Below, in pieces: positions 1-64,000 of a stretch of 64,000 nt of DNA; the first letter of the stretch is position 1; each line of letters starts with the position of its first letter. The stretch lies in assembly GCF_900113805.1 (NCBI RefSeq), contig NZ_FOQT01000001.1, positions 620,001 to 684,000 of the forward strand. Direction: 5' to 3'. The position numbers and the translations under genes were made by a program. The DNA comes from Halpernia frigidisoli (GTDB lineage: Bacteria; Bacteroidota; Bacteroidia; Flavobacteriales; Weeksellaceae). The notes beneath the pieces are model-generated. The model did no database searches and was not told where the DNA came from. It saw only the letters and a program-made list of their open reading frames with translations.

Positions 1-1549
1 AATTAATCGTACTTTCAGGGAAGTTTTCTTCCACAAAAACCACATCAGGCAACCATTGCATATGAAATTTTGGTGAATTAATAGAAAGATTGGCGTTCAT
101 TTTAAAATCTACCACATCAACAATTGATTGATAAACCGAAGTGGGAATTGTCGTTCCTCCTGGCGTTCCGACAACCATTAAGACTTTTCCATTTTTTAAA
201 ACCAAAGTCGGAGTCATTGAACTTAGCATTCTTTTTCCCGGCTGAATAGAATTTGCTTTTCCACCAACTGCACCATACATATTGGGAACGCCCGGTTTTA
301 CAGAAAAATCATCCATTTCATTATTAAGGAAAAATCCTGCACCTGAAACTACCACTTTACTTCCATACAAACCGTTCAAAGTTGTTGTTACAGAAACGGC
401 ATTTCCATCTTTATCCAAAATTGAAATGTGCGTCGTTTCCGTTGATTCTTTTGGTTGCGGAATTATTGTTCCGACATCGCCGCTTGGTGTTGCTTTTTCT
501 GGATTGTAACTTTTCCAGCGGTTTTTTAAATAATCATCAGAAACTAATTTCGCCGTGTTATCCTGAATAAATGCAGGATCGCCCATATATTCTGCTCTGT
601 CGGCGAACGCGCGTCTTTCTGCTTCTACCATTGGTTGAACGGCTTGCGCAGAATTTTGCTGGTATTTTTCAATGTTTGCGTAAGAACTCATTTTTAACAT
701 TTGCTGTAAAAGAATTCCGCCACTTGAAGGCAAACCCATCGCTACAATTTCGTTTCCTTTGTAGTCGAAAGTCAATGGTTTTCGGGAAATTGTTTTGTAA
801 TTTTTGAGATCTTCTAAAGTGACAATTCCGTTTCCGCGTTTCATTTCTGCCACGATTGCTTTTGCAGTTTCGCCTTCATAAAAACCTTTTTCGCCTAAAT
901 CTCTAATTCTGATCAATGTTTTGGCTAATTCTTTTTGAATTAAAAGATCGCCTGCTTTCCAGGTTGAATTTTTTATAAAAACTGTTGCTAATTTGTTGTG
1001 CTTTTGAAAATCTGCTTTGGTTTCATTTAATTCATTGGCTTCTTTTGAAGTAATTGCAAAACCATTTTCTGCTAAATCGATGGCGGGCTGAATTAAATCT
1101 TTCATCGGTAATTTTGCATATTTTAAAGTCGCAAAAAATCCAGAAACCGAACCTGGAACGCCAACTGCTAATCTTCCGTTTTGTGAAAGATCTGTATTTG
1201 CATTACCTTTTGCATCGAGATACATATCTGCATTTGCTTTTGAAGGCGCCGTTTCACGGTAATCTAATGTAAATTTTTCGCCGTTTTTAAAACCGACTAA
1301 AAATCCGCCACCACCGATATTTCCGGCATGCGGATAAACAACTGCGAGAGCCAATTGTGTTGCTATAACCGCGTCAAAAGCATTTCCACCTTTTTTTAAG
1401 ATTGCAGCACCAACTTCGCTCGCCAAAGGATGCGCAGAAACTACAATTCCTTTTTGCCGTACTTCAACTTCCTTTACTGTGGTATAATCTGTCTTTTGTG
1501 CCGATAAAATCTGGCCGAAAACAATCAGAAGAACGAAATATTTTTTCAT
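1..1549 (-). CDS. ggt: gamma-glutamyltransferase, 3' end cut by window edge
   Basis: Gamma-glutamyltransferase, an exported Ntn-hydrolase that cleaves gamma-glutamyl bonds of glutathione and related peptides. The frame starts at the ATG at 1549 and runs off the window, so the C-terminal part of the small subunit is missing. Residues 1-18 look like a signal peptide ending in LSAQ. Visible family motifs are GGNAFDAV, a glycine-rich GNIGGGGF stretch, LPSSGG and ETTHIS. The first Thr of TTHIS (Thr372) is the expected autoprocessing site and nucleophile of the small subunit. The later SSMTPTLV segment is also typical. It is a single gene with its own TATATTTG promoter and a terminator hairpin upstream that insulates it from the E2 gene. 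Identification is secure; periplasmic location is inferred. Confidence 0.95.
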   Translation of the reverse strand, partial: MKKYFVLLIVFGQILSAQKTDYTTVKEVEVRQKGIVVSAHPLASEVGAAILKKGGNAFDAVIATQLALAVVYPHAGNIGGGGFLVGFKNGEKFTLDYRETAPSKANADMYLDAKGNANTDLSQNGRLAVGVPGSVSGFFATLKYAKLPMKDLIQPAIDLAENGFAITSKEANELNETKADFQKHNKLATVFIKNSTWKAGDLLIQKELAKTLIRIRDLGEKGFYEGETAKAIVAEMKRGNGIVTLEDLKNYKTISRKPLTFDYKGNEIVAMGLPSSGGILLQQMLKMSSYANIEKYQQNSAQAVQPMVEAERRAFADRAEYMGDPAFIQDNTAKLVSDDYLKNRWKSYNPEKATPSGDVGTIIPQPKESTETTHISILDKDGNAVSVTTTLNGLYGSKVVVSGAGFFLNNEMDDFSVKPGVPNMYGAVGGKANSIQPGKRMLSSMTPTLVLKNGKVLMVVGTPGGTTIPTSVYQSIVDVVDFKMNANLSINSPKFHMQWLPDVVFVEENFPESTIN

Positions 1550-1565
1550 GGGAAATAATTTTAAA

Positions 1566-1573
1566 CAAATATA
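1566..1573 (-). promoter_or_regulatory. Bacteroidota -7 promoter element of ggt
   Basis: TATATTTG on the minus strand, an exact match to the Bacteroidota -7 consensus TAnnTTTG, 16 bases upstream of the ggt ATG. No clear -33 element was seen. Confidence 0.55.
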
Positions 1574-1590
1574 ATTTTTTGTAATTGATT

Positions 1591-1624
1591 AAAATAAAAA
1601 ACCTTTGAAATTTTCAAAGGTTTG
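1591..1624 (-). terminator. intrinsic terminator between E2 gene and ggt
   Basis: Inverted repeat AAACCTTTGAAA/TTTCAAAGGTTT followed on the minus strand by a T-rich run. It would stop minus-strand read-through into ggt. Confidence 0.6.
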
Positions 1625-1659
1625 ATTTTTAAAATAACTCTTTTTAGAAGCGACAAACT

Positions 1660-1810
1660 GCAGCCCGACTTGAGTGGAAATCCTTTTTGCGTTAAAAAAT
1701 AGTTTTAATTATAAAAGACCTTTTAATGCAAAAAGATTGGGAACGGAAGACGGAAAAGCTGCCATAAAAAAATAACTAAACTGCTTTCGACGTAAGTCAA
1801 ATGTCTGCCC
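1660..1810 (+). repeat. dispersed structured repeat, copy A
   Basis: About 151 bp. It opens with GCAGCCCGACTTGAG, followed by GGAAATCCTTTTTGC, an AT-rich loop, GCAAAAAGATTGGGAACGG and GCTGCC, and a tail ending in GTCTGCCC. CTTTTTGC/GCAAAAAG and GCAGC/GCTGC are inverted repeats. The same layout recurs at six other places in the window. It fills most of the gap between the E2 gene and ggt; no ORF is seen in it. Confidence 0.85.
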
Positions 1811-1838
1811 AAATAAATTAAAATCATAAATAATTTCA

Positions 1839-1865
1839 ATGGATTGCTTCGTTCCTCGCAATGAC
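1839..1865. repeat. short palindromic repeat with GGATTGCTTCG and CGCAATGACG
   Basis: GGATTGC and GCAATGA form an imperfect palindrome around TTCGTTCCTC. From memory, this motif (reverse complement CATTGCGAGGAACGAAGC) is a short intergenic repeat found in many unrelated bacterial genomes. Only one copy was noticed here. Confidence 0.5.
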
Positions 1866-1895
1866 GAAAAAACCTTCGCACATTGCAAAGGTTTT
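1866..1895 (-). terminator. intrinsic terminator after the E2 gene
   Basis: AAAACCTT and AAGGTTTT arms enclose about 11 bases, with a T run on the minus strand, just past the E2 stop codon. Confidence 0.65.
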
Positions 1896-1902
1896 AAAAG
1901 TT

Positions 1903-3231
1903 TTAAATCTCGGTGTCTAAATCCCAGTTTTCCAAATAATCGTGAACATGTTTTAAAAACATGCCGCCCAAAGAACCGTCTACCACGCGGTGATCGTAAG
2001 AATGTGACATAAACATCAGATTTCTGATCGCAATTACATCGCCATCTTTTGTTTCCAAAACTGCGGGTTTTTTAACGATTGCGCCGACTGCCAAAATCGC
2101 AACTTGCGGCTGCGCAATGATCGGCGTTCCCATAAGATTTCCAAAACCGCCCACATTTGAAATGGTGTAAGTGGCGCCTTGAGTATCTTCTGGTTTCAAT
2201 TTTTTATTTCTTGCTCTGAAAGCCAGATCGTTAATTGCTTTTGTTAAACCTAAAAGTGATAGTTGATCAGCATTTTTAATGACCGGAACAATTAAATTTC
2301 CGTCCGGAAGTGCGGTTGCCATTCCGATGTTAATGTTTTTCTTTTTGATGATTTTATCACCGTCCACAGAAACATTGATCATCGGGAAATCCTGAATGGC
2401 TTTTACGATCGCGTGAACGAAAATTGGCATAAAAGTCAGTTTTTCGCCTTCTCTTTTCATTAAAAGATCTTTGTGTTTGTTTCTCCAACGCACCACATTT
2501 GTAACGTCACTTTCGATAAAAGAAGTCACGTGTGGCGAAGTTCTTTTTGAATTCACCATTGCATCTGCGATAATTTTTCGCACACGATCCATTTGAATAA
2601 CTTCATCTCCAGCGTTCACTTTCATAGGAACGGTTTGCGTTGGCGGGGTAGAAGTTGGTGCGGAAACAGGTTGAATTTTTTCCTCAATTTTAGTTTCAGG
2701 TTTTGCATTGCCGCGGTTTAAAACGAACGCAAGAATATCTTCTTTTGTAATTCTGCCTTCAAGACCGCTTCCTTTAATATTTTCCAATTCCTGATTGGAA
2801 ATATTCTCCTGCTGAACAATAGATTTTACCAAAGGTGAAAGAAAACCAGCATTTTCAGTAGTTGCCTCTGTCATTTCAGATTTTGAAGAGGAATTTTTTA
2901 TAGAATCTTCCAGACCTTTTACGACATCAGAATTTTCATCAATTTTAATATCTTCGACCTGACTTTCGTTAGAAGAAGCGCTTTCACCACCTTCAGTCTC
3001 CAAAATTGCAATGGTTTCACCCACTTTCGCAACGTCGTCCTTTTGTTTTAATAATTTGACAATTTTCCCCGAAACTGGCGTCGGAACATCAGAATCTACT
3101 TTATCTGTCGCAATTTCCACGATAGAATCATCTTCATTTACCATGTCACCTTCTGCGAAAAGCCAGTCGATAATCGTTGCTTCCATCACGCCTTCGCCCA
3201 TTGAAGGTAATAATAACTTATATTCTGCCAT
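1903..3231 (-). CDS. 2-oxo acid dehydrogenase E2 component (dihydrolipoamide acyltransferase)
   Basis: Lipoyl-bearing E2 core enzyme of a 2-oxo acid dehydrogenase complex, transferring acyl groups from lipoate to CoA in the cytoplasm. The ATG at 3231 is preferred to upstream in-frame starts because the protein then begins MAEYKLLLPSMGEG, the start of the lipoyl domain; this gives 442 residues. Domains in order: one lipoyl domain (about 1-80, lipoylated Lys44 in TDKVDS), an acidic linker, a peripheral subunit-binding domain (FLSPLVKSI to DILAFV), and the catalytic domain with SHSYDHRVVDG near the C terminus. No E1 or E3 genes are adjacent, so the substrate (branched-chain 2-oxo acids or pyruvate) cannot be settled. 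The next gene upstream is lipB, which makes the octanoyl precursor of its cofactor. Confidence 0.93.
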   Translation of the reverse strand: MAEYKLLLPSMGEGVMEATIIDWLFAEGDMVNEDDSIVEIATDKVDSDVPTPVSGKIVKLLKQKDDVAKVGETIAILETEGGESASSNESQVEDIKIDENSDVVKGLEDSIKNSSSKSEMTEATTENAGFLSPLVKSIVQQENISNQELENIKGSGLEGRITKEDILAFVLNRGNAKPETKIEEKIQPVSAPTSTPPTQTVPMKVNAGDEVIQMDRVRKIIADAMVNSKRTSPHVTSFIESDVTNVVRWRNKHKDLLMKREGEKLTFMPIFVHAIVKAIQDFPMINVSVDGDKIIKKKNINIGMATALPDGNLIVPVIKNADQLSLLGLTKAINDLAFRARNKKLKPEDTQGATYTISNVGGFGNLMGTPIIAQPQVAILAVGAIVKKPAVLETKDGDVIAIRNLMFMSHSYDHRVVDGSLGGMFLKHVHDYLENWDLDTEI

Positions 3232-3326
3232 TTTTTTATTTATGATTTTTACAAAGATAAAAAATTTTATCAATTATAAAATTATGAATTTTACAATACT
3301 TTTTTTAAAGTATTTGCAATTTGTAT

Positions 3327-4049
3327 TTAATTAATTTCCGCTTCAAAAACTTCTTCAAAGTGGCATTTAATTTTGTTTTTTAGCTCAGCAATTTCGTGCG
3401 CCGAAAATTCTTTTTCACGTTCCGCTTTTAAGGAAGTAACGCCTTTATCTTTAATTCCACAAGCTATTATGTAATCGAAATAAGCAAGATTTGTGTTGAC
3501 ATTTAACGCAAAACCGTGCATTGTCACCCATTTTGAAGTTTTTACACCAAGCGCGCAAATTTTTCTTGCGTAAGGTTTCCCAACATCCAGCCAGACACCA
3601 GTTTCGCCTTCTGAACGTTCGCCTTTTAAGCCATATTCCGCAATTGTCCGGATAATAACTTCCTCTAAATTGCGCATATAAAGATGAATATCAGATTTAA
3701 AATTATCTAAATCGATGATCGGATAACCGACTAATTGCCCAAAACCGTGGTACGTAATATCGCCGCCACGATTGGTTTTAACGAAAGTAGCGTCAATTTC
3801 TTTTAATTTTTCAGAATTGGCGAGCATATTATGTTCATCACCGGATTTCCCCAAAGTGTAAACGTGCGGATGCTCGACAAATAATAAATAATTGGACGTT
3901 TCATCAAACAAATCGTCGGTTCTGTCACGGTTTTTAAGTTTTTGGTCAATGACAGATTTCATAAGATTCTCCTGAAAATCAAACGCAGTTTGATAATCCA
4001 TCAAACCTAAATCTTCGAATTTTAGAACTTTATTTTGGGTCGCAGTCAT
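3327..4049 (-). CDS. lipB: octanoyl-[acyl-carrier-protein]:protein N-octanoyltransferase
   Basis: LipB moves octanoate from acyl carrier protein to lipoyl-domain lysines, the first step of lipoate assembly, in the cytoplasm. The protein has 240 residues, normal for the family. Visible signatures are RGGDITYHG at 94-102, GVWLD near 151, the catalytic Lys163 in ARKICALG and the catalytic Cys197 in IIACGI. It lies upstream of the E2 gene on the same strand with a 95-base gap and could be co-transcribed with it, which would link cofactor attachment to its acceptor protein. A copy of the dispersed repeat lies just upstream. Confidence 0.96.
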   Translation of the reverse strand: MTATQNKVLKFEDLGLMDYQTAFDFQENLMKSVIDQKLKNRDRTDDLFDETSNYLLFVEHPHVYTLGKSGDEHNMLANSEKLKEIDATFVKTNRGGDITYHGFGQLVGYPIIDLDNFKSDIHLYMRNLEEVIIRTIAEYGLKGERSEGETGVWLDVGKPYARKICALGVKTSKWVTMHGFALNVNTNLAYFDYIIACGIKDKGVTSLKAEREKEFSAHEIAELKNKIKCHFEEVFEAEIN

Positions 4050-4120
4050 CTTTTATTTTTTATGGCGATCCTTTTTTATTTTAAAATATGCGCTTAGGCG
4101 CAAAATTTACGATAAAAAAA

Positions 4121-4201
4121 GGCCGGGCTATCCGTTCCAATTTTTTTTTTAAAATTCTCTGTGAAAAGAAAAAAAAGGATTTCCACTTCTATCCCTATCG
4201 C
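4121..4201 (-). repeat. dispersed structured repeat, copy F (variant ends)
   Basis: Read on the minus strand it runs GCGATAGGGATAGAAG, then TGGAAATCCTTTTTTTT, a short loop, AAAAAAATTGGAACGG and ATAGCCCGGCC. The core matches the other copies but the flanks differ (GGGATAG and TAGCCCGG instead of GCAGCCCG and GCTGCC). It sits in the gap between trpA and lipB. Confidence 0.75.
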
Positions 4202-4248
4202 AAAGTATCCGTGGATCGAAATTTATTTTCAGGAACAAAAATAAGAAA

Positions 4249-4986
4249 TTAATCTATTATGCTATGAATAAAATCCTGGGATTTTGTTTTCCAATCTTCT
4301 TCTTCAAGTAAAATATTAACGAAAGCAGTTCCGATAATTCCGCCATCTGATTTTGCGGTTACAGCGTTAAAATCATTTTTATCTTTAATTCCAAACCCGA
4401 TGAATAAAGGATTTTTTAAATTAATTTCAGAAAGTTTTTGTAAATAATCTTCATTGTTTACGGCTTTGTTTTCATTTCCAGTTGTTGAGGAACTTGAAAC
4501 GGCGTAAAGAAATCCGGAACTTAAATTATCCAAATAATTGATTCTGTTATCTGAAGTTTCGGGCGTCACTAAAAACGTAAAATTCAGGTTGTATTTTTCC
4601 AAAATTTTCTGGTAATTTTTTTCAAATTCAATTGGTGGAAGATCTGGAATGATCAAACCAGTTACTCCTGCTTCCGAACAATTTTTACAAAATTCTTCAA
4701 AACCGAAACTTAAAACCGGATTAATATAACCCATTAAAATTACCGGAATATTAATTTCATCTTTTACAGATTTTAACTGTGAAAAAAGTTTTTCGATGGA
4801 CATTCCGTTATTTAGAGCCAATTCGTGCGCTTTTTGAATAACTGGTCCGTCTGCAACTGGATCAGAATAAGGCATCCCGATTTCCATCATTTGTGCGCCA
4901 GAATCCTGAATTATTTTCATTATTTCTGTCGTGTCTTCCAGTTTTGGAATTCCTGCGGTGAAGTATATATTTAATTTTTTTGACAT
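4249..4986 (-). CDS. trpA: tryptophan synthase alpha chain
   Basis: TrpA cleaves indole-3-glycerol phosphate to indole and glyceraldehyde 3-phosphate and channels indole to TrpB. The 245-residue TIM barrel is a little shorter than the usual 260-270, mainly at the N terminus. The catalytic Glu35 lies in MEIGMPYSDP and Asp46 in SDPVADGP. The later segments GLIIPDLP, TPETSDNRI and GFGIKDKNDF are typical of the family. It is the last gene of the trp operon. About 221 bases containing a dispersed repeat separate it from trpB, unlike the tight spacing elsewhere in the operon. Confidence 0.97.
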   Translation of the reverse strand: MSKKLNIYFTAGIPKLEDTTEIMKIIQDSGAQMMEIGMPYSDPVADGPVIQKAHELALNNGMSIEKLFSQLKSVKDEINIPVILMGYINPVLSFGFEEFCKNCSEAGVTGLIIPDLPPIEFEKNYQKILEKYNLNFTFLVTPETSDNRINYLDNLSSGFLYAVSSSSTTGNENKAVNNEDYLQKLSEINLKNPLFIGFGIKDKNDFNAVTAKSDGGIIGTAFVNILLEEEDWKTKSQDFIHSIID

Positions 4987-5047
4987 TGCTGAATTTGTTT
5001 TTAAAAGTACTTTTTCTAATTAAACTGATAAGTGAAAATCGCGAAAC

Positions 5048-5199
5048 TTGCGCCCCGGCTTGAACGGAACTCCTTTTTGCTTGCCTAAAATTTCTAAATT
5101 ATTAAACAATTTTCTTGCAAAAAGAGTGGGAGTGGAAGACGGAAATGTGCGCCAAAATAAGATAATGAATACACATTCGGCGAAGTCAAACGTGCGCCC
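5048..5199 (+). repeat. dispersed structured repeat, copy B
   Basis: It opens TTGCGCCCCGGCTTGAACGG, then ACTCCTTTTTGC, an AT-rich loop, GCAAAAAGAGTGGGAG, GTGCGCC and a tail ending GTGCGCCC. Compared with copy A the ends changed together (GCAGC to GCGCC at the 5' end, GCTGCC and TCTGCCC to TGCGCC and TGCGCCC at the 3' end), so complementarity is kept. It fills the trpB-trpA gap. Confidence 0.85.
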
Positions 5200-5207
5200 A
5201 AAATAAT

Positions 5208-6395
5208 CTAAATATGTTGTAAATAAGTGTCCAGATCTTTATCGCCACGACCGCTCAAACACACGACTACAACGTCGTTTTCATTAAATTTTTTCTTTGT
5301 AAAAACCGATAAAGCGTGCGCCGTTTCCAAAGCCGGAATTATGCCCTCGATTTTGGACAGTTCAAAAGCAGATTCTAAGGCCTCATCATCGGTAATACTG
5401 AAATATTGTGCTCTTTTTTCTGTAAATAAATTGGCGTGAAAAGGCCCGATTCCCGGATAATCCAAACCCGCCGAAATCGAGTGTGGCTCGATCACCTGAC
5501 CGTCTTTTGTTTGCATAACGATACTTTTGCTGCCGTGTAAAACGCCTAAAGTTCCAAGAAAAGTAGTCGCCGCAGATTTCCCGGATTCCAGACCAAAACC
5601 ACCGGCTTCAGCGGCAATTAATTTGACCTCTTTTTCGTCAGCAAAATGATAGAAAGCGCCTGCAGCATTACTTCCACCGCCAACACAAGCAATGACATAA
5701 TCGGGATTTTCACGACCGATTTTTTCTTTCAACTGCCATTTTATTTCCTCGGAAATCACGCTTTGCAAACGCGCCACCAAATCCGGAAATGGGTGTGGAC
5801 CAACGACGCTTCCAATGATGTAATGCGTTGTTGTTGCATTGTTAATCCAGTCGCGGAGTGCTTCATTTACAGCATCTTTCAAGGTTTTACTTCCGGAAGT
5901 TGCGGGAATTACGGTTGCGCCCAAAAGTTTCATTCTTCCAACATTTGGCTCTTGTCGCGCAATATCGACTTCGCCCATGTAAACGATGCATTCCAAACCG
6001 AGCAAAGCGCACGCAGTTGCCGTCGCAACGCCGTGTTGACCAGCGCCGGTTTCCGCAATAATTCTTTTTTTTCCTAATTTTTTTGCTAATAAAACCTGTC
6101 CAAGCGCATTGTTGATTTTATGTGCGCCAGTGTGATTTAGATCTTCACGTTTTAGATAAATTTGGGTGTTGTATTTTTCACTTAAATTTTTCGCAAAATA
6201 GAGTGGTGTAGCACGACCAACGTAATCTTTCAAAAGATATCTGAATTCCTTTTGAAATTCTTCAGAATTGATGATGTCCAAATATTGATCCTGTAATTCT
6301 TCTACATTTGGGTACAACATTTCCGGCACGAAAGCGCCACCAAATTGACCGTAATAGCCTTCTTTGTCGGGATTTTGATATTTTATTGCTTCCAT
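5208..6395 (-). CDS. trpB: tryptophan synthase beta chain
   Basis: PLP enzyme that condenses indole with serine to give tryptophan, working in a complex with TrpA. It has 395 residues, normal length. The PLP-binding Lys93 lies in [10 protein letters not shown], the phosphate-binding loop is [10 protein letters not shown], and EIKWQLK and LSGRGDKD are typical. The start [10 protein letters not shown] leaves a 14-base gap to the trpF stop. It is the sixth gene of trpE-G-D-C-F-B-A. Confidence 0.98.
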
Positions 6396-6409
6396 TATTT
6401 TATACTATT

Positions 6410-7060
6410 TTAATTAAATTCTATATTATTTTTAAATTTTTTTATCTTTTTTAAATCTTTGTTTCCCGGTTCGATTTCAAATTTTGAATTGATGTCTAAT
6501 GCAATTGGTTGATGGTTGATGGTTGTCAGTTGATGGATGTTTTCATCTGAGATTCCGCCGCTTAAAAAATAAGGTTTTGGTATTTCTATTTCATTTAAAA
6601 TTTGCCAATTAAATGTTTTTCCTGTTCCGCCAAATGCCCTGGAATCGGTATCGAACAATAAATAGTTGATTGTTTTTGGTATTTGGTTTATAGTTTTTTG
6701 CAGTTCTTCTTTGCTTTGATTTCCAATTCTGATTACTTTAATAATTCCAATTTTATTATTTAATTTTTCTCTTAAATCATTTATATAATCTTCGTTTTCA
6801 TCGCCGTGAAGTTGGATAAAGTTTAAATCTGCTTTTTCTGAAATTTCTACAATCTTTTTTACTGTTTCATTTACAAAAACGCCCACTTTTGAATTTGATT
6901 TTAGTGATCTAATATCTTCCAAACTCAACGAATTTAAAACATATCTTGGCGATTTTTGATAAAAAATAAAACCCAGGAAATCAATTTTTGAAGTAATTAA
7001 TTCTTCAATTTGATTGAGTTTTGTTAAGCCACAAACTTTTATTTTTAGACTTGAATTCAT
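6410..7060 (-). CDS. trpF: phosphoribosylanthranilate isomerase
   Basis: TrpF performs the Amadori rearrangement of N-(5-phosphoribosyl)anthranilate in tryptophan synthesis. It is a free-standing 216-residue TIM barrel. KVCGLTKLNQ near residue 8 holds the catalytic Cys, and LLFDTD and YFLSGGIS hold the catalytic Asp region and phosphate site. It is spaced 18 bases from trpC and 14 from trpB. A short tandem repeat of GGTTGATG-like units (6508-6541) lies inside the coding sequence and encodes the IHQLTTINHQP stretch after the SGG loop. The frame stays open across it. Confidence 0.95.
   Translation of the reverse strand: MNSSLKIKVCGLTKLNQIEELITSKIDFLGFIFYQKSPRYVLNSLSLEDIRSLKSNSKVGVFVNETVKKIVEISEKADLNFIQLHGDENEDYINDLREKLNNKIGIIKVIRIGNQSKEELQKTINQIPKTINYLLFDTDSRAFGGTGKTFNWQILNEIEIPKPYFLSGGISDENIHQLTTINHQPIALDINSKFEIEPGNKDLKKIKKFKNNIEFN
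6508..6541. repeat. tandem microrepeat inside trpF
   Basis: Several near-copies of GTTGATGG in a row on the plus strand. The run lies within the trpF frame and keeps it in phase. Confidence 0.6.
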
Positions 7061-7078
7061 TGGTAAATTGTTAAATTT

Positions 7079-7858
7079 TTACACTGTTACATTTGAAATA
7101 AATTCTTCAAAAGTCTTTCCCGGATTTTCTGTTTTCATAAAATATTCGCCCATTAGAAATCCATCAAAACCCTTTTCTTTTAAATACTTAAAATCTTCAA
7201 CATTGTAAATTCCGCTTTCCGCAATTTTTAAAATTTCTTTTGGTAATTGATTTTTAAGATTAATTGAATGGTCTAAATCCACTTTAAAATCTTTTAAATT
7301 GCGATTATTAATTCCGACGAAATCGACGTCTTTATTAATGTGTTCTAATTCTTCTTCATCGTGAATTTCCAGTAAAACTTCCAAACCCATTTGATGGGAA
7401 AGTGCTGTAAATTCCTGAACTTGTGAAACCGAAAGATTAGCTGCAATTAATAAGATAACATCTGCGCCTATTGATTTTGCTTCATAAAACTGGTATTCAT
7501 CAACCATGAAATCCTTGCGCAAAATCGGAATATTAGTTGACCTTCGAACTTTTGAAATATCTTCTAAACTTCCACCAAAAAATTGTTTATCCGTTAAAAT
7601 GGAAACTGCACTTGCGCCGAATTTTTCGTAATTTGTTACAACTTCAAAAACACCAGATTTATCATTAATAATTCCCTTTGAGGGCGATTGTCTTTTAAAT
7701 TCAGTAATAATTCCTGATTTTTCCTTTAAAGATTTTTTTAAAGATTTTCCTTGCTTTCCGAAATATTCAGAATCCATTAATTCCTGCAAAGAAATTTCAG
7801 ATTTTGCTTTCCGAACTTCCTCTTTTTTATTTTCAATTATTTTATCTAAAATATTCAT
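7079..7858 (-). CDS. trpC: indole-3-glycerol-phosphate synthase
   Basis: TrpC closes the indole ring to give indole-3-glycerol phosphate. The ATG at 7858 (MNILDKIIENKKEEV) is preferred to a start 27 bases further up, because it matches the family N terminus and sits only 2 bases after the trpD stop. That gives 259 residues, normal length. EFKRQSPSKG holds the first catalytic lysine region, LRKDFMVDEYQ the second, and LLEIHDEEEL, GINNRNL and AESGI follow in the expected order. It is translationally close-packed with trpD. Confidence 0.97.
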   Translation of the reverse strand: MNILDKIIENKKEEVRKAKSEISLQELMDSEYFGKQGKSLKKSLKEKSGIITEFKRQSPSKGIINDKSGVFEVVTNYEKFGASAVSILTDKQFFGGSLEDISKVRRSTNIPILRKDFMVDEYQFYEAKSIGADVILLIAANLSVSQVQEFTALSHQMGLEVLLEIHDEEELEHINKDVDFVGINNRNLKDFKVDLDHSINLKNQLPKEILKIAESGIYNVEDFKYLKEKGFDGFLMGEYFMKTENPGKTFEEFISNVTV

Positions 7859-7860
7859 TT

Positions 7861-8844
7861 TTAATTGATTAAAGCGTTTAAACAATTGAGTGCCTTTCCA
7901 CTTTCTAAACTTTCTTTGGCTAAATTTAAACAGGAGTTATAGTCGCCAAATTTATTTGTGCTTTCCAAAACAATTGCTGCATTTGCTGTAACGACAGCAT
8001 TTTGTTCAAAAGTTCCTTGTCCGTCAAGAATTGTTTTAAAGATTTTGGCGCTTTCTGTTTTAGAATCTCCACCCAAAATTTTATCTGCATCAATTTTATG
8101 AAAACCTAAATCTTCTGGTGCAAATATTTTTTCACCATTTTTTGTGATAATTTTTGTGTCACTTGTTAACGAAACTTCGTCATAACCGTCCAAAGCGTGA
8201 ACCAAACTAAAATTTCTATTTTGTTTTTGAAGCAAATATTGGTACAATCTTGCGATTTCCAAATTATAAACGCCAATCACAGAAAATTCCGGTTGAGTTG
8301 GATTAACCAAAGGTCCTAAAATATTAAAAAATGTTCTTAAACCAAGACCTTTTCGAAGTGGCGCAACGGTTTTTAAGGCAGGATGGAAGAGTGGTGCGTG
8401 TAAAAAACAAAGATTGGCTTTTTCAAGATCTTGTTTTAATTCGTCTTCATTATTTTTAAATTTATAACCCAATTCTTCTAAAACATTCGACGAACCGGAA
8501 ACAATTGAAACCCCGTAATTACCATGTTTTGCGACTTTTTGTCCGGCACCTGCAACGATAAAACTCGACAATGTAGAGATGTTAAAAGTGTTTTTTCCAT
8601 CACCGCCAGTTCCGACAATATCGGCAAGATTTTCACCCAAATTTACCGGAACTGCGAGTTGCATCAAAGCCTCGCAAAAGCCTTCCAATTCTTCCAATGT
8701 AATGCTTCGCATCAAAAAAACGGTGACAAAAGCAGTCACTTCACTTTCGTTAAATTTATTTTGCGCGATTTCTGTCAAAATAGATTTTGCTTCTACTTTT
8801 GTTAAAGTGTTGTGGTTGAATAAATATTGTAATATTTCTTTCAT
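7861..8844 (-). CDS. trpD: anthranilate phosphoribosyltransferase
   Basis: TrpD adds the phosphoribosyl group of PRPP to anthranilate. It has 327 residues, normal length. The PRPP-binding loop GTGGDGKNTFNIST is at about 78-91, followed by KHGNYGVSIVSGSSNVLEELG and a LRTFFNILGPLVNP segment, both diagnostic. One base separates it from the trpG stop, suggesting translational coupling. It is not fused to trpG, unlike in some other bacteria. Confidence 0.97.
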   Translation of the reverse strand: MKEILQYLFNHNTLTKVEAKSILTEIAQNKFNESEVTAFVTVFLMRSITLEELEGFCEALMQLAVPVNLGENLADIVGTGGDGKNTFNISTLSSFIVAGAGQKVAKHGNYGVSIVSGSSNVLEELGYKFKNNEDELKQDLEKANLCFLHAPLFHPALKTVAPLRKGLGLRTFFNILGPLVNPTQPEFSVIGVYNLEIARLYQYLLQKQNRNFSLVHALDGYDEVSLTSDTKIITKNGEKIFAPEDLGFHKIDADKILGGDSKTESAKIFKTILDGQGTFEQNAVVTANAAIVLESTNKFGDYNSCLNLAKESLESGKALNCLNALIN

Positions 8845-8845
8845 T

Positions 8846-9415
8846 TTAATCTTTTAAAAAATTCTCTAAAATTTCCCTTCCTTTTGGTGTTAAAATACTT
8901 TCCGGGTGGAACTGAACGGCTTGAACATCATAAGTTTTATGTTGCAAAGCCATAATCATCTGATCTTTATCAACAGCCGTAATTTCCAATTCTTCGGGAA
9001 AATATTCAGGCGAAACTGCCCAAGAATGGTATCTTCCGGCCTCGAAAGTTTCTGGGAAATTTTTAAAGATTTCTGTATTTTTATTTAAAATTTTAACGTC
9101 TGTTGCAACACCGTGATAAATTTCTGAAAGATTAATTAATTTTCCACCAAATGCTTCGCCAATTGCTTGCAATCCTAAACAAACGCCGAAAATTGATTTT
9201 GTTGGCGCATAAGTTTTAATTAAATCTAATAAAATCCCCGATTCTTCGGGAATTCCAGGTCCAGGCGAAAGAATTATTTTATCATATTGATTAACATCTT
9301 CCAAGGAAATTTCATCATTCCTGAAAACGTCAATTTTTTCGCCTACAATTTCTTCAATCATTTGAACCAAATTGTAAGTAAAACTGTCGTAATTATCTAA
9401 GACTAAAATTTTCAT
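8846..9415 (-). CDS. trpG: anthranilate synthase component II (glutamine amidotransferase)
   Basis: TrpG hydrolyses glutamine and passes ammonia to TrpE; such subunits can also serve aminodeoxychorismate synthase (PabA). The 189-residue class I amidotransferase has the oxyanion PGPGIPEESG segment, nucleophile Cys79 in GVCLGLQAIG, and the His-Glu pair in FHPESILTP. Its place between trpE and trpD supports the tryptophan role. A dual role in folate synthesis is possible but cannot be judged from this window. Confidence 0.94.
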   Translation of the reverse strand: MKILVLDNYDSFTYNLVQMIEEIVGEKIDVFRNDEISLEDVNQYDKIILSPGPGIPEESGILLDLIKTYAPTKSIFGVCLGLQAIGEAFGGKLINLSEIYHGVATDVKILNKNTEIFKNFPETFEAGRYHSWAVSPEYFPEELEITAVDKDQMIMALQHKTYDVQAVQFHPESILTPKGREILENFLKD

Positions 9416-9431
9416 AATTTATTTTTTTAAT

Positions 9432-9518
9432 GTAAAAATGTAATAGTCTAACAGTTTACCAATGAATATCAAATTGAACAAATTGCTACACTGTTAAATT
9501 GTTATATTGCTACATTTT
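9432..9518. repeat. imperfect inverted repeat in the trpE-trpG gap
   Basis: Arms of about 21 bases (GTAAAAATGTAATAGTCTAAC at 9432 onward, and TGTTATATTGCTACATTTTTA near 9498-9518) match except for a central block. The space between is made of low-complexity TTGTTA/TTGCTA units. It makes the trpE-trpG gap (102 bases) larger than the other gaps in the front of the operon. Confidence 0.5.
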
Positions 9519-10936
9519 TATATTGATTCTGCTTTAATTATCGCTTTTTTTAAAGCACCAAGTTTGTTATTGACTTCTTGAAGTTCATTTTCAGCGGAAG
9601 ATTTTGCAACTATTCCGGCGCCGGCTTGATAAAATAAAGTGTTGTTTTTACTTAAAAAAGTCCGGATCATAATTGCCTGGTTGCAACTTCCATCAAAGCC
9701 GACGAAACCTAAACAACCGCCATAATAACCGCGCGAAGTTTTTTCATAGTCGTCGATTAATTCCATGGCTTTAAATTTTGGTGCGCCACTTAAAGTTCCC
9801 TGTGGAAAAGTTGTCGCAATCATTTCAAACGGATTTTGATCTGGTAAAACTTCCGCCGTTACTTCCGAAACCATGTGAATGACATGTGAAAAAAACTGGA
9901 TTTCTTTTAATTTTGTAACCGTCGTTTTTTTGCCAATAATACTTAAATCATTTCGCGCCAAATCTACCAACATCGTGTGTTCTGCGTTTTCTTTGGCGTC
10001 TTCTTTTAATAATTCTGCGGACGCTAAATCTTCCTCCAAAACGCCGGTTCTTTTAAAAGTTCCCGCAATTGGGTGAATGATCGCTTTTCCATCTTTAATG
10101 ATCAATTGGGCTTCTGGCGAAGAACCAAATATTTTATAATCGCCATAATCAAAGTAGAAAAGATAAGGTGACGGATTTATATTCCGTAAGGCGCGGTAAA
10201 CATTAAAATCATCACCTTGAAATTTCTGCTGAAATCTACGGCTTAAAACGAGTTGAAAAACATCGCCACGGAAGCAATGTTTCTTTGCTTTTTCTACATT
10301 TTCCCGGTATTCTTCATCTGTAAGATTAGATTTTTCTTCATCTACCTTATTGAAAGGAAATATTGGCGCATTTTTTTGATTGATTAAATTTTCAATTTTT
10401 GAAATATCCGATTTTAAACCTTTGATCTTGTTTTCAATTAAAAACATTTCGTCATTAAAATGATTAATCGCGATTATAAACTGGTAAAAACGGTATCTTA
10501 AAAGTGGAATTTTATTTTCTTCAGATTGTTCTTTAAATTTAATTTTATCAAAAAATGGGATAGCATCATAACTCGTGTAACCAAAAAGTCCTTGCGCAGA
10601 TTTTCCCAAATCGTTAACAGGAACCTCGCCTTCAAAACATTTGCAAAAATTTTGTAAAACATCAGTTAATTTTTCATCTTTTAAATTCATCTTAAAAGAA
10701 GGTTCCAATGGAAATTTTACTTCTGCTTCATCGAAGTTTTTGATCTCAATTCCACCAATTGCATTTACCGCAATAAATGAAAAATTATTCTGCGTATTTT
10801 GATTTCCAGCACTTTCTAAAAGAACCGTATCACGAAACTGATCGCGCAATCTTAAATAAATCCCAACGGGCGTAAAAAGATCACTTAAAGTAGATTTTAC
10901 CGTAGTTTTATAATTTATTTTTTGGGAAAATTCCAT
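9518..10936 (-). CDS. trpE: anthranilate synthase component I
   Basis: TrpE converts chorismate and ammonia to anthranilate, the committed step of tryptophan synthesis. It has 472 residues, normal length. The C-terminal chorismate-binding domain is clear: FQLVLSRRF, FGSSPEAQL, PIAGTFKRTG, DLARNDL, TTFPQGTLSGAPK and GYYGGCLGFVG occur in the expected order. It is the first structural gene of the operon, 117 bases downstream of the trpL stop codon with the attenuator hairpin between them. Feedback inhibition by tryptophan is typical of the family but was not read from specific residues here. Confidence 0.96.
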   Translation of the reverse strand: MEFSQKINYKTTVKSTLSDLFTPVGIYLRLRDQFRDTVLLESAGNQNTQNNFSFIAVNAIGGIEIKNFDEAEVKFPLEPSFKMNLKDEKLTDVLQNFCKCFEGEVPVNDLGKSAQGLFGYTSYDAIPFFDKIKFKEQSEENKIPLLRYRFYQFIIAINHFNDEMFLIENKIKGLKSDISKIENLINQKNAPIFPFNKVDEEKSNLTDEEYRENVEKAKKHCFRGDVFQLVLSRRFQQKFQGDDFNVYRALRNINPSPYLFYFDYGDYKIFGSSPEAQLIIKDGKAIIHPIAGTFKRTGVLEEDLASAELLKEDAKENAEHTMLVDLARNDLSIIGKKTTVTKLKEIQFFSHVIHMVSEVTAEVLPDQNPFEMIATTFPQGTLSGAPKFKAMELIDDYEKTSRGYYGGCLGFVGFDGSCNQAIMIRTFLSKNNTLFYQAGAGIVAKSSAENELQEVNNKLGALKKAIIKAESI

Positions 10937-10969
10937 AATTTATTTTAAATATATTTTGATTTTAAGACA

Positions 10970-11002
10970 TAAAAAAAGACCTTAACGTATCGCTAAAGTC
11001 TT
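10970..11002 (-). terminator. trp operon attenuator terminator
   Basis: On the minus strand, AAGACTTTAGCG, loop ATA, CGTTAAGGTCTT, then seven T residues. The 12-pair stem contains two G-U pairs. It lies between the leader peptide and trpE. Its 5' arm overlaps the 3' arm of the predicted antiterminator (10990-11005). Confidence 0.9.
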
Positions 11003-11064
11003 ATAAAATCTTAATTTATTTTTCTTAAAAAATTAAACAAAAGATGTGTATATCAGACCCGCGA
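10990..11064 (-). promoter_or_regulatory. predicted trp antiterminator
   Basis: On the minus strand TCGC-GG-GTCT-GA-TATA (11064 to 11049) can pair with TATA-AGAC-TTTA-GCGA (11005 to 10990), giving 12 pairs with one internal loop and one bulge. The 5' arm covers the last leader codons and the stop. A ribosome stalled on the Trp codons would leave it free, while a ribosome at the stop would mask it. The pairing is seen; the switching is inferred. Confidence 0.7.
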
Positions 11065-11106
11065 AGAGTTGAAATGCCACCACCAGTTTTTGTTTAAGTT
11101 TTTCAT
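11053..11106 (-). CDS. trpL: trp operon leader peptide with three consecutive Trp codons
   Basis: A 17-residue ORF, MKNLNKNWWWHFNSSRV, with TGG TGG TGG at codons 8-10 and a TGA stop. Tryptophan is the rarest residue, so three in a row just upstream of trpE and a terminator marks a classical attenuation leader. When charged tRNA-Trp is scarce the ribosome should stall at codons 8-10, leave the segment near the stop codon free for antiterminator pairing, and let RNA polymerase reach trpE. With ample tryptophan it should finish at the TGA and the terminator should form. The promoter element lies 36 bases upstream of the start codon. The peptide has no other expected function. Confidence 0.92.
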   Translation of the reverse strand: MKNLNKNWWWHFNSSRV

Positions 11107-11141
11107 AATTCTAATTATAATTGATTGTCTCAACTGTGAAG

Positions 11142-11149
11142 CAAATTTA
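11142..11149 (-). promoter_or_regulatory. trp operon promoter -7 element
   Basis: TAAATTTG on the minus strand, matching TAnnTTTG, 36 bases upstream of the leader peptide ATG. Transcription would start near 11135. No clear -33 element was seen. Confidence 0.65.
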
Positions 11150-11222
11150 GAAAAGATATTTTAAATAATCTTACTAAATAATAAAAAATAACATAAATTT
11201 TTTTTTGGGAAGAAATTAACAT

Positions 11223-11230
11223 TACCTTTG
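11223..11230 (+). promoter_or_regulatory. promoter -7 element of the small lipoprotein gene
   Basis: TACCTTTG matches TAnnTTTG, with a TTTG at 11204-11207 as a possible -33 element; the 15-base spacer is rather short. The ATG follows at 11254. Confidence 0.6.
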
Positions 11231-11253
11231 CCGCATCAAAAAAATAAATTATT

Positions 11254-11466
11254 ATGAAAAAATTATTCGTAGCGGCATTTATCGGCGCACTTACATTATC
11301 TGCATGTTCAAAGAAAACTGAAACTGCTGAAAGCAATACTATGATGGCAGAACCAGACAGCACAACTATGATGTCAGATTCTACTTCAATGGCAGCACCA
11401 GCAACAATGGATTCCACTGCAGCTGCAGCACCAATGACTGCTGATAGCACTAAAATGGCTAAATAA
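11254..11466 (+). CDS. small Met/Ser/Thr/Ala-rich putative lipoprotein
   Basis: A 70-residue protein I do not recognise. The start MKKLFVAAFIGALTLSACSKK is a lipoprotein signal peptide with lipobox LSAC, so Cys18 would be acylated and the mature part anchored to a membrane. The mature part is low complexity, with loose repeats such as DSTTMMSDSTSMA and MDSTAAAAPMTADSTKM; about a fifth of it is Met. It has its own promoter element and a strong terminator, so it is a single-gene unit. The same terminator serves the convergent metal-efflux operon. Met-rich periplasmic segments sometimes bind Cu or Ag, but that is speculation here. The opposite strand is also open but carries the trp promoter and no plausible protein. 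Confidence 0.75.
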   Translation: MKKLFVAAFIGALTLSACSKKTETAESNTMMAEPDSTTMMSDSTSMAAPATMDSTAAAAPMTADSTKMAK

Positions 11467-11483
11467 GCATTATTTGTTTACGC

Positions 11484-11516
11484 AAAAAGCAGCTATATTT
11501 TAGCTGCTTTTTTTTG
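11484..11516. terminator. bidirectional terminator between lipoprotein and efflux operon
   Basis: AGCAGCTA and TAGCTGCT arms with an A run before and a T run after, placed between two convergent genes. Confidence 0.85.
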
Positions 11517-11525
11517 TTTAAAAAA

Positions 11526-12656
11526 CTATTCTTCTACGTTTTTTAGCGACATCAAAATTTGATATGCACCTTTTGTCACAAATCTTTTATTTTTAAATTC
11601 ATCGTTATAATTTAAAAGTTCTGTAAAACCATTCTCAGAATTACCAATCTTTACGGGAAACATTTTGTATGTTTTTGGTTTAATTTCTTCAAATATATAT
11701 TGTTTTGCTTCCCAGGTTACTATTGCATCATCAGAAATTACGGTGCCTTCCTGTGATTCTGTTTCCATTTCAGCATTCATAAATGTGCCTGGCAATAAAG
11801 ATAAACTGTTATCTACGAAATGACAATGAATTAAAACGCTTCGATCTGGCGTGAAATCTTTACCAATTATAAAAACGCGTGCTTCGTATTTTTTTTCCGG
11901 ATTTTGATTGGTATATGCAAACACTTTTTGCCCAACTTTGATCTTTGTTAAGTCTTTTTCAAAAACTTTTAAAGCCAAATGTAAATCGCTGGTGTTGACT
12001 ATCTCAAATAATTTATCAACGGGCGAAACGTATTGTCCGATGTTAATATTTACGGCTGAAATATAACCCGAAATAGGAGATACCAAAGCAAATTCACGGC
12101 GGATATTATTCGCATTTAAAGAATTAGGATTAATTCCCAAGGCCGCTAATTTCTGAGCCGTTCCTTTCATCATAATATTTTGATTTTGGGCTTCGTTATA
12201 GGCTTTTTGAGTGACCTTATCCGAACTTGCTTTGCTTTGATTTAAATCTTTTTGGCGTGCATAATCTTGGTTTGCATAGGTTAAATTAGATTTTGCTAAA
12301 AGATAATCTTGCTGAAGTTGGACTAATTCAGGGTTTTCTAAAGTTGCTAAAGTTTGTCCTTTTTGCACATAATTTCCAGGCATAAATCTTGAAACTCTCA
12401 CATAGCCGCCACTTGGCGCAGAAACGCTAGCCATTCCTTGTGGTGGAACGTCAATCTGACCGTTTAATGTAATTTTATTGGCAACATCTTTTTCGTCTAA
12501 ATTTTTTGCTTCAATTCCTGCGTTTTTAATTTGCAGATCGGTCAAAGTAATCTGATTGCCATTTATTGTAGATGGTTCTGCTTTTGATTCTTCTTTTTTA
12601 GAACAGGAACTTATAAAAAGTATTGTAAATAAAAAGACTATTGATTTATTTATCAT
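11526..12656 (-). CDS. RND efflux periplasmic adaptor (CzcB-like membrane fusion protein)
   Basis: Membrane fusion protein that bridges the inner-membrane RND pump and the outer-membrane channel. It has 376 residues. The signal peptide ends in a lipobox (ISSC, Cys18), so it is probably a lipoprotein. The order is that of the family: lipoyl/barrel-sandwich half-motif (SAPSGGYVRVSRFMPGNYVQKGQ), alpha-helical hairpin rich in Gln and Asn (about 110-165), second half-motif (LVSPISGYISAVNI), then beta-barrel. It is the last gene of the operon, 6 bases after the TolC-like gene. Metal specificity comes mainly from the pump. Confidence 0.9.
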   Translation of the reverse strand: MINKSIVFLFTILFISSCSKKEESKAEPSTINGNQITLTDLQIKNAGIEAKNLDEKDVANKITLNGQIDVPPQGMASVSAPSGGYVRVSRFMPGNYVQKGQTLATLENPELVQLQQDYLLAKSNLTYANQDYARQKDLNQSKASSDKVTQKAYNEAQNQNIMMKGTAQKLAALGINPNSLNANNIRREFALVSPISGYISAVNINIGQYVSPVDKLFEIVNTSDLHLALKVFEKDLTKIKVGQKVFAYTNQNPEKKYEARVFIIGKDFTPDRSVLIHCHFVDNSLSLLPGTFMNAEMETESQEGTVISDDAIVTWEAKQYIFEEIKPKTYKMFPVKIGNSENGFTELLNYNDEFKNKRFVTKGAYQILMSLKNVEE

Positions 12657-12662
12657 TTTAAA

Positions 12663-13886
12663 TTATTGTTGGGTTAAACTGTTTAACTGAATTATTTTCT
12701 CATTCAGCATTTTTTGGCTGTCGATCAATTTATTTTGAACTTCTAAACTTTGGTTGATCAAAATAGACCATTCAAGATAATTAATTTCACCTTCGTAATA
12801 TAAGCGATTTGCAGTCTTCATGATGGTTTCGGCGTTTTTTAGACCGCTTGTTTTATAATAATCTGTTTCGCTTTTAAGTTTTTCAAATTCACCGAACAAC
12901 ATAGCATATTGATTTTTAAGCGATCGCGAACCGATTTCGTAATTATTTTCGGCAATTAGTTCGTTGATTTTTTGACCTTCAATTACAGATTTTTGAGCAC
13001 TGTTAAAAAGAGGAATTCCCACGCCGATCATTCCAGAATTAAAACGTGTTGATCTATTATAAAATTTATCATCAGCGCCATTTCCATACATACTTGCATT
13101 AAAATAGGTGAGATTAATTGTCGGCAAAAGTTTAGATTTTTCTGCATTTAATTTCGCGAGTTCAATATTCTTTTGCTGTTCTAATTGTTTTAAAACAATC
13201 GGATTTCCAGCATAATTAAGATCTTGATTTTTGATATTTAATTGGTAAAAATCTGAGTCTTCATTTTTATAAATGATTTTATCATTCAGCAAATAATTAA
13301 ATTGATACAAGGAAACTTCTCTATCTTTTTTAAGATTTTCCAATTGAATTTCTGCCTGACTTCTATAGTTTTCCGCAGTTGTTTTTTCAAGGATATTGCT
13401 TTCGCCTTTTTTTAAGCGAAGTTCGGCGCGTTGGTAATAATTGGTGTAAATAGAAGCTGTTCTTATTAGTAATTTTTCTTTTTCATTTTGATAATTCAAT
13501 TCATTATAAACTAAAGCAATTTCTCTTTTCAGTTGCCATTTTTGAACATCTAAACTAAGCATCGAATTTTTCCATTCTTCGGATAAAACCTGTTTGTGGC
13601 TTTTGTAAAAACCCGGCAATCTGAAAGTTTGATTAACAGAGAATTTTGTGTCGTTGTACACTGAATTAATTTGCCCAAATTCGCCGGAAATATTTAATGG
13701 ATCAACAATAGCGTAAGAATTTCTGATCTTATCCTGATAATCAACGCGAAGTTGTCCGCTCTTTAAATTGAGATTATTTTGAAAGGCTTTTTCATAAGCG
13801 GTTTCCAGCGAAATCTGGGTTTGTGCCTTCATTTGAATTCCGATAAAAACCGAAAAGCATATTGTTATTTTTATAATTTGATTCAT
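12663..13886 (-). CDS. TolC family outer membrane efflux channel (CzcC-like)
   Basis: Outer-membrane channel of a tripartite efflux system. It has 407 residues with signal peptide MNQIIKITICFSVFIGIQMKAQ. It shows the two related halves expected of OEP domains, each with long coiled-coil helices; GIPLFNSAQKSVIEGQKI is the segment that usually ends the second barrel strand. It lies between the adaptor and the RND pump on the same strand. A 182-base gap holding a dispersed repeat separates it from the pump gene. Confidence 0.88.
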   Translation of the reverse strand: MNQIIKITICFSVFIGIQMKAQTQISLETAYEKAFQNNLNLKSGQLRVDYQDKIRNSYAIVDPLNISGEFGQINSVYNDTKFSVNQTFRLPGFYKSHKQVLSEEWKNSMLSLDVQKWQLKREIALVYNELNYQNEKEKLLIRTASIYTNYYQRAELRLKKGESNILEKTTAENYRSQAEIQLENLKKDREVSLYQFNYLLNDKIIYKNEDSDFYQLNIKNQDLNYAGNPIVLKQLEQQKNIELAKLNAEKSKLLPTINLTYFNASMYGNGADDKFYNRSTRFNSGMIGVGIPLFNSAQKSVIEGQKINELIAENNYEIGSRSLKNQYAMLFGEFEKLKSETDYYKTSGLKNAETIMKTANRLYYEGEINYLEWSILINQSLEVQNKLIDSQKMLNEKIIQLNSLTQQ

Positions 13887-13928
13887 TTATTTAATTTTAA
13901 AAAATTCCTGTCTTTTTAGATATAAACT

Positions 13929-14051
13929 GCAGCCCGACTTGAGTGGAAATCCTTTTTTTGCATTTGAAAAAAAGATTGGGAACGGAAGGCGGAAATGCTG
14001 CCATAAAAAAATAATAAGATCTAAGCATTCGACGTAGTCAATTGTCTGCCC
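13929..14051 (+). repeat. dispersed structured repeat, copy C
   Basis: About 123 bp: GCAGCCCGACTTGAG, GGAAATCCTTTTTTTGC, a very short loop, AAAAAAAGATTGGGAACGG, AATGCTGCC and a tail with GTAGTCAATTGTCTGCCC. It lies inside the efflux operon between the pump gene and the TolC-like gene. Confidence 0.85.
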
Positions 14052-14068
14052 AAAAAATATTTATTATT

Positions 14069-17000
14069 CTACTCATCGAAACCATCTTCTTCGTTGGTTA
14101 TTTCCTGAATTTTTTGACGTTTATCCGGAAAGCGTTCTTCAAACCAAATGTAAATCAGCGGTAAAAAATACAGCGTTAAAAATGTGGCTAAAAGTAAACC
14201 ACCAATCACAACGGTTGCCAAAGGACGCTGAACTTCTGCACCTTCGCCGTTGCTTAAAGCCATTGGTAAAAAGCCGAGCGAGGCTACAAATGCCGTCATT
14301 AAAACCGGTCGAAGTCTGTTTTTTCCACCAATTTTTACGACTTCCTTTAAATCTTTGTGTGTTGCTTTTTGGCGGTTAAATTCCGCAATTAAAACAATTC
14401 CATTTAAAACTGCAACGCCGAAAAGCGCGATAAAACCGACGCCCGCGGAAATACTGAAATTCATACCACGAAGCCATAGTGAAAGAATTCCGCCGATCAT
14501 GGAAAGTGGAATGGCTGAAAAGATGAGCAGTCCATATTTCACCGAATTAAAGGCAAAATAAAGCATCAATAAAATGAGTAATAAACTTATAGGAACTGCG
14601 ATCATTAAACGGGATTTTGCCTGCTGAAGATTTTCAAAAGTACCGCCATAAGTGATGGAATATCCGGGTGGAAGTTTAAAATCTTTTTCGACCATTTTCT
14701 GTAAATCTTCTACCGTCGACTGAATATCGCGATTTCTCACGTTGAAACCAACAATAATTCTACGCTGGGCATTTTCCCGCTGAATTTGGTTTACACTTTC
14801 TTTCAGTTCAACATCAGCTACAGAACTCAATGGAATTTCTATTCCCGAAGGTGTAGAAATGAGCAAATTATTAACGTCTTCCACATTTTTTCGCTGCTCG
14901 CCATCTAAACGAACGACGAGATCGAATTTCTTTTCGCCTTCAAAAACAGAACCTGTTGACTGTCCTGCAAATGCTGTGTTTACGATGTTATTAATATCCG
15001 CGACATTTAATCCATATTGAGAAAGTGCATCGCGTTTGTAGGAAATCACGATTTGTGGCATTCCGGAAATTGGTTCGACATAAATATTTTGCGCGCCTTT
15101 TATCTTTTTAGAGATCTGACCTAATTTATCTGCGTAAATTTTTAAAGTATCTAAATTTTCACCAAAAATTTTACAAACAACGTCTTGTCTTGCGCCCGTC
15201 ATTAATTCATTAAAACGCATCGCAACGGGATATTGAAAAGAGTAGGTGACACCAATTAAATTTTTCTTTAATTCGGCAGACATTTTCTCTGAAAGTTCAT
15301 CGTAAGTTGTAGCGGAAGTCCATTCTGCACGTGGTTTTAAAATGATCATCAAATCGCTTGCGTCAATAGGCATCGGATCTGTGGGGATTTCGCTACTTCC
15401 TGTTTTGCCTACAATTTTTTCAATTTCTGGGAATTTTTTTAACAAAACCCGTTGTGATTGTAAAATGGCTTCGGTGGAAGTTTTAAGATTACTTCCGGGC
15501 AAAACTCTCGTGTCAACTGCAAAATCACCTTCTGGAAGTATCGGGATAAATTCACCACCTAATCTTGACATTACAAATAAAGAGATCAAAAACAAACCGA
15601 TCACGCTAAAAAAGACCAACTTTCTGATCTTTAAAACCCTGATCAATGTTCTTTCATAGGATAATTCAATTTTTTCCATCATTCGATCTGAAAAGTTTTT
15701 TCTGTTGTGGATTTTTTTAGACAAGAAAATGGAACTCATCATCGGAATGTAAGTGAGCGAAAGAATAAATGCGCCTAAAAGTGCAAAAATCACAGTTTGT
15801 GCCATTGGTTTAAACATTTTCCCTTCGATTCCCTGTAAAGTTAAGATCGGTAAATAAACTATTAAAATAATAATTTGGCCAAAAACCGCAGAATTCATCA
15901 TCGTACTAGAAGAAGTATAAACTTCACGGTTCATCGTTTCCTGCGAAATTTTGGTGTCGTGAAATTTATTTAAATGTTTGAAACGATGAAGAATGGCTTC
16001 GACAATTATGACCGCACCGTCGACAATTAAACCAAAATCCAGCGCGCCCAAACTCATTAAATTGCCGGAAACGCCGAAAATATTCATCATAATAATCGCG
16101 AAAAGCATCGCTAAAGGAATGACAGAAGCAACTAAAAGACCCGCACGAAAATTTCCTAAAAATAAAACCAGAACGAAAATCACAATCAGTGCGCCTTCCA
16201 TTAAGTTTTTACTAACTGTATGAATCGCATTATTTACCATTTTTGTACGGTCCAGAAATGGTTCAATTTTTACACCCTCCGGCAATGTTTTTTGGATCTT
16301 TTCGATTCTGGTTTTTACCTCTTTGATAACTTCATTTGAGTTCGCACCTTTCATCATCATGACAACTGCGCCCGCAACTTCGCCTTTGCCATTGTAGGTC
16401 ATTGCGCCATAACGAATCGCTTTTCCAAATTGAACTTTACCTATGTTTTTAATTAAAACTGGCGTTCCATCGGGTAAATTTTTAACAACCGTGTTTTCAA
16501 TGTTTGGGATTTTGCCAACTAAACCTTCTGTTCGGATAAACAAAACGCTTGGTCCTTTTTCGATGTAAGCGCCGCCGGTATTTTGGTTATTTTTTTCTAA
16601 AGCATTAAAAACTTCGGTTATTGTAACGCCCATTGATTTTAAAATCGCTGGATTTACTGCAACTTCATATTGTTTTAAATTTCCACCAAAACTGGCAACA
16701 TCAGCAACGCCAGGAGTTCCAAGTAATTGTCTTCGGACGATCCAATCCTGAATAGTTCTCAATTCCATTGCATTATAGCGGTGCTCGAAACCTTTTTTTG
16801 GACGAACTACGTATTGGTAGATTTCACCAAGACCAGTTGAAATTGGCGCCATTTGCGGAACTCCTAAATTAACAGGAATGTCTTTTGAAATTTGTTGAAG
16901 CCTTTCTGCAACCTGTTGACGCGCTGTTAATAAATCTACATCATCTTTAAAGACAATCGTAATAACAGATAATCCAAAGCGTGAAAAACTTCGCATTTCT

Positions 17001-17239
17001 TTGATTCCCTGAATGTTATTATTAATTTGTTCTAAAGGAAAAGTGATAAAACGTTCAATATCTGGTGCGCCCAAACTTGGCGAAATGGTGATGATCTGAA
17101 CCTGATTATCTGTAATATCAGGAACAGCGTCTATGGGAAGTTTTGTAACCTCAAAAAGTCCATAAATAATTAAACCAAATGTCATTAAAATGATAATTAG
17201 TTTATTCTTTATAGAAAATTCTATAATTTTATTTAGCAT
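14069..17239 (-). CDS. czcA: CzcA-type heavy-metal efflux RND pump
   Basis: Inner-membrane proton/metal antiporter of the heavy-metal efflux RND family, exporting cations through the adaptor and channel encoded downstream. It has 1056 residues, full length, with 12 expected membrane segments and two large periplasmic loops. The fourth membrane segment reads LDFGLIVDGAVIIVE. Asp401, Asp407 and Glu414 fit the DFG-D-E signature of Co/Zn/Cd pumps, whereas Cu/Ag CusA pumps lack the first Asp. The gene symbol is therefore given for the CzcA subgroup, by motif only. It starts MLNKIIEFSIKNKLI and is the second gene of the operon after the 127-residue unknown. Confidence 0.92.
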   Translation of the reverse strand: MLNKIIEFSIKNKLIIILMTFGLIIYGLFEVTKLPIDAVPDITDNQVQIITISPSLGAPDIERFITFPLEQINNNIQGIKEMRSFSRFGLSVITIVFKDDVDLLTARQQVAERLQQISKDIPVNLGVPQMAPISTGLGEIYQYVVRPKKGFEHRYNAMELRTIQDWIVRRQLLGTPGVADVASFGGNLKQYEVAVNPAILKSMGVTITEVFNALEKNNQNTGGAYIEKGPSVLFIRTEGLVGKIPNIENTVVKNLPDGTPVLIKNIGKVQFGKAIRYGAMTYNGKGEVAGAVVMMMKGANSNEVIKEVKTRIEKIQKTLPEGVKIEPFLDRTKMVNNAIHTVSKNLMEGALIVIFVLVLFLGNFRAGLLVASVIPLAMLFAIIMMNIFGVSGNLMSLGALDFGLIVDGAVIIVEAILHRFKHLNKFHDTKISQETMNREVYTSSSTMMNSAVFGQIIILIVYLPILTLQGIEGKMFKPMAQTVIFALLGAFILSLTYIPMMSSIFLSKKIHNRKNFSDRMMEKIELSYERTLIRVLKIRKLVFFSVIGLFLISLFVMSRLGGEFIPILPEGDFAVDTRVLPGSNLKTSTEAILQSQRVLLKKFPEIEKIVGKTGSSEIPTDPMPIDASDLMIILKPRAEWTSATTYDELSEKMSAELKKNLIGVTYSFQYPVAMRFNELMTGARQDVVCKIFGENLDTLKIYADKLGQISKKIKGAQNIYVEPISGMPQIVISYKRDALSQYGLNVADINNIVNTAFAGQSTGSVFEGEKKFDLVVRLDGEQRKNVEDVNNLLISTPSGIEIPLSSVADVELKESVNQIQRENAQRRIIVGFNVRNRDIQSTVEDLQKMVEKDFKLPPGYSITYGGTFENLQQAKSRLMIAVPISLLLILLMLYFAFNSVKYGLLIFSAIPLSMIGGILSLWLRGMNFSISAGVGFIALFGVAVLNGIVLIAEFNRQKATHKDLKEVVKIGGKNRLRPVLMTAFVASLGFLPMALSNGEGAEVQRPLATVVIGGLLLATFLTLYFLPLIYIWFEERFPDKRQKIQEITNEEDGFDE

Positions 17240-17361
17240 TTTTAATCGGGATTTTAGGTTAATATGAAACAGTATTTCACATAAGACCTTTAAGTATTAT
17301 TAAACTTAAATTCGGTCAAAATCTATAGATCTGACTTTAAAAGTAAAGGAAAAAAGTTTAA

Positions 17362-17745
17362 TTAAATCTTTGGCGGTTCCCAAATTTTTTGAAATACTGA
17401 CGGATAAAATTTTTCTGAATAAGAAAAATCAGAAGACACATCTACACAGATTGAATGATATTGAGTAAAAATAACCGTCTTTTCTGGCGGAATATTTAAA
17501 GTAAGAAATGTGGTAAAATTATCATGTTTTTTAAAAGGCAAACTCAAATCTTCGTTATAATCTTTGTCTTTTACCTGTTTGTCAAGATAATGCATCTTGA
17601 AAAAAGCATAAATCGACATGTTGTGTTTTGCCATTTTATGTTTTACGTAATGTTCAACTAAAATCGGAATTTTAGCAATTTGTCTCACTTCACAAAAAGA
17701 AGTAAGATAAGTAAAAAGCATAAAATAAACCACGAATTTTTTCAC
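17362..17745 (-). CDS. unknown exported protein heading the metal-efflux operon
   Basis: A 127-residue protein without a family name I can give. Its N terminus (MKKFVVYFMLFTYLTSFCEV) is a signal peptide or membrane anchor. The mature part is rich in His and aromatic residues (HYVKHKMAKHN, KMHYLDK, KKHDNF, QYHS). It lies 122 bases upstream of czcA on the same strand and is probably co-transcribed. Its clustered His residues and position suggest a periplasmic metal-related accessory role, which is inference. I recall similar small proteins beside CzcA genes in other Flavobacteriia, but cannot check this. Confidence 0.7.
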   Translation of the reverse strand: MKKFVVYFMLFTYLTSFCEVRQIAKIPILVEHYVKHKMAKHNMSIYAFFKMHYLDKQVKDKDYNEDLSLPFKKHDNFTTFLTLNIPPEKTVIFTQYHSICVDVSSDFSYSEKFYPSVFQKIWEPPKI

Positions 17746-17913
17746 AGCGTAAATTTAAACATAAAAGTTTTTAAAAACAGAGAATTTAAAAATTTGGAAT
17801 GATTAAAAATAAAAGTAAATAAAATTACTAAAAATTTTAATTTAGTAATTTAACAAGATAAAAAATGATTATAAATCAGGAATTTTGAACCGCTATTTTA
17901 GTTAAAAAATCCT

Positions 17914-17921
17914 TAAATTTG
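17914..17921 (+). promoter_or_regulatory. lysS promoter -7 element
   Basis: TAAATTTG, exact match to TAnnTTTG, 22 bases upstream of the lysS ATG. Confidence 0.65.
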
Positions 17922-17943
17922 CAGACTTAAAAAGTTATAAAAG

Positions 17944-19644
17944 ATGCAATTATCAGAACAGGAAATCATCCGCAGAGAGAAATTAACCAAATTAAATGCT
18001 TTAGGAATTGATGCGTTTCCAGCAGCAGAATATACAGTTTCAGATTCTTCAAAATCTATAAAAGAGCAATTTTCTGAAGGCAAGAAAGTGAAAATCGCGG
18101 GAAGATTAATGTCTCGTAGAATTCAGGGAAAAGCAAGTTTTGCTGAATTACAGGATTCTGAGGGGAAAATTCAGGTTTATTTTAATAGAGATGAAATTTG
18201 TACTGGCGAAGATAAATCTTTATACAACGACGTTTACAAACACCTTTTAGATATTGGCGATATTATCGGAATTGAAGGTGATTTATTTACAACGCAAGTT
18301 GGTGAAATGACCGTTAAAGTAACAAACTTCACACTTTTAACCAAAACTTTACGTCCGCTTCCACAGCCAAGAACTGACGAAGATGGTAAAACTTATGACG
18401 CTTTCAATGATCCGGAATTGCGTTACAGACAACGTTACGTTGATCTCATTGTAAATCCTCACGTGAAAGAAACGTTCATCAAAAGGATCAAAATGTACAC
18501 GGCAATGCGTCAGTTTTTTAATGACGCCGGATACATTGAGGTTGAAACGCCAGTTTTGCAGGCGATTGCTGGTGGCGCTGCGGCAAGACCTTTTATGACG
18601 CACCACAATGCTTTGGATATTCCGTTATATATGAGAATTGCAAACGAATTATATCTCAAAAGATTGATCGTTGGTGGTTTTGATGGGGTTTATGAGTTTT
18701 CTAAAAACTTTAGAAATGAAGGAATGGACCGAACGCATAATCCGGAATTTACCGTTATGGAAATTTATGTAGCCTACAAAGATTACAACTGGATGATGAA
18801 TTTCACCGAAAAAATGATCGAACATTGCGCCATTGCAGTCAACGGAACGACTTCTGCAAAATTTGGTGAAAATGACATTGATTTCAAAGCACCTTACGCT
18901 AGAGTTTCTATGACCGAAGCCATCATCAAATTCACAGGTTTTGACATCACTGGAAAATCAGAACAGGAAATATTTGATTTTGCAAAATCAATCGGAATTG
19001 AGGTTAATGAAACGATGGGGAAAGGGAAATTGATCGATGAAATTTTTGGCGAAAAATGTGAAGGCAACTTTATTCAGCCAACTTTTATTACAGATTATCC
19101 AATCGAAATGTCGCCTTTAACGAAGAAACACAGAACTCAGGAAGGTTTAACGGAACGTTTTGAATTAATGGTTTGCGGTAAGGAAATCGCCAACGCCTAT
19201 TCAGAATTGAATGATCCGATCGACCAAAGAGAACGTTTTGAACAGCAGTTAAAACTAGCCGAAAAAGGCGATGATGAAGCAGGACAATTTATAGATGAAG
19301 ATTTCCTTAGAGCCTTGGAATATGGAATGCCGCCAACTTCCGGAATGGGAATCGGCATGGACCGTTTGATCATGTTTTTAACTAATAATGAAAGTATTCA
19401 GGAAGTTTTATTTTTTCCACAAATGCGTCCGGAAAAGGTTTTACCGAAAGTAGAATTGTCTGAAGATGATGAATTACTTTTAAAATTATTAAATGAAAAT
19501 AATGGCGAAATGTCATTAAATGATTTAAAAGAACAGTCTAAATTTTCCGGTAAAAAATGGGATAAATCTTCTAAAAATTTATCTAAAAACAATTTGATAA
19601 AAATTGAGAAAACTGATGATAGTGTGACCGTGAAATTAGTTTAA
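17944..19644 (+). CDS. lysS: lysine--tRNA ligase (class II)
   Basis: Charges tRNA-Lys with lysine in the cytoplasm. It has 566 residues. There is an N-terminal OB-fold anticodon-binding domain (about 50-150, with KIAGRLMSRR), then the class II catalytic core: motif 2 FRNEGMDRTHNPEF and motif 3 GMGIGMDRL. It is longer than the usual 490-510 residues because of about 65 C-terminal residues (after LPKVELSEDD) that are Lys/Asn-rich and look like a small helical module. From memory this extension is common in Flavobacteriia. It has its own promoter and terminator, so it is a single gene. Confidence 0.97.
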   Translation: MQLSEQEIIRREKLTKLNALGIDAFPAAEYTVSDSSKSIKEQFSEGKKVKIAGRLMSRRIQGKASFAELQDSEGKIQVYFNRDEICTGEDKSLYNDVYKHLLDIGDIIGIEGDLFTTQVGEMTVKVTNFTLLTKTLRPLPQPRTDEDGKTYDAFNDPELRYRQRYVDLIVNPHVKETFIKRIKMYTAMRQFFNDAGYIEVETPVLQAIAGGAAARPFMTHHNALDIPLYMRIANELYLKRLIVGGFDGVYEFSKNFRNEGMDRTHNPEFTVMEIYVAYKDYNWMMNFTEKMIEHCAIAVNGTTSAKFGENDIDFKAPYARVSMTEAIIKFTGFDITGKSEQEIFDFAKSIGIEVNETMGKGKLIDEIFGEKCEGNFIQPTFITDYPIEMSPLTKKHRTQEGLTERFELMVCGKEIANAYSELNDPIDQRERFEQQLKLAEKGDDEAGQFIDEDFLRALEYGMPPTSGMGIGMDRLIMFLTNNESIQEVLFFPQMRPEKVLPKVELSEDDELLLKLLNENNGEMSLNDLKEQSKFSGKKWDKSSKNLSKNNLIKIEKTDDSVTVKLV

Positions 19645-19667
19645 TTGCGTTATTTTATTTTTATATT

Positions 19668-19694
19668 AGATTGCCGAATGGCAATCTTTTTTTT
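19668..19694 (+). terminator. intrinsic terminator after lysS
   Basis: AGATTGCC, loop GAAT, GGCAATCT, then a run of T. Confidence 0.9.
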
Positions 19695-19763
19695 ATTCAT
19701 TTTTACGGAAAGCCGTATTTTATTCCTAGATATTAATTCTATCTTAGCGTTAAAATTTCATTT

Positions 19764-20475
19764 ATGATAAGAAAAACATTTATTTTAAAGGAAAAAAAGG
19801 AAGATTTAAGAGAAATAGTTGAAAATCAAATAATTTTGACAAATGGTACCATCGTTTCTTCAAATGCTAATTTAGTTACTTGGACTTATGTTTACGGAAA
19901 GCAAAATTTGGGATGTCAGACAATTATAAAAAAAAAATGAGATAGAAATAATTGTTAAAAATTTGGAAAATGTTGCTTATGGTGAAGGATATATCGCAGA
20001 TAAATTTTTTAAATCCGTTGGACAAGAAATTGCAATTTTCCCGAAGGAAGTAACTAAAAATATTTCAAAGCAAAATATAAAACCTCATTTTGAAAATAAT
20101 GATTTAGCAACTACAAAAAAGATATTTAAAATTTTATTTATACTTATATTTTGTTTTATAATTTATCATTATAGTTCAAATAAAAGAGAGAGTTCAAATC
20201 ACGGTGAAAACTCATCTGTAACAAATGTTAATAATTATATTACTAAAGCAGGATATAAAGCCTCTTACGATGAAAATACATTAGAAAAACTTGTAAAATT
20301 TTCTGTTCACAATGATTTGAATGGAATTAATTTTTTGACAAATACCAACGAGATATTTGATTTGCAATCTGGTCAGGAAGCATATGTTTTAGAGTCAAAA
20401 TTTGGCAGAGTTAAAATTAGACTGATAAATTCTGGAGAAGAGGTATGGACATTCACTGAAGCAATTTCTGATTAA
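19764..20475 (+). pseudogene. unknown membrane-anchored protein, frame broken at an A10 run
   Basis: An ATG frame of 58 codons (19764-19940, start MIRKTFILKEKKEDLREIV) ends at a TGA directly after ten A residues (19928-19937). A second frame, open from 19930 to the stop at 20475, continues with NEIEIIVKNLENVAYGEGY. Removing one A joins them into a 236-residue protein with one membrane segment (KILFILIFCFIIYHY) and a C-terminal domain of about 100 residues. No family is recognised. It could be a real frameshift mutation, a sequencing error in the homopolymer, or a gene expressed by slippage. The second half alone could start only from a TTG at 19963. Low GC and no close neighbours on the strand. 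Confidence 0.6.
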
Positions 20476-20588
20476 AGTAAACTAAAATATTTATTTCTTT
20501 ACTGTAAATCGAAATTAGAAAGTTAAAATAACATTGTTGAATATATAATGATAAAATAGTTTAAAACTCGAAAAATATATAAAAAAAC

Positions 20589-21605
20589 TTAAATATCGTC
20601 GTGGTCTTTTTTTCTGCTGAATGAAAACATTAAATAAAATAGAAAAGGCAATATAAAAACTGAACCTATCATCAACGCCCAAGCCAAGAAACTGACGGTT
20701 TTTTGTGGTGCAATATTATCTAACAATGACAAGTGTTTCCCATTTGCCAAAAGAAAAATATTTGGATAGAGTTGGTAACTCGCGGCCACCAAAACTAAAA
20801 CGATCTGAAATCCGGCAAAAAATCTAATTGGTAAAAAATACCGTTTTTTTAAACAAATAAAAATGGTGATCAATAAAAGACTCGCCAAAATCAAGGCTGA
20901 TAAACTGATCCAGGAAGAAATTATATCTTGAAGTAAATTGATGTTTGAAGCATTAGCAGCGATAAAAACAAGCACACCGCTTACAAAAACAAAACCCATA
21001 AATTGTCTGGATTTTCGCAGCATCAAAATAATATCTTCTTCCAGATCTACTTCACGTAAGGAAAATATCGACGCTAAATAAGAACAAATCGCAACGGTGA
21101 AAAGTCCAACTGAAACGCCAAACCAGTTTAGCCAACTAAAAATATAAAGATTAACGAATGTTTTTGCATCCGGATTTATAGAACCCGAAATAGAAGTTGC
21201 CGCGATTATTCCTAAAAAAAATGGTGTTAATAAACTCGAAAAGTAGAAAATTTCTGTGTAAACTTTTTGCCAATTGTCTTTCACTGCGTCATAATGACGA
21301 AATGTAAAGGCCGTTCCGCGTGCTATAATGCCGACCAACATTAAGGCTAAAGGAATATGAAGATAAATGGAAAGCGTGGCATAAATATTCGGAAATCCCA
21401 CAAAAAGTATCACGATCGCGATGATCAGCCACATGTGATTGGCTTCCCAGACGGGCGCGATGGATTCATACATTATTTTTTTCGTAAGTTTTTGCTCTTT
21501 GCTGTTGGTGAAAAGTTCAACAATTCCGGCACCAAAATCGGCACCGCCCAAAACAATGTAAAGTGCGATGGAAACCCACAAAAATATGATCACAACATAT
21601 TGCAT
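20589..21605 (-). CDS. cydB: cytochrome bd ubiquinol oxidase subunit II
   Basis: Membrane subunit of cytochrome bd, the high-affinity quinol oxidase used at low oxygen. The 338 residues are mostly membrane helices. The N terminus VVIIFLWVSIALYIVLGGAD with DFGAGIVEL, and EANHMWLIIAIVILFVGFP, are hallmark segments. It follows cydA with a 3-base gap, so the two are translated from one message. A small third subunit (CydX) was not seen. Confidence 0.96.
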   Translation of the reverse strand: MQYVVIIFLWVSIALYIVLGGADFGAGIVELFTNSKEQKLTKKIMYESIAPVWEANHMWLIIAIVILFVGFPNIYATLSIYLHIPLALMLVGIIARGTAFTFRHYDAVKDNWQKVYTEIFYFSSLLTPFFLGIIAATSISGSINPDAKTFVNLYIFSWLNWFGVSVGLFTVAICSYLASIFSLREVDLEEDIILMLRKSRQFMGFVFVSGVLVFIAANASNINLLQDIISSWISLSALILASLLLITIFICLKKRYFLPIRFFAGFQIVLVLVAASYQLYPNIFLLANGKHLSLLDNIAPQKTVSFLAWALMIGSVFILPFLFYLMFSFSRKKDHDDI

Positions 21606-21608
21606 AAT

Positions 21609-22943
21609 TTATTTTTTAGGTTGATAATTTGGATCTTCGGGGTCATAAAGAAAAGGCACCATTTTTATTTGTCTCGTTAAAAGAAAAATTATAATGATTG
21701 AAAGTGACACAAAAACGAGCGTGAAAAAGTAAAAGGAATATTGAATTCCCGGCATCGGCGTAACGGCATCTGCAGTTTTCATAATTCCGTAAATGATCCA
21801 TGGTTGTCTTCCAACTTCCGTAACTGTCCAACCTGCTTCCAAAGCGATATAGCCGAAAGGCAAGGCAATAACGAATGATCTTAAAAGCCATTTTTTGACC
21901 AGGAATTTCTTTTTAAAGAAGAAAATGTAAAGAAAAACCACAGAAAGAAGCATCATCACTGAACCAAAAAATATCATTATCTGAAAAGCAAAATGAACAA
22001 CTGCAACGGGCGGCCAAAGTGATCGGTCAAAATCATTTAATCCTTTTACTTCCGCATTAAAATCACCGTATGCCAGAAAACTTAATAATTTTGGAATCTT
22101 GATCGCATATTTTACCTGTTCTGTTTTTTCATCAGGAATTCCACCTAAAATAAAAGGGGCGCCTTTTTCCGTTTTGAAATGCGATTCCATCGCAGCCAGT
22201 TTTACAGGTTGTAGTTTGGAAACTGATTTTGCGGCAATATCACCGCTAAAAGGCGCTAAAACCCCACCAATTACCGCAAAGCTCGCTGCGATTTTAAAGG
22301 CTTTTGTATGAAAAGTAACATTTTTTTTCTTTAAAATTAAAAAAGCATGTGTACCGGCCACTGCAAATCCTGTTGCACAAAATGCGGCAACTGTCATGTG
22401 AAAAGCCTCGGGAAACCACGCCTCATTAAACATCGCTTTTACCGGATCGATATTTAAATATTTTCCATCGACAAAATCAAAACCTGTTGGCGAATTCATC
22501 CAGGCGTTTGCTGCAACAACCAGAATTCCTGATGCCAAACCGCTTAAACCTACAATTAAACCACAAAACCAGTGAAATTTAGAATTTAATCGATCCCAAC
22601 CGTAAAGGAAAAATCCCAAAGCAATTGCTTCGATAAAAAAAGCGGTTCCTTCCAACGAAAACGGCATTCCGAAAATGGCACCAGCATTTTTCATAAATTC
22701 CGGCCACAATAGACCGAGTTCAAAAGAGAGCATTGTACCGGAAACTGCGCCGGTTGCGAATAAAATTGCAACACCTTTGCTCCAGGCTTTTGCAATTCCT
22801 TTATAAGTTTCGTCTTTGGTTTTTAAATATTTATAGTGTGCGAATGACATTAGAAAAGGCATTACCATTCCCACACAAGAAAAAACGATGTGAAAGGCCA
22901 TTGATAAGGCCATCTGCGATCTCGCTGCAATAAAATCATCCAT
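21609..22943 (-). CDS. cydA: cytochrome bd ubiquinol oxidase subunit I
   Basis: Haem-bearing subunit of cytochrome bd, oxidising quinol and reducing oxygen to water in the inner membrane. The ATG at 22943 (MDDFIAARSQMALSMAFH) is preferred to a TTG 24 bases upstream because it matches the family N terminus; this gives 444 residues. The conserved His in SMAFHIVFS and the GWTVTEVGRQPWIIYG signature near the end are visible. The quinol loop region (about 220-290) is of the short type. Oxygen-linked regulation is likely, but no operator could be recognised upstream. Confidence 0.96.
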   Translation of the reverse strand: MDDFIAARSQMALSMAFHIVFSCVGMVMPFLMSFAHYKYLKTKDETYKGIAKAWSKGVAILFATGAVSGTMLSFELGLLWPEFMKNAGAIFGMPFSLEGTAFFIEAIALGFFLYGWDRLNSKFHWFCGLIVGLSGLASGILVVAANAWMNSPTGFDFVDGKYLNIDPVKAMFNEAWFPEAFHMTVAAFCATGFAVAGTHAFLILKKKNVTFHTKAFKIAASFAVIGGVLAPFSGDIAAKSVSKLQPVKLAAMESHFKTEKGAPFILGGIPDEKTEQVKYAIKIPKLLSFLAYGDFNAEVKGLNDFDRSLWPPVAVVHFAFQIMIFFGSVMMLLSVVFLYIFFFKKKFLVKKWLLRSFVIALPFGYIALEAGWTVTEVGRQPWIIYGIMKTADAVTPMPGIQYSFYFFTLVFVSLSIIIIFLLTRQIKMVPFLYDPEDPNYQPKK

Positions 22944-23044
22944 AAAAAATCTTGATTTTAATTTCAATCAAAGTTAGGATTTAACTAAAGTGAAAATTTA
23001 ATATTACAAATGAATAAAATCATAATGTATGAAAATCATACTTT

Positions 23045-23086
23045 TTTAAATAAATAAAAAATCCTGAAAATTAACTTTCAGGATTT
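23045..23086 (-). terminator. terminator after the M23 peptidase gene
   Basis: AAATCCTGAAA and TTTCAGGATTT form an 11-pair stem with a 6-base loop, just past the peptidase stop, with a T-rich run on the minus strand. Confidence 0.75.
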
Positions 23087-23093
23087 GATTTAT

Positions 23094-23945
23094 TTAAAGA
23101 TTTAAGAATAATCTCGGATTAACCGGCGTATTATTTTTATGAACTTCATAATGTAAATGTGGACCTGTTGAACGTCCAGTATTTCCCGATTTTGCGATAA
23201 CGTCATTTACTTTTACCACGTCATTTTCTTTCACTAAAAGTTCAGAAAGATGGCCGTAAAGAGTATCCAAACCATTTCCGTGAGAAATAATAATGCAATT
23301 TCCATAACCGCCTTTTTGACCCGAAAAAATTACTTTTCCTGCGGCGGCGCATCTTACATCAGTTCCATAAGCGACGGCAATATCCAATCCTTTATGAAAT
23401 TGAATCTGATCTGCTTCAGGTGAAGAATTTGCCTGCGGTTGTGCCTTAACTAAACTATCTTTTTTAACGTCAGAAGATTTATTTACAGAAGCCAACAACA
23501 CTGTTCTCGTTGGAATTGGATTTATTCTTTTGCCAAAATTTGAGGAAATATAACCGTCCGTTGGCAATCCTAAAGGAACGGTTTGCAATTTATTTTGAAG
23601 ATTTACTAAATATTGACTGTACCTATTGCTTACATTCGAAACATAAATTGCGTCTTGTAAACTGTCTTTCGATAGTAAACTGATTGCATTGTCTTCAACG
23701 TTTTTCGAAGCTAAAAATTGATGTAAATTTCGCACTGTTTCATCGATCTGAACAAGATCTGTTTTCATTTTAGAATAATCAATACTGTCTTTTTTGGTAT
23801 TGATTGGAACTAAATTAACCTGGTAGTTCTTATCATTTCGCTCCGAATAAAGTTTCGCGATCACAACACTTTGGGCAAAAATCAGGAATAAAAATAAGCC
23901 TAAAAGTAAATTTATGTTTTTCTTTTTTTTTAAAAATGCTTTCAT
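23094..23945 (-). CDS. M23 family metallopeptidase, membrane-anchored
   Basis: LytM-type zinc endopeptidase likely to cut or help remodel peptidoglycan cross-bridges in the periplasm. The ATG at 23945 (MKAFLKKKKNIN) is chosen over an upstream start because it directly precedes the one membrane helix (LLLGLFLFLIFAQSVVIA); this gives 283 residues. A short helical linker follows, then the M23 domain with zinc ligands in FHKGLDIAVA (H and D) and in GPHLHYEVH. Both halves of the metal site are present, so it should be active rather than a LytM activator. It is a single gene. Confidence 0.93.
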   Translation of the reverse strand: MKAFLKKKKNINLLLGLFLFLIFAQSVVIAKLYSERNDKNYQVNLVPINTKKDSIDYSKMKTDLVQIDETVRNLHQFLASKNVEDNAISLLSKDSLQDAIYVSNVSNRYSQYLVNLQNKLQTVPLGLPTDGYISSNFGKRINPIPTRTVLLASVNKSSDVKKDSLVKAQPQANSSPEADQIQFHKGLDIAVAYGTDVRCAAAGKVIFSGQKGGYGNCIIISHGNGLDTLYGHLSELLVKENDVVKVNDVIAKSGNTGRSTGPHLHYEVHKNNTPVNPRLFLNL

Positions 23946-24117
23946 ATCAAAAACTAGAAGTAAAATTTGAGACGGCAAAAATAAATATATATTGTTTAAA
24001 AATGTTAAATTTAACAAACTTTAAGACTTTGTGACTAAAAATTATGAATTATTATGGCGTTTGTTGGAAATCTGGCTTTGATTGGTATAAAGTTTTAAAC
24101 GAACTCACTTAAAGTCT

Positions 24118-24125
24118 TATATTTG
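24118..24125 (+). promoter_or_regulatory. gpsA promoter -7 element
   Basis: TATATTTG, exact match to TAnnTTTG, 20 bases before the gpsA ATG. Confidence 0.6.
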
Positions 24126-24145
24126 TAAATCTCAGATAATAAATT

Positions 24146-25186
24146 ATGACAAATACAAACGCTGAAAAAAAAACCACCTGTAAAACGTTTCTGGAAGGCT
24201 TACCAAAAGTAGGCGTTGTAGGAAGTGGCAGTTTCGCAACAGCGATTGTAAAAATGTTGGTTGAAAACAGCGAAAAAGTACATTGGTGCGTTCGAAATGA
24301 ATTCGTAAAAGGTGCGATTGAACTTCGCGGTCATAATCCCGTATATCTAACCTCTGTAAGTTTTAAAAAAGAAAATTTAGCAATTACTACTGATATCAAT
24401 GAGTTGGTTTCAAATTGTGATATTATAATTTTAGCAACGCCGTCCATTTATCTTTCCGATGCTATCGAGAAAATGACTTGTGATTATTCCTGCAAAATTT
24501 TCGTTTCTGCTATAAAAGGAATTGTACCAAAACATAACGATGTGGTTGCTCATTACTTGCGGGACGTTTTTAATATTGGTTTCAAATGCCAAGGGGTGAT
24601 TGCCGGGCCTTGTCACGCAGAAGAAGTGGCAATGGAAAGACTTTCTTATCTTACAATTGCAACCGCTGAAGAAAAGGTAGGTGACGTTTTAAAGAAATTA
24701 TTCTCCTCAGATTTCATCAATGTTCATACTTCTAAAGATATTTTAGGCAATGAATATGGCGCGATTTTGAAAAATATTTACGCCATTGGTGCAGGAATGG
24801 CTTCTGGTTTGGGTTACGGTGATAATTTTGCGGCGGTTTTTGTCTCAAATGCCATTCGTGAAATGGAAGTTTTTCTAAAAGCTATTTATGAAGAACCCCG
24901 CGATGTCAATACCAGCGCTTATCTTGGAGATTTACTTGTAACTGCTTATTCTTTATTTTCCAGAAATCGAAGTTTAGGGAATTTAATTGGAAAAGGTTAC
25001 ACTGTGAAATCTGCTATACAATCTATGAATATGATCGCGGAAGGCTATTACGCTGCAGATTCTATCTATAAAACGGGTAAAGAAAAAGGATTGGATTTGC
25101 CGATTATCAATACCGTTTATCAGATTTTATATGAAGAAAAAAATGCTGAAAAATTATTTAAAAAACTGACTTTAAGGTTGAATTAA
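24146..25186 (+). CDS. gpsA: glycerol-3-phosphate dehydrogenase [NAD(P)+]
   Basis: Reduces dihydroxyacetone phosphate to sn-glycerol 3-phosphate for phospholipid synthesis. It has 346 residues. The Rossmann motif VGVVGSGSFATA is at about 22-33, IAGPCHAEEVA and the catalytic-lysine segment LKNIYAIGAGMASGLGYGDN follow, all typical of GpsA. A 12-residue polar N-terminal extension precedes the core. It has its own promoter and about 126 bases separate it from mqo. Confidence 0.96.
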   Translation: MTNTNAEKKTTCKTFLEGLPKVGVVGSGSFATAIVKMLVENSEKVHWCVRNEFVKGAIELRGHNPVYLTSVSFKKENLAITTDINELVSNCDIIILATPSIYLSDAIEKMTCDYSCKIFVSAIKGIVPKHNDVVAHYLRDVFNIGFKCQGVIAGPCHAEEVAMERLSYLTIATAEEKVGDVLKKLFSSDFINVHTSKDILGNEYGAILKNIYAIGAGMASGLGYGDNFAAVFVSNAIREMEVFLKAIYEEPRDVNTSAYLGDLLVTAYSLFSRNRSLGNLIGKGYTVKSAIQSMNMIAEGYYAADSIYKTGKEKGLDLPIINTVYQILYEEKNAEKLFKKLTLRLN

Positions 25187-25312
25187 ATATTTTTTACTTT
25201 AAAATTTGCTAACTTTTTTTAGTACAACAAAAAGTAAAAACAAATAAATTTCTTTCCCAATAAATTTCCCAAAACAAAACTTTTCACGAAATTCGTAGCA
25301 TAAAATTTATTT

Positions 25313-26821
25313 ATGCCAAATTTTTTAACCAATACAGATCTTAAAAGCGAATACGACGTGATTTTAATCGGTGGCGGAATTATGAGTACGACTTTAGGAA
25401 CTTTACTTCACGAGTTTGAACCTACCTTAAAAATTGCCATTTTCGAACGATTGGGCAGATTTGCAAAGGAAAGTTCTTCCGCCTGGAACAACGCTGGAAC
25501 CGGACATTCCGCGTTTTGTGAACTGAACTATACGCCGGAAAGCGAAGACGGAACGATCGATATTAAAAAAGCAGAAAGTATCGCCGAGCAGTTTGAAGTT
25601 TCAAAGCAGTTTTGGTCTTATTTAATTTCTAAAGGACATATTGATAAACCAAAAGATTTCATTAATTCCTGTCCGCACATGAGTTTGGTTTTTGGTGAGA
25701 ATGACGCAAAATATTTGAAAAAACGCCATGATAAAATGGTGAATTCAAACTTATTTAAAGGCATGCAGTTTTCCACAGATTTTGAGCAGCTGAAAGAATG
25801 GATTCCTTTAATAATGTCTAAAAGAAAGGAAAACGAAGTTTTGGCAGCCACAAAAATGGATTTGGGAACGGACGTTAATTTCGGAAGTTTAACCCGAAAA
25901 ATGGGTCGTTTTTTAGCAGAAGATTCTTTGGTCGATGTTTTTCTTTATCATGAAGTAAAAGATTTAGATTTGGAAAAAGACGGTTCCTGGAGAATGAAGG
26001 TCAAAAACCGAATGACAAATAAAAGCACAAAAGTTTCCGCTAAATTTGTTTTTCTGGGTGCAGGCGGTTATTCTTTGTCACTTTTAGAAAAATCAGATAT
26101 CAAAGAAAGCGCAGGTTACGGAGGTTTTCCGGTTTCCGGTCAATGGTTGGTGACGCATAATGAAGAATTAATCGCTCAACATCAGACAAAAGTTTATACG
26201 CAGGCAGGTTTGGACGCTCCACCAATGAGCGTTCCGCATTTAGATTTGCGAATTATTGACGGTAAAAAATCTTTACTTTTTGGTCCTTTTGCCGGGTTTT
26301 CAACAAAATTTTTGAAAGAAGGAAGTTATCTTGATCTACCTGAAAGTATTAATTTTTCTAATATAAGATCTTTATTTGGCGCTTGGTGGCATAATTTACC
26401 TTTAACAAAATATTTAATTCAGCAGGTTGCGATGACAAAATCCCAGAGAATTGCTGCTCTGAGACAGTTTGTAAAAAATGCAGACGAAAAAGACTGGGAA
26501 TTAATGGTTGCTGGACAAAGAGTGCAAGTCATTAAAAAAGATGATAAATTAGGTGGAAAACTGGAGTTTGGAACTGAAGTGGTGATCAACGAAAACAAAA
26601 CAATTGCGGCAATTTTGGGTGCTTCACCTGGCGCCTCGACTGCTGCTCATGCAATGATCAATATTTTGGAGGAATGTTTTCCGGATAAACTTCAAAACGA
26701 ATGGAAAGAAAAATTATTGGAAATTATTCCAAGTTATGGTCAAAAATTATCAGAAAACGCTGACTTAACTGAGAAAGTGAGAAATTATTCCAAAGAAGTT
26801 TTGGAATTGGATTATGATTAA
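25313..26821 (+). CDS. mqo: malate:quinone oxidoreductase
   Basis: FAD-dependent, membrane-associated enzyme that oxidises malate to oxaloacetate and passes electrons to quinone. It has 502 residues, normal length. The FAD-binding VILIGGGIMSTTLGTLLHEF motif is at the N terminus; SSAWNNAGTGHSAFCELNYTP, GAGGYSLSLLEKS and GASPGASTAAH are strongly conserved in Mqo. It supports a respiratory TCA cycle together with the cytochrome bd genes nearby. The next small gene begins 21 bases later. Confidence 0.96.
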   Translation: MPNFLTNTDLKSEYDVILIGGGIMSTTLGTLLHEFEPTLKIAIFERLGRFAKESSSAWNNAGTGHSAFCELNYTPESEDGTIDIKKAESIAEQFEVSKQFWSYLISKGHIDKPKDFINSCPHMSLVFGENDAKYLKKRHDKMVNSNLFKGMQFSTDFEQLKEWIPLIMSKRKENEVLAATKMDLGTDVNFGSLTRKMGRFLAEDSLVDVFLYHEVKDLDLEKDGSWRMKVKNRMTNKSTKVSAKFVFLGAGGYSLSLLEKSDIKESAGYGGFPVSGQWLVTHNEELIAQHQTKVYTQAGLDAPPMSVPHLDLRIIDGKKSLLFGPFAGFSTKFLKEGSYLDLPESINFSNIRSLFGAWWHNLPLTKYLIQQVAMTKSQRIAALRQFVKNADEKDWELMVAGQRVQVIKKDDKLGGKLEFGTEVVINENKTIAAILGASPGASTAAHAMINILEECFPDKLQNEWKEKLLEIIPSYGQKLSENADLTEKVRNYSKEVLELDYD

Positions 26822-26842
26822 AAAAAATTAAAAGAAAGAAAT

Positions 26843-27229
26843 TTGTCCACAATCGTAAAACCTTTCATCGAACCGGAAATTTTAAAACAAGTTCAAAGCG
26901 AAATTGCAGTTGAGCAACAAGTAATTGTGCACTGTTGTTTTAAAAATAATTTTGCGTTCGGAATGTTGATCAGGATTTGGCAAACAACGTATCTTTTTGA
27001 TACCCAATCTTCCCACAGAAGTAAATTACTTTTTGCCGATAATATTTGTTTTAATCCCAATTGGATGGAAGTTCCGTTAGTTGAAGATTATTGGTTTACG
27101 CTCATATTTTCCGGACTTCCAAAAGACTGCACTTTTTTTGATTTTGCTGAAATTATTCCGGAAAGTGGCGGCTTTTATGTGCCGAAGATTGAAAGAAATA
27201 AAACGGATGTTTACAGCATAGAAATTTAA
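26843..27229 (+). CDS. unknown small protein with TTG start
   Basis: A 128-residue protein I do not recognise. The only plausible start is the TTG at 26843, 21 bases after mqo, and the next Met is deep inside. It begins STIVKPFIEPEILKQVQ. There is no signal peptide or membrane helix; it is rich in aromatic residues and Cys (VHCCFKNNFAFG, FDTQSSHRSKLLF, SGLPKDC). The close spacing suggests co-transcription with mqo. No function can be given. Confidence 0.65.
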   Translation: MSTIVKPFIEPEILKQVQSEIAVEQQVIVHCCFKNNFAFGMLIRIWQTTYLFDTQSSHRSKLLFADNICFNPNWMEVPLVEDYWFTLIFSGLPKDCTFFDFAEIIPESGGFYVPKIERNKTDVYSIEI

Positions 27230-27242
27230 AGTATTGTATTTT

Positions 27243-27863
27243 ATGAAAAATATTTTGAACTTATTATTGTCATTAATTATAATTTCCTGCGCTACACCTA
27301 ACAAAAAATCTGAAATAAACGATATTCAAAAGTTTCAAAATGATTTAAATAATGAATATCAAAACCCAAACGAAACACCTTTGCGTGGCGAAAATTTTAA
27401 AAATTTCACAGTTCATCCTTTCTTTCCAATTAATTTAAAATATAGAGTTGTAGCCAATTTCACTAAACTTTCAAATATTCCAAGTTTTGAGTTTCCAACA
27501 AGTTCCGGAAAGACTAAAACCTACAAAGCCTACGGAAAAGCAACATTTAAATTAGATGGGAAAAATTATATTTTAACTCTTTATCAAAGTCAGGATTTAA
27601 TGAAGAAAGAAGGTTTTGAAGATTATCTTTTTCTACCCTTTCATGATTTAACAAATACGCATGAAACCTACGGCGGCGGTAAATATCTGGATTTAAGGAT
27701 TCCAAAATCAAATAAAATTATTTTAGATTTCAACAAGTCTTATCAACCATATTGTGCTTATAATCCCTACGATTACAATTGTCCAATTGTGCCCGAAGAA
27801 AACAGATTGCCGGTAAGAATTGAAGCTGGCGTGAAATATTTGAACACCTATTTTAACCATTAA
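27243..27863 (+). CDS. DUF1684 family lipoprotein
   Basis: A 206-residue protein of the DUF1684 family, of unknown function. The ATG at 27243 is preferred to a TTG 9 bases upstream because it gives a clean lipoprotein signal (MKNILNLLLSLIIISC, Cys16). Family features are YRVVANFTKL, GKTKTYKAYGKATFKL, a central LPFHDLTN-HETYGGGKYLDL segment, and CAYNPYDYNCPIVPEENRLPV with two Cys. It is 13 bases after the previous small gene, likely the end of an mqo-led unit. Confidence 0.88.
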   Translation: MKNILNLLLSLIIISCATPNKKSEINDIQKFQNDLNNEYQNPNETPLRGENFKNFTVHPFFPINLKYRVVANFTKLSNIPSFEFPTSSGKTKTYKAYGKATFKLDGKNYILTLYQSQDLMKKEGFEDYLFLPFHDLTNTHETYGGGKYLDLRIPKSNKIILDFNKSYQPYCAYNPYDYNCPIVPEENRLPVRIEAGVKYLNTYFNH

Positions 27864-27915
27864 AATTTTAAGAAAAATTTAAACCTATTTACTTTCCATT
27901 ATACTTTCACTTCGG

Positions 27916-27923
27916 TACATTTG
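27916..27923 (+). promoter_or_regulatory. promoter -7 element of the SDR gene
   Basis: TACATTTG, match to TAnnTTTG, 20 bases before the ATG. Confidence 0.55.
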
Positions 27924-27943
27924 AATAAATATTATAAAATAAA

Positions 27944-28753
27944 ATGGAAATTTCCCTTAAAAATCAAGTAGCCATTATTACCGGTTCATCAAGTGGGATC
28001 GGCGCTGGAATTGCTAAATCTATGGCAGAATCTGGCGCAACCGTAATTATCAATTATCCTTTTGACGGCGCGCTTTCACAAGCACAAGAAGTTTTAAAAG
28101 AAATTACCGATGCGGGCGGAAAAGGGATGCTTTGTATGTGCGATGTTTCCAAAGAAGATCAGGTTATAAAAATGTTTGAAGACGTCGTTGCAGCCTACGG
28201 AACTGTCGATATTTTAGTGAATAATGCTGGTGTTCAAAAAGATTCAAAATTTGAGGAAATGACTTTAGACCAATGGAATATGGTTATCGGAATCAATTTG
28301 ACTGGTCAATTTCTTTGCGCGCGTGAAGCCGTAAAAGTCTTTAAAAAGCGTGGCATCGATACTTCACGTTCTGTAGCTTGTGGAAAAATCATTCATATTT
28401 CTTCCGTTCACGAAATTATTCCCTGGGCAGGTCACGCCAATTATGCGTCCAGTAAAGGTGCAATCAGAATGATGATGCAGACTTTGGCACAGGAATTTGG
28501 TGCGGATAAAATCCGCGTCAACTCAATTTGTCCGGGTGCCATTCAAACAAATATAAATAAAGATGCGTGGCAAACGCCGGAAGCATTGAGTTCTTTGATG
28601 TCATTAATTCCTTACAACAGAATCGGTCAGCCAAAAGATATTGGTAATTTGGCAGTGTTTTTAGCGAGCGACGCCTCCGATTATATTACCGGCGCAAGTA
28701 TATTTATTGACGGTGGAATGACCACTTTTGAGAGTTTTTCTGAAAATGGTTAG
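27944..28753 (+). CDS. short-chain dehydrogenase, probable glucose 1-dehydrogenase
   Basis: NAD(P)-dependent short-chain dehydrogenase of 269 residues. The cofactor motif GSSSGIGAGIAKSM is near residue 13, NNAG near 88, and the catalytic Ser-Tyr-Lys set is in HISSVHEIIPWAGHANYASSKGA. The overall pattern (FDGALSQAQEVLKEI, ASDYITGASIFIDGGMT) resembles glucose 1-dehydrogenases. The nearby GH63-like glucosidase, which could release glucose, supports a sugar role. The substrate is inferred. A copy of the dispersed repeat begins 9 bases after its stop. Confidence 0.85.
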   Translation: MEISLKNQVAIITGSSSGIGAGIAKSMAESGATVIINYPFDGALSQAQEVLKEITDAGGKGMLCMCDVSKEDQVIKMFEDVVAAYGTVDILVNNAGVQKDSKFEEMTLDQWNMVIGINLTGQFLCAREAVKVFKKRGIDTSRSVACGKIIHISSVHEIIPWAGHANYASSKGAIRMMMQTLAQEFGADKIRVNSICPGAIQTNINKDAWQTPEALSSLMSLIPYNRIGQPKDIGNLAVFLASDASDYITGASIFIDGGMTTFESFSENG

Positions 28754-28761
28754 AATTTTTT

Positions 28762-28868
28762 GGGCGCCTTAATCCGTCTTCCGTTCCCAATCTTTTTGCT
28801 TCGAAATTTTTTTTATAATTAGAACTGATTTGTAAGCAAAAAGGATTTCCACTCAAGCCGGGGCGCAA
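28762..28868 (-). repeat. dispersed structured repeat, copy E
   Basis: On the minus strand: TTGCGCCCCGGCTTGAG, GGAAATCCTTTTTGC, AT-rich loop, GCAAAAAGATTGGGAACGG, GGCGCCC. The ends are of the GCGCC type, as in copy B. It lacks the roughly 35-base tail of copies A-D. It lies between the SDR gene and the broken RAYT gene. Confidence 0.85.
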
Positions 28869-28892
28869 GTGAAGTTCAAAAAAGAAAAAAAT

Positions 28893-29381
28893 ATGGCGCA
28901 TAAAATCCACAAACAATATCGATTATCTGGCTTTGATTATTCGTCAAACAATGGCTATTTTATCACGATAGATACAAAAAATAGAGTTCATTTTTTTGGA
29001 TAAATTAAAAATTAAGAAATGTATTTTACAGAAATAGGATTATTTTTAGAGGAAAATTTTAAAACCATAAATGATAAACTTGATTTCATTAATTTTCATG
29101 AATTTATAATAATGGCTGGTCACTTACATTTTATTGCAGTAATTAATCAAAATGAAGAAAGAGAATATCAGTTTCCTGTCGGCATTCAACCTTTAATTTC
29201 AAAGTCGATCTCTTCTTTTGTTAACCAGTTAAAAGGAACTGTTACCAAATGGTGTAGAAACAATGGTTTTAAAGATTTTGCCTGGCAAATTAAATTTCAC
29301 GACAGAATTATCAGAGATGAAGAGGAATATAAAGCCATCAGATTTTACATCAAAAATAATATAAAAAACTGGAAATCGTAA
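28893..29381 (+). pseudogene. REP-associated tyrosine transposase (RAYT, Y1_Tnp), two in-frame stops
   Basis: Y1/HUH transposase of the type that handles REP sequences. Codons from the ATG at 28893 read MAHKIHKQYRLSGFDYSS and GYFITIDTKNRVHFFG, then TAA (29001), I-K-N, TAA (29013), and in the same frame MYFTEIGLFLEENF onward. The HUH pair is HLH in IIMAGHLHFI, and the candidate catalytic Tyr is in IRFYIKNN after IIRDEEEY, as in RAYTs. Without the stops it would be about 162 residues, slightly short for the family. Two nonsense codons in one frame suggest a decayed gene rather than a sequencing slip. The downstream piece (29019-29381) keeps both catalytic motifs but lacks the first strand. Its stop codon overlaps a REP-like inverted pair. 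Confidence 0.82.
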
Positions 29382-29441
29382 GAACGCTGCCTTTGGCGCG
29401 TTGAGAGTAATAAACGAACGCGCCAAAGGCGGCGTTCCTAC
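29378..29441. repeat. inverted pair of REP-like sequences (BIME)
   Basis: Two 25-base arms, 29378-29402 and 29417-29441, inverted with two mismatches and a 14-base spacer. The second arm read on the minus strand is GTAG followed by GAACGCCGCCTTTGGCGCG, which itself folds as CGCC-TTT-GGCG with a one-base bulge. GTAG plus a bulged hairpin is the REP layout recognised by RAYT proteins. The first arm starts GTAAG and overlaps the RAYT stop codon. Confidence 0.8.
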
Positions 29442-29457
29442 AAATAAAAAAATAAAA

Positions 29458-32103
29458 ATGACCGAAGAACAAAAACGCCTTTCTGATATTTCTTGGAAAA
29501 AATACGGACCTTATGTAAGCAACAGAGAATGGGGTTTGGTGCGAGAAGATTACAGCGCAGATGGTGACGCCTGGAATTATACCACTTATTTTTCCGCAGA
29601 ATCCACCACATACAGATGGGGAGAAGAAGGCATTTGTGGCATTTGTGATGATCAGCAATTAATAGTTTTTTCAGTTGGCTTTTGGAATAAAAAAGATCAG
29701 ATCATAAAAGAAAGATTGTTTGGACTTTCAAATTCTCAGGGCAATCATGGCGAAGATGTGAAGGAATATTACTATTATCTGGATAATACACCGACGCATT
29801 CTTACATGAAAATGCTTTATAAATATCCCCAAAAAGCCTTTCCATATGAAGATTTAATTGCGAAAAATGCAGCCGCTGGAAAAGAAGATCCTGAATATGA
29901 ATTGATCGACACAAGAATTTTTGATCAAAACGAATATTTTGATATTTTTATTGAATATGTGAAAAGTTCGCCGGACGATATTTTAATAAAATTAACGGTT
30001 ACAAATAAATCAAAAACGGAAGGGCCTTTAATTTTGCTCCCCACACTTTGGTTCAGAAATACCTGGAATTGGGGTTATGACGATTATAAACCTGAACTCT
30101 CATTAGAAAAGGAAAATCAAATCAAAATTGGTCATAAAAGTGTAAAGTTAAAAAATCTCTATTCAAACACTTCTGCAAAAACACTTTTCTGCGATAATGA
30201 AACAAATGATAAAAAAGTTTACCATTCGCCAAATACCTCACAATATTGCAAAGACGGCGTCAATGATTTTATTTTAAATAAAGATGAAAGTGCGATAAAT
30301 CCTGAAAATAGAGGGACAAAAGTTGCTTTTTTAATTGATGAAAATTTTACTGCTTTAGAAACAAAAACTTTTGAATTTCGACTTTCTGAAGAAGATTTAC
30401 AAAACCCTTTTGAAGATTTTGAAAAGTTATTTAACATCAGACAAAATGAAGCGGACGAATTTTATGAAGAAATTCAAAAAGGTATTACCAGCGAAGATGA
30501 AAAACTCGTGCAAAGACAGGCTTTTGCGGGTTTACTTTGGAGTAAACAATTTTACCATTATAATGTTGAAAAATGGCTTAAAGGCGATCCAGCTGAAGTG
30601 AAACCGCCAGATAAGAGAAAAAAAGCGAGAAATTCTGACTGGCAAAATTTCAATGCGTCTGATATTATTTCAATGCCTGACAAGTGGGAATATCCGTGGT
30701 TTGCTACGTGGGATCTGGCTTTTCACGCGATTAGTTTTGCTTTAATTGATCCAGATTTTGCAAAACATCAGCTAAAATTATTGACACTTGAATGGTTTAT
30801 GCATCCAAACGGACAATTGCCGGCTTATGAATGGAATTTCTCTGACGTAAATCCGCCAGTTCACGCGTGGTCTGCATTTCGGGTTTTTAAAATTGATGAA
30901 GTTTTAAAAGGGAAACCTGATCTTGAATTTTTGGAAGGTATTTTTCAAAAATTATTGATGAACTTCACTTGGTGGGTCAATAAGAAAGATGAAAATGGTA
31001 ATAATATATTTCAAGGTGGTTTTCTTGGTTTGGATAATATTGGTATTTTTGATAGAAGTCAGAAACTGCCAGACGGTCAAAGTTTAGAGCAAGCAGACGG
31101 AACGAGCTGGATGGCGATGTTTTCTCTAAATATGATGCGTATTGCGATGGAGCTTTCGCTTTATAATAAAGTTTATGAAGATATGGCGACCCGCTTTTTT
31201 GAGCATTTTCTTAGTATAGCGAAAGCGCTTGCCAATATGGGCGAAGATAGCTTTGGTCTGTGGGATGAGCAGGATCAGTTTTTTTACAACGCTTTAATGC
31301 AAAACGGAAATTGTTCGTTTTTACGATTAAGGACAATTGTAGGCTTAATTCCTATGTTTGCCGTTGAAGTTATCGACGACGAAATGCTGCAAAAATTACC
31401 TAAATTTAAAGAACGCATGCAATGGATTCTGGAAAATAAACCGGAACTCGCAGCGCTTGTTTCTCACTGGGAAGTGAAGGGCGAAGGCGGCAAACATTTG
31501 CTTAGTTTGCTTCGTGGTCACCGTTTGAAAAAATTGCTAAGCAGAATGCTGGATGAGAAAGAGTTTTTAGGTGAATATGGCGTCCGAGCTTTAAGTAAAA
31601 TATATGAAGAAAATCCTTTTAAAATAAATCTGGATGGTAAAGATTTTTCCGTAAAATACCTTCCTGCGGAAAGCGACAGTTATATGTTCGGCGGCAACAG
31701 CAACTGGCGCGGACCGATTTGGTTTCCTGTAAATTTTTTAATTATTGAAAGTTTGCAACGTTTTTTCTTTTATTATAGTCCGGATTTTAAAGTGGAATAT
31801 CCTACGGGAAGTGGTGAACATTTTGATTTGGACGAAATTGCAACTTCTTTAGGAGACCGTTTAAAAAGTATTTTTCTAAAAGGTAAAGATGGTAAAAGAG
31901 TTTTCAACAGTCAATATCCAAGATTTCAGGAAGACCCGGATTTTCAAGATTATATTTTATTTTATGAATATTTCCACGGAGATACCGGTCGTGGAGTGGG
32001 CGCATCTCACCAAACTGGCTGGACATCGGTTGTAGCAAAACTATTGCAACCCCGTATGTCAGAATTTAAAATGGATAAAGCGGAAACAGAATCACCGAAA
32101 TAA
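29458..32103 (+). CDS. GH63-like glucosidase (MGH1-type glycoside hydrolase)
   Basis: Large alpha-glucosidase-like enzyme, 881 residues from the ATG at 29458. An upstream in-frame ATG-like start at 29401 is rejected because it would lie inside the REP pair. It has no signal peptide, so it is probably cytoplasmic. It has an N-terminal beta domain (about 1-350) and a C-terminal (alpha/alpha)6 barrel with PWFATWDLAFHAISFALIDP, MHPNGQLPAYEWNFSD, GTSWMAMFSLNMM and SNWRGPIWFPVNFLI. These fit bacterial and eukaryotic GH63-type proteins. Substrates of this bacterial branch are not certain; glucosylglycerate-like or oligosaccharide substrates are possible. The SDR gene upstream could use released glucose. 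Confidence 0.85.
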   Translation: MTEEQKRLSDISWKKYGPYVSNREWGLVREDYSADGDAWNYTTYFSAESTTYRWGEEGICGICDDQQLIVFSVGFWNKKDQIIKERLFGLSNSQGNHGEDVKEYYYYLDNTPTHSYMKMLYKYPQKAFPYEDLIAKNAAAGKEDPEYELIDTRIFDQNEYFDIFIEYVKSSPDDILIKLTVTNKSKTEGPLILLPTLWFRNTWNWGYDDYKPELSLEKENQIKIGHKSVKLKNLYSNTSAKTLFCDNETNDKKVYHSPNTSQYCKDGVNDFILNKDESAINPENRGTKVAFLIDENFTALETKTFEFRLSEEDLQNPFEDFEKLFNIRQNEADEFYEEIQKGITSEDEKLVQRQAFAGLLWSKQFYHYNVEKWLKGDPAEVKPPDKRKKARNSDWQNFNASDIISMPDKWEYPWFATWDLAFHAISFALIDPDFAKHQLKLLTLEWFMHPNGQLPAYEWNFSDVNPPVHAWSAFRVFKIDEVLKGKPDLEFLEGIFQKLLMNFTWWVNKKDENGNNIFQGGFLGLDNIGIFDRSQKLPDGQSLEQADGTSWMAMFSLNMMRIAMELSLYNKVYEDMATRFFEHFLSIAKALANMGEDSFGLWDEQDQFFYNALMQNGNCSFLRLRTIVGLIPMFAVEVIDDEMLQKLPKFKERMQWILENKPELAALVSHWEVKGEGGKHLLSLLRGHRLKKLLSRMLDEKEFLGEYGVRALSKIYEENPFKINLDGKDFSVKYLPAESDSYMFGGNSNWRGPIWFPVNFLIIESLQRFFFYYSPDFKVEYPTGSGEHFDLDEIATSLGDRLKSIFLKGKDGKRVFNSQYPRFQEDPDFQDYILFYEYFHGDTGRGVGASHQTGWTSVVAKLLQPRMSEFKMDKAETESPK

Positions 32104-32138
32104 AAAAATCCGTCTCATATTATATGGGACGGATTTTT
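32102..32138. terminator. terminator between GH63 and DUF4349 genes
   Basis: AAATCCGTC and GACGGATTT arms, with A run before and T run after, shared by two convergent genes. Confidence 0.88.
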
Positions 32139-32141
32139 AAG

Positions 32142-32987
32142 TTATTTTTTACGATTTTTCCACTTTCGCCAGAGAAATATAATGAATGGAATTATTAGTA
32201 AAAATGGCCAGAATGAAATTAAACCAAGAAAAAATCCCACAAAATTATTCCAGCCCTGCGCTAGAGAATCAAAGAATCTGCTGCCAAAACCAATTTTTGA
32301 CGTGATCGCATCTCTTGATTTTTCTTTAAATAAACTCAAATCTAACGTGCTTAAATTGACTCTGTCGTCTATAAATTTCAATCTGCCTTCGGAAACATCG
32401 ATTTCATCTTCCAAACCTCTTATTTTTTCCTGAATTTCCATCAGATCTTTTGTCGAATTTGCTCTTTTTAGTAAATCTCTGTATTTTTCTAAATAGATTT
32501 TCTTGTTTGCTAATTTTATTGAAACATCTGTGTATTCTTCTGTAACGTCGTCAGAAGAAATTTCTTTAGAAACCAACGAACCTAAATTTGAAGATAAAGA
32601 ACTTATTAATGGTTCAAAATTTTGATGTGGAACCCTAATCGTTAATCTAAGTTCGTCTCTGAAATCTGTGTTTTGAAAGTTTTCAGTTTGGATATAAGCA
32701 TTAAACTTTTTTAAAGATTCTGAAATTTTTGTCTGAGAATTTTTAATGTCTGAAACTTCAATTTCTACATATCCATTTTTGATAATTTTCTTCGGAATTA
32801 AATTACTTTTTTCATCAATTTGGTCGCTTTCAGACATAGGTGGAGGTGGAACCAGTTTATCCGAGTTTTCTGGTTGGATAACATCCATTAATTTCGCATT
32901 AACAGCAACTTCATTCTTATTTAAATTCTCACTTTTGTTACAATTCAAAAGGAAAAAACAGCAGATTAGTAAAATATAATTTCGCAT
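32142..32987 (-). CDS. DUF4349 lipoprotein
   Basis: A 281-residue protein of the DUF4349 family. The signal peptide ends in LLNC (Cys16), so it is a lipoprotein. The core runs from IIKNGYVEIEVSDIKNSQ through RLTIRVPHQNFEPLISSLSS and a long coiled coil (about 165-215, SIKLANKKIYLEKYRDLLKR to IRGLEDEIDVSEGRLKFID). A C-terminal membrane helix (FFLGLISFWPFLLIIPFIIFLW) and a basic tail follow. Function is unknown. It is 3 bases after the Mpo1-like gene and probably the last of a metG-led unit. Confidence 0.9.
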   Translation of the reverse strand: MRNYILLICCFFLLNCNKSENLNKNEVAVNAKLMDVIQPENSDKLVPPPPMSESDQIDEKSNLIPKKIIKNGYVEIEVSDIKNSQTKISESLKKFNAYIQTENFQNTDFRDELRLTIRVPHQNFEPLISSLSSNLGSLVSKEISSDDVTEEYTDVSIKLANKKIYLEKYRDLLKRANSTKDLMEIQEKIRGLEDEIDVSEGRLKFIDDRVNLSTLDLSLFKEKSRDAITSKIGFGSRFFDSLAQGWNNFVGFFLGLISFWPFLLIIPFIIFLWRKWKNRKK

Positions 32988-32990
32988 TTT

Positions 32991-33464
32991 TTAATACTTA
33001 ATATTGCACTTTTTTAAAATAAAACTCAACAACCAAATTGGTCCAACTAAAAGAAATTGTAAGTCTTTTAAAAAACTTGGTTTTTTACCCTCAATTTTAT
33101 GTCCGTAAAATTGACCGATCCAGGATAAAACAAATATTGTCAGAAAAACAATCCAGGAATCTGATCTGAAATTAATATTTATGTGAAAAATTATAAACTC
33201 GAAAATAAACATTATGAAAACCATGATCAGTGCAATTTTCCATGATAGTCTGAAATAAAAAATACTTACCAGTGCGATTGCAAGTAAAGTTATAATACTT
33301 ATAAAACCAAAATATTCGATCAAAATATGAGGCGAAGGAATTAACGAAATAAATCCTAAAATGCTGAAAAAAATCAATGGCACACAAATCCAGTGAATAA
33401 TTTTATTTTTTGGATTTTGATGACTTTCTGCATATTCAGCAAAAAGAAAATCTACTTTTTTCAT
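32991..33464 (-). CDS. Mpo1-like (DUF962) membrane protein
   Basis: Member of the DUF962/YGL010w family; yeast Mpo1 is an Fe-dependent dioxygenase of 2-hydroxy fatty acids. The ATG at 33464 (MKKVDFLFAEYAESHQ) is chosen over one 33 bases upstream because it matches the family N terminus; this gives 157 residues. HQNPKNKIIHWICVP carries the conserved His residues, followed by three or four membrane helices and GWIGQFYGHKIEGKKPSF-like ending WIGQFYGHKIEGKKP. The fatty-acid role in this organism is inferred. It lies 39 bases after metG. Confidence 0.88.
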   Translation of the reverse strand: MKKVDFLFAEYAESHQNPKNKIIHWICVPLIFFSILGFISLIPSPHILIEYFGFISIITLLAIALVSIFYFRLSWKIALIMVFIMFIFEFIIFHININFRSDSWIVFLTIFVLSWIGQFYGHKIEGKKPSFLKDLQFLLVGPIWLLSFILKKCNIKY

Positions 33465-33503
33465 TGTAAATATTTTTAACTTTAAGTAAAAGATCAAATA
33501 TTT

Positions 33504-35537
33504 TTAGCTGATCTCAATTCCATTTTCCACTTTCACTTCCGGCTTTACAAAAGCCAGTTTGCCGTTATCTTTTGTAGTCAATAAAAGCATTCCTTGAGAT
33601 TCTATTCCACGGATTTTTCTTGGTGCTAAATTTAATAAAATCATCACTTGTTTTCCCACACATTCTTCCGGCGTAAAACTTTCTGCAACGCCAGAAACTA
33701 CAGTTCTAACGTCAACGCCTGTATCAACAGAAAACTTTAATAATTTATCGGCTTTTTCAACTTTTTCTGCCGTTAAGATTGTAGCGGTTCTAAGATCAAT
33801 TTTTGTAAAATCATCATATTGAATTTCGTCCTTCATTGGGTTTGCTTTTAAATTGGTTTTTTTGTTGGATTGTTTGGTATTTTCTAATTTCTGAATCTGA
33901 AATTCTATTGTTTCATCTTCAATTTTAGAAAATAAAAGTGAAGCTTCATTTATTTTATGTCCGGTTTTTAAAAGTACATTATGACTTTCAACTTCCTGCC
34001 ACGTTAGTTTTTCAGAATTAAACATTTTTAATAATTTCTCTGAACTAAATGGTAAAAATGGTTCACAAATTTGCGCTAAACCTGCAGCAATTTGTATCGC
34101 AACAAATAGAGAATTTGCAGCTTTTTCTTCATCGACTTTAATGGTTTTCCAGGGTTCTTCAATCTGTAAATATTGATTTCCAAAACGCGCCAAATTCATC
34201 ATTGCAGAAAGCGCATTTCTAAATTCAAATTTGGTTAAAAATTGATCGACTTCTGTTGCGGCTTTTGATATTTCATTTAGTTCAATGGCGTTTTCATTAC
34301 CAGCAGGAATTATGCCTTCATAAAATTTATTAATTAAAACCGCGACACGGTTAATAAAATTACCAAAAATGCCGACTAGTTCAGAATTATTTTTGGTTTG
34401 AAAATCTTTCCATGTAAAATTATTATCTTTAGTTTCAGGTGCCGAAGAAAGTAAAGCGTAGCGCAAAACATCCTGTTGACCCGGAAATTCTTCCACATAT
34501 TCATGCGCCCAAACTGCCCAGTTTCTTGATGTTGAAATTTTATCGTTTTCAAGGTTTAAAAACTCAAAAGCAGGAACATTTGTTGGCATTTTATAATCGC
34601 CGTGCGCTTTCATCATTGCCGGAAAAATGATGCAATGAAAAACAATATTGTCTTTTCCGATGAAATGAACCAATTCAGAATCATCGCTTTGCCAATAATC
34701 TTTCCAGTTTTTACCGGTTTTTTCTGCCCATTCCTGAGTGAAAGAAATATAACCAATTGGCGCATCGAACCAAACATAAAGCACTTTTCCTTCTGCATTT
34801 GGCAAAGGAACAGGAACACCCCAATTTAAATCACGCGTCATGGCTCGGGGTTTTAAACCATCATTAAGCCAGGATTTTACTTGTCCGTAAACATTGGTTT
34901 TCCAATCATCTTTATGACCTTCTATGATCCATTTATTTAAAAACTCTTCGTAATCATTTAAAGGCAAATACCAGTTTTTAGTTTCTTTTAAAACAGGTTT
35001 ATTTCCACTCAACATGGAGCGCGGATTGATCAGTTCTGAAGGTGAAAGGGTAGTTCCGCATTTTTCACATTGATCGCCGTACGCATTTTCATTGCCACAA
35101 TTTGGACAAGTTCCTACGATGTAGCGGTCTGCTAAAAATTCATTGGCTTCTTCATCAAAATATTGCTCAGAAACTTCTTCGGTGAATTTATCCTTGTTAT
35201 ATAAGGTTGTAAAGAAATCTTGTGAAACCTGTTTGTGTTTTTTAGAAGTCGTTCTGGAATATTCATCAAAAGAAATCCCCAGATCTGAAAAAGATTTTTT
35301 TATGATCGTGTGATACTGATCGACAATATCCTGCGGTGTAACGCCTTCTTTCTTTGCTCGAATTGTAATAGGAATGCCGTGTTCATCAGAGCCACAAATA
35401 AATGCAACCTCTTTTCCCATTCTTCTTTCAAACCTTGCGTAGACATCTGCAGGAATGTAAACACCGGCAAGGTGGCCAATATGGACAGGTCCGTTTGCAT
35501 AAGGAAGAGCCGCAGTAATTAATCTTTTATGATTCAT
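33504..35537 (-). CDS. metG: methionine--tRNA ligase
   Basis: Charges tRNA-Met. It has 677 residues, the long form with a C-terminal tRNA-binding domain. The HIGH motif is in YANGPVHIGHLAG (13-25). The zinc knuckle CPNCG and CEKCG places it in the four-Cys class. The KMSKS loop reads KISTSRNWAVW, a variant I recall as usual in this phylum. After a Lys-rich linker, the C-terminal OB domain starts at DFTKIDLRTATI. It leads a probable three-gene unit with the Mpo1-like and DUF4349 genes. Confidence 0.97.
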   Translation of the reverse strand: MNHKRLITAALPYANGPVHIGHLAGVYIPADVYARFERRMGKEVAFICGSDEHGIPITIRAKKEGVTPQDIVDQYHTIIKKSFSDLGISFDEYSRTTSKKHKQVSQDFFTTLYNKDKFTEEVSEQYFDEEANEFLADRYIVGTCPNCGNENAYGDQCEKCGTTLSPSELINPRSMLSGNKPVLKETKNWYLPLNDYEEFLNKWIIEGHKDDWKTNVYGQVKSWLNDGLKPRAMTRDLNWGVPVPLPNAEGKVLYVWFDAPIGYISFTQEWAEKTGKNWKDYWQSDDSELVHFIGKDNIVFHCIIFPAMMKAHGDYKMPTNVPAFEFLNLENDKISTSRNWAVWAHEYVEEFPGQQDVLRYALLSSAPETKDNNFTWKDFQTKNNSELVGIFGNFINRVAVLINKFYEGIIPAGNENAIELNEISKAATEVDQFLTKFEFRNALSAMMNLARFGNQYLQIEEPWKTIKVDEEKAANSLFVAIQIAAGLAQICEPFLPFSSEKLLKMFNSEKLTWQEVESHNVLLKTGHKINEASLLFSKIEDETIEFQIQKLENTKQSNKKTNLKANPMKDEIQYDDFTKIDLRTATILTAEKVEKADKLLKFSVDTGVDVRTVVSGVAESFTPEECVGKQVMILLNLAPRKIRGIESQGMLLLTTKDNGKLAFVKPEVKVENGIEIS

Positions 35538-35559
35538 TTTTTGAGAATAATATTATATG

Positions 35560-35567
35560 CAAATATA
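35560..35567 (-). promoter_or_regulatory. metG promoter -7 element
   Basis: TATATTTG on the minus strand, exact match to TAnnTTTG, 22 bases upstream of the metG ATG. Confidence 0.6.
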
Positions 35568-35865
35568 GTGATAATGCGAAAAATTACCGGTTTTTTTTTG
35601 ATTGCCCGTCTTAAATTGGGACAATAATGTTTTTTTGTTAAACGTTTGTTTAATTTTTTGTTAAATTACAATAAAATTGCTTAAAATTTGTCAAAGAAAT
35701 AGTGGTGAGTGCAACCGATTAACTAGTCCTGTCGTACTTTTTAGCGCTTGGTTTTAAAAAACTGATGTGAAATCTAAATTAATTTTATAATAACAAGATA
35801 TTAATTAAATTTGAAAAGTATCTAAATAAGATATATAACATAATTAATCCATAAATTTATTTTTT
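35568..35865 (+). promoter_or_regulatory. upstream region of the starch-utilisation locus
   Basis: About 300 bases without a gene. TTAAACGTTTGTTTAA at 35638-35653 holds the perfect palindrome AAACGTTT with a central CG, the usual look of a LacI-family operator. About 35 bases downstream, CTTAAAATTTGTC (near 35678-35690) is a near match to the -7 element with one extra base. The rest is AT-rich with no ORF. No regulator gene is present in the locus. The operator call is inference from symmetry and position only. Confidence 0.35.
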
Positions 35866-38586
35866 GTGAAAAGCTATAACACAATTTTAAAGATCGCACC
35901 TGCATTTTTATTGTTCGGATCAATATTAAGTGCTCAAACAACTGATTCAGTCGGTACAAAAAAGATTGAAGAAGTAGTTCTTATTGGCTACGGAAAACAG
36001 AAAAAATCTGATGTTACAGGATCTATTACTTCCATTACATCAAAAGATTTTAACGGTGGAGCAACTTCGCCAGCACAACTTATTCAGGGGAAAACGCCTG
36101 GTGTGCAAATTACAACTAACAGTGGTGCTCCGGGCGCAGGTTCTTCCATTAGAATTCGTGGTGGTTCCAGTTTAAACGGCAGCAATTCTCCTTTAATAGT
36201 TATTGACGGAGTTCCACAGGATTTCTCAGGTATCAGTGGTGCAGCTGATCCATTATCATTAATTAATCCAAACGATATTGCATCCTTCGATATATTAAAA
36301 GATGCTTCTGCAACTGCTATTTATGGTAACAGAGCGTCAAATGGTGTAATTTTAATTACAACAAAAAAAGGAACTTCAGGAAAACTGAAAGTTAATTTTT
36401 CTACTCTGGCATCAGTTTCTGAAAAAATGGGCAATGTAGATGTATTAAACGCCGATGATTACCGCGCTTTTATCAATCAATATGCGACACCTACTTACAA
36501 AGCAAGATTAGGAAATTCTGATACCAACTGGCAGGATAAAATTTATCAACAAGCGTGGGGAACTGACAATAACCTGGCTCTTTCCGGTGGTTTAAAATGG
36601 TTGCCATACAGATTGTCTTTAGGATATAATGAGCAAAATGGTATCGTAAGAACAAATTCTTTTAAAAGATCAGCGATTGGTTTGAACTTAAATCCAGTAT
36701 TATTTGATAAACATTTAAAAATTGATGTTAGTTTAAAAGGAACTTATACTGACAACAGATTTGTTGATGGTGGTGTTATTCCTACAGCGATTTTATTTGA
36801 TCCTACACAAAGCGTTTATTCAGGAAACAATAATTTTGGCGGCTATTATGAAAATCTTTTAAATGGTGGTTTAAATGTGAATGGAACGGCGAACCCGCTT
36901 TCTACATTAATGGCGATTCATGACGTGACATCTGTTTATAGAGGTTTAGGAAATATCCAGCTTGATTATAAAGTTCACTTTTTACCAGATTTACATGTTA
37001 ATGTAAATGCGGGCTACGATTATTCTAAAGGTGAAGGTAGAAAAACAGTTGATGCAAATTTACGTGCAGGATTTTTTAACAAAGGAAGCATCACGGAATT
37101 CACACAAGAAAAAAAGAATAAATTATTAGAAACTTACTTAAGTTACGTAAAGACTATTTCTGCAATTAATACTAATATAGATTTAACAGCAGGTTATTCT
37201 TACCAGGATTTTGAAACTATTAGTCCCGGAGGTACAACTTTCTTAGGAAATGCGGCTCCAACAACAAATCCGGATTTCTCAACAGGTTACACTTTACTTT
37301 CATTTTATGGTAGAGGTATTTTTACTGTTGCTGATAAATATATTTTATCTGCATCTGTGAGAAGAGATGGTTCATCAAGATTTTTTAATGGAACAAGAGA
37401 TAATATCTACGGTGTTTTCCCAAGTGTTTCCGGTGCGTGGAAAATTAACGATGAAAATTTCTTAAAAGATAATAGAGTTGTAAGTACATTAAAACTGAGA
37501 GCAGGTTACGGAGAAACAGGTAATCAAGAAGTTGGATCTGATTTTCCTGCCTTTGCTAAATATAATTTAAGTGGAAATGGTGCACAATATCAGTTTGGAA
37601 GCACTTATTATTTCTTTTACAGACCAGAAATTTATAACCCAAATCTTACCTGGGAAACAACAACTACAAAAAATTTAGGTCTTGATTTTGGCTTTTTAAA
37701 GGAAAGAATAACGGGTTCTGTTGATATTTATCAAAAAGATACAAAAGATCTTCTGGTTGATTCACCAATCGCGGCAGGTGATTTAAGTAACCGTAATTTA
37801 CTAAATGTAGGAAATTCTCAAAATAAAGGAATCGAAGGTTCAATAAATTTCGTACCTGTTAAAAAAGAGAACTTAAGTTGGGAAATTGGTTTTAATGCAA
37901 CACATTTTAATCCTATTGTGACAAAATTACTGGAAAGATCCGATGCAACATTTAATATTCCTCAAGGAGGAATATCCGGAGGCGTGGGCAATACTGTGCA
38001 GGCACATGCAGTAGGATTTAATCCATATTCTTTTTACTTATATCAGCAGGTTTATGATGGTAGCGGAAATCCAATAGACGGCGTTTACGCAGACAGAAAT
38101 GGTGATGGAAATATCACAGCTGCGGATAAATACTATTATAAATCTACAACACCGGATGCAATTTTAGGATTCAACACGAAATTAGTCTATAAAGATTGGG
38201 ATTTCGGTATGAGCGGACGTGCAGTTTTAGGCAATTATGTTTATAACAATGCTGCTTCAAATAGTTCCATAGCTGCAGCGACTACTAATGATTATTTACA
38301 AAACGTTTATTCTACGACGCCTCAGTACAAATTCCAAAACTCTCAGTTTTTCTCTGATATTTTCGTAGAAAATGCTTCTTTCTTTAGATTGGATAATGTT
38401 AACATTGGGTATAATTTTAAAAACTTTTTGTCAACGCAAAGTAATATGAGAATCTATGCAATGGCGCAAAATGTTTTTGTAATCAGCAAATATACAGGAG
38501 TAGATCCGGAGGTTTTTAGTGGTATCGACAATGGTTACTATCAGTTACCTCACGTTTATTCATTAGGATTTAATTTTCAATTTTAA
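35866..38586 (+). CDS. SusC/RagA family TonB-linked outer-membrane transporter
   Basis: Outer-membrane TonB-dependent channel for maltodextrin import, working with the SusD-like lipoprotein next door. It has 906 residues from a GTG start; no ATG fits, and the signal peptide (KIAPAFLLFGSILSAQ) begins right after it. It lacks the N-terminal carboxypeptidase-like domain of many SusC proteins and starts directly with a TonB-box-like EEVVLIGYGKQKKSDVTGSI and the plug domain (SIRIRGGSSLNG, LKDASATAIYG). A 22-strand barrel follows. Its place before susD, GH97 and GH13 genes gives the starch assignment. Confidence 0.93.
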   Translation: MKSYNTILKIAPAFLLFGSILSAQTTDSVGTKKIEEVVLIGYGKQKKSDVTGSITSITSKDFNGGATSPAQLIQGKTPGVQITTNSGAPGAGSSIRIRGGSSLNGSNSPLIVIDGVPQDFSGISGAADPLSLINPNDIASFDILKDASATAIYGNRASNGVILITTKKGTSGKLKVNFSTLASVSEKMGNVDVLNADDYRAFINQYATPTYKARLGNSDTNWQDKIYQQAWGTDNNLALSGGLKWLPYRLSLGYNEQNGIVRTNSFKRSAIGLNLNPVLFDKHLKIDVSLKGTYTDNRFVDGGVIPTAILFDPTQSVYSGNNNFGGYYENLLNGGLNVNGTANPLSTLMAIHDVTSVYRGLGNIQLDYKVHFLPDLHVNVNAGYDYSKGEGRKTVDANLRAGFFNKGSITEFTQEKKNKLLETYLSYVKTISAINTNIDLTAGYSYQDFETISPGGTTFLGNAAPTTNPDFSTGYTLLSFYGRGIFTVADKYILSASVRRDGSSRFFNGTRDNIYGVFPSVSGAWKINDENFLKDNRVVSTLKLRAGYGETGNQEVGSDFPAFAKYNLSGNGAQYQFGSTYYFFYRPEIYNPNLTWETTTTKNLGLDFGFLKERITGSVDIYQKDTKDLLVDSPIAAGDLSNRNLLNVGNSQNKGIEGSINFVPVKKENLSWEIGFNATHFNPIVTKLLERSDATFNIPQGGISGGVGNTVQAHAVGFNPYSFYLYQQVYDGSGNPIDGVYADRNGDGNITAADKYYYKSTTPDAILGFNTKLVYKDWDFGMSGRAVLGNYVYNNAASNSSIAAATTNDYLQNVYSTTPQYKFQNSQFFSDIFVENASFFRLDNVNIGYNFKNFLSTQSNMRIYAMAQNVFVISKYTGVDPEVFSGIDNGYYQLPHVYSLGFNFQF

Positions 38587-38603
38587 TTAAAAGTACTTAT
38601 ATA

Positions 38604-40202
38604 ATGAAATCAAATAAAATAAAATTTAGAGGTATAGTTACTGCATGTTCTGCAGTGGCCTTGCTTTCGCTTGGTTCTTGTGTGAAAGATCTTGAAAGAG
38701 AGCCGATCACTGATGTAACTTCAGCAAGTGTATTTGCAGATTTTGCAAACTATCCTAATGCCTTGGCTAAACTATATGGCGGTATCGCTGTTGGTGGACA
38801 GTCCGGTGGTGATGGAAGTCCTGATGTTGCAGGTATTGACGGAGGTTTTTCCAATTACATGAGACAAATGTACACTATGAATGTACTTACTACTGATGAA
38901 GCGGTAATTGCGTGGAATGATGGTACATTACAGACAATGCATAAAATGACCTGGGATTCTTCAAATGAATTTATCGGCGCCATTTATTACCGTATTTTTA
39001 CTGAGATCGCATTTTGTAATGAGTTTCTTCGAAATACGACTGATGCAAAATTAGCTTCAAATAATATTTCTGGTGACAATCTTGCAAAAGCGAAAGTAAT
39101 GCGTGCAGAAGCAAGATTTATTAGAGCACAATCATACGAAAATGCCTTGGATCTTTTTGGAAATGTACCTTTTCTTACAGAAGAAAATTTACCAGGTTCT
39201 ACGACGCCACCAGCGGCGATCAAAAGAGCAGATCTTTTTAAATATGTAGAATCAGAACTTATTGCTTGTTCAGCTGAAATGTCTGCACCAAAAACCGGAG
39301 ACTATGGAAGAGCAAACGCAGGTGCTGCTTATGCGCTTTTAGCAAGACTTTATTTAAATGCAAAAGTTTACACAGGAACTGATAGAAATACAGACTGTAT
39401 CACTTACTGTAATAAAGTAATATCTGCAGGTTATTCCTTAAAACCTGTTTATGGACAATTATTTTTAGCAGATAATGATAAAAGTAATAACGAGCAGATT
39501 TTTTCTGTAAACTATGATGGAATCCGTACACAAACTTATGGTGGGTCAACTTATATGGTGCATGCATCTATCGGAGGTTCAATGCCTGCAAGTCAGTTTG
39601 GTGTGAATGGAGGATGGGGTGGTCTTCGTACTACAAGATCATTCGTAGATCTTTTCCCGGCAAATGGATCTGATAAAAGAGGAAATTTTTACACAGACGG
39701 ACAAAGTAAAGAAATCAAAGATTTGTCTACTTTCACGGATGGTTATGCTTTCATTAAATACAAAAATGTTACATCTGCAAACGTACCAGGTTCAGACAAT
39801 GCTGGAAATTTTGTTGATACAGATATTCCATTATACCGATTAGCAGATATTTATTTAATGTACGCAGAAGCAACATTAAGAGGTGGAGCAGGTGGAAATG
39901 TAGGAACAGCTTTAGGTTATGTAAATGCATTAAGACAAAGAGCTTACGGAAATGCTTCAGGTAATGTTGCAAGTATTGATCTAAACTTTATACTGGACGA
40001 AAGAGCACGTGAATTAAGCTGGGAATTTACCAGAAGAACAGATTTAATCCGTTTCGGTAAATTTACTACTGCTGCATATCTATGGCCATGGAAAGGTGGT
40101 GTTCAGGAAGGAAAAGCAGTAGAGTCTTACAGAGATTTATTCCCTATTCCAGCTAAAGATATTATCGCAAATTCAAATTTGGTTCAAAACCCAGGCTATT
40201 AA
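38604..40202 (+). CDS. SusD/RagB family surface glycan-binding lipoprotein
   Basis: Surface lipoprotein that caps the SusC channel and binds glycan. It has 532 residues. The signal peptide ends in LGSC (about residue 24). The helical TPR-like core is recognisable by AKVMRAEARFIRAQSYENALDLFGNVPF, GRANAGAAYALLARLYLNAKVY and, near the end, PLYRLADIYLMYAEA with LDERARELSWEFTRRTDLIRFGKF, all SusD hallmarks. It starts 17 bases after the susC stop, so one transcript is very likely. Confidence 0.95.
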   Translation: MKSNKIKFRGIVTACSAVALLSLGSCVKDLEREPITDVTSASVFADFANYPNALAKLYGGIAVGGQSGGDGSPDVAGIDGGFSNYMRQMYTMNVLTTDEAVIAWNDGTLQTMHKMTWDSSNEFIGAIYYRIFTEIAFCNEFLRNTTDAKLASNNISGDNLAKAKVMRAEARFIRAQSYENALDLFGNVPFLTEENLPGSTTPPAAIKRADLFKYVESELIACSAEMSAPKTGDYGRANAGAAYALLARLYLNAKVYTGTDRNTDCITYCNKVISAGYSLKPVYGQLFLADNDKSNNEQIFSVNYDGIRTQTYGGSTYMVHASIGGSMPASQFGVNGGWGGLRTTRSFVDLFPANGSDKRGNFYTDGQSKEIKDLSTFTDGYAFIKYKNVTSANVPGSDNAGNFVDTDIPLYRLADIYLMYAEATLRGGAGGNVGTALGYVNALRQRAYGNASGNVASIDLNFILDERARELSWEFTRRTDLIRFGKFTTAAYLWPWKGGVQEGKAVESYRDLFPIPAKDIIANSNLVQNPGY

Positions 40203-40221
40203 AAATAAAACTCAAAATAAT

Positions 40222-41253
40222 ATGAAAAATATTTTAAAATTTAGTTTTGTTGCATTGATCAGTTTCTTACTTTTCTCCTGCACGAAAAACGAAGATTTGG
40301 CAATGTTGACAACAACTACGCCTGGATCTTTAACAAGCAGTAAATCTGCAATAGTTCTAACTAAAGAAACTGCCGCAACTAATGCAGTAACTTTTAAATG
40401 GACTAATCCTAATGCTGGAACTTCAGTTGCTTATACTAATCAATTGCAGTTTGCTGTAAAAGGAACTAATTTTGCAAATCCAAAAACTGTTGATTTAGAT
40501 AAAGGCGTAAATACTGTATCTTATAATGTGCAGGATTTTAACGCCGTAATGCTAAATTTAGGTTTGCCTTTAGATGGTACAAAAACAGATGTAGAAGCAA
40601 GAATTAAATCTACCGTTTATTCATTAGACGGTTCTGCTACTTCATTACCAGCTCCAACTTTTTCTCCGGCTATTAATTTAACAGTCACACCTTATGCTTT
40701 GATATCTTACCTTTATGCAGTTGGTGCATTTCAAGGTTGGAATATCGGTGCTGCACAGCCTTTGGTTTCTGCAACCAGTAATGGTGTTTATGTAGGTTAC
40801 TTAAAATTCACTGATGCAAATTCAGAATTTTTAGTAGTTCCTGTTTTAGGAAGCTATGACAATAAGTTTGGTTCAAATGATAATGTTCATTTGATTAAAA
40901 ACGGAGGTGATAATTTAAAAGCAGTAAATGCTGGTTACCAAAAAATAACGGTTGATACCAATCTTCTTACTTTCGGTCTTGCACCTTATGCAATGGGAAT
41001 TGCAGGAAGTGGAACTCCTGGAGGATGGGATGAAAACGCAGCTGATATTCCGATGGCTTATAATTTTACTACTCAAAAATGGACAGCAACCGCAACTTTT
41101 AATGCGGGAGAAATTAAATTCAGAACTAACAGAAAATGGACTGAAAACTATGGTGGTTCAAACGGTACTATTTCTGGCGATAACATTGCAGTTACAGCAG
41201 GATTACATACTGTGACACTTGATTTAGTTAATCAAAAATATACTGTTAATTAA
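40222..41253 (+). CDS. SusE-like starch-binding outer-membrane lipoprotein
   Basis: A 343-residue lipoprotein (lipobox FSC, about Cys20). The N-terminal part (about 25-150) has the SusE domain pattern: SAIVLTKETAATNAVTFKWTNPN, VDLDKGVNTVSYNVQDFNAVML and DVEARIKSTV. The C-terminal half holds two related beta-sandwich segments (GAFQGWNIGAAQPL and PGGWDENAADIPM) like the starch-binding modules of SusE and SusF. No catalytic site is expected. It starts 19 bases after susD. A terminator-like hairpin follows it, which could set its level above that of the enzymes downstream. Confidence 0.88.
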   Translation: MKNILKFSFVALISFLLFSCTKNEDLAMLTTTTPGSLTSSKSAIVLTKETAATNAVTFKWTNPNAGTSVAYTNQLQFAVKGTNFANPKTVDLDKGVNTVSYNVQDFNAVMLNLGLPLDGTKTDVEARIKSTVYSLDGSATSLPAPTFSPAINLTVTPYALISYLYAVGAFQGWNIGAAQPLVSATSNGVYVGYLKFTDANSEFLVVPVLGSYDNKFGSNDNVHLIKNGGDNLKAVNAGYQKITVDTNLLTFGLAPYAMGIAGSGTPGGWDENAADIPMAYNFTTQKWTATATFNAGEIKFRTNRKWTENYGGSNGTISGDNIAVTAGLHTVTLDLVNQKYTVN

Positions 41254-41277
41254 AATATTGACTATATTTTAACATAA

Positions 41278-41307
41278 AACTGTTGCTTTTCAGCAGCAGT
41301 TTTTTTA
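41278..41307 (+). terminator. terminator-like hairpin between SusE and GH97 genes
   Basis: ACTGTTGC, loop TTTTCA, GCAGCAGT, then seven T residues. It lies within the locus, 27 bases before the GH97 ATG. Confidence 0.8.
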
Positions 41308-41333
41308 TTTTTAAACATTAACAAAAAACTTTT

Positions 41334-43490
41334 ATGAAAATATTTAAAATAAGTGGCTTAGCCCTAATTCTTGCAGGCTTTTCTTTGAGCGCTCAGTCCT
41401 TAAAATCCCCCGATGGAAAATTCGAAATGGATTTTAATTTAAAAAGTGGAGTTGCTTACTACAATTTAAAACTAAATAATAAAATTGTTGTAGAAGATTC
41501 AAAATTAGGACTTGAATTACTCAAAGATGGCGATATTCAGTTTGCTTCAGAATTGGAAAGCAAAAATAACCCGGGCAAAAATCTAAATTCAGGATTTGTA
41601 AAAACAGACGAAAAAAGAGATTCAAAAAACGAAACCTGGCAACCGGTTTTAGGAGAGAAAAAAAATTATATTAATAATTATAATGAATTGGCTGTTACTT
41701 TAAATCAAACCGCAAACGACCGAAGCATTGTTATCAAATTTCGATTATTTAATGATGGACTTGGTTTTAGATATGAATTTCCACAGCAGAAAAATTTAAA
41801 TTATTTTGTCATTAAAGAAGAAGATTCCGAAATTAATTTTCCTACAGACATGAAAGCGTGGTGGCTTGCCGGAGATTATGATTCTGAGGAATACCAAACG
41901 CAAACTTCTAATATTTCAGAAATTCCAAAACTTTGGCCAACAAGTTATGACGGTAATGCGTCGCAAGCATTAATTAAAAATGGCGTTCAGATGCCTTTAA
42001 TGCTAAAAAAAGAAGGTAAAGAACCATTATATATTAATCTTTCAGAAGCAGCATTAATTAATTATTCCGCTGCCAATTTAGAAGTTGACGCAAAAGAATT
42101 TAGTTTTAAAACGCATTTAACACCCGATGCGCAGGGAGCGAAAGGTTATATTCAAACACCTTCCGTTACGCCTTGGCGAACAATTATTGTCTCTCCAAAA
42201 GCCGAAGAAGTCCTGGCTTCAAAAATGATTTTTAACTTAAATGAACCCACAAGACTAAAAGACACTTCCTGGATTCATCCAACCAAATTCATGGGCGTTT
42301 GGTGGGAAATGATCATCGGGAAATCAAACTGGTCTTATTCAACTGCCGTAAATGTTCACATTGGTGAAACAGATTTTACGAAATTAACACCAAATGGAAA
42401 ACACGCCGCAAACAATGATAAAGTAAAACAATACATCGATTTTGCTGCGAAAAATGGTTTTGATGCCATTCTTGTAGAAGGTTGGAATACCGGTTGGGAA
42501 GATTGGTTTGGTCACAGCAAAGAATTTGTTTTCGATTTCATCACACCTTATCCGGATTTTGATTTGCCAATGTTAAATGATTACGCACATGGAAAAGGCA
42601 TAAAAATCATTATGCACCACGAAACCTCAGGATCTGCTGCAAATTATGAAAGATGGGCGCCCAAAGCATTCGATTTAATGAACAAATACGGTTATGATGC
42701 TGTCAAAACAGGTTACGTTGGAAATATCATTCCGCGTGGCGAGCACCATTATTCTCAATGGACAATCAATCATTACCAAAGAATTGTAGATCTTGCCGCA
42801 GAACATAAAATTATGATCGATTCCCACGAATCAATTCGTCCGACAGGTTTAAACAGAACTTATCCAAACTGGATCGCTGCGGAAGCTGCGCGTGGAACTG
42901 AATTTGAGGCATTTGGCGGAAATAATCCCGATCACCAAACCATTTTACCTTTTACCAGATACATGGGTGGACCGATGGATTACACGCCCGGAATTTTTCA
43001 AACAAAACTGGATTATTACTTTCCCGGAGACAAACGTTTTGTGAAAACTACTTTGGCAAAACAGTTGGCTCTGTACGTTGTGATGTATTCACCCTTACAA
43101 ATGGCTGCCGATTTACCGGAAAATTATGAAAGACACATGGACGCTTTTCAGTTCATCAAAGACGTCGCATTAGATTGGGATGATTCGAAAATTTTGTTCG
43201 CAGAACCAGGCGATTATATTCACACCGCAAGAAAAGCAAAAGGCACCGACAATTGGTTCGTAGGCGGAATTACCGATGAAAACGCAAGAGATTACACCAT
43301 CGATTTTTCATTTTTAGATCCAAATAAAAAATACGAAGCAACCGTTTACGAAGATGGAAAAGACGCAGATTACATTAATACTCCGCAATCTTACCACATT
43401 TATAAAAAAATAATTACCAGCAGAACAAAATTGCCAATGCATCTTGTAAGAAGCGGTGGTTACGCGATTTCTGTGAAACCATTTAAATAA
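41334..43490 (+). CDS. glycoside hydrolase family 97 alpha-glucosidase (SusB-like)
   Basis: Calcium-dependent alpha-glucoside hydrolase acting on maltodextrins in the periplasm. It has 718 residues, normal for GH97. The signal peptide is SGLALILAGFSLSAQS. It has an N-terminal beta-supersandwich (about 25-300) and a catalytic barrel starting around WIHPTKFMGVWWEMI. The acidic residues expected at the active site are in IKIIMHHETSG and MIDSHESIRPTGLNRTYPN, which fits the inverting SusB type. A C-terminal beta domain follows. It may be transcribed by read-through of the preceding hairpin. Confidence 0.95.
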   Translation: MKIFKISGLALILAGFSLSAQSLKSPDGKFEMDFNLKSGVAYYNLKLNNKIVVEDSKLGLELLKDGDIQFASELESKNNPGKNLNSGFVKTDEKRDSKNETWQPVLGEKKNYINNYNELAVTLNQTANDRSIVIKFRLFNDGLGFRYEFPQQKNLNYFVIKEEDSEINFPTDMKAWWLAGDYDSEEYQTQTSNISEIPKLWPTSYDGNASQALIKNGVQMPLMLKKEGKEPLYINLSEAALINYSAANLEVDAKEFSFKTHLTPDAQGAKGYIQTPSVTPWRTIIVSPKAEEVLASKMIFNLNEPTRLKDTSWIHPTKFMGVWWEMIIGKSNWSYSTAVNVHIGETDFTKLTPNGKHAANNDKVKQYIDFAAKNGFDAILVEGWNTGWEDWFGHSKEFVFDFITPYPDFDLPMLNDYAHGKGIKIIMHHETSGSAANYERWAPKAFDLMNKYGYDAVKTGYVGNIIPRGEHHYSQWTINHYQRIVDLAAEHKIMIDSHESIRPTGLNRTYPNWIAAEAARGTEFEAFGGNNPDHQTILPFTRYMGGPMDYTPGIFQTKLDYYFPGDKRFVKTTLAKQLALYVVMYSPLQMAADLPENYERHMDAFQFIKDVALDWDDSKILFAEPGDYIHTARKAKGTDNWFVGGITDENARDYTIDFSFLDPNKKYEATVYEDGKDADYINTPQSYHIYKKIITSRTKLPMHLVRSGGYAISVKPFK

Positions 43491-43500
43491 AAACTAATAC

Positions 43501-43551
43501 ACTTTGTCGATGTTTTAAAGCGCAGAATCTTACTTTGACAAAGTTTTTTTA
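43501..43551 (+). terminator. terminator-like hairpin after the GH97 gene
   Basis: ACTTTGTC and GACAAAGT arms separated by 28 bases, followed by a T run. The large loop makes it weaker than the one at 41278. Confidence 0.55.
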
Positions 43552-43569
43552 ATTTATTAAATTAATCTC

Positions 43570-43866
43570 ATGGATTTTTATTTTGCTATTTTAGAATTTA
43601 TTGTTTTCCTCGCATTTTCATTATGGGTATTAAAAATATTTAAGAAAGATAATTATTTTTATCTAAAATTTTTCGGCTATATCATTCTTAGTTTTTTATT
43701 TATGCTTACTTCTCCAGAATTAATGAGGGAATTAAATGTAAAAAATTATTTTTTTGAAAATCCTTTAGTCTTAATAGTCGGACCTATATATTGGTTAATA
43801 TTTTTGATAGTAATTATTTATGGTATAATTAGAAAAATTAAGTTTATTAAAAAGTCAAAAATATAA
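43570..43866 (+). CDS. unknown small membrane protein
   Basis: A 98-residue, very hydrophobic protein with three predicted membrane helices (FYFAILEFIVFLAFSLWVL, FFGYIILSFLFMLTS, LIVGPIYWLIFLIVIIYGI) and a basic tail. No family is recognised. It ends 1 base before the GH13 start codon, so the two are likely coupled. A link to sugar use is suggested only by position. Its lower GC than the flanking enzymes could reflect a membrane protein or recent gain. Confidence 0.6.
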   Translation: MDFYFAILEFIVFLAFSLWVLKIFKKDNYFYLKFFGYIILSFLFMLTSPELMRELNVKNYFFENPLVLIVGPIYWLIFLIVIIYGIIRKIKFIKKSKI

Positions 43867-43867
43867 A

Positions 43868-45736
43868 ATGAAAAAATTCCTTCTATTTCTCATCCTAATT
43901 TCCACATTCTCTTTTGCCCAAAAAACATTAGATAGAGTAGAACCGCCATTTTGGTGGCACGATATGAAAAACCCAGAAGTGCAAATTTTGCTTTACGGAA
44001 AAGACATTGCCACGAAAAATATCGAACTTTCCGACGGTATAAAAATCGAAAAATTAGAAAAAGTTGAAAACCCAAATTATGTTTTTTTAACTTTAAATAC
44101 ATCCGAAATAAAATCAGATCAATTTAAGATCAATGTTCTCGAATGCAAAAAAAATGTCGGTAATTACAACTATCAATTAAAAAACAGGAAATCAAATTCA
44201 GCCGACAGAAAATCTTACACTTCTTCGGATGTTGTCTATTTAATTATGCCCGACAGATTTGCAAACGGTGATGAAAAAAATGACTCCAGACCAGAATTGA
44301 TAGAAAGGGTCAACCGGGCGGCACCAAACGGTCGTCATGGTGGCGATTTGCAGGGAATTATTAATCATTTGGATTACTTAAAAAAATTAGGCGTAACCTC
44401 GCTTTGGCTTACTCCCGTCAATGAAGATAACGAAAAAAGCTACAGTTATCACGGTTATGCCCAAACTGATCTATACAAAATTGACGGCAGATATGGAACC
44501 AATGAACAATACTCAAAACTATCTGCGGAATTAAAATCCCGGGATATGAAACTCATTCAGGACGTGGTAACCAACCATTGGGGAATTTCAGATTGGATTA
44601 TTCAGGATTTACCGTCAAAAGACTGGATCCATCAATTTACAAAAGGTGAAGGAAAATATGGTTTCAAAAGATCAAACTATCAAACCAGTACGCAATTCGA
44701 CACCAATGCCTCAGATATTGATAAAAAAACTGCGTTGGATGGTTGGTTTGATACCACAATGCCGGATTTAAATCAATCAAATCCATTTGTTTTAAATTAT
44801 CTGACTCAGAATTCAATTTGGTGGATAGAATCTGCGGATTTAGACGGTTTGCGTGTAGATACTTATCCATTTAATGATAAAGAAACTCTTGCAAAATGGG
44901 GGAAATCTATCACGGACGAATATCCGAATTTTAATATTGTAGGTGAAACATGGATGCAAACGCCGCCGGAAATTGCGTTTTGGCAGAAAAATTCTAAAAT
45001 CGGGGACATAGAAAATTTTAATTCGAATCTTCCTTCAGTAATGGATTTTAGTTTATTTTTCACAATGCCAAAAGCGTTCGATGTTAAAGATACTTCTAAT
45101 AAAAGTATGTTAAAATTATACGAATCCTTCTCAAACGATTTTCTTTATCCAGACATTAATAATCTTCTTGTCTTTTTTGAAAACCATGATACCAATCGCT
45201 GGAATGAGATTTTTAATGGCGATATCAGATATTATAAAATGGCAATGGGTTTAATTTCAACAGTTCGTGGGATTCCACAGATTTATTATGGTTCAGAACT
45301 TGGAATGCGGGGCAACAAAGACAAATTGGGCGATTCAGATATTCGCCGTGATTTTCCGGGAGGTTGGAAAAATGACAAACAAAATGCCTTTGATCCTAAA
45401 ACACAAACTGCTTCTCAAAAGGATTTTTACGATTTCACCTCAAAACTATTAAACTGGAGAAAGGATGAAACTGTTATTCACACTGGAAAGACCAAACATT
45501 ATGTACCGGAAAATAACGTTTACGTTTATTTTAGATATGATGCAGAAAATGCTGTAATGGTCGTCATTAATAATAATGAAAAAGCTCAAAATTTAGATTT
45601 AGATCGTTTTGCAGAATCACTTCAAAATTATTCAGCTGGTAAAGATGCAATTACCGATAAATCCTATCAATTATCGCCAAATTCAAAATTAAATATTGAG
45701 CCAAAATCAATTTTAATTTTAGATTTAAAAAAGTAA
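43868..45736 (+). CDS. glycoside hydrolase family 13 alpha-amylase/neopullulanase (SusA-like)
   Basis: Periplasmic enzyme cutting alpha-1,4-glucans into short maltodextrins. It has 622 residues with signal peptide MKKFLLFLILISTFSFAQ. An N-terminal cyclomaltodextrinase-type beta domain (about 20-120, PPFWWHDMKNPEVQ) comes first, then the TIM barrel: nucleophile Asp in DGLRVDTYP, acid/base Glu in IVGETWMQ and the third Asp in FENHDTNRW. A C-terminal beta domain ends the protein. With GH97 it forms the hydrolytic pair of the locus. Confidence 0.95.
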   Translation: MKKFLLFLILISTFSFAQKTLDRVEPPFWWHDMKNPEVQILLYGKDIATKNIELSDGIKIEKLEKVENPNYVFLTLNTSEIKSDQFKINVLECKKNVGNYNYQLKNRKSNSADRKSYTSSDVVYLIMPDRFANGDEKNDSRPELIERVNRAAPNGRHGGDLQGIINHLDYLKKLGVTSLWLTPVNEDNEKSYSYHGYAQTDLYKIDGRYGTNEQYSKLSAELKSRDMKLIQDVVTNHWGISDWIIQDLPSKDWIHQFTKGEGKYGFKRSNYQTSTQFDTNASDIDKKTALDGWFDTTMPDLNQSNPFVLNYLTQNSIWWIESADLDGLRVDTYPFNDKETLAKWGKSITDEYPNFNIVGETWMQTPPEIAFWQKNSKIGDIENFNSNLPSVMDFSLFFTMPKAFDVKDTSNKSMLKLYESFSNDFLYPDINNLLVFFENHDTNRWNEIFNGDIRYYKMAMGLISTVRGIPQIYYGSELGMRGNKDKLGDSDIRRDFPGGWKNDKQNAFDPKTQTASQKDFYDFTSKLLNWRKDETVIHTGKTKHYVPENNVYVYFRYDAENAVMVVINNNEKAQNLDLDRFAESLQNYSAGKDAITDKSYQLSPNSKLNIEPKSILILDLKK

Positions 45737-45772
45737 ACGAAAATTTAATTATATTTAATAAAAGTTTTCTAA

Positions 45773-46294
45773 ATGACTAAAAAAACGCTCTTATTTTTCA
45801 TCATAATTTTCACCAGTTTTGGTATTAAATCTTTTGCACAAAAGGAAAAATTGAATGAAAAAATCGAAACTAAAAATATTGTAGAAATGTTAGATGGTTT
45901 TAATAAAGCCGCAGGTTCAGCAGATTTTAAAAAGTATTTCGACTATTATGATGCAGATTCTTATTTCATGGGAACGGACGCTACAGAACGTTGGAATAAA
46001 AAAGAATTTATGGTTTGGGCAAAACCATTTTTCGATAAAGGAAAAGCCTGGAATTTCACCGCAATCAAAAGAAATATTTATTTTTCACCGAACGGAAAAA
46101 TGGCTTGGTTTGATGAACTTTTAAGCACTCAAATGAAAATTTGCCGTGGATCTGGTGTTTTAGAAAAAACAAAATCTGGCTGGAAAGTAAAGCAATATGT
46201 TCTCTCCATTACCATTCCAAATTCGCTGTCAGAAGATATTACAATTTTAAAAGCACCGATAGAAGACAGTTTAATAGAAAAATTAACAAAATAA
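45773..46294 (+). CDS. exported NTF2/SnoaL-like protein
   Basis: A 173-residue protein with signal peptide (TLLFFIIIFTSFGIKSFAQ) and one NTF2-like cone domain: IVEMLDGFNKAAGSADFKKYFDYYDADSYFMGTD, then WNKKEFMVWAKPFF and GMLEKTKSGWKVKQYVLSITIPN-like ending GVLEKTKSGWKVKQYVLS. Such domains bind small molecules or act as hydrolases or isomerases; no activity can be assigned. It lies 36 bases after the GH13 gene and 3 bases before the permease start, so it is part of the starch operon. Confidence 0.85.
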   Translation: MTKKTLLFFIIIFTSFGIKSFAQKEKLNEKIETKNIVEMLDGFNKAAGSADFKKYFDYYDADSYFMGTDATERWNKKEFMVWAKPFFDKGKAWNFTAIKRNIYFSPNGKMAWFDELLSTQMKICRGSGVLEKTKSGWKVKQYVLSITIPNSLSEDITILKAPIEDSLIEKLTK

Positions 46295-46297
46295 AAA

Positions 46298-47707
46298 ATG
46301 ATTTCAAATCAAAAAAATACAGTTTTTACCAAGAGAATAAAACCAAATCTCTCGATTCCACAAATCATAAATATGAGCATGGGATTTTTAGGAATTCAAA
46401 TGGCATTCGGATTACAGAATGGAAACGCAAGTAGAATTCTTGCAAATTTGGGAGCAAATGTTGACCAATTATCCTGGTTTTGGCTGGTTGCACCAGTTAC
46501 GGGTCTAATTGTTCAACCAATTATTGGTCATATGGGCGATAATACCTGGAGTCCACTTGGACGGAGAAAACCTTATTTTCTAATTGGAGCGATTCTTTGT
46601 GCGGTCGGTTTGGTTTTCCTGCCAAATGCTGCTTCTGTTAATGCGATGATTGGCGCAAGTGTTTTACTTTTAGCCGTTATTTTCCTCGCAATGATGGATC
46701 TTTCCGTTAATATTGCAATGGAACCTTTTCGCGCTTTGGTTGGTGATATGTTACCTAAACATCAAGGAACAATTGGTTTTTCTGTGCAAACTATTTTGAT
46801 AGGAATTGGAGCTGTGATTGGTTCAGAAATGCCAAATTGGTTGACAAAACTGGGAGTTTCAAATGTCGCGCCCGAAGGTTTTGTAGCCGATAACGTTATT
46901 TATGCTTTTTATGTTGGCGCAGGAGTTTTAATGATTTCCATTTTATACACCATTTTTACGACAAAAGAATATTCCCCAAGAGAATTTGCAGAATTTGCAG
47001 GAGATGAAAGTATTGCAGAACCATCAAAATTTTCTGAAATGTTTAAGGATTTTGCGAAGATCCCGCCATTAATGAAAAAACTGGGAATTGTACAGTTCTT
47101 TTCCTGGTTCGCACTTTTCACCATGTGGGTCTTTACTACAACTGCCTTAGCAACCCACACTTTTGGATTGTCTCCTGAAGATACAAAATCACTGGAATTT
47201 AATAAAGCAGGTGATTTAACAGGGCATTTATTTGGACTTTATAATCTATTTGCAATTCCTTTCGCATTTTTATTAACACCAATTGCCAAACTTATTGGTA
47301 AGAAGCAAACGCACGCTTTGGCTTTATTTTGTGGTGGTTTAGGTTTAATTTCCATGTTTTTTATTAAAGATTCCGGGATGCTTTGGATTTCTATGGTCGG
47401 TCTTGGTTTCGCCTGGGCAAGTATTTTAGCGATGCCTTATGCCATGTTAATTGATGCAATTCCTACAAGAAAGATGGGCGTTTATATGGGAATATTTAAT
47501 TTCTTTATTGTTATTCCACAAATCATTAATGGTATTTTTGGTGGACCAATTGTGAAAAACTTATTCGGAAATATGGCAATGGATTACGTTGTAGTTGGTG
47601 GAGTTTGTATGCTCATTGCCTCGGCGATCACAATGTTTTTGATTCAAAATGATGAGAATGAATCGACAAAAGAATTGCAGGAAGAAATTCAGCAGATTCA
47701 TTTTTAA
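46298..47707 (+). CDS. MFS sugar permease, probable maltose/maltodextrin importer
   Basis: Inner-membrane transporter of 469 residues with about 12 helices. It resembles SLC45/GPH-type sugar:cation symporters. MGDNTWSPLGRRKPYFLIGA after the second helix, MDLSVNIAMEPFRALVGDMLP and WASILAMPYAMLIDAIP are characteristic of that branch. As the last gene of a sus locus it most likely takes up maltose or short maltodextrins released by the GH13 and GH97 enzymes. The start overlaps nothing and lies 3 bases after the NTF2-like gene. Confidence 0.9.
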   Translation: MISNQKNTVFTKRIKPNLSIPQIINMSMGFLGIQMAFGLQNGNASRILANLGANVDQLSWFWLVAPVTGLIVQPIIGHMGDNTWSPLGRRKPYFLIGAILCAVGLVFLPNAASVNAMIGASVLLLAVIFLAMMDLSVNIAMEPFRALVGDMLPKHQGTIGFSVQTILIGIGAVIGSEMPNWLTKLGVSNVAPEGFVADNVIYAFYVGAGVLMISILYTIFTTKEYSPREFAEFAGDESIAEPSKFSEMFKDFAKIPPLMKKLGIVQFFSWFALFTMWVFTTTALATHTFGLSPEDTKSLEFNKAGDLTGHLFGLYNLFAIPFAFLLTPIAKLIGKKQTHALALFCGGLGLISMFFIKDSGMLWISMVGLGFAWASILAMPYAMLIDAIPTRKMGVYMGIFNFFIVIPQIINGIFGGPIVKNLFGNMAMDYVVVGGVCMLIASAITMFLIQNDENESTKELQEEIQQIHF

Positions 47708-47726
47708 AAAAAGCTTAAATAATTTT

Positions 47727-47760
47727 AAAGTCCTGATTTTTCGTCAGGACTTTTTTTTTT
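47727..47760 (+). terminator. terminator of the starch-utilisation operon
   Basis: AAGTCCTGA and TCAGGACTT arms, then ten T residues. Confidence 0.9.
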
Positions 47761-47896
47761 GAAATGAGTTTTAAGAATTAATTTTTGTTTTAAATAAGTG
47801 ATTTTTTTCATACGATAATTGAATGGTTTCTTACCTTATGTCAACAATAAGTCGTTTTTTTTATTATAATTTTACAATTATAAAATACTAAAAATC

Positions 47897-48610
47897 ATGA
47901 AAACAGTTTTTCACAAATCAAATACAAGAGGTGGACAAAATCACGGATGGCTAAAATCATTTCACAGTTTTTCATTTGCCAACTTTTACGATCCTTCGAA
48001 AATGAATTTTGGAGCCTTAAGAGTTTTAAATGACGATACTGTAGAAAAAGGAATGGGTTTCGGACAACATGGCCATGCTAATATGGAGATCATTACCATT
48101 CCGATTTCCGGGAATTTGGCGCACAAAGATTCTATGGGAAATTCAGGAACGATTCAAAAAGGTGAGATTCAGATTATGAGTGCCGGAACTGGTATTCAAC
48201 ATTCAGAATTTAATGGAAGTAAAGAAAATCCTGTAGAATTTTTTCAAATTTGGGTGGTTCCAAACAAACAAAATGCAGAGCCGCGATATGATCAGTTTAA
48301 AATTTCAGATCAGGCTAAAATTAATGATTTTCAACAAATAATTTCGCCAAATAAAGATGATGCAGGAAGTTGGATCAATCAGGATTCATGGTTTAATCTA
48401 CTAACTACGAACGAATTGACACATAAAAAATATAATTTAAATAAAGCAGAAAATGGCATTTATATTTTTGTAATTTCGGGCTCTGCAAAAATCGGCGATC
48501 AAACTTTAGAACAAAGAGATGCTGTTGGAATTTGGGAAGTTGAAAGTTTTGAAATTAAAGCCGCAGAAAATTCGGAGATCCTTTTGATTGAAGTTCCGAT
48601 GAATATTTAA
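47897..48610 (+). CDS. pirin family protein
   Basis: Bicupin of the pirin family, 237 residues. The N-terminal metal site is complete: HGHANMEI with two His, GIQHSE with a third His, and Glu in the same segment. FHSFSFANFYDP and FFQIWVVPNK are family hallmarks. Some bacterial pirins act as quercetin dioxygenases, but the physiological role is often unknown. No signal peptide, so cytoplasmic. It is followed 105 bases later by the FMN reductase gene. Confidence 0.93.
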   Translation: MKTVFHKSNTRGGQNHGWLKSFHSFSFANFYDPSKMNFGALRVLNDDTVEKGMGFGQHGHANMEIITIPISGNLAHKDSMGNSGTIQKGEIQIMSAGTGIQHSEFNGSKENPVEFFQIWVVPNKQNAEPRYDQFKISDQAKINDFQQIISPNKDDAGSWINQDSWFNLLTTNELTHKKYNLNKAENGIYIFVISGSAKIGDQTLEQRDAVGIWEVESFEIKAAENSEILLIEVPMNI

Positions 48611-48715
48611 AAAACATCAAAATTAACGATAAATCGCCTTTTAAATTTAGATTTTACTTTAAATCAAAATTTAAAAAGCTACAAAAAAAACAAATAAAGT
48701 AATAAATAATAAATT

Positions 48716-49249
48716 ATGAAAATAATAGCATTCGCCGGAAGTAATTCTGAAACATCTGTAAATAAAAAATTAATTCATTTCGCAGCGACTTATTTTGATG
48801 GTCATGAAGTCGAAGTTTTAGATTTAAATAATTATGAAATGCCCATTTATAAGCCGGAACGCGAAGCCGCAGGACTTCCACAACTGGCCCTGGATTTCGC
48901 AGCGAAAATCGACTCTTCTGATTTAATCTTAATGTCTTTGGCAGAATATAATTCAACTTACACAACAGCTTTTAAAAATGTTTTTGACTGGATTTCCCGA
49001 GTTAAAGACCGTAAACATTTTGGTGAAAAACCAATGTTTTTGATGACAGCAGCGCCGGGACCTGGTGGTGGAAAAAACGTAATGGAAGCATTTTTAAAAC
49101 GCGCACCATTTAGCGGAACAACGGTTTTAGAGAATTTTATTTTACCTAAATTCAAAGATAATTTTGAAGAAGGAAAAGGGATTACAAATCCTAAATTAAA
49201 GACAGAATTTGAGCAAAAAATTGAAAGTGTAAAATCGCAGGTAAAATAA
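48716..49249 (+). CDS. NADPH-dependent FMN reductase-like protein
   Basis: Flavodoxin-fold oxidoreductase of 177 residues. The FMN phosphate-binding motif is FAGSNSETSVNKKL near the N terminus, followed by SLAEYNSTYTTAFKNVFDWIS and MTAAPGPGGGKNVME, as in FMN_red proteins. It probably reduces flavins, quinones or azo compounds with NAD(P)H in the cytoplasm. It is adjacent to the pirin gene, a pairing that suggests a shared redox or stress role; that is inference. Confidence 0.9.
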   Translation: MKIIAFAGSNSETSVNKKLIHFAATYFDGHEVEVLDLNNYEMPIYKPEREAAGLPQLALDFAAKIDSSDLILMSLAEYNSTYTTAFKNVFDWISRVKDRKHFGEKPMFLMTAAPGPGGGKNVMEAFLKRAPFSGTTVLENFILPKFKDNFEEGKGITNPKLKTEFEQKIESVKSQVK

Positions 49250-49297
49250 TTTTTTAAATTTAAATCAGATTAGTTTTCAGATTATTTAAATAAATCT

Positions 49298-49305
49298 TAT
49301 TTTTG
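49298..49305 (+). promoter_or_regulatory. promoter -7 element of the purM leader
   Basis: TATTTTTG, match to TAnnTTTG. It predicts a start near 49312 and hence a leader of about 175 bases before purM. Confidence 0.6.
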
Positions 49306-49338
49306 CAAAACGAAAACACTCAACATTTGAAAAAGTTA

Positions 49339-49401
49339 ATGCTTATTTTCACAAAACAACTTTTCCATGAAAATGGAGTCAAAATAAGCACCGATAAATA
49401 G
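49339..49401 (+). CDS. 20-residue ORF in the purM leader
   Basis: ATG to TAG, 20 codons, MLIFTKQLFHENGVKISTDK. It ends 2 bases before a terminator hairpin, the place expected of a leader peptide, but has no run of one amino acid. The same bases also form a 10-pair stem (49340-49349 with 49381-49390) around a smaller hairpin with a GAAA loop (63-68 and 73-78 of 493xx). Whether it is translated is unknown. Confidence 0.35.
   Translation: MLIFTKQLFHENGVKISTDK
49340..49390 (+). ncRNA. candidate structured leader element upstream of purM
   Basis: TGCTTATTTT pairs with AAAATAAGCA over ten pairs. Inside are an A-rich internal loop (CACAAAACAACTT) and the hairpin TTCCAT-GAAA-ATGGAG. A terminator follows within 13 bases. 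This is a riboswitch-like layout, but it matches no class I can recall. Function is unproven. Confidence 0.4.
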
Positions 49402-49402
49402 T

Positions 49403-49436
49403 AAAAAGCCGACGCCTAAAAGTGTCGGCTTTTTTA
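49403..49436 (+). terminator. terminator in the purM leader
   Basis: AGCCGAC and GTCGGCT arms with a short loop and six T residues, about 50 bases before the purM ATG and downstream of a promoter element. It should end most transcripts before purM unless prevented. Confidence 0.88.
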
Positions 49437-49487
49437 TTTAAATCAACTGAAAGAATTTGTTTTAGGACAACTTAAAAAATATAAAAT

Positions 49488-50477
49488 ATGAGCAATACTT
49501 ATAAATCCGCCGGCGTCGATAAAGAAGAAGGCTACAAAACGGTTGACAAAATAAAATCGGCCGTGGCTGAAACGCATAATAAAAATGTTCTTAATAATCT
49601 TGGAAGTTTTGGTGCGTTTTACGAAATTGGAAATTATAAAAATCCCGTTTTGGTTTCGGGAACAGATGGCGTAGGAACGAAGTTAAAAATTGCTTTAGAC
49701 ACAAAAAATTACGACTCTATCGGCATTGATTGTTTCGCAATGTGCGCAAATGATATCGTTTGTCATGGTGCAAAACCACTATTTTTTCTTGATTATTTGG
49801 CTTGTGGAAAATTAGATTCTAACGTTGCTGCAGAAATTGTTTTAGGAATGGTGAAAGCCTGCAAAGACAATGAATGCGCTTTAATTGGTGGTGAAACGGC
49901 GGAAATGCCTGGAATGTATAAGGATGGTGATTACGATGTTGCAGGATTCTGTGTCGGAATTGTTGAGAAAGAAAATATTATTGATGGTTCAAAAATCAAA
50001 TCTGGCGATGTGATTATTTGTTTGCCAAGTTCAGGTTTTCATTCTAATGGATTTTCTTTGGTAAGAAAAATTTTCCCGGATTTTAATGAAACTTTTGAAG
50101 GAAAACCACTTTTCGAAACTCTTTTAGTGCCAACAAAACTCTATTATCAGGATATTAAAAAGTTATCTGACAAAGTAGAAATTAGCGGAATTGCACACAT
50201 TACTGGCGGCGGAATTATCGAAAATATCCCAAGAATTATTCCTGAAGGTTTGTGTGCAAAAATTGAAATCGACAAGATAGAAATTCCAAGCATCATGTTG
50301 GAATGCGAAAAACGCGGAAATATTGAACGACATGAAATGTTTGGAACGTTTAATATGGGCGTCGGAATGGTCGTTGTTGTTGATGAAAGTTTAGCTAATC
50401 AGGTTTTAGAAATTTTACCGGAAACTTATATAATTGGTGAAATCGTAGAAAATGACGAGAAATTTATTTTAAATTAA
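49488..50477 (+). CDS. purM: phosphoribosylformylglycinamidine cyclo-ligase (AIR synthase)
   Basis: PurM closes the imidazole ring to give AIR in purine synthesis, using ATP. It has 329 residues. TDGVGTKLKIA, CFAMCANDIVCHGAKPLFFLDYLA and GGETAEMPGMY are the conserved substrate and ATP segments, and HITGGGIIENIPR lies in the second domain. The stop overlaps the purN start by one base, indicating translational coupling. Its leader carries a terminator and may be regulated by attenuation. Confidence 0.96.
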   Translation: MSNTYKSAGVDKEEGYKTVDKIKSAVAETHNKNVLNNLGSFGAFYEIGNYKNPVLVSGTDGVGTKLKIALDTKNYDSIGIDCFAMCANDIVCHGAKPLFFLDYLACGKLDSNVAAEIVLGMVKACKDNECALIGGETAEMPGMYKDGDYDVAGFCVGIVEKENIIDGSKIKSGDVIICLPSSGFHSNGFSLVRKIFPDFNETFEGKPLFETLLVPTKLYYQDIKKLSDKVEISGIAHITGGGIIENIPRIIPEGLCAKIEIDKIEIPSIMLECEKRGNIERHEMFGTFNMGVGMVVVVDESLANQVLEILPETYIIGEIVENDEKFILN

Positions 50478-51052
50478 TGAAAAATATTTGCATTCTACTT
50501 TCAGGTTCGGGAACCAATCTTCAAAATATTGCAGAGTGTATTTCTAACGGTGAAATTGAAAATGCTGAGATCAATTTAGTAATTGCAGATCGAGATTGTT
50601 TTGGTTTAGAACGCGCTCAAAATTTAGGTTTAAAATCAGTTTTAATTAAAAAAGGGAAAAATTTCACCGAAAACTTAGTAAATGAAATTCCAGAAAATAT
50701 CGATTTGATTGTTTTGGCCGGATTTCTTTCCATTTTAAATAAAGAATTTTTCACTCAAATCTCTATTCCAATTATCAATATTCATCCATCATTATTACCA
50801 AAATTTGGTGGAAAAGGAATGTGGGGAAATCACGTTCACGAAGCGGTAATTACCGAAAACGCAACTGAAAGTGGCGCAACTGTTCATTATGTAACTGAAG
50901 AAGTAGACGCCGGAAATATTATTTTACAAAAATCTGTTCAAATTTCCGAAGGCGAAACTGCTGAAACTTTAGCCGAAAAAATTCATAAAATAGAATATGA
51001 AATTTTTCCGCAAGCCATTAATTTAATCTTAAAAAAATTACAAAACACTTGA
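50477..51052 (+). CDS. purN: phosphoribosylglycinamide formyltransferase
   Basis: PurN formylates GAR using 10-formyl-tetrahydrofolate. It has 191 residues. SGSGTNLQNI at the N terminus binds the phosphate. The catalytic Asn-His-Asp set lies in INIHPSLLPKFGGKGMWG and HYVTEEVDAGNII. It starts at the last base of purM. Confidence 0.96.
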   Translation: MKNICILLSGSGTNLQNIAECISNGEIENAEINLVIADRDCFGLERAQNLGLKSVLIKKGKNFTENLVNEIPENIDLIVLAGFLSILNKEFFTQISIPIINIHPSLLPKFGGKGMWGNHVHEAVITENATESGATVHYVTEEVDAGNIILQKSVQISEGETAETLAEKIHKIEYEIFPQAINLILKKLQNT

Positions 51053-51063
51053 AATTATTAAAT

Positions 51064-51927
51064 ATGAAAAAACTGTATTATTTTCTTTTCTTTTTAATTT
51101 CACTTTCTACTTTAAAAAGTCAAAATAAAACTTTAAAATTTGACCATAATTATATCGACTCAGAAAACCATTGGATCACTGTCAAAAACGATAAGACACC
51201 CGGACAGATTTTTTTCGCATACCTTTATTTTGATGAAAGTGGTGGGGGATATTCACTTAGATCTTTGGGTTCATTTAATTATGATAACGAAAAAATTTCT
51301 GATATTAAAAAGTCTGATAATGAAAAATCAGCAAATATTATGAGAGTTCCAAATGCTAAAATTGCCTTTGGATGGTTAGATAATTTTCAAGTTAAAGATT
51401 TAGGTTTACCTGAAGTACCTTTATATATGAAAGTGTATAATTCAATAGATGATAAAAATGAAAAAATAGTTGAAAGAGCGAGTTCGATGAATGGCTTAGG
51501 TGACAGTAAAAATGCGGTAGCACAATTACAGAAAGTTTACGACAATAAGTTTAAAAGTAAAAAATTATATTTTGAGATGGCTTATGCACTGAACGCATTA
51601 GGAAATTTTGAAATGGCAAAAAAAATTGCTGAAGAAGCATTAACAAATAATTTTAAGGATGAATTTATTGATAAGGAATATTTATACGCTCTGATACATT
51701 CTAATAATCTTGAAATTGCAGATCAATTTTTGAAAAAAAATATTTCTGAAATCAAAAGTCCTATAAACAGGGAAGAATCAATAGTTAATATTTTAAATTT
51801 TGCTTCAAAAAATAAACAAACTGTAATATTTAATTATTGGCTAAAATTTTATTACGGTGAATTTTCAAACAATGGAAAATATAAAGATGCCGTTAAAAAA
51901 TTTGAATCTGATATAAATCAAAAATAA
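51064..51927 (+). CDS. unknown exported protein with TPR-like helices, within the purine operon
   Basis: A 287-residue protein of no named family. The ATG at 51064 is chosen over a TTG overlapping purN because it opens the signal peptide (MKKLYYFLFFLISLSTLKSQ). It has a beta-rich first half (about 20-130) and a helical second half with tetratricopeptide-like periodicity (NAVAQLQKVYDNKFKSKKLY, EMAYALNALGNFEMAKKIAEEAL). It is probably periplasmic. It sits 11 bases after purN and 39 before purH, so it is likely co-transcribed, yet an exported protein has no obvious role in purine synthesis. Low GC compared with the pur genes. Confidence 0.75.
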   Translation: MKKLYYFLFFLISLSTLKSQNKTLKFDHNYIDSENHWITVKNDKTPGQIFFAYLYFDESGGGYSLRSLGSFNYDNEKISDIKKSDNEKSANIMRVPNAKIAFGWLDNFQVKDLGLPEVPLYMKVYNSIDDKNEKIVERASSMNGLGDSKNAVAQLQKVYDNKFKSKKLYFEMAYALNALGNFEMAKKIAEEALTNNFKDEFIDKEYLYALIHSNNLEIADQFLKKNISEIKSPINREESIVNILNFASKNKQTVIFNYWLKFYYGEFSNNGKYKDAVKKFESDINQK

Positions 51928-51966
51928 AATATTTAAAAATATCACATTCTGTCCAAAAAAATATTT

Positions 51967-53478
51967 ATGAAAAAAAGAGTTCTAATTTCCGTTTCCGATA
52001 AAAGCAATTTAATAGAGTTTGCTCAATTTTTAGAAAGTAAAAATTACGAAATTATTTCGACTGGCGGCACTTTCAAACATTTAAAAGAAGCGGGTTTAAA
52101 ACCCATTCAAATTGATGAAATAACAGAATTTCCGGAAATGTTAGACGGAAGAGTGAAAACTTTACATCCAAAAATTCATGGCGGTTTATTGGCTTTAAGA
52201 GAAAATTCTGAACACATGAAAACTATTGAAAACCATGAAATTGGTTTAATTGATATGGTAATTGTGAATCTTTATCCGTTTTTTGAAAATGCTGGTAGTG
52301 AAAAATCTTTAGCAGAAAAAATCGAATTTATTGATATTGGCGGCCCTTCAATGTTACGTTCTGGTGCGAAAAACTTTAAAGATGTTGTGGTTTTGACAGG
52401 TGTTAAAGATTATGATTTAATTCAAAAGGAAATGGAAAACGGCGAAGTTTCTTTTGAAACTAAAAAGAAATTAGCTGGAAAAGTTTTTAATTTAACTTCA
52501 GCTTACGACGCTGCGATTTCTAAAATGTTGTTAGAAGAAGAATTTCCTCAGTATTTAGAAGCGTCTTATAAGAAAGTTTCAGATTTAAGATACGGCGAAA
52601 ATCCACATCAAAAAGCGGCATATTATGTTTCAACTGTTGAAAATGGCGCGATGAAAGATTTCGAAATTTTAGGCGGTAAAGAATTGTCATTTAATAATTT
52701 AAGAGATTTAGATCTTTGCTGGAAAGTGGTGAATGAATTTAAAAATGAAATGGTTTGTTGCGCTGTAAAACATTCTACACCTTGCGGCGTTGCCGTTGGA
52801 AATTCTGAATTAGAAACTTACAAAAAAGCCTTCGAATGCGACCCAATGTCAATCTTCGGTGGAATTGTAGGTATGAATTTTAAAGTTAATGCAAAAACTG
52901 CAGAAGAATTAAACAAAACATTTTTAGAAATAGTTGCGGCGACAGATTTTGACGATGACGCTTTAGAAATATTAAAAAAGAAAAAAAATCTTCGAATTAT
53001 TAAAATTAAAAATACGGTTTCAGATGCGCAAACCTGGGTGAAAATAGATGGCGGAATGCTGGTTCAATCTGCAGACAATCAGTTTTCTGAAGATATAAAA
53101 TGTGTTACAGAAACTCAACCAACAGAAACGCAAAAATCTGCGTTACTTTTTAGCCAAAGAATTGTAAAATACGTAAAATCCAACGCCATTGTCGTTTCAA
53201 ACGGAACACAGGCTTTGGGAATTGGAGGCGGACAAGTCAACCGAATCTGGGCAACAGAACAAGCAATTTCCAGAGCGAAAGAAAAATTTTCCGGCGATTT
53301 AGTTTTAGCATCTGATGCATTTTTTCCATTTAGAGATGTTGTAGATTTTTGTGCAAAAGAGGGAATTACCGCAATTATTCAGCCCGGAGGTTCTATGAAA
53401 GATTCAGAATCGATCGAAGCAGCCGACGAACATAAAATTCCAATGCTTTTCACCGGAATGCGTCATTTTTTCCATTAA
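51967..53478 (+). CDS. purH: bifunctional AICAR transformylase / IMP cyclohydrolase
   Basis: PurH performs the last two steps to IMP. It has 503 residues, normal length. The N-terminal MGS-like cyclohydrolase domain starts [14 protein letters not shown] with [13 protein letters not shown]. The C-terminal transformylase domain has [14 protein letters not shown] and the catalytic [11 protein letters not shown]. The C-terminal [13 protein letters not shown] and GMRHFFH are typical. It is the last gene of purM-purN-unknown-purH. Confidence 0.97.
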
Positions 53479-53530
53479 AATTAATTAGAAAAATTTGAGT
53501 TAAAAATTTGAGCACCATTCTTTAAAAACC

Positions 53531-53538
53531 TAAATTTG
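53531..53538 (+). promoter_or_regulatory. purD promoter -7 element
   Basis: TAAATTTG, exact match to TAnnTTTG, about 100 bases before the purD ATG. The leader between (53545-53639) contains a small CTCT/AGAG hairpin but no terminator. Confidence 0.6.
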
Positions 53539-53639
53539 CAAATTAAAATATTAAGATTTCATTTAAGTAATTGCAAAAAAATCTCTTTGAAAAACAGAGT
53601 TAAAGCGACTACTTAGAGAAATAACATTTAAAACTACTT

Positions 53640-54878
53640 ATGAAAATATTAATCGTCGGAAACGGCGCACGCGAATCTGCGCTCGGCGTAAAACTACAGG
53701 AAGACAAAAGAATCTCTAAAATATTTTTTGCAAAAGGAAATGCAACTACAGATAATATCGGTCAGAATTATTTTGAAAGCGACATTGTTTCACTTCGAAA
53801 TTTAGCAATTCAAGAAAATATAGATTTAACGATCGTTGGACCTGAAGCGCCTTTAGTAGATGGAATCGTGGATGATTTTCGCAAACACGATCTGAAAATT
53901 TTTGGAGCAACAGCAAGATGTGCAAAACTTGAGGGAAGCAAAGCTTACTCTAAAAAGTTCATGCAGACTTACAATATAAAAACGGCAAAAGCACAAGTTT
54001 TTGAAGCGTATCACGATGCAATCGCTTATGTGAAAAACCACGATTATCCTTTGGTGATCAAAGCCAGCGGTTTGGCAGGTGGAAAAGGAGTTGTGGTTTG
54101 CGAAGATGTTTTGGAAGCCAACGCGACTATTCACAAATTTATGATTGACAGAATTTACGGTGATGCCGGAATTCAGCTCGTGATCGAAGATTTTTTAGAA
54201 GGTTACGAAGTTTCAATTATTGCTTTTTCAAACGGTCAAAAATTATTTCCATGTATTCCTGCGAAAGATTATAAAAAAGCCGGGAAAGGCGAAACCGGTG
54301 CAAATACCGGTGGAATGGGTTCCGCGGCGCCAAGTCCGGAGTGGACTGCTGAAAATCAAATCGACTTTGAAAAAAATATTCTTGAACCAACTATTTTTGG
54401 TTTGCAGGAGAAAAATTTAAATTTCCGCGGCTTTATATTTTTTGGTTTAATGGTCACAAAAAATGGCTGCTATTTACTGGAATACAATATGCGTCTTGGT
54501 GATCCTGAAACGCAGGTTTTAATGGCACTTTTAGAAAATAATTTGGTAGATACTATAGAATCCTGCTTAAATGGTGATGATGTCGAGCTTAAATTTTCTG
54601 ATAAAAAAGCCGTTTGTTTGGTCATTTGTTCCGGCGGTTATCCGCAAAACTACGAAACTGGCTTCGAGATAAAAGGCACAGATAAAGTGGAACATTCCAC
54701 CTTGCTTTTTGCAGGTGCTTCCCGCGAAGCAAAACGTATCGTGACGAGTGGTGGCCGCGTTCTAAGTCTCGTAGCAACTGGCGATTCTTTCGACGAAGCT
54801 CGTGATAAAGTTTATGCAGATGCGCTTCCGATACATTTCGACTACGCTTATTACCGCGACGATATTGGTAAATTTTAA
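53640..54878 (+). CDS. purD: phosphoribosylamine--glycine ligase
   Basis: PurD joins phosphoribosylamine and glycine to GAR with ATP. It has 412 residues. The N-terminal domain has VGNGARESALG and TIVGPEAPLVDGI. The ATP-grasp core has KASGLAGGKGVVVC and ANTGGMGSAAPSPEWT, and EYNMRLGDPETQVLM binds metal. It has its own promoter element and terminator, so it is a unit separate from purMNH and guaA. Confidence 0.97.
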   Translation: MKILIVGNGARESALGVKLQEDKRISKIFFAKGNATTDNIGQNYFESDIVSLRNLAIQENIDLTIVGPEAPLVDGIVDDFRKHDLKIFGATARCAKLEGSKAYSKKFMQTYNIKTAKAQVFEAYHDAIAYVKNHDYPLVIKASGLAGGKGVVVCEDVLEANATIHKFMIDRIYGDAGIQLVIEDFLEGYEVSIIAFSNGQKLFPCIPAKDYKKAGKGETGANTGGMGSAAPSPEWTAENQIDFEKNILEPTIFGLQEKNLNFRGFIFFGLMVTKNGCYLLEYNMRLGDPETQVLMALLENNLVDTIESCLNGDDVELKFSDKKAVCLVICSGGYPQNYETGFEIKGTDKVEHSTLLFAGASREAKRIVTSGGRVLSLVATGDSFDEARDKVYADALPIHFDYAYYRDDIGKF

Positions 54879-54884
54879 AAAACT

Positions 54885-54913
54885 AAAGACGTAATTATTT
54901 GCGTCTTTTTTTT
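54885..54913 (+). terminator. terminator after purD
   Basis: AAAGACG and CGTCTTT arms followed by a T run. Confidence 0.85.
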
Positions 54914-54925
54914 ATATTTTTAGGA

Positions 54926-55033
54926 GCCGGGAACCTGCTATCCGCTGTATCTTTTTTATAATTTTTTAAATTTTCTACAAGTTCTAAAAAAATATAAAAA
55001 AGGATGCCGCTTCTATCAGGGCTAGTTACAGGT
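54926..55033 (-). repeat. dispersed structured repeat, copy G (variant)
   Basis: On the minus strand: TAGCCCTGATAGAAGCGGCATCC, T run, AT-rich loop, A run, GATACAGCGGATAGCAGG and CCCGGC. The layout matches the other copies (pyrimidine-rich stem after a GGNATCC block, CGGATAGC on the far side) but the sequence is more diverged. It lies between purD and guaA. Confidence 0.65.
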
Positions 55034-55136
55034 TTAGCTTCTTTTTAAATTTAAATTTTAAAAACTAATGTGCTCTAATGTTCGCTAATTTTCAGCATAA
55101 AAATAATACTAATGTGTTAAAAATGTAATTTCATAT

Positions 55137-55172
55137 TTCAACAACTCAACAACTTAACAACTCAACAACTTC
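55137..55172 (+). repeat. short tandem repeat before guaA
   Basis: Four near-copies of CAACAACT separated by T/C/A, ending 5 bases before the guaA ATG. It forms the whole immediate 5' leader of guaA. Confidence 0.7.
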
Positions 55173-55177
55173 AAACC

Positions 55178-56707
55178 ATGCAAAACGGTATATTAATTTT
55201 AGATTTCGGCTCACAATACAACCAATTGATTGGCAGAAGAATCCGTGAGATGGAAGTTTACTCAGAAATAATTCCTTTCAATACACCATTAGAAGAAATT
55301 TTAGCAAAAAAACCTGCAGGAATAATTCTTTCCGGCGGACCAAGTTCTGTCAATTCTGAAACGGCGAATTTAATTCCCAAAGAATTATTGGAATCTGGTA
55401 TTCCGGTTTTAGGAATTTGCTACGGAATGCAATTGATCACTCATCTTTTAGGAGGAAAAGTATCGCGCGGAACAAAAGGCGAATACGGCAAAGCAGAATT
55501 AGAAATTACGGAAAACTGTGCTTTATTTGAGGGCGTTTCCAACAATTCCGTCGTTTGGATGAGCCATTTTGATGAAGTTGAAACCGTTCCGGAAAATTTT
55601 GAAGTCAACGGAAAATCCGGCGTTATTGCAGCAATCAGTAATTTAGAAAAAAATCTCTACGGAATTCAGTTTCATCCGGAAGTAACGCACACAGAAGAAG
55701 GCGGAAAGATGTTAACCAATTTTGTTTTCAACATTTGTAAAGCTGAGAAAAACTGGTTTTTAACGAATTACATTGAAAAAACAATTGACGAAATTAAAGA
55801 AAAAGTGGGCGATCAAAAAGTCATTCTTGGACTTTCCGGCGGTGTTGATTCTTCTGTTGCAGCAGTTCTAATTCACAGAGCAATTGGTGATCAATTGACC
55901 TGTATTTTTGTTGACACTGGTTTATTAAGAAAAGATGAGGATAAAAAAGTAATGAAAAACTACGGCGATCATTTTAATTTAAACATTAAATTAATCGATG
56001 CTTCCGAACGGTTTTTAACCAATTTAAAAGACATTTCAGATCCTGAACAAAAACGAAAAATTATTGGAAATGAATTTGTTGCCGTTTTCGACGAAGAATC
56101 CCACAAAATTAAAGGTGCAAAATTTTTAGCGCAAGGAACGATTTATCCGGATGTAATTGAAAGTCAGTCGGTAAAAGGACCTTCTGCGGTTATAAAATCG
56201 CATCATAATGTTGGCGGTTTGCCGGAAGAAATGGGCTTTGAATTAGTTGAGCCTTTGCGTGAGTTATTTAAAGATGAAGTAAGAAAAGTAGGCGAGGAAT
56301 TGGGAATTCCGCATCACTTGGTTTATCGTCATCCATTTCCAGGTCCAGGTTTAGGAATCAGAATTTTGGGCGCGGTTGATGAAGAAAAAGTGAAAATCCT
56401 TCAGGAAGCAGACGATATTTTCATAGAAGAATTATACAAACATGACCTTTACGAAAAAGTGTCACAGGCTTTTGTGGTTTTACTTCCAGTGAAATCTGTC
56501 GGCGTAATGGGCGATGAGCGAACTTACGAATACACCGCAGTTGTTCGTTCGGCAAATACAATTGATTTTATGACTGCAACCTGGTCCAGATTGCCTTACG
56601 ATTTTTTAGATTTAATTTCCAGCAGAATTATCAATGAAGTAAAAGGTATCAATAGAGTAGCGTATGATATTTCGAGCAAACCGCCAGCAACTATTGAGTG
56701 GGAATAA
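55178..56707 (+). CDS. guaA: GMP synthase (glutamine-hydrolysing)
   Basis: Converts XMP to GMP with glutamine and ATP. It has 509 residues, normal length. The class I amidotransferase domain has LSGGPSSVNSE, GICYGMQL (nucleophile Cys) and QFHPEVTHTEEG. The ATP-pyrophosphatase domain has the PP-loop LGLSGGVDSSVAAVL. The C-terminal dimerisation domain has RHPFPGPGLGIRILG and ends KPPATIEWE. It is a single gene flanked by dispersed repeats G and D in opposite orientation. Confidence 0.98.
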   Translation: MQNGILILDFGSQYNQLIGRRIREMEVYSEIIPFNTPLEEILAKKPAGIILSGGPSSVNSETANLIPKELLESGIPVLGICYGMQLITHLLGGKVSRGTKGEYGKAELEITENCALFEGVSNNSVVWMSHFDEVETVPENFEVNGKSGVIAAISNLEKNLYGIQFHPEVTHTEEGGKMLTNFVFNICKAEKNWFLTNYIEKTIDEIKEKVGDQKVILGLSGGVDSSVAAVLIHRAIGDQLTCIFVDTGLLRKDEDKKVMKNYGDHFNLNIKLIDASERFLTNLKDISDPEQKRKIIGNEFVAVFDEESHKIKGAKFLAQGTIYPDVIESQSVKGPSAVIKSHHNVGGLPEEMGFELVEPLRELFKDEVRKVGEELGIPHHLVYRHPFPGPGLGIRILGAVDEEKVKILQEADDIFIEELYKHDLYEKVSQAFVVLLPVKSVGVMGDERTYEYTAVVRSANTIDFMTATWSRLPYDFLDLISSRIINEVKGINRVAYDISSKPPATIEWE

Positions 56708-56750
56708 TTACTTTTTGATTTACAAAAAAGCTACAATATATTCAAACTTT

Positions 56751-56872
56751 GCAGCCCGACTTGAGTGGAAATCCTTTTTTTGCATTTATAAAAAAAAGAT
56801 TGGGAACGGAAGGCGGAAATGTCTGCCCAAAAAAATATCAAATTAGCTTTCGAGGTTATTAAATGTCTGCCC
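56751..56872 (+). repeat. dispersed structured repeat, copy D
   Basis: GCAGCCCGACTTGAG, GGAAATCCTTTTTTTGC, short loop, AAAAAAAAGATTGGGAACGG, AAATGTCTGCCC, then a tail ending in a second ATGTCTGCCC. It is nearly identical to copy C over the first 90 bases. It lies downstream of guaA. Confidence 0.85.
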
Positions 56873-56923
56873 GGAAAATAATATTAAAAATTTTAAACGA
56901 GTTAAATTCTATTCAAAAAAATC

Positions 56924-59080
56924 CTAATTTTTTCCGCCGCCGCTTTCTTTTTCTACATCGGTTTTTGTACTTTCTTTTACTTTTTGATTCCCAAAACGTT
57001 TTACAATAGCGATTGAGAAACCGTGGTAATCAACTTCTGTTCTGTTTCTAAAAGTACCGATTGGCGCAAATGTAGTTTGATCAAAACTTAATTTTCTAAA
57101 AGGATTGATGAGTCTTAAAGTGCCTTCTAAGCCTAAATCCTTAAATATTTTCGTTGCCGAAATATTATGAAAAACACTCGGTTTGTTAGAAAAAGAGTTT
57201 CCATTATTTGGTGTGAAAAGCGTAAAAAATGCGTTTACGTTGATATCTTTATTGAATAAATTGGTATAAGAAAAGTTGGAAGAAGCGTTGAAATTTGTGA
57301 AATAATTTTGTCGGTTCAGGTTATTTTTTTGGTTAAAATCGCTTACATCATTATAATCTAAACCAACATTGAGATTGACGTTCAGTTTATTTTTAAAAAA
57401 AGTTTGATTTGTATTAAAATTTAAAGAATAGCGCAAAGATTTTCCATCAAAATTCACAGGCTGAGAAATAGTTTTTCCATCTTCTTTAAGATAAGTATTC
57501 CAAAAATCCTGATTCGTAAAAGAATAATTGGCCGAAAGGAAATATTTTTTAAACAGACCTAATTTTAAACCAATTCTGTCACTTGGATTAGGTTGAATAT
57601 CAATATTTCCGCGATAAAATGTGCCATCATCGCTTGGTAATAAAAACGGATTAAATTCTGAATAATAAGGACGAAACAGATAATGATTATAAGTCGCACT
57701 TAAATTATAATTGTCAGAAAATGAGTATTTTAAAAGTAAATTAGGCAGTAAAACACCGTAAGAATCTGTTCGCGCAATATTACCAACATCTTGTTTTATT
57801 TTAAAATTAATGTATTCGTAACGCAATCCTACGCGGGTCTCAAGTTTTTTGAAATAGGTTTTTGAAAAGTTGATATAAAGCGAATTTAAATTTTCCTGGT
57901 AATGGAAATTATTACTTCGTAATGCATCAAAAACAAAAGCGTTGTTTGATAAATTTAGATAATCGTATGGAATTGCATTATTTCTAAAATCAATTTTCCC
58001 CCCAAATTCCAGCTGGCTTTGATTTTCAGCTTTGCCCAACGGTTGAGAATAATCTGCTTTTAAATAATATTCCCGATTTTCATTATTAGCCAAAATACTA
58101 CTGCCGGTCGGGATTGGGCTATCACTGTTCGTCAAAATACGGTTGTTTGTATCCACAGTAGAATCGTAATTAAAACCTAAATTTAGATCTAAGATTTTAT
58201 TTTTTTCTTTATCATAATATTTATAGAAAAGGTTATTGCCAAGATTGCGATTGAAGCCTTCTAAATTTTGATTTTGAATATAAGAACTTTGTAAAATATT
58301 ATTTAATGTCGTATTTCCCAAAGCATTGGAGAAGGCATTTCGGTTGTATTGCGAAAATTCAACAATTAAACCAACCGTGTTTTTATCATTTAATTCCAAT
58401 TCTGAAGAAGAAGAAAAAGATGGCGATTTTCCTCTCTCTTCACCTTCTGTCAAAATTTTAGTCAGTAAATTAGTATCATAAAAAAAATTCTCATTTTCGT
58501 TTTTAGAAATCCTCGTATTGTCGCCATAACTACCACTAAAAGATTGGGTAAAATTTGACTTATGGTAATTAATATTTAAATTCGAGTACTGAGAATTTTT
58601 GGCATTTTGGGTATTGTTTGCTGTAAAACTTCCCTTAAAACCTTCATTCGTTAATTTTTTTAAAACAATATTTATCACTTCGCCCGTAGTTTCATACTTC
58701 GCCGAGGGACTTGTGATAACTTCAATTTTCATGAGATTTTCCGCTGGAATGGTTTTTAAATATTCCTTTAAATCTTTTCCTGTAAAGATGGATTTTCTAT
58801 CGTTTATGTAAACCGTCACATTTTCACCTTCCGCTTTCATCACATCATTATTATCAATACTAACGAGTGGAGTCATCTGAAGAATTTCCCAGGACGTATT
58901 TCCCGCCAAAATTGAACTGTTCGCCACATTAAAAATCGTTCGGTCTGCCTTGCTTTCCACAGTTGCTTTTTTGGCAATTATCGTAACCGCTTCAATTTCT
59001 TTCGATTTGACAGTATCTTTGGTTTGAGCCACAAATAAGGTTCCCAACAGCATTCCCAAACCGGAAAAGAGTAATTTCAT
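56924..59080 (-). CDS. outer-membrane beta-barrel receptor (TonB-dependent receptor-like)
   Basis: A 718-residue outer-membrane protein. The ATG at 59080 is chosen over one 36 bases upstream because it opens a clean signal peptide (MKLLFSGLGMLLGTLFVAQ). It has a plug-like domain (about 25-135: SKEIEAVTIIAKKATVESKADRTIFNV, YINDRKSIFTGKDLKEYL, IEVITSPSAKYETTGEVINIVLKK) followed by a long barrel. There is no N-terminal carboxypeptidase-like domain. This is the Bacteroidota outer-membrane beta-barrel family often annotated only as TonB-dependent receptor; substrate unknown. The C-terminal tail is charged (KESTKTDVEKESGGGKN). Single gene. Confidence 0.88.
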   Translation of the reverse strand: MKLLFSGLGMLLGTLFVAQTKDTVKSKEIEAVTIIAKKATVESKADRTIFNVANSSILAGNTSWEILQMTPLVSIDNNDVMKAEGENVTVYINDRKSIFTGKDLKEYLKTIPAENLMKIEVITSPSAKYETTGEVINIVLKKLTNEGFKGSFTANNTQNAKNSQYSNLNINYHKSNFTQSFSGSYGDNTRISKNENENFFYDTNLLTKILTEGEERGKSPSFSSSSELELNDKNTVGLIVEFSQYNRNAFSNALGNTTLNNILQSSYIQNQNLEGFNRNLGNNLFYKYYDKEKNKILDLNLGFNYDSTVDTNNRILTNSDSPIPTGSSILANNENREYYLKADYSQPLGKAENQSQLEFGGKIDFRNNAIPYDYLNLSNNAFVFDALRSNNFHYQENLNSLYINFSKTYFKKLETRVGLRYEYINFKIKQDVGNIARTDSYGVLLPNLLLKYSFSDNYNLSATYNHYLFRPYYSEFNPFLLPSDDGTFYRGNIDIQPNPSDRIGLKLGLFKKYFLSANYSFTNQDFWNTYLKEDGKTISQPVNFDGKSLRYSLNFNTNQTFFKNKLNVNLNVGLDYNDVSDFNQKNNLNRQNYFTNFNASSNFSYTNLFNKDINVNAFFTLFTPNNGNSFSNKPSVFHNISATKIFKDLGLEGTLRLINPFRKLSFDQTTFAPIGTFRNRTEVDYHGFSIAIVKRFGNQKVKESTKTDVEKESGGGKN

Positions 59081-59177
59081 GTAATTGTTTTCTATTAGAC
59101 AATCAAAAAGAAACAAACGTTACATCTAAAAATTGAATTTTTTACAAACATTTGATTTTGAAATATCTAAATTTCCT

Positions 59178-59185
59178 TAATTTTG
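59178..59185 (+). promoter_or_regulatory. promoter -7 element of the UbiB-like gene
   Basis: TAATTTTG, match to TAnnTTTG. The predicted start lies only about 13 bases before the TTG start codon at 59205, supporting that start. Confidence 0.55.
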
Positions 59186-59204
59186 TTTTTAAACTTTTAC
59201 AATT

Positions 59205-60842
59205 TTGCTTCAAAACTCACAATTAAAACTAAAACGAACTGCCACTTTAATTTCTATCCTCTCAAAGTATGGGTTTAAAGATGTTTTAGCGAGAATGAAT
59301 GTTCAAAATAATGAACAAATCGTTCCCGATGAAGTTTTTAATAAATCCGTTTACGTTCGTATCAGAATGGCTTTGGAAGAATTGGGACCAACTTTTGTGA
59401 AGTTCGGACAGGCTTTCGCAGGTCGGGAAGATTTGTTGCCTGCAGAATTAATTGCTGAACTTCAAAAATTACAGGATAATGTAAATCTCGATGATCTCGA
59501 TTTAGAAACTGTTTTAACAGAAAATCTTGGTGAAAATTATCAGGATTATTTTTCAGAGATTTCTCATCAACCTTTGGCATCGGCTTCTATCGCGCAGGTT
59601 TATTTAGCTAAATTAATTTCTGGCGAAAAAGTGGTGCTAAAAGTAAAGCGTCCAAAAATTGACAAAATGATCAAAGGTGATTTGCTTTTGATGAAAGATT
59701 TGGTTAAAGTTTTAAACCAGTATTTTGAATTTGCCGAGAATTTAAATTTAGAACAAGGTATCAATACTTTTGAAAAATCTCTCTTGCAGGAATTATCTTT
59801 CGTTAATGAACGTGAAAACATCGAACGTTTTGCGAAAAACTTCAAAGATGATTCCCGCACAATTGTTCCCAAAGTTTATCCAAATTTATCCAATAACGAT
59901 GTGCTTTGTCTGGAATTTATTGATGGCTTTAAGATCACAGATTTTGCCTCAATTGAGAAAAATAATTTAAGCGCCTCAAAATTAGCGGAAGAATGTTTAC
60001 AACTTTTTTTAGCACAAATTTTAGAACATGGATTTTTCCACGCTGATCCGCACGCAGGAAACATTTTGGTAACAAAAGAAGGTAAAATTATTTTCATCGA
60101 TTTTGGTGCAACTGGAACTATTTTTCCATCTGACAGAGCATTTTTAGAAGATTTAATTATAAATTTAATTCTAAAAAATGTAGATCAACTCGTTGTTAAT
60201 TTAAAGAAAGTCGCCATAAAATTTGAGATTAAAGACGAGAAAAAATTAAAAGATCAAATTTTAGAAATTTTAAATTTGGTTGATTCCAATTCTTTAAAAG
60301 ATCTTAAATTGGAAATTTTAATAGAAAAATTCCAATCAATTTTATTTGAAAATAAGATCATCATGCCCGATTATTTTATTTTACTTTTTAAAGGTGTTAC
60401 TTTAATTGAAGGCGTTGGAAGACTTTTAAATCCCGAGATGGACGTTATCAAAAGTGCGCAACCTTACATTTCAAAAATAATGTTGCAGCGTTTGGATCCA
60501 AAATATTTATTTGAGAAAGGACTTCAGAAACTAACAGAATTTCAAAATAATCTGCAAAATATTCCGGTTGAATTTCGAAGTGTTTTATCCAATTTAAATG
60601 AAGGAAATCTGACTTTTAAAACAAAAAGCGAAGAATTAAAAACCACCAATTTAATTATTAAACAAAGTGTGATTAATGTCGTTTTGGCTTTTGTTTTAGG
60701 AACAAATATTATTGCAACAGCACTAATCTTAACTTCAAATTTAAAACCTGTCCTTTTCGGAATGCCACTTTTGGCAGTTTTAGGATTTCTATTTTCTGCA
60801 ATTTTAGGATTTATTTTAACTTTAAGATTATTAAAAAGATAA
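59205..60842 (+). CDS. UbiB/AarF/ABC1 family atypical kinase
   Basis: Member of the ABC1 (UbiB, COQ8) family of atypical kinase/ATPases linked to quinone synthesis or membrane lipid homeostasis. It has 545 residues from a TTG start; the next Met is at 31, too close to the core. The family KxGQ motif is KFGQ at 66-69; the AQVYLAKL, HADPHAGNIL and IDFGATG segments provide the nucleotide site. Two C-terminal membrane helices (VINVVLAFVLGTNIIATALI and the final LLAVLGFLFSAILGFIL) anchor it. This organism would use menaquinone, so the exact role is inferred. Single gene. Confidence 0.9.
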   Translation: MLQNSQLKLKRTATLISILSKYGFKDVLARMNVQNNEQIVPDEVFNKSVYVRIRMALEELGPTFVKFGQAFAGREDLLPAELIAELQKLQDNVNLDDLDLETVLTENLGENYQDYFSEISHQPLASASIAQVYLAKLISGEKVVLKVKRPKIDKMIKGDLLLMKDLVKVLNQYFEFAENLNLEQGINTFEKSLLQELSFVNERENIERFAKNFKDDSRTIVPKVYPNLSNNDVLCLEFIDGFKITDFASIEKNNLSASKLAEECLQLFLAQILEHGFFHADPHAGNILVTKEGKIIFIDFGATGTIFPSDRAFLEDLIINLILKNVDQLVVNLKKVAIKFEIKDEKKLKDQILEILNLVDSNSLKDLKLEILIEKFQSILFENKIIMPDYFILLFKGVTLIEGVGRLLNPEMDVIKSAQPYISKIMLQRLDPKYLFEKGLQKLTEFQNNLQNIPVEFRSVLSNLNEGNLTFKTKSEELKTTNLIIKQSVINVVLAFVLGTNIIATALILTSNLKPVLFGMPLLAVLGFLFSAILGFILTLRLLKR

Positions 60843-60864
60843 AGATTAAACGCTATAATTTTTT

Positions 60865-60960
60865 AAAAATTTCTCTCGCAGATTTTGCAGATGACGCAGA
60901 TTTTTCTCATTTAATCTGGAATTTTAATCTGCTTAATCTGGCAAATCCGCGTGAAATTTT
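60865..60960. repeat. long imperfect inverted repeat with CGCAGATT units
   Basis: The left arm AAAATTTCTCTCGCAGATTT continues TGCAGATGACGCAGATT. The right arm (60926-60960) read in reverse is AAAATTTCACGCGGATTTGC followed by CAGATTAAGCAGATT. The arms are about 35 bases with several mismatches. From memory, CGCAGATT-type repeats are common between genes in Bacteroidota. The rest of the gap to 61089 holds a CTTTGTGACTTTGTGGTAAAAA segment and no ORF. Confidence 0.65.
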
Positions 60961-61089
60961 AATAATAAAAACTTCCAAGGCTTAGTGTCTTTTTAGCCGT
61001 GATAAAATCCACTTAAAAATGAATTCTTTGTGACTTTGTGGTAAAAACTTCAGAGTTAAATCAAGAGTTTTTTTTCCACTTCCTTTGCT

Positions 61090-61097
61090 TATCTTTG
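61090..61097 (+). promoter_or_regulatory. promoter -7 element abutting the DEAD-box gene
   Basis: TATCTTTG, exact match to TAnnTTTG, followed by CAAA and then the ATG at 61102. Transcription should start at or within a few bases of the start codon, giving a leaderless message. Confidence 0.6.
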
Positions 61098-61101
61098 CAA
61101 A

Positions 61102-62448
61102 ATGGAAATAAAGACGTTTGCAGATTTTGATTTGCCTGTAAAAGTGTTAGATGTTTTAGCAGATGACAACTTGTTTGAACCGACACCGATTCAGAAAAAA
61201 AGTTTTAGCCACATTCTTTCCGGCAGAGATGTGATGGGAATTGCCCAAACAGGAACTGGTAAAACTTTGGCGTATTTACTTCCCGTTTTAAAACAATGGA
61301 AATACAACAAAGCCGGAAATCCAACGGTTTTGGTTTTGGTTCCAACACGTGAATTAGTCGTTCAGGTGGCAGGAATTTTAGAAAATTTAGCGCAAAATCT
61401 TACAGCAAGAGTTATCGGAATTTACGGTGGTAAAAATATTAATACCCAAAAATTATTATTTAAAGATGGTTGTGATATTTTAGTTGGAACGCCAGGAAGA
61501 GTAATGGATCTGGCGATTGACAATGCTATTTCTTTGCGTGAAGTGAAGCAATTAGTAGTTGATGAATTTGATGAAATGTTGAATTTAGGTTTCCGTCCGC
61601 AACTCACGCACATTTTCGAAATGATGAAAGAAAAAAGACAAAATATTCTTTTTTCTGCGACAATGACAGAAAATGTAGATGCAATGTTGGCTGAATATTT
61701 CCGTAATCCGATCGAACTTTCTTTGGCAAAATCCGGAACACCATTAGAAAAAATTGAACAGATTGCTTACAAAGTTCAAAATTTTAATACTAAAATAAAT
61801 CTTTTAGAAAATTTATTACAGACCAATTCAGATTTATCTAAAATTCTGATTTTCTGTAATAATAAGAAACATGCCGATTATCTTTTTACCAAAATTGATG
61901 AAGTTTTCCCTGGCGAATTTGATGTTATTCACTCAAATAAATCTCAGAATTACCGTTTGCGAGCGATGAGAAATTTTGAAAGTGAAGATCTTCGTGGAAT
62001 TATCACCACTGACATTATGGCGCGTGGACTTGATATTTCAAATATTACACACGTTATTAATTTTGAAATTCCGGAAATCCCTGAACAATATATTCACAGA
62101 ATCGGTCGAACCGGTCGTGCTGAAAAAGACGGAATTGCATTTTCTTTTGTAACGCCGGATGAAGAAGCGAGAATTTTAGAAATTGAAGTTTTGATGAATA
62201 AAGAACTTCAAAATTCTGACGTTCCTGAAAATGTTGTCTTTAATCCTGTAAAAATTGCGTCTGAACAAGAAGAAGTTTTTATGAAAGACATCGCACCGGT
62301 AAAAATGTACGAAGGCGGTGGCGCATTTCACGAAAGAAAAGAGAAAAACAAAAAAATCAATCTTGGCGGACCAACAAAAAGAAATCCACCAAAAACGAAA
62401 CCTTCAAATCGTGGTCAGGCAAAAGCGAAAGCGAAAAAGAAAAAATAA
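61102..62448 (+). CDS. DEAD-box ATP-dependent RNA helicase
   Basis: RNA helicase of 448 residues. Motifs in order: Q motif FEPTPIQ (25-31), Walker A AQTGTGKT (48-55), PTREL (81-85), DEFD at 154-157 in place of DEAD, SAT (185-187), and HRIGRTGR in the second RecA domain. The C-terminal 60 residues are basic (KRNPPKTKPSNRGQAKAKAKKKK) and probably bind RNA. A role in ribosome assembly or RNA turnover is likely but not specific. The promoter element almost touches the start codon. Confidence 0.94.
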   Translation: MEIKTFADFDLPVKVLDVLADDNLFEPTPIQKKSFSHILSGRDVMGIAQTGTGKTLAYLLPVLKQWKYNKAGNPTVLVLVPTRELVVQVAGILENLAQNLTARVIGIYGGKNINTQKLLFKDGCDILVGTPGRVMDLAIDNAISLREVKQLVVDEFDEMLNLGFRPQLTHIFEMMKEKRQNILFSATMTENVDAMLAEYFRNPIELSLAKSGTPLEKIEQIAYKVQNFNTKINLLENLLQTNSDLSKILIFCNNKKHADYLFTKIDEVFPGEFDVIHSNKSQNYRLRAMRNFESEDLRGIITTDIMARGLDISNITHVINFEIPEIPEQYIHRIGRTGRAEKDGIAFSFVTPDEEARILEIEVLMNKELQNSDVPENVVFNPVKIASEQEEVFMKDIAPVKMYEGGGAFHERKEKNKKINLGGPTKRNPPKTKPSNRGQAKAKAKKKK

Positions 62449-62464
62449 ATTGAAAAAATTAGAA

Positions 62465-63118
62465 TTATTTTAAATATGGCTCAATTTTCTTTGCCCATAA
62501 TTTATAGCCTTCCGATTTCATATGTAGCATATCTTCCAAAAAAAGTTCCTTTCGAACTTTTCCATTTGAATCAGTCATCGCATTTGTAATATCAATATAC
62601 TTAGAATTTTTTTCTTTGTTTAAAAAATTTTTTATTAATGCATTAGTTTTAAGCATTTTATTCCAGTACTTTGTGCGACTTGGCGAGTTTTTAATGGAAA
62701 CAAAATCCACTTCAATTTTAGGATAATATTGTCTTATTTTTTTATAAAAGTTTTTAAATCTATTGAATACTTCAGTTGAAGTTACATTTTCGTCTGCTGC
62801 AAAATCATTTTCACCGCAATAGATCAGAATTTGTTTTGGATCGTAAGGTTTTACTAAATCATCTGCAAAATAATTTAAATCAAGTAGAGTAGAACCACCG
62901 AAACCACGGTTAATAATCGTTTTCGTTGGAAAATAATCTGACACATTCGTCCATTTCCTGAAAGAAGAACTTCCTATTAGAAGTATGGCATTTTTTGGCG
63001 GCGGATTTTGCGCATCTAAAGTTTTAAAATTTTGAATTTCATCTGTAAAAGCATGTTTTTCCTGAGCGTTATATATAATTGAACTCAAAAGTAAAAATAA
63101 AAATATCAGTTTTTTCAT
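62465..63118 (-). CDS. exported SGNH/GDSL-type hydrolase
   Basis: Esterase-like enzyme of 217 residues with signal peptide MKKLIFLFLLLSSIIYNAQ. The blocks of the SGNH fold are present: block I IGSSSF with Ser51 as likely nucleophile (Ser replaces the usual Asp before it), block II NRGFGGSTLLD (Gly), block III YCGENDF (Asn) and block V DMLHMKSEGY (Asp and His). It is probably periplasmic and deacylates lipids or glycans; the substrate is unknown. It ends convergent to the helicase gene. Confidence 0.9.
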   Translation of the reverse strand: MKKLIFLFLLLSSIIYNAQEKHAFTDEIQNFKTLDAQNPPPKNAILLIGSSSFRKWTNVSDYFPTKTIINRGFGGSTLLDLNYFADDLVKPYDPKQILIYCGENDFAADENVTSTEVFNRFKNFYKKIRQYYPKIEVDFVSIKNSPSRTKYWNKMLKTNALIKNFLNKEKNSKYIDITNAMTDSNGKVRKELFLEDMLHMKSEGYKLWAKKIEPYLK

Positions 63119-63147
63119 TATAAATTTAATTAAGATATAAACTTAAC

Positions 63148-63187
63148 AAAAAAAAATCAACCTGAAAATTCCTCTCAGGCTGATTTT
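63148..63187 (-). terminator. terminator downstream of the VIT gene and small ORF
   Basis: AAAATCA, bulge, CCTGA and TCAGG, bulge, TGATTTT form a long stem, with an A run on the plus strand that gives T on the minus strand. Confidence 0.8.
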
Positions 63188-63206
63188 AAAATTATAAAAA
63201 ACGAGA

Positions 63207-63278
63207 TTAACAACTCATTTTTACAATTTTCTTTGCATTTTCTGGTGTCTGATTTTTGTGTTCGCCAACGCCATCCAT
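63207..63278 (-). CDS. possible 23-residue protein behind the VIT gene
   Basis: ATG to TAA on the minus strand, MDGVGEHKNQTPENAKKIVK then MSC. It lies 73 bases after the VIT-family stop and 20 bases before a terminator, so it would be on the same transcript. It is polar and ends in Cys. No family is recognised. The call rests only on position and open frame. Confidence 0.35.
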   Translation of the reverse strand: MDGVGEHKNQTPENAKKIVKMSC

Positions 63279-63351
63279 TTTTTTTCAATAAAAGAATTTT
63301 TAATTTGATCAAAAATTAACTGTAATATTTAAATTTAGAAATATAATTTGT

Positions 63352-64000
63352 TTATACCTTAACGCCAAACATATAACCCACCAAAGCAGATAATACCATT
63401 GCAATTGTTCCCCAAATTGTAATTCTCAAAATAGCTTTCGGAATACTTGAACCACCCGTTTTTGCTGCCATTGTTCCTAATATAATTAAAAATATAATTG
63501 TTGCTCCGTATAACCAATATTCCATTCCTTTTACAGATGCAAAAAGAATTACTAAAAGCGGTAAAACTCCACCAACTGAAAAAGCGGCACCTGAAGCTAA
63601 TGCTGCTTGAATGGGATTTGCCTGACTGATTTCATTGATGCCTAATTCATCTCTAATGTGAGCTTCCAATGCGTTGTTTTCTGTTAACTCAACGGCAACT
63701 TGCAATGCGGTTTCTTTTTTCAAACCTCTTTTTTCATAGATCTGTGCCAATATCTGCAACTCTTCTGCTGGCATATCTCGTAATTCTTGAATTTCTCTTT
63801 CAATATCTGCTTTTTCGGTATCGGTTTGAGAACTTACTGAAACATATTCTCCCGCAGCCATAGATAAAGCTCCCGCAACCAAACCCGCAACTGTAGCTAA
63901 AATTATAGGTTCTCTTGTTGAACTTGCTGCAGCTATACCAATCGCTAAACTTGAAATAGAAATGATACCATCGTTAGCACCCAAAACAGCTGCTCTTAAC
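63352..64000 (-). CDS. VIT1/CCC1 family iron/manganese transporter, 5' end cut by window edge
   Basis: Membrane transporter of the VIT1/CCC1 family, which moves Fe(II) or Mn(II), often to detoxify iron. The frame is open to the window edge (LRAAVLGANDGIISISSLAIG), so the N-terminal residues lie outside. It shows GANDGIIS in the first helix, GLVAGALSMAAGEYVSVSSQTDTEKADIERE leading into the metal-binding helical hairpin, and three further helices after ALASGAAFSVGGVLPLL. About 216 residues are visible. A Cys-ended 23-residue ORF and a terminator follow. Confidence 0.92.
   Translation of the reverse strand, partial: LRAAVLGANDGIISISSLAIGIAAASSTREPIILATVAGLVAGALSMAAGEYVSVSSQTDTEKADIEREIQELRDMPAEELQILAQIYEKRGLKKETALQVAVELTENNALEAHIRDELGINEISQANPIQAALASGAAFSVGGVLPLLVILFASVKGMEYWLYGATIIFLIILGTMAAKTGGSSIPKAILRITIWGTIAMVLSALVGYMFGVKV

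Follow-up and report, generated by a model that had tools for sequence, protein, structure and literature searches.

What decides whether RNA polymerase enters the trp operon of Halpernia frigidisoli? The question is raised by the DNA just upstream of trpE in a 64,000-nucleotide stretch of contig NZ_FOQT01000001.1 (hereafter the window), where a first-pass annotation made from the letters alone had seen a tryptophan attenuator. Our answer, to which we give a probability of roughly 0.93, is that this region attenuates transcription of the trp operon in the classical, ribosome-mediated way. The anatomy of the element, its conservation and the covariation of its arms can be read from the sequences compared here. 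Its basic parts and the genes that follow them are:

11142 to 11149, minus strand: TAAATTTG, the Bacteroidota -7 promoter box, read from the sequence.
11053 to 11106, minus strand: leader open reading frame trpL, 17 codons with the ATG at 11106, MKNLNKNWWWHFNSSRV followed by the stop TGA at 11055-11053.
11077 to 11085, minus strand: three TGG codons, leader codons 8-10, the proposed sensor, read from the sequence and matched by WWW reading frames in relatives.
10976 to 11002, minus strand: intrinsic terminator hairpin (segments 3:4), a 12-pair stem with a 3-nt loop, followed by a T-run.
9518 to 10936, minus strand: trpE, anthranilate synthase component I, the first gene of the operon (NCBIfam TIGR00564).
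8846 to 9415, minus strand: trpG (NCBIfam TIGR00566, above cut-off).
7861 to 8844, minus strand: trpD (NCBIfam TIGR01245, above cut-off).
7079 to 7885, minus strand: trpC (NCBIfam NF001377, above cut-off), start codon uncertain and taken from TTG.
6410 to 7060, minus strand: trpF (NCBIfam trpF models, best E 1.3e-48, under their cut-offs).
5208 to 6395, minus strand: trpB (NCBIfam TIGR00263, above cut-off).
4249 to 4986, minus strand: trpA (NCBIfam TIGR00262, above cut-off).

The promoter box, the 17-codon frame with TGG at codons 8-10 and the terminator upstream of trpE had all been called in the first-pass annotation, and all are confirmed on the minus strand. By NCBIfam naming the gene order 3' of the attenuator is trpEGDCFBA, the match of trpE to TIGR00564 (E 1.5e-122, 409.9 bits) lying under that model's cut-off of 517.7. 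The closest named relative found is Halpernia humi, with a trpE that is 90% identical, and one further genome of the genus equals H. humi in trpE identity and in leader peptide. The window also contains three Flavo-1 RNA motifs (RF01705; 4117-4206 and 54927-55027 on the minus strand, 56746-56824 on the plus strand), one of which lies between trpA and lipB.

Shuffling the last 350 nt upstream of trpE 20,000 times never gave a reading frame with three adjacent Trp codons, and one with two arose in 0.16% of 5,000 shuffles of the region upstream of trpE. No further WWW was found among the short reading frames scanned across the window, and the two other minus-strand places with WW lie inside trpB (5866/5839) and opposite a 505-codon open frame (26239).

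Is this arrangement shared by relatives? We compared the sequences ahead of trpE at 146 loci, mostly of the same family and order, a set which contains duplicate genomes (L003 and L018, for example) and which numbers 108 after thinning. It includes 12 of the first 15 relative loci (L003-L014, with L015-L017 left out); the remainder are loci given for genomes matching trpE and 80 stretches picked by hand to spread over genera. In the redundant set 141 of 146 loci have upstream of trpE a leader in which two or more Trp codons are adjacent, and 128 of 146 have a WWW leader; five loci (L095, L105, L155, L158 and L161) contain no Trp-run leader. An intrinsic terminator lies between leader and trpE in 107 of the 108 non-redundant loci, the exception being L156, whose leader, one of the 141, looks like a chance frame. 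Conservation of the Trp run and of the terminator in relatives, which had been named as the check to make, is thus borne out. A shuffle test on 113 loci, that is the 108 and the five without a leader, found a WWW leader within 350 nt of trpE in 97 and in none during each of 40 shuffle rounds; for WW leaders the count was 107 as against a shuffle mean of 0.9 and a maximum of 2 over 40 rounds. Beyond the order, 25 of 40 class members have a WW reading frame, and 24 of these 25 a terminator-like hairpin, which is weak in L189 and L199; the frames of L189, L199 and L211, far upstream and outside the order, look like chance.

Two variations on the theme were seen. In L037, L041, L042, L045 and L046 the run reads WWHH, the third Trp codon being replaced, and leader, core and terminator are retained. 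L152 and L154 each have two tandem Trp-run leader frames ahead of a single trpE, perhaps two attenuators in series.

The leader RNA (11141-10970) folds better than its shuffles (z = -3.16, with none of 200 as good), which would also suit a leader and terminator working independently of the ribosome, be it a riboswitch or a terminator under the control of a protein or a T-box. However, few columns of the leader alignment are as well conserved as the Trp codons, and no T-box or riboswitch family of Rfam reached its gathering score in the window; we regard control of this kind as extremely improbable. Ribosome-mediated attenuation calls for further parts, and these too can be placed in the window:

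11077 to 11106, minus strand: segment 1, 5' arm of the predicted outer protector stem, from the start codon to the Trp codons (from the fold).
11051 to 11064, minus strand: segment 2, first antiterminator arm (pairing energy against shuffles; covariation with segment 3).
10990 to 11005, minus strand: segment 3, second antiterminator arm, overlapping the 5' arm of the terminator (pairing against shuffles; covariation).
11053 to 11072, minus strand: apical hairpin of the protector, UCAACUC / GGGU-C-UGA, which sequesters the antiterminator core (fold; covariation count).
11025 to 11051, minus strand: 3' arm of the predicted outer protector stem, past the leader stop (fold; shuffles).

Segments 2 and 3 of the window pair with -11.2 kcal/mol as compared to shuffle means of -6.0 and -6.5, and 1.5% of 200 and 2.7% of 300 shuffles match this value. 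Antiterminator and terminator share an arm within 11005-10990 and are therefore mutually exclusive. The antiterminator had been placed here already, with a first arm that covers the last leader codons and the stop (11055-11053); both points are borne out, the first arm being refined from 11064-11049 to 11064-11051. Counted from the last base of the Trp codons (11077, W+0), segment 2 extends from W+13 to W+26, and its partner is the 5' arm of the terminator. In the fold of the free RNA, segment 2 lies inside the apical hairpin, which is closed by the outer stem that the leader start forms with bases past the leader stop; this outer stem (11106-11077 with 11051-11025) has -14.5 kcal/mol, and none of 100 shuffles is as good.

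Do these pairings persist where the sequences differ? Locus by locus, the 2:3 pairing is better than shuffles at p<0.05 in 51 of 107 and at p<0.01 in 8; the outer stem reaches p<=0.05 in 48 of 106 loci and is weak in the sister species L003 (p 0.18). Among 17 genus representatives of the window's type the antiterminator arms pair with their own partner at a mean of -13.7 kcal/mol versus -10.5 with the partners of others, and none of 20,000 partner permutations reaches the observed pairing; among 12 representatives of the other type the values are -8.8 and -7.2 kcal/mol (70 of 20,000 permutations), and a run of 32 members, with L143, L009 and L014 added, again gave 0 of 20,000, all of these counts applying to a two-type split and to genus representatives chosen by hand after the single-locus pairing results and to a permutation that leaves relatedness in. 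As regards the protector, its apical hairpin has 91.0% of cells paired in an alignment of 36 sequences (from 37 after thinning, L152 being left out as another type), as compared to 53.9% and 55.1% after a slide of one column. Two-sided changes occur in 23 of its cells versus 7.7 in shuffles (none of 500 as high), and the number of pairs with any two-sided change is 4 versus a shuffle mean of 3.4 (221 of 500), a number equalled by the +1 slide. This count is not blind, since the structure was read off single-sequence folds and then counted on the same alignment. RNAalifold, run on the MAFFT alignment of the 36 leaders, returned no consensus pair. We give more weight to the count on the named hairpin than to this null result, even though the structure came from single-sequence folds, and predict that a protector (1:2) hairpin which would sequester the antiterminator arm is present. 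The covariation which the first-pass annotation had called for is thus found across genera in the antiterminator arms and in the apical hairpin of the protector.

How would these parts act together? The stalling of the ribosome, the timing and the response to tryptophan are what we infer from the anatomy. RNA polymerase would start near 11137, as predicted, and transcribe the leader. When tryptophanyl-tRNA is scarce, the ribosome would stall on the UGG codons and cover segment 1 as well as the apical hairpin on its 5' side, leaving segment 2 (11064-11051) free. Segment 2 could then pair with 11005-10990, the terminator 5' arm, ahead of synthesis of the 3' arm, and the polymerase would enter trpE. 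When Trp-tRNA is ample, the ribosome would reach the stop and cover segment 2, or the protector hairpin would re-form; with segment 2 covered or protected the terminator would fold, and the transcript would end about 35 nt before trpE. The footprint of a ribosome extends some 12 bases upstream and some 15 downstream from the first base of the P-site codon. On this footprint a ribosome with the third Trp codon in its A site would end near W+10, just ahead of segment 2, and would cover the greater part of the apical hairpin's 5' side. Masked folds of the window with the polymerase at the end of the terminator loop yield the antiterminator when the mask sits on the third Trp codon and no antiterminator when it sits at the stop. 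In masked folds of the full transcript the terminator wins in every one listed (15 loci, one of them in part). As it wins in both states once its 3' arm is present, control must be kinetic, and our model depends on timing. In the E. coli trp attenuator, too, control is kinetic. The logic of classical attenuation that had been proposed for this locus is supported by the presence and conservation of Trp codons, protector, antiterminator and terminator.

But to which landmark is the antiterminator tied, the Trp codons or the stop? The first-pass annotation had taken the ribosome parked at the leader stop, where it would mask the first antiterminator arm, to be the essential switch. Such masking fits the window, whose stop lies 22 bases past the Trp run and inside segment 2, as well as the loci of the same layout (14 of 66 of the window's type), and the masked fold of the window agrees with it. 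Across the 66 loci, however, the stop lies 22 to 49 bases past the run, and in 44 of them it lies at 37 to 49, beyond segment 2. In masked folds with the stop at least 40 bases away, a ribosome at the stop leaves segment 2 exposed and the antiterminator is not prevented. The GUCU/AUCU core of the antiterminator, on the other hand, lies 17-21 bases past the run in 65 of the 66 loci, the window included, the exception being L005 with its core at +14. Core positions are counted here from where the third codon of the run ends, be it WWW or WWX, and segment 2 positions from the last Trp, which is the same for WWW leaders. The core spacing is constant whichever of the three frames the leader uses (14, 49 and 3 loci), and at one and the same kind of RNA core the peptide thus has RV-stop, SGLK, QSLE or SRS-stop. 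With the core distance fixed in three frames and the stop drifting, it is the spacing from the Trp run that is conserved and not the stop. Masking at the stop fails in the 44 loci with stops at 37 bases or more, and release and refolding of the protector would thus have to serve there, to judge from five masked folds. Masking at the stop codon, then, holds for the layout of the window but is not a conserved principle, and we consider it rather unlikely to be the essential switch. The fixed distance from Trp run to antiterminator in three frames amounts to a natural experiment on which part of an attenuator is under selection.

The variable peptide also bears on the question of what the leader senses. 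A short Trp-containing leader upstream of a Trp-related operon would be in keeping with a nascent peptide that arrests the ribosome on free tryptophan and not on uncharged tRNA-Trp, and TnaC is an example of such a leader. Yet a run of adjacent UGG codons suits tRNA sensing, and the variation of the residues past the run by genus and frame, around a retained RNA core, speaks against a conserved arrest peptide; we hold this alternative to be very improbable. T-box, riboswitch and TnaC-like readings were all set aside.

Elsewhere in the same genome (contig C7, L213 1333-1389) a leader MKVTTVLNHHHHLTKKAS stands upstream of hisG and is followed by a hairpin with a T-run which by eye resembles a terminator. 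Leader and hairpin are likely a histidine attenuator.

Where do transcripts of these leaders begin? Of the 108 non-redundant loci, 93 have a TAnnTTTG box no more than 70 nt upstream of the leader ATG, as compared to 9.2 expected. In 63 of the 108 (L019, L052 and L107, for example) 4 or 5 nt separate the box from an in-frame leader ATG, as compared to a mean of 0.4 and a maximum of 2 when the same rule is applied to shuffled upstream DNA; the rule takes for each locus the pair of in-frame ATG and box with the spacing nearest to 5 nt. A simpler rule, with the nearest ATG and box, gives leaderless spacing in 47 of the 93 box-bearing loci. In F. psychrophilum the box lies at -12 to -5 and 5.5% of mRNAs are leaderless (PMC9723704), and the 63 leaders should therefore have their 5' end at the ATG or a single base upstream. 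Promoter spacing thus predicts that 63 of the 108 leader mRNAs are leaderless. Exceptions to this spacing are the window, where 35 nt separate the G of the TAAATTTG box from the leader ATG, and H. humi with 22 nt.

Bioinformatic predictions of attenuators in Bacteroidetes were made earlier. Trp attenuation in Bacteroidota is already described in three sources: the "Bacteroid-trp" RNA, Rfam RF01692, was published in 2010 (Weinberg, PMC2864571), a 2019 paper describes the element as conserved ahead of the F. psychrophilum trp operon and compares it to the leader of E. coli (PMC6414381), and a 2021 flavobacterial transcriptome, that of F. psychrophilum, gives strong clues to leader-peptide attenuation at amino-acid operons (PMC9723704). 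Does the element of the window belong to this lineage? It resembles RF01692 in phylum and in its location ahead of trp genes, but scores 20.6 bits against it (E 9) and misses the gathering cut-off of 49; in its own genome the model found no match at E<=10 in a search whose filters lose weak matches. With the same filters the cut-off was reached in 14 of 100 genomes of the window's family and in 10 of 295 drawn over the class. In 11 of those 14 genomes the match lies directly upstream of trpE, the other 3 being without a listed trpE place. Scores upstream of trpE grade from above 49 (G026, G047 and G062) through 44.3 (G093) and 35.5 (G030) to 28.8 in G001 of the window's genus, the last being at chance level (E 0.5), with 34.2 at another place of the same genome. 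The same place and the intermediate sequences suggest common descent with the members that score against RF01692; as the score of G001 is at chance level, it is position and a model of our own, R1, that carry the link at that end. R1 was built from 27 of the 36 aligned relatives and lacks the window's genus, L001 being excluded to keep the window unseen and L067, L093, L094, L114, L115, L122, L133 and L134 for reasons of alignment or redundancy. It matches positions 11100-11028 with 54.7 bits (E 4.1e-16 in the window), and the runner-up among 34 places listed for the genome has 23.5 bits. On the strength of this difference we file the element as a trp attenuator of the Bacteroid-trp lineage beyond the reach of the present Rfam model, which at its cut-off reaches a minority of genomes of the window's family. 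The consensus of RF01692 comprises the AUG, the UGG run and an end stretch that is the terminator 5' arm of Flavobacteriaceae. In the Flavobacteriaceae type the start of segment 2 lies about 18 bases past the Trp run and the segment pairs with terminator loop and 5' arm, whereas in the window's type its start lies 9-13 bases past the run in most loci and it pairs with the 5' arm.

A Trp attenuator ahead of trpE is also known from Sinorhizobium meliloti, where the rnTrpL RNA begins at the leader ATG and is leaderless (PMC7298713). The 63 of 108 loci with a predicted leaderless start are like rnTrpL in this respect; the window with its predicted 5'UTR of about 31 nt is not. One might combine metering from the Trp codons, mostly leaderless leaders and a terminated leader that serves as a translatable, trans-acting small RNA into a single reading. 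Its first two parts, an RNA core one stalled-ribosome edge past the Trp codons and the leaderless starts, are likely, but a trans role of the terminated leader, by analogy with rnTrpL/peTrpL of S. meliloti, is speculation, and we think it quite improbable that all three hold jointly. Classical Trp attenuation, for its part, is what usually precedes trpE in the Flavobacteriales loci examined, and it is present in other Bacteroidia as well. A comparable element is the trpL attenuator of E. coli, in which Trp codons stand in tandem, hairpins exclude each other and an intrinsic terminator lies ahead of trpE. The trp-leader family of Rfam gave no match at gathering score in the window. The element of the window shares with E. 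coli trpL the tandem Trp codons, the exclusive hairpins and the terminator, but its Trp codons number three where E. coli trpL has two. As an example of a well-known switch it is sound but ordinary, and nearly all relatives examined share the arrangement.
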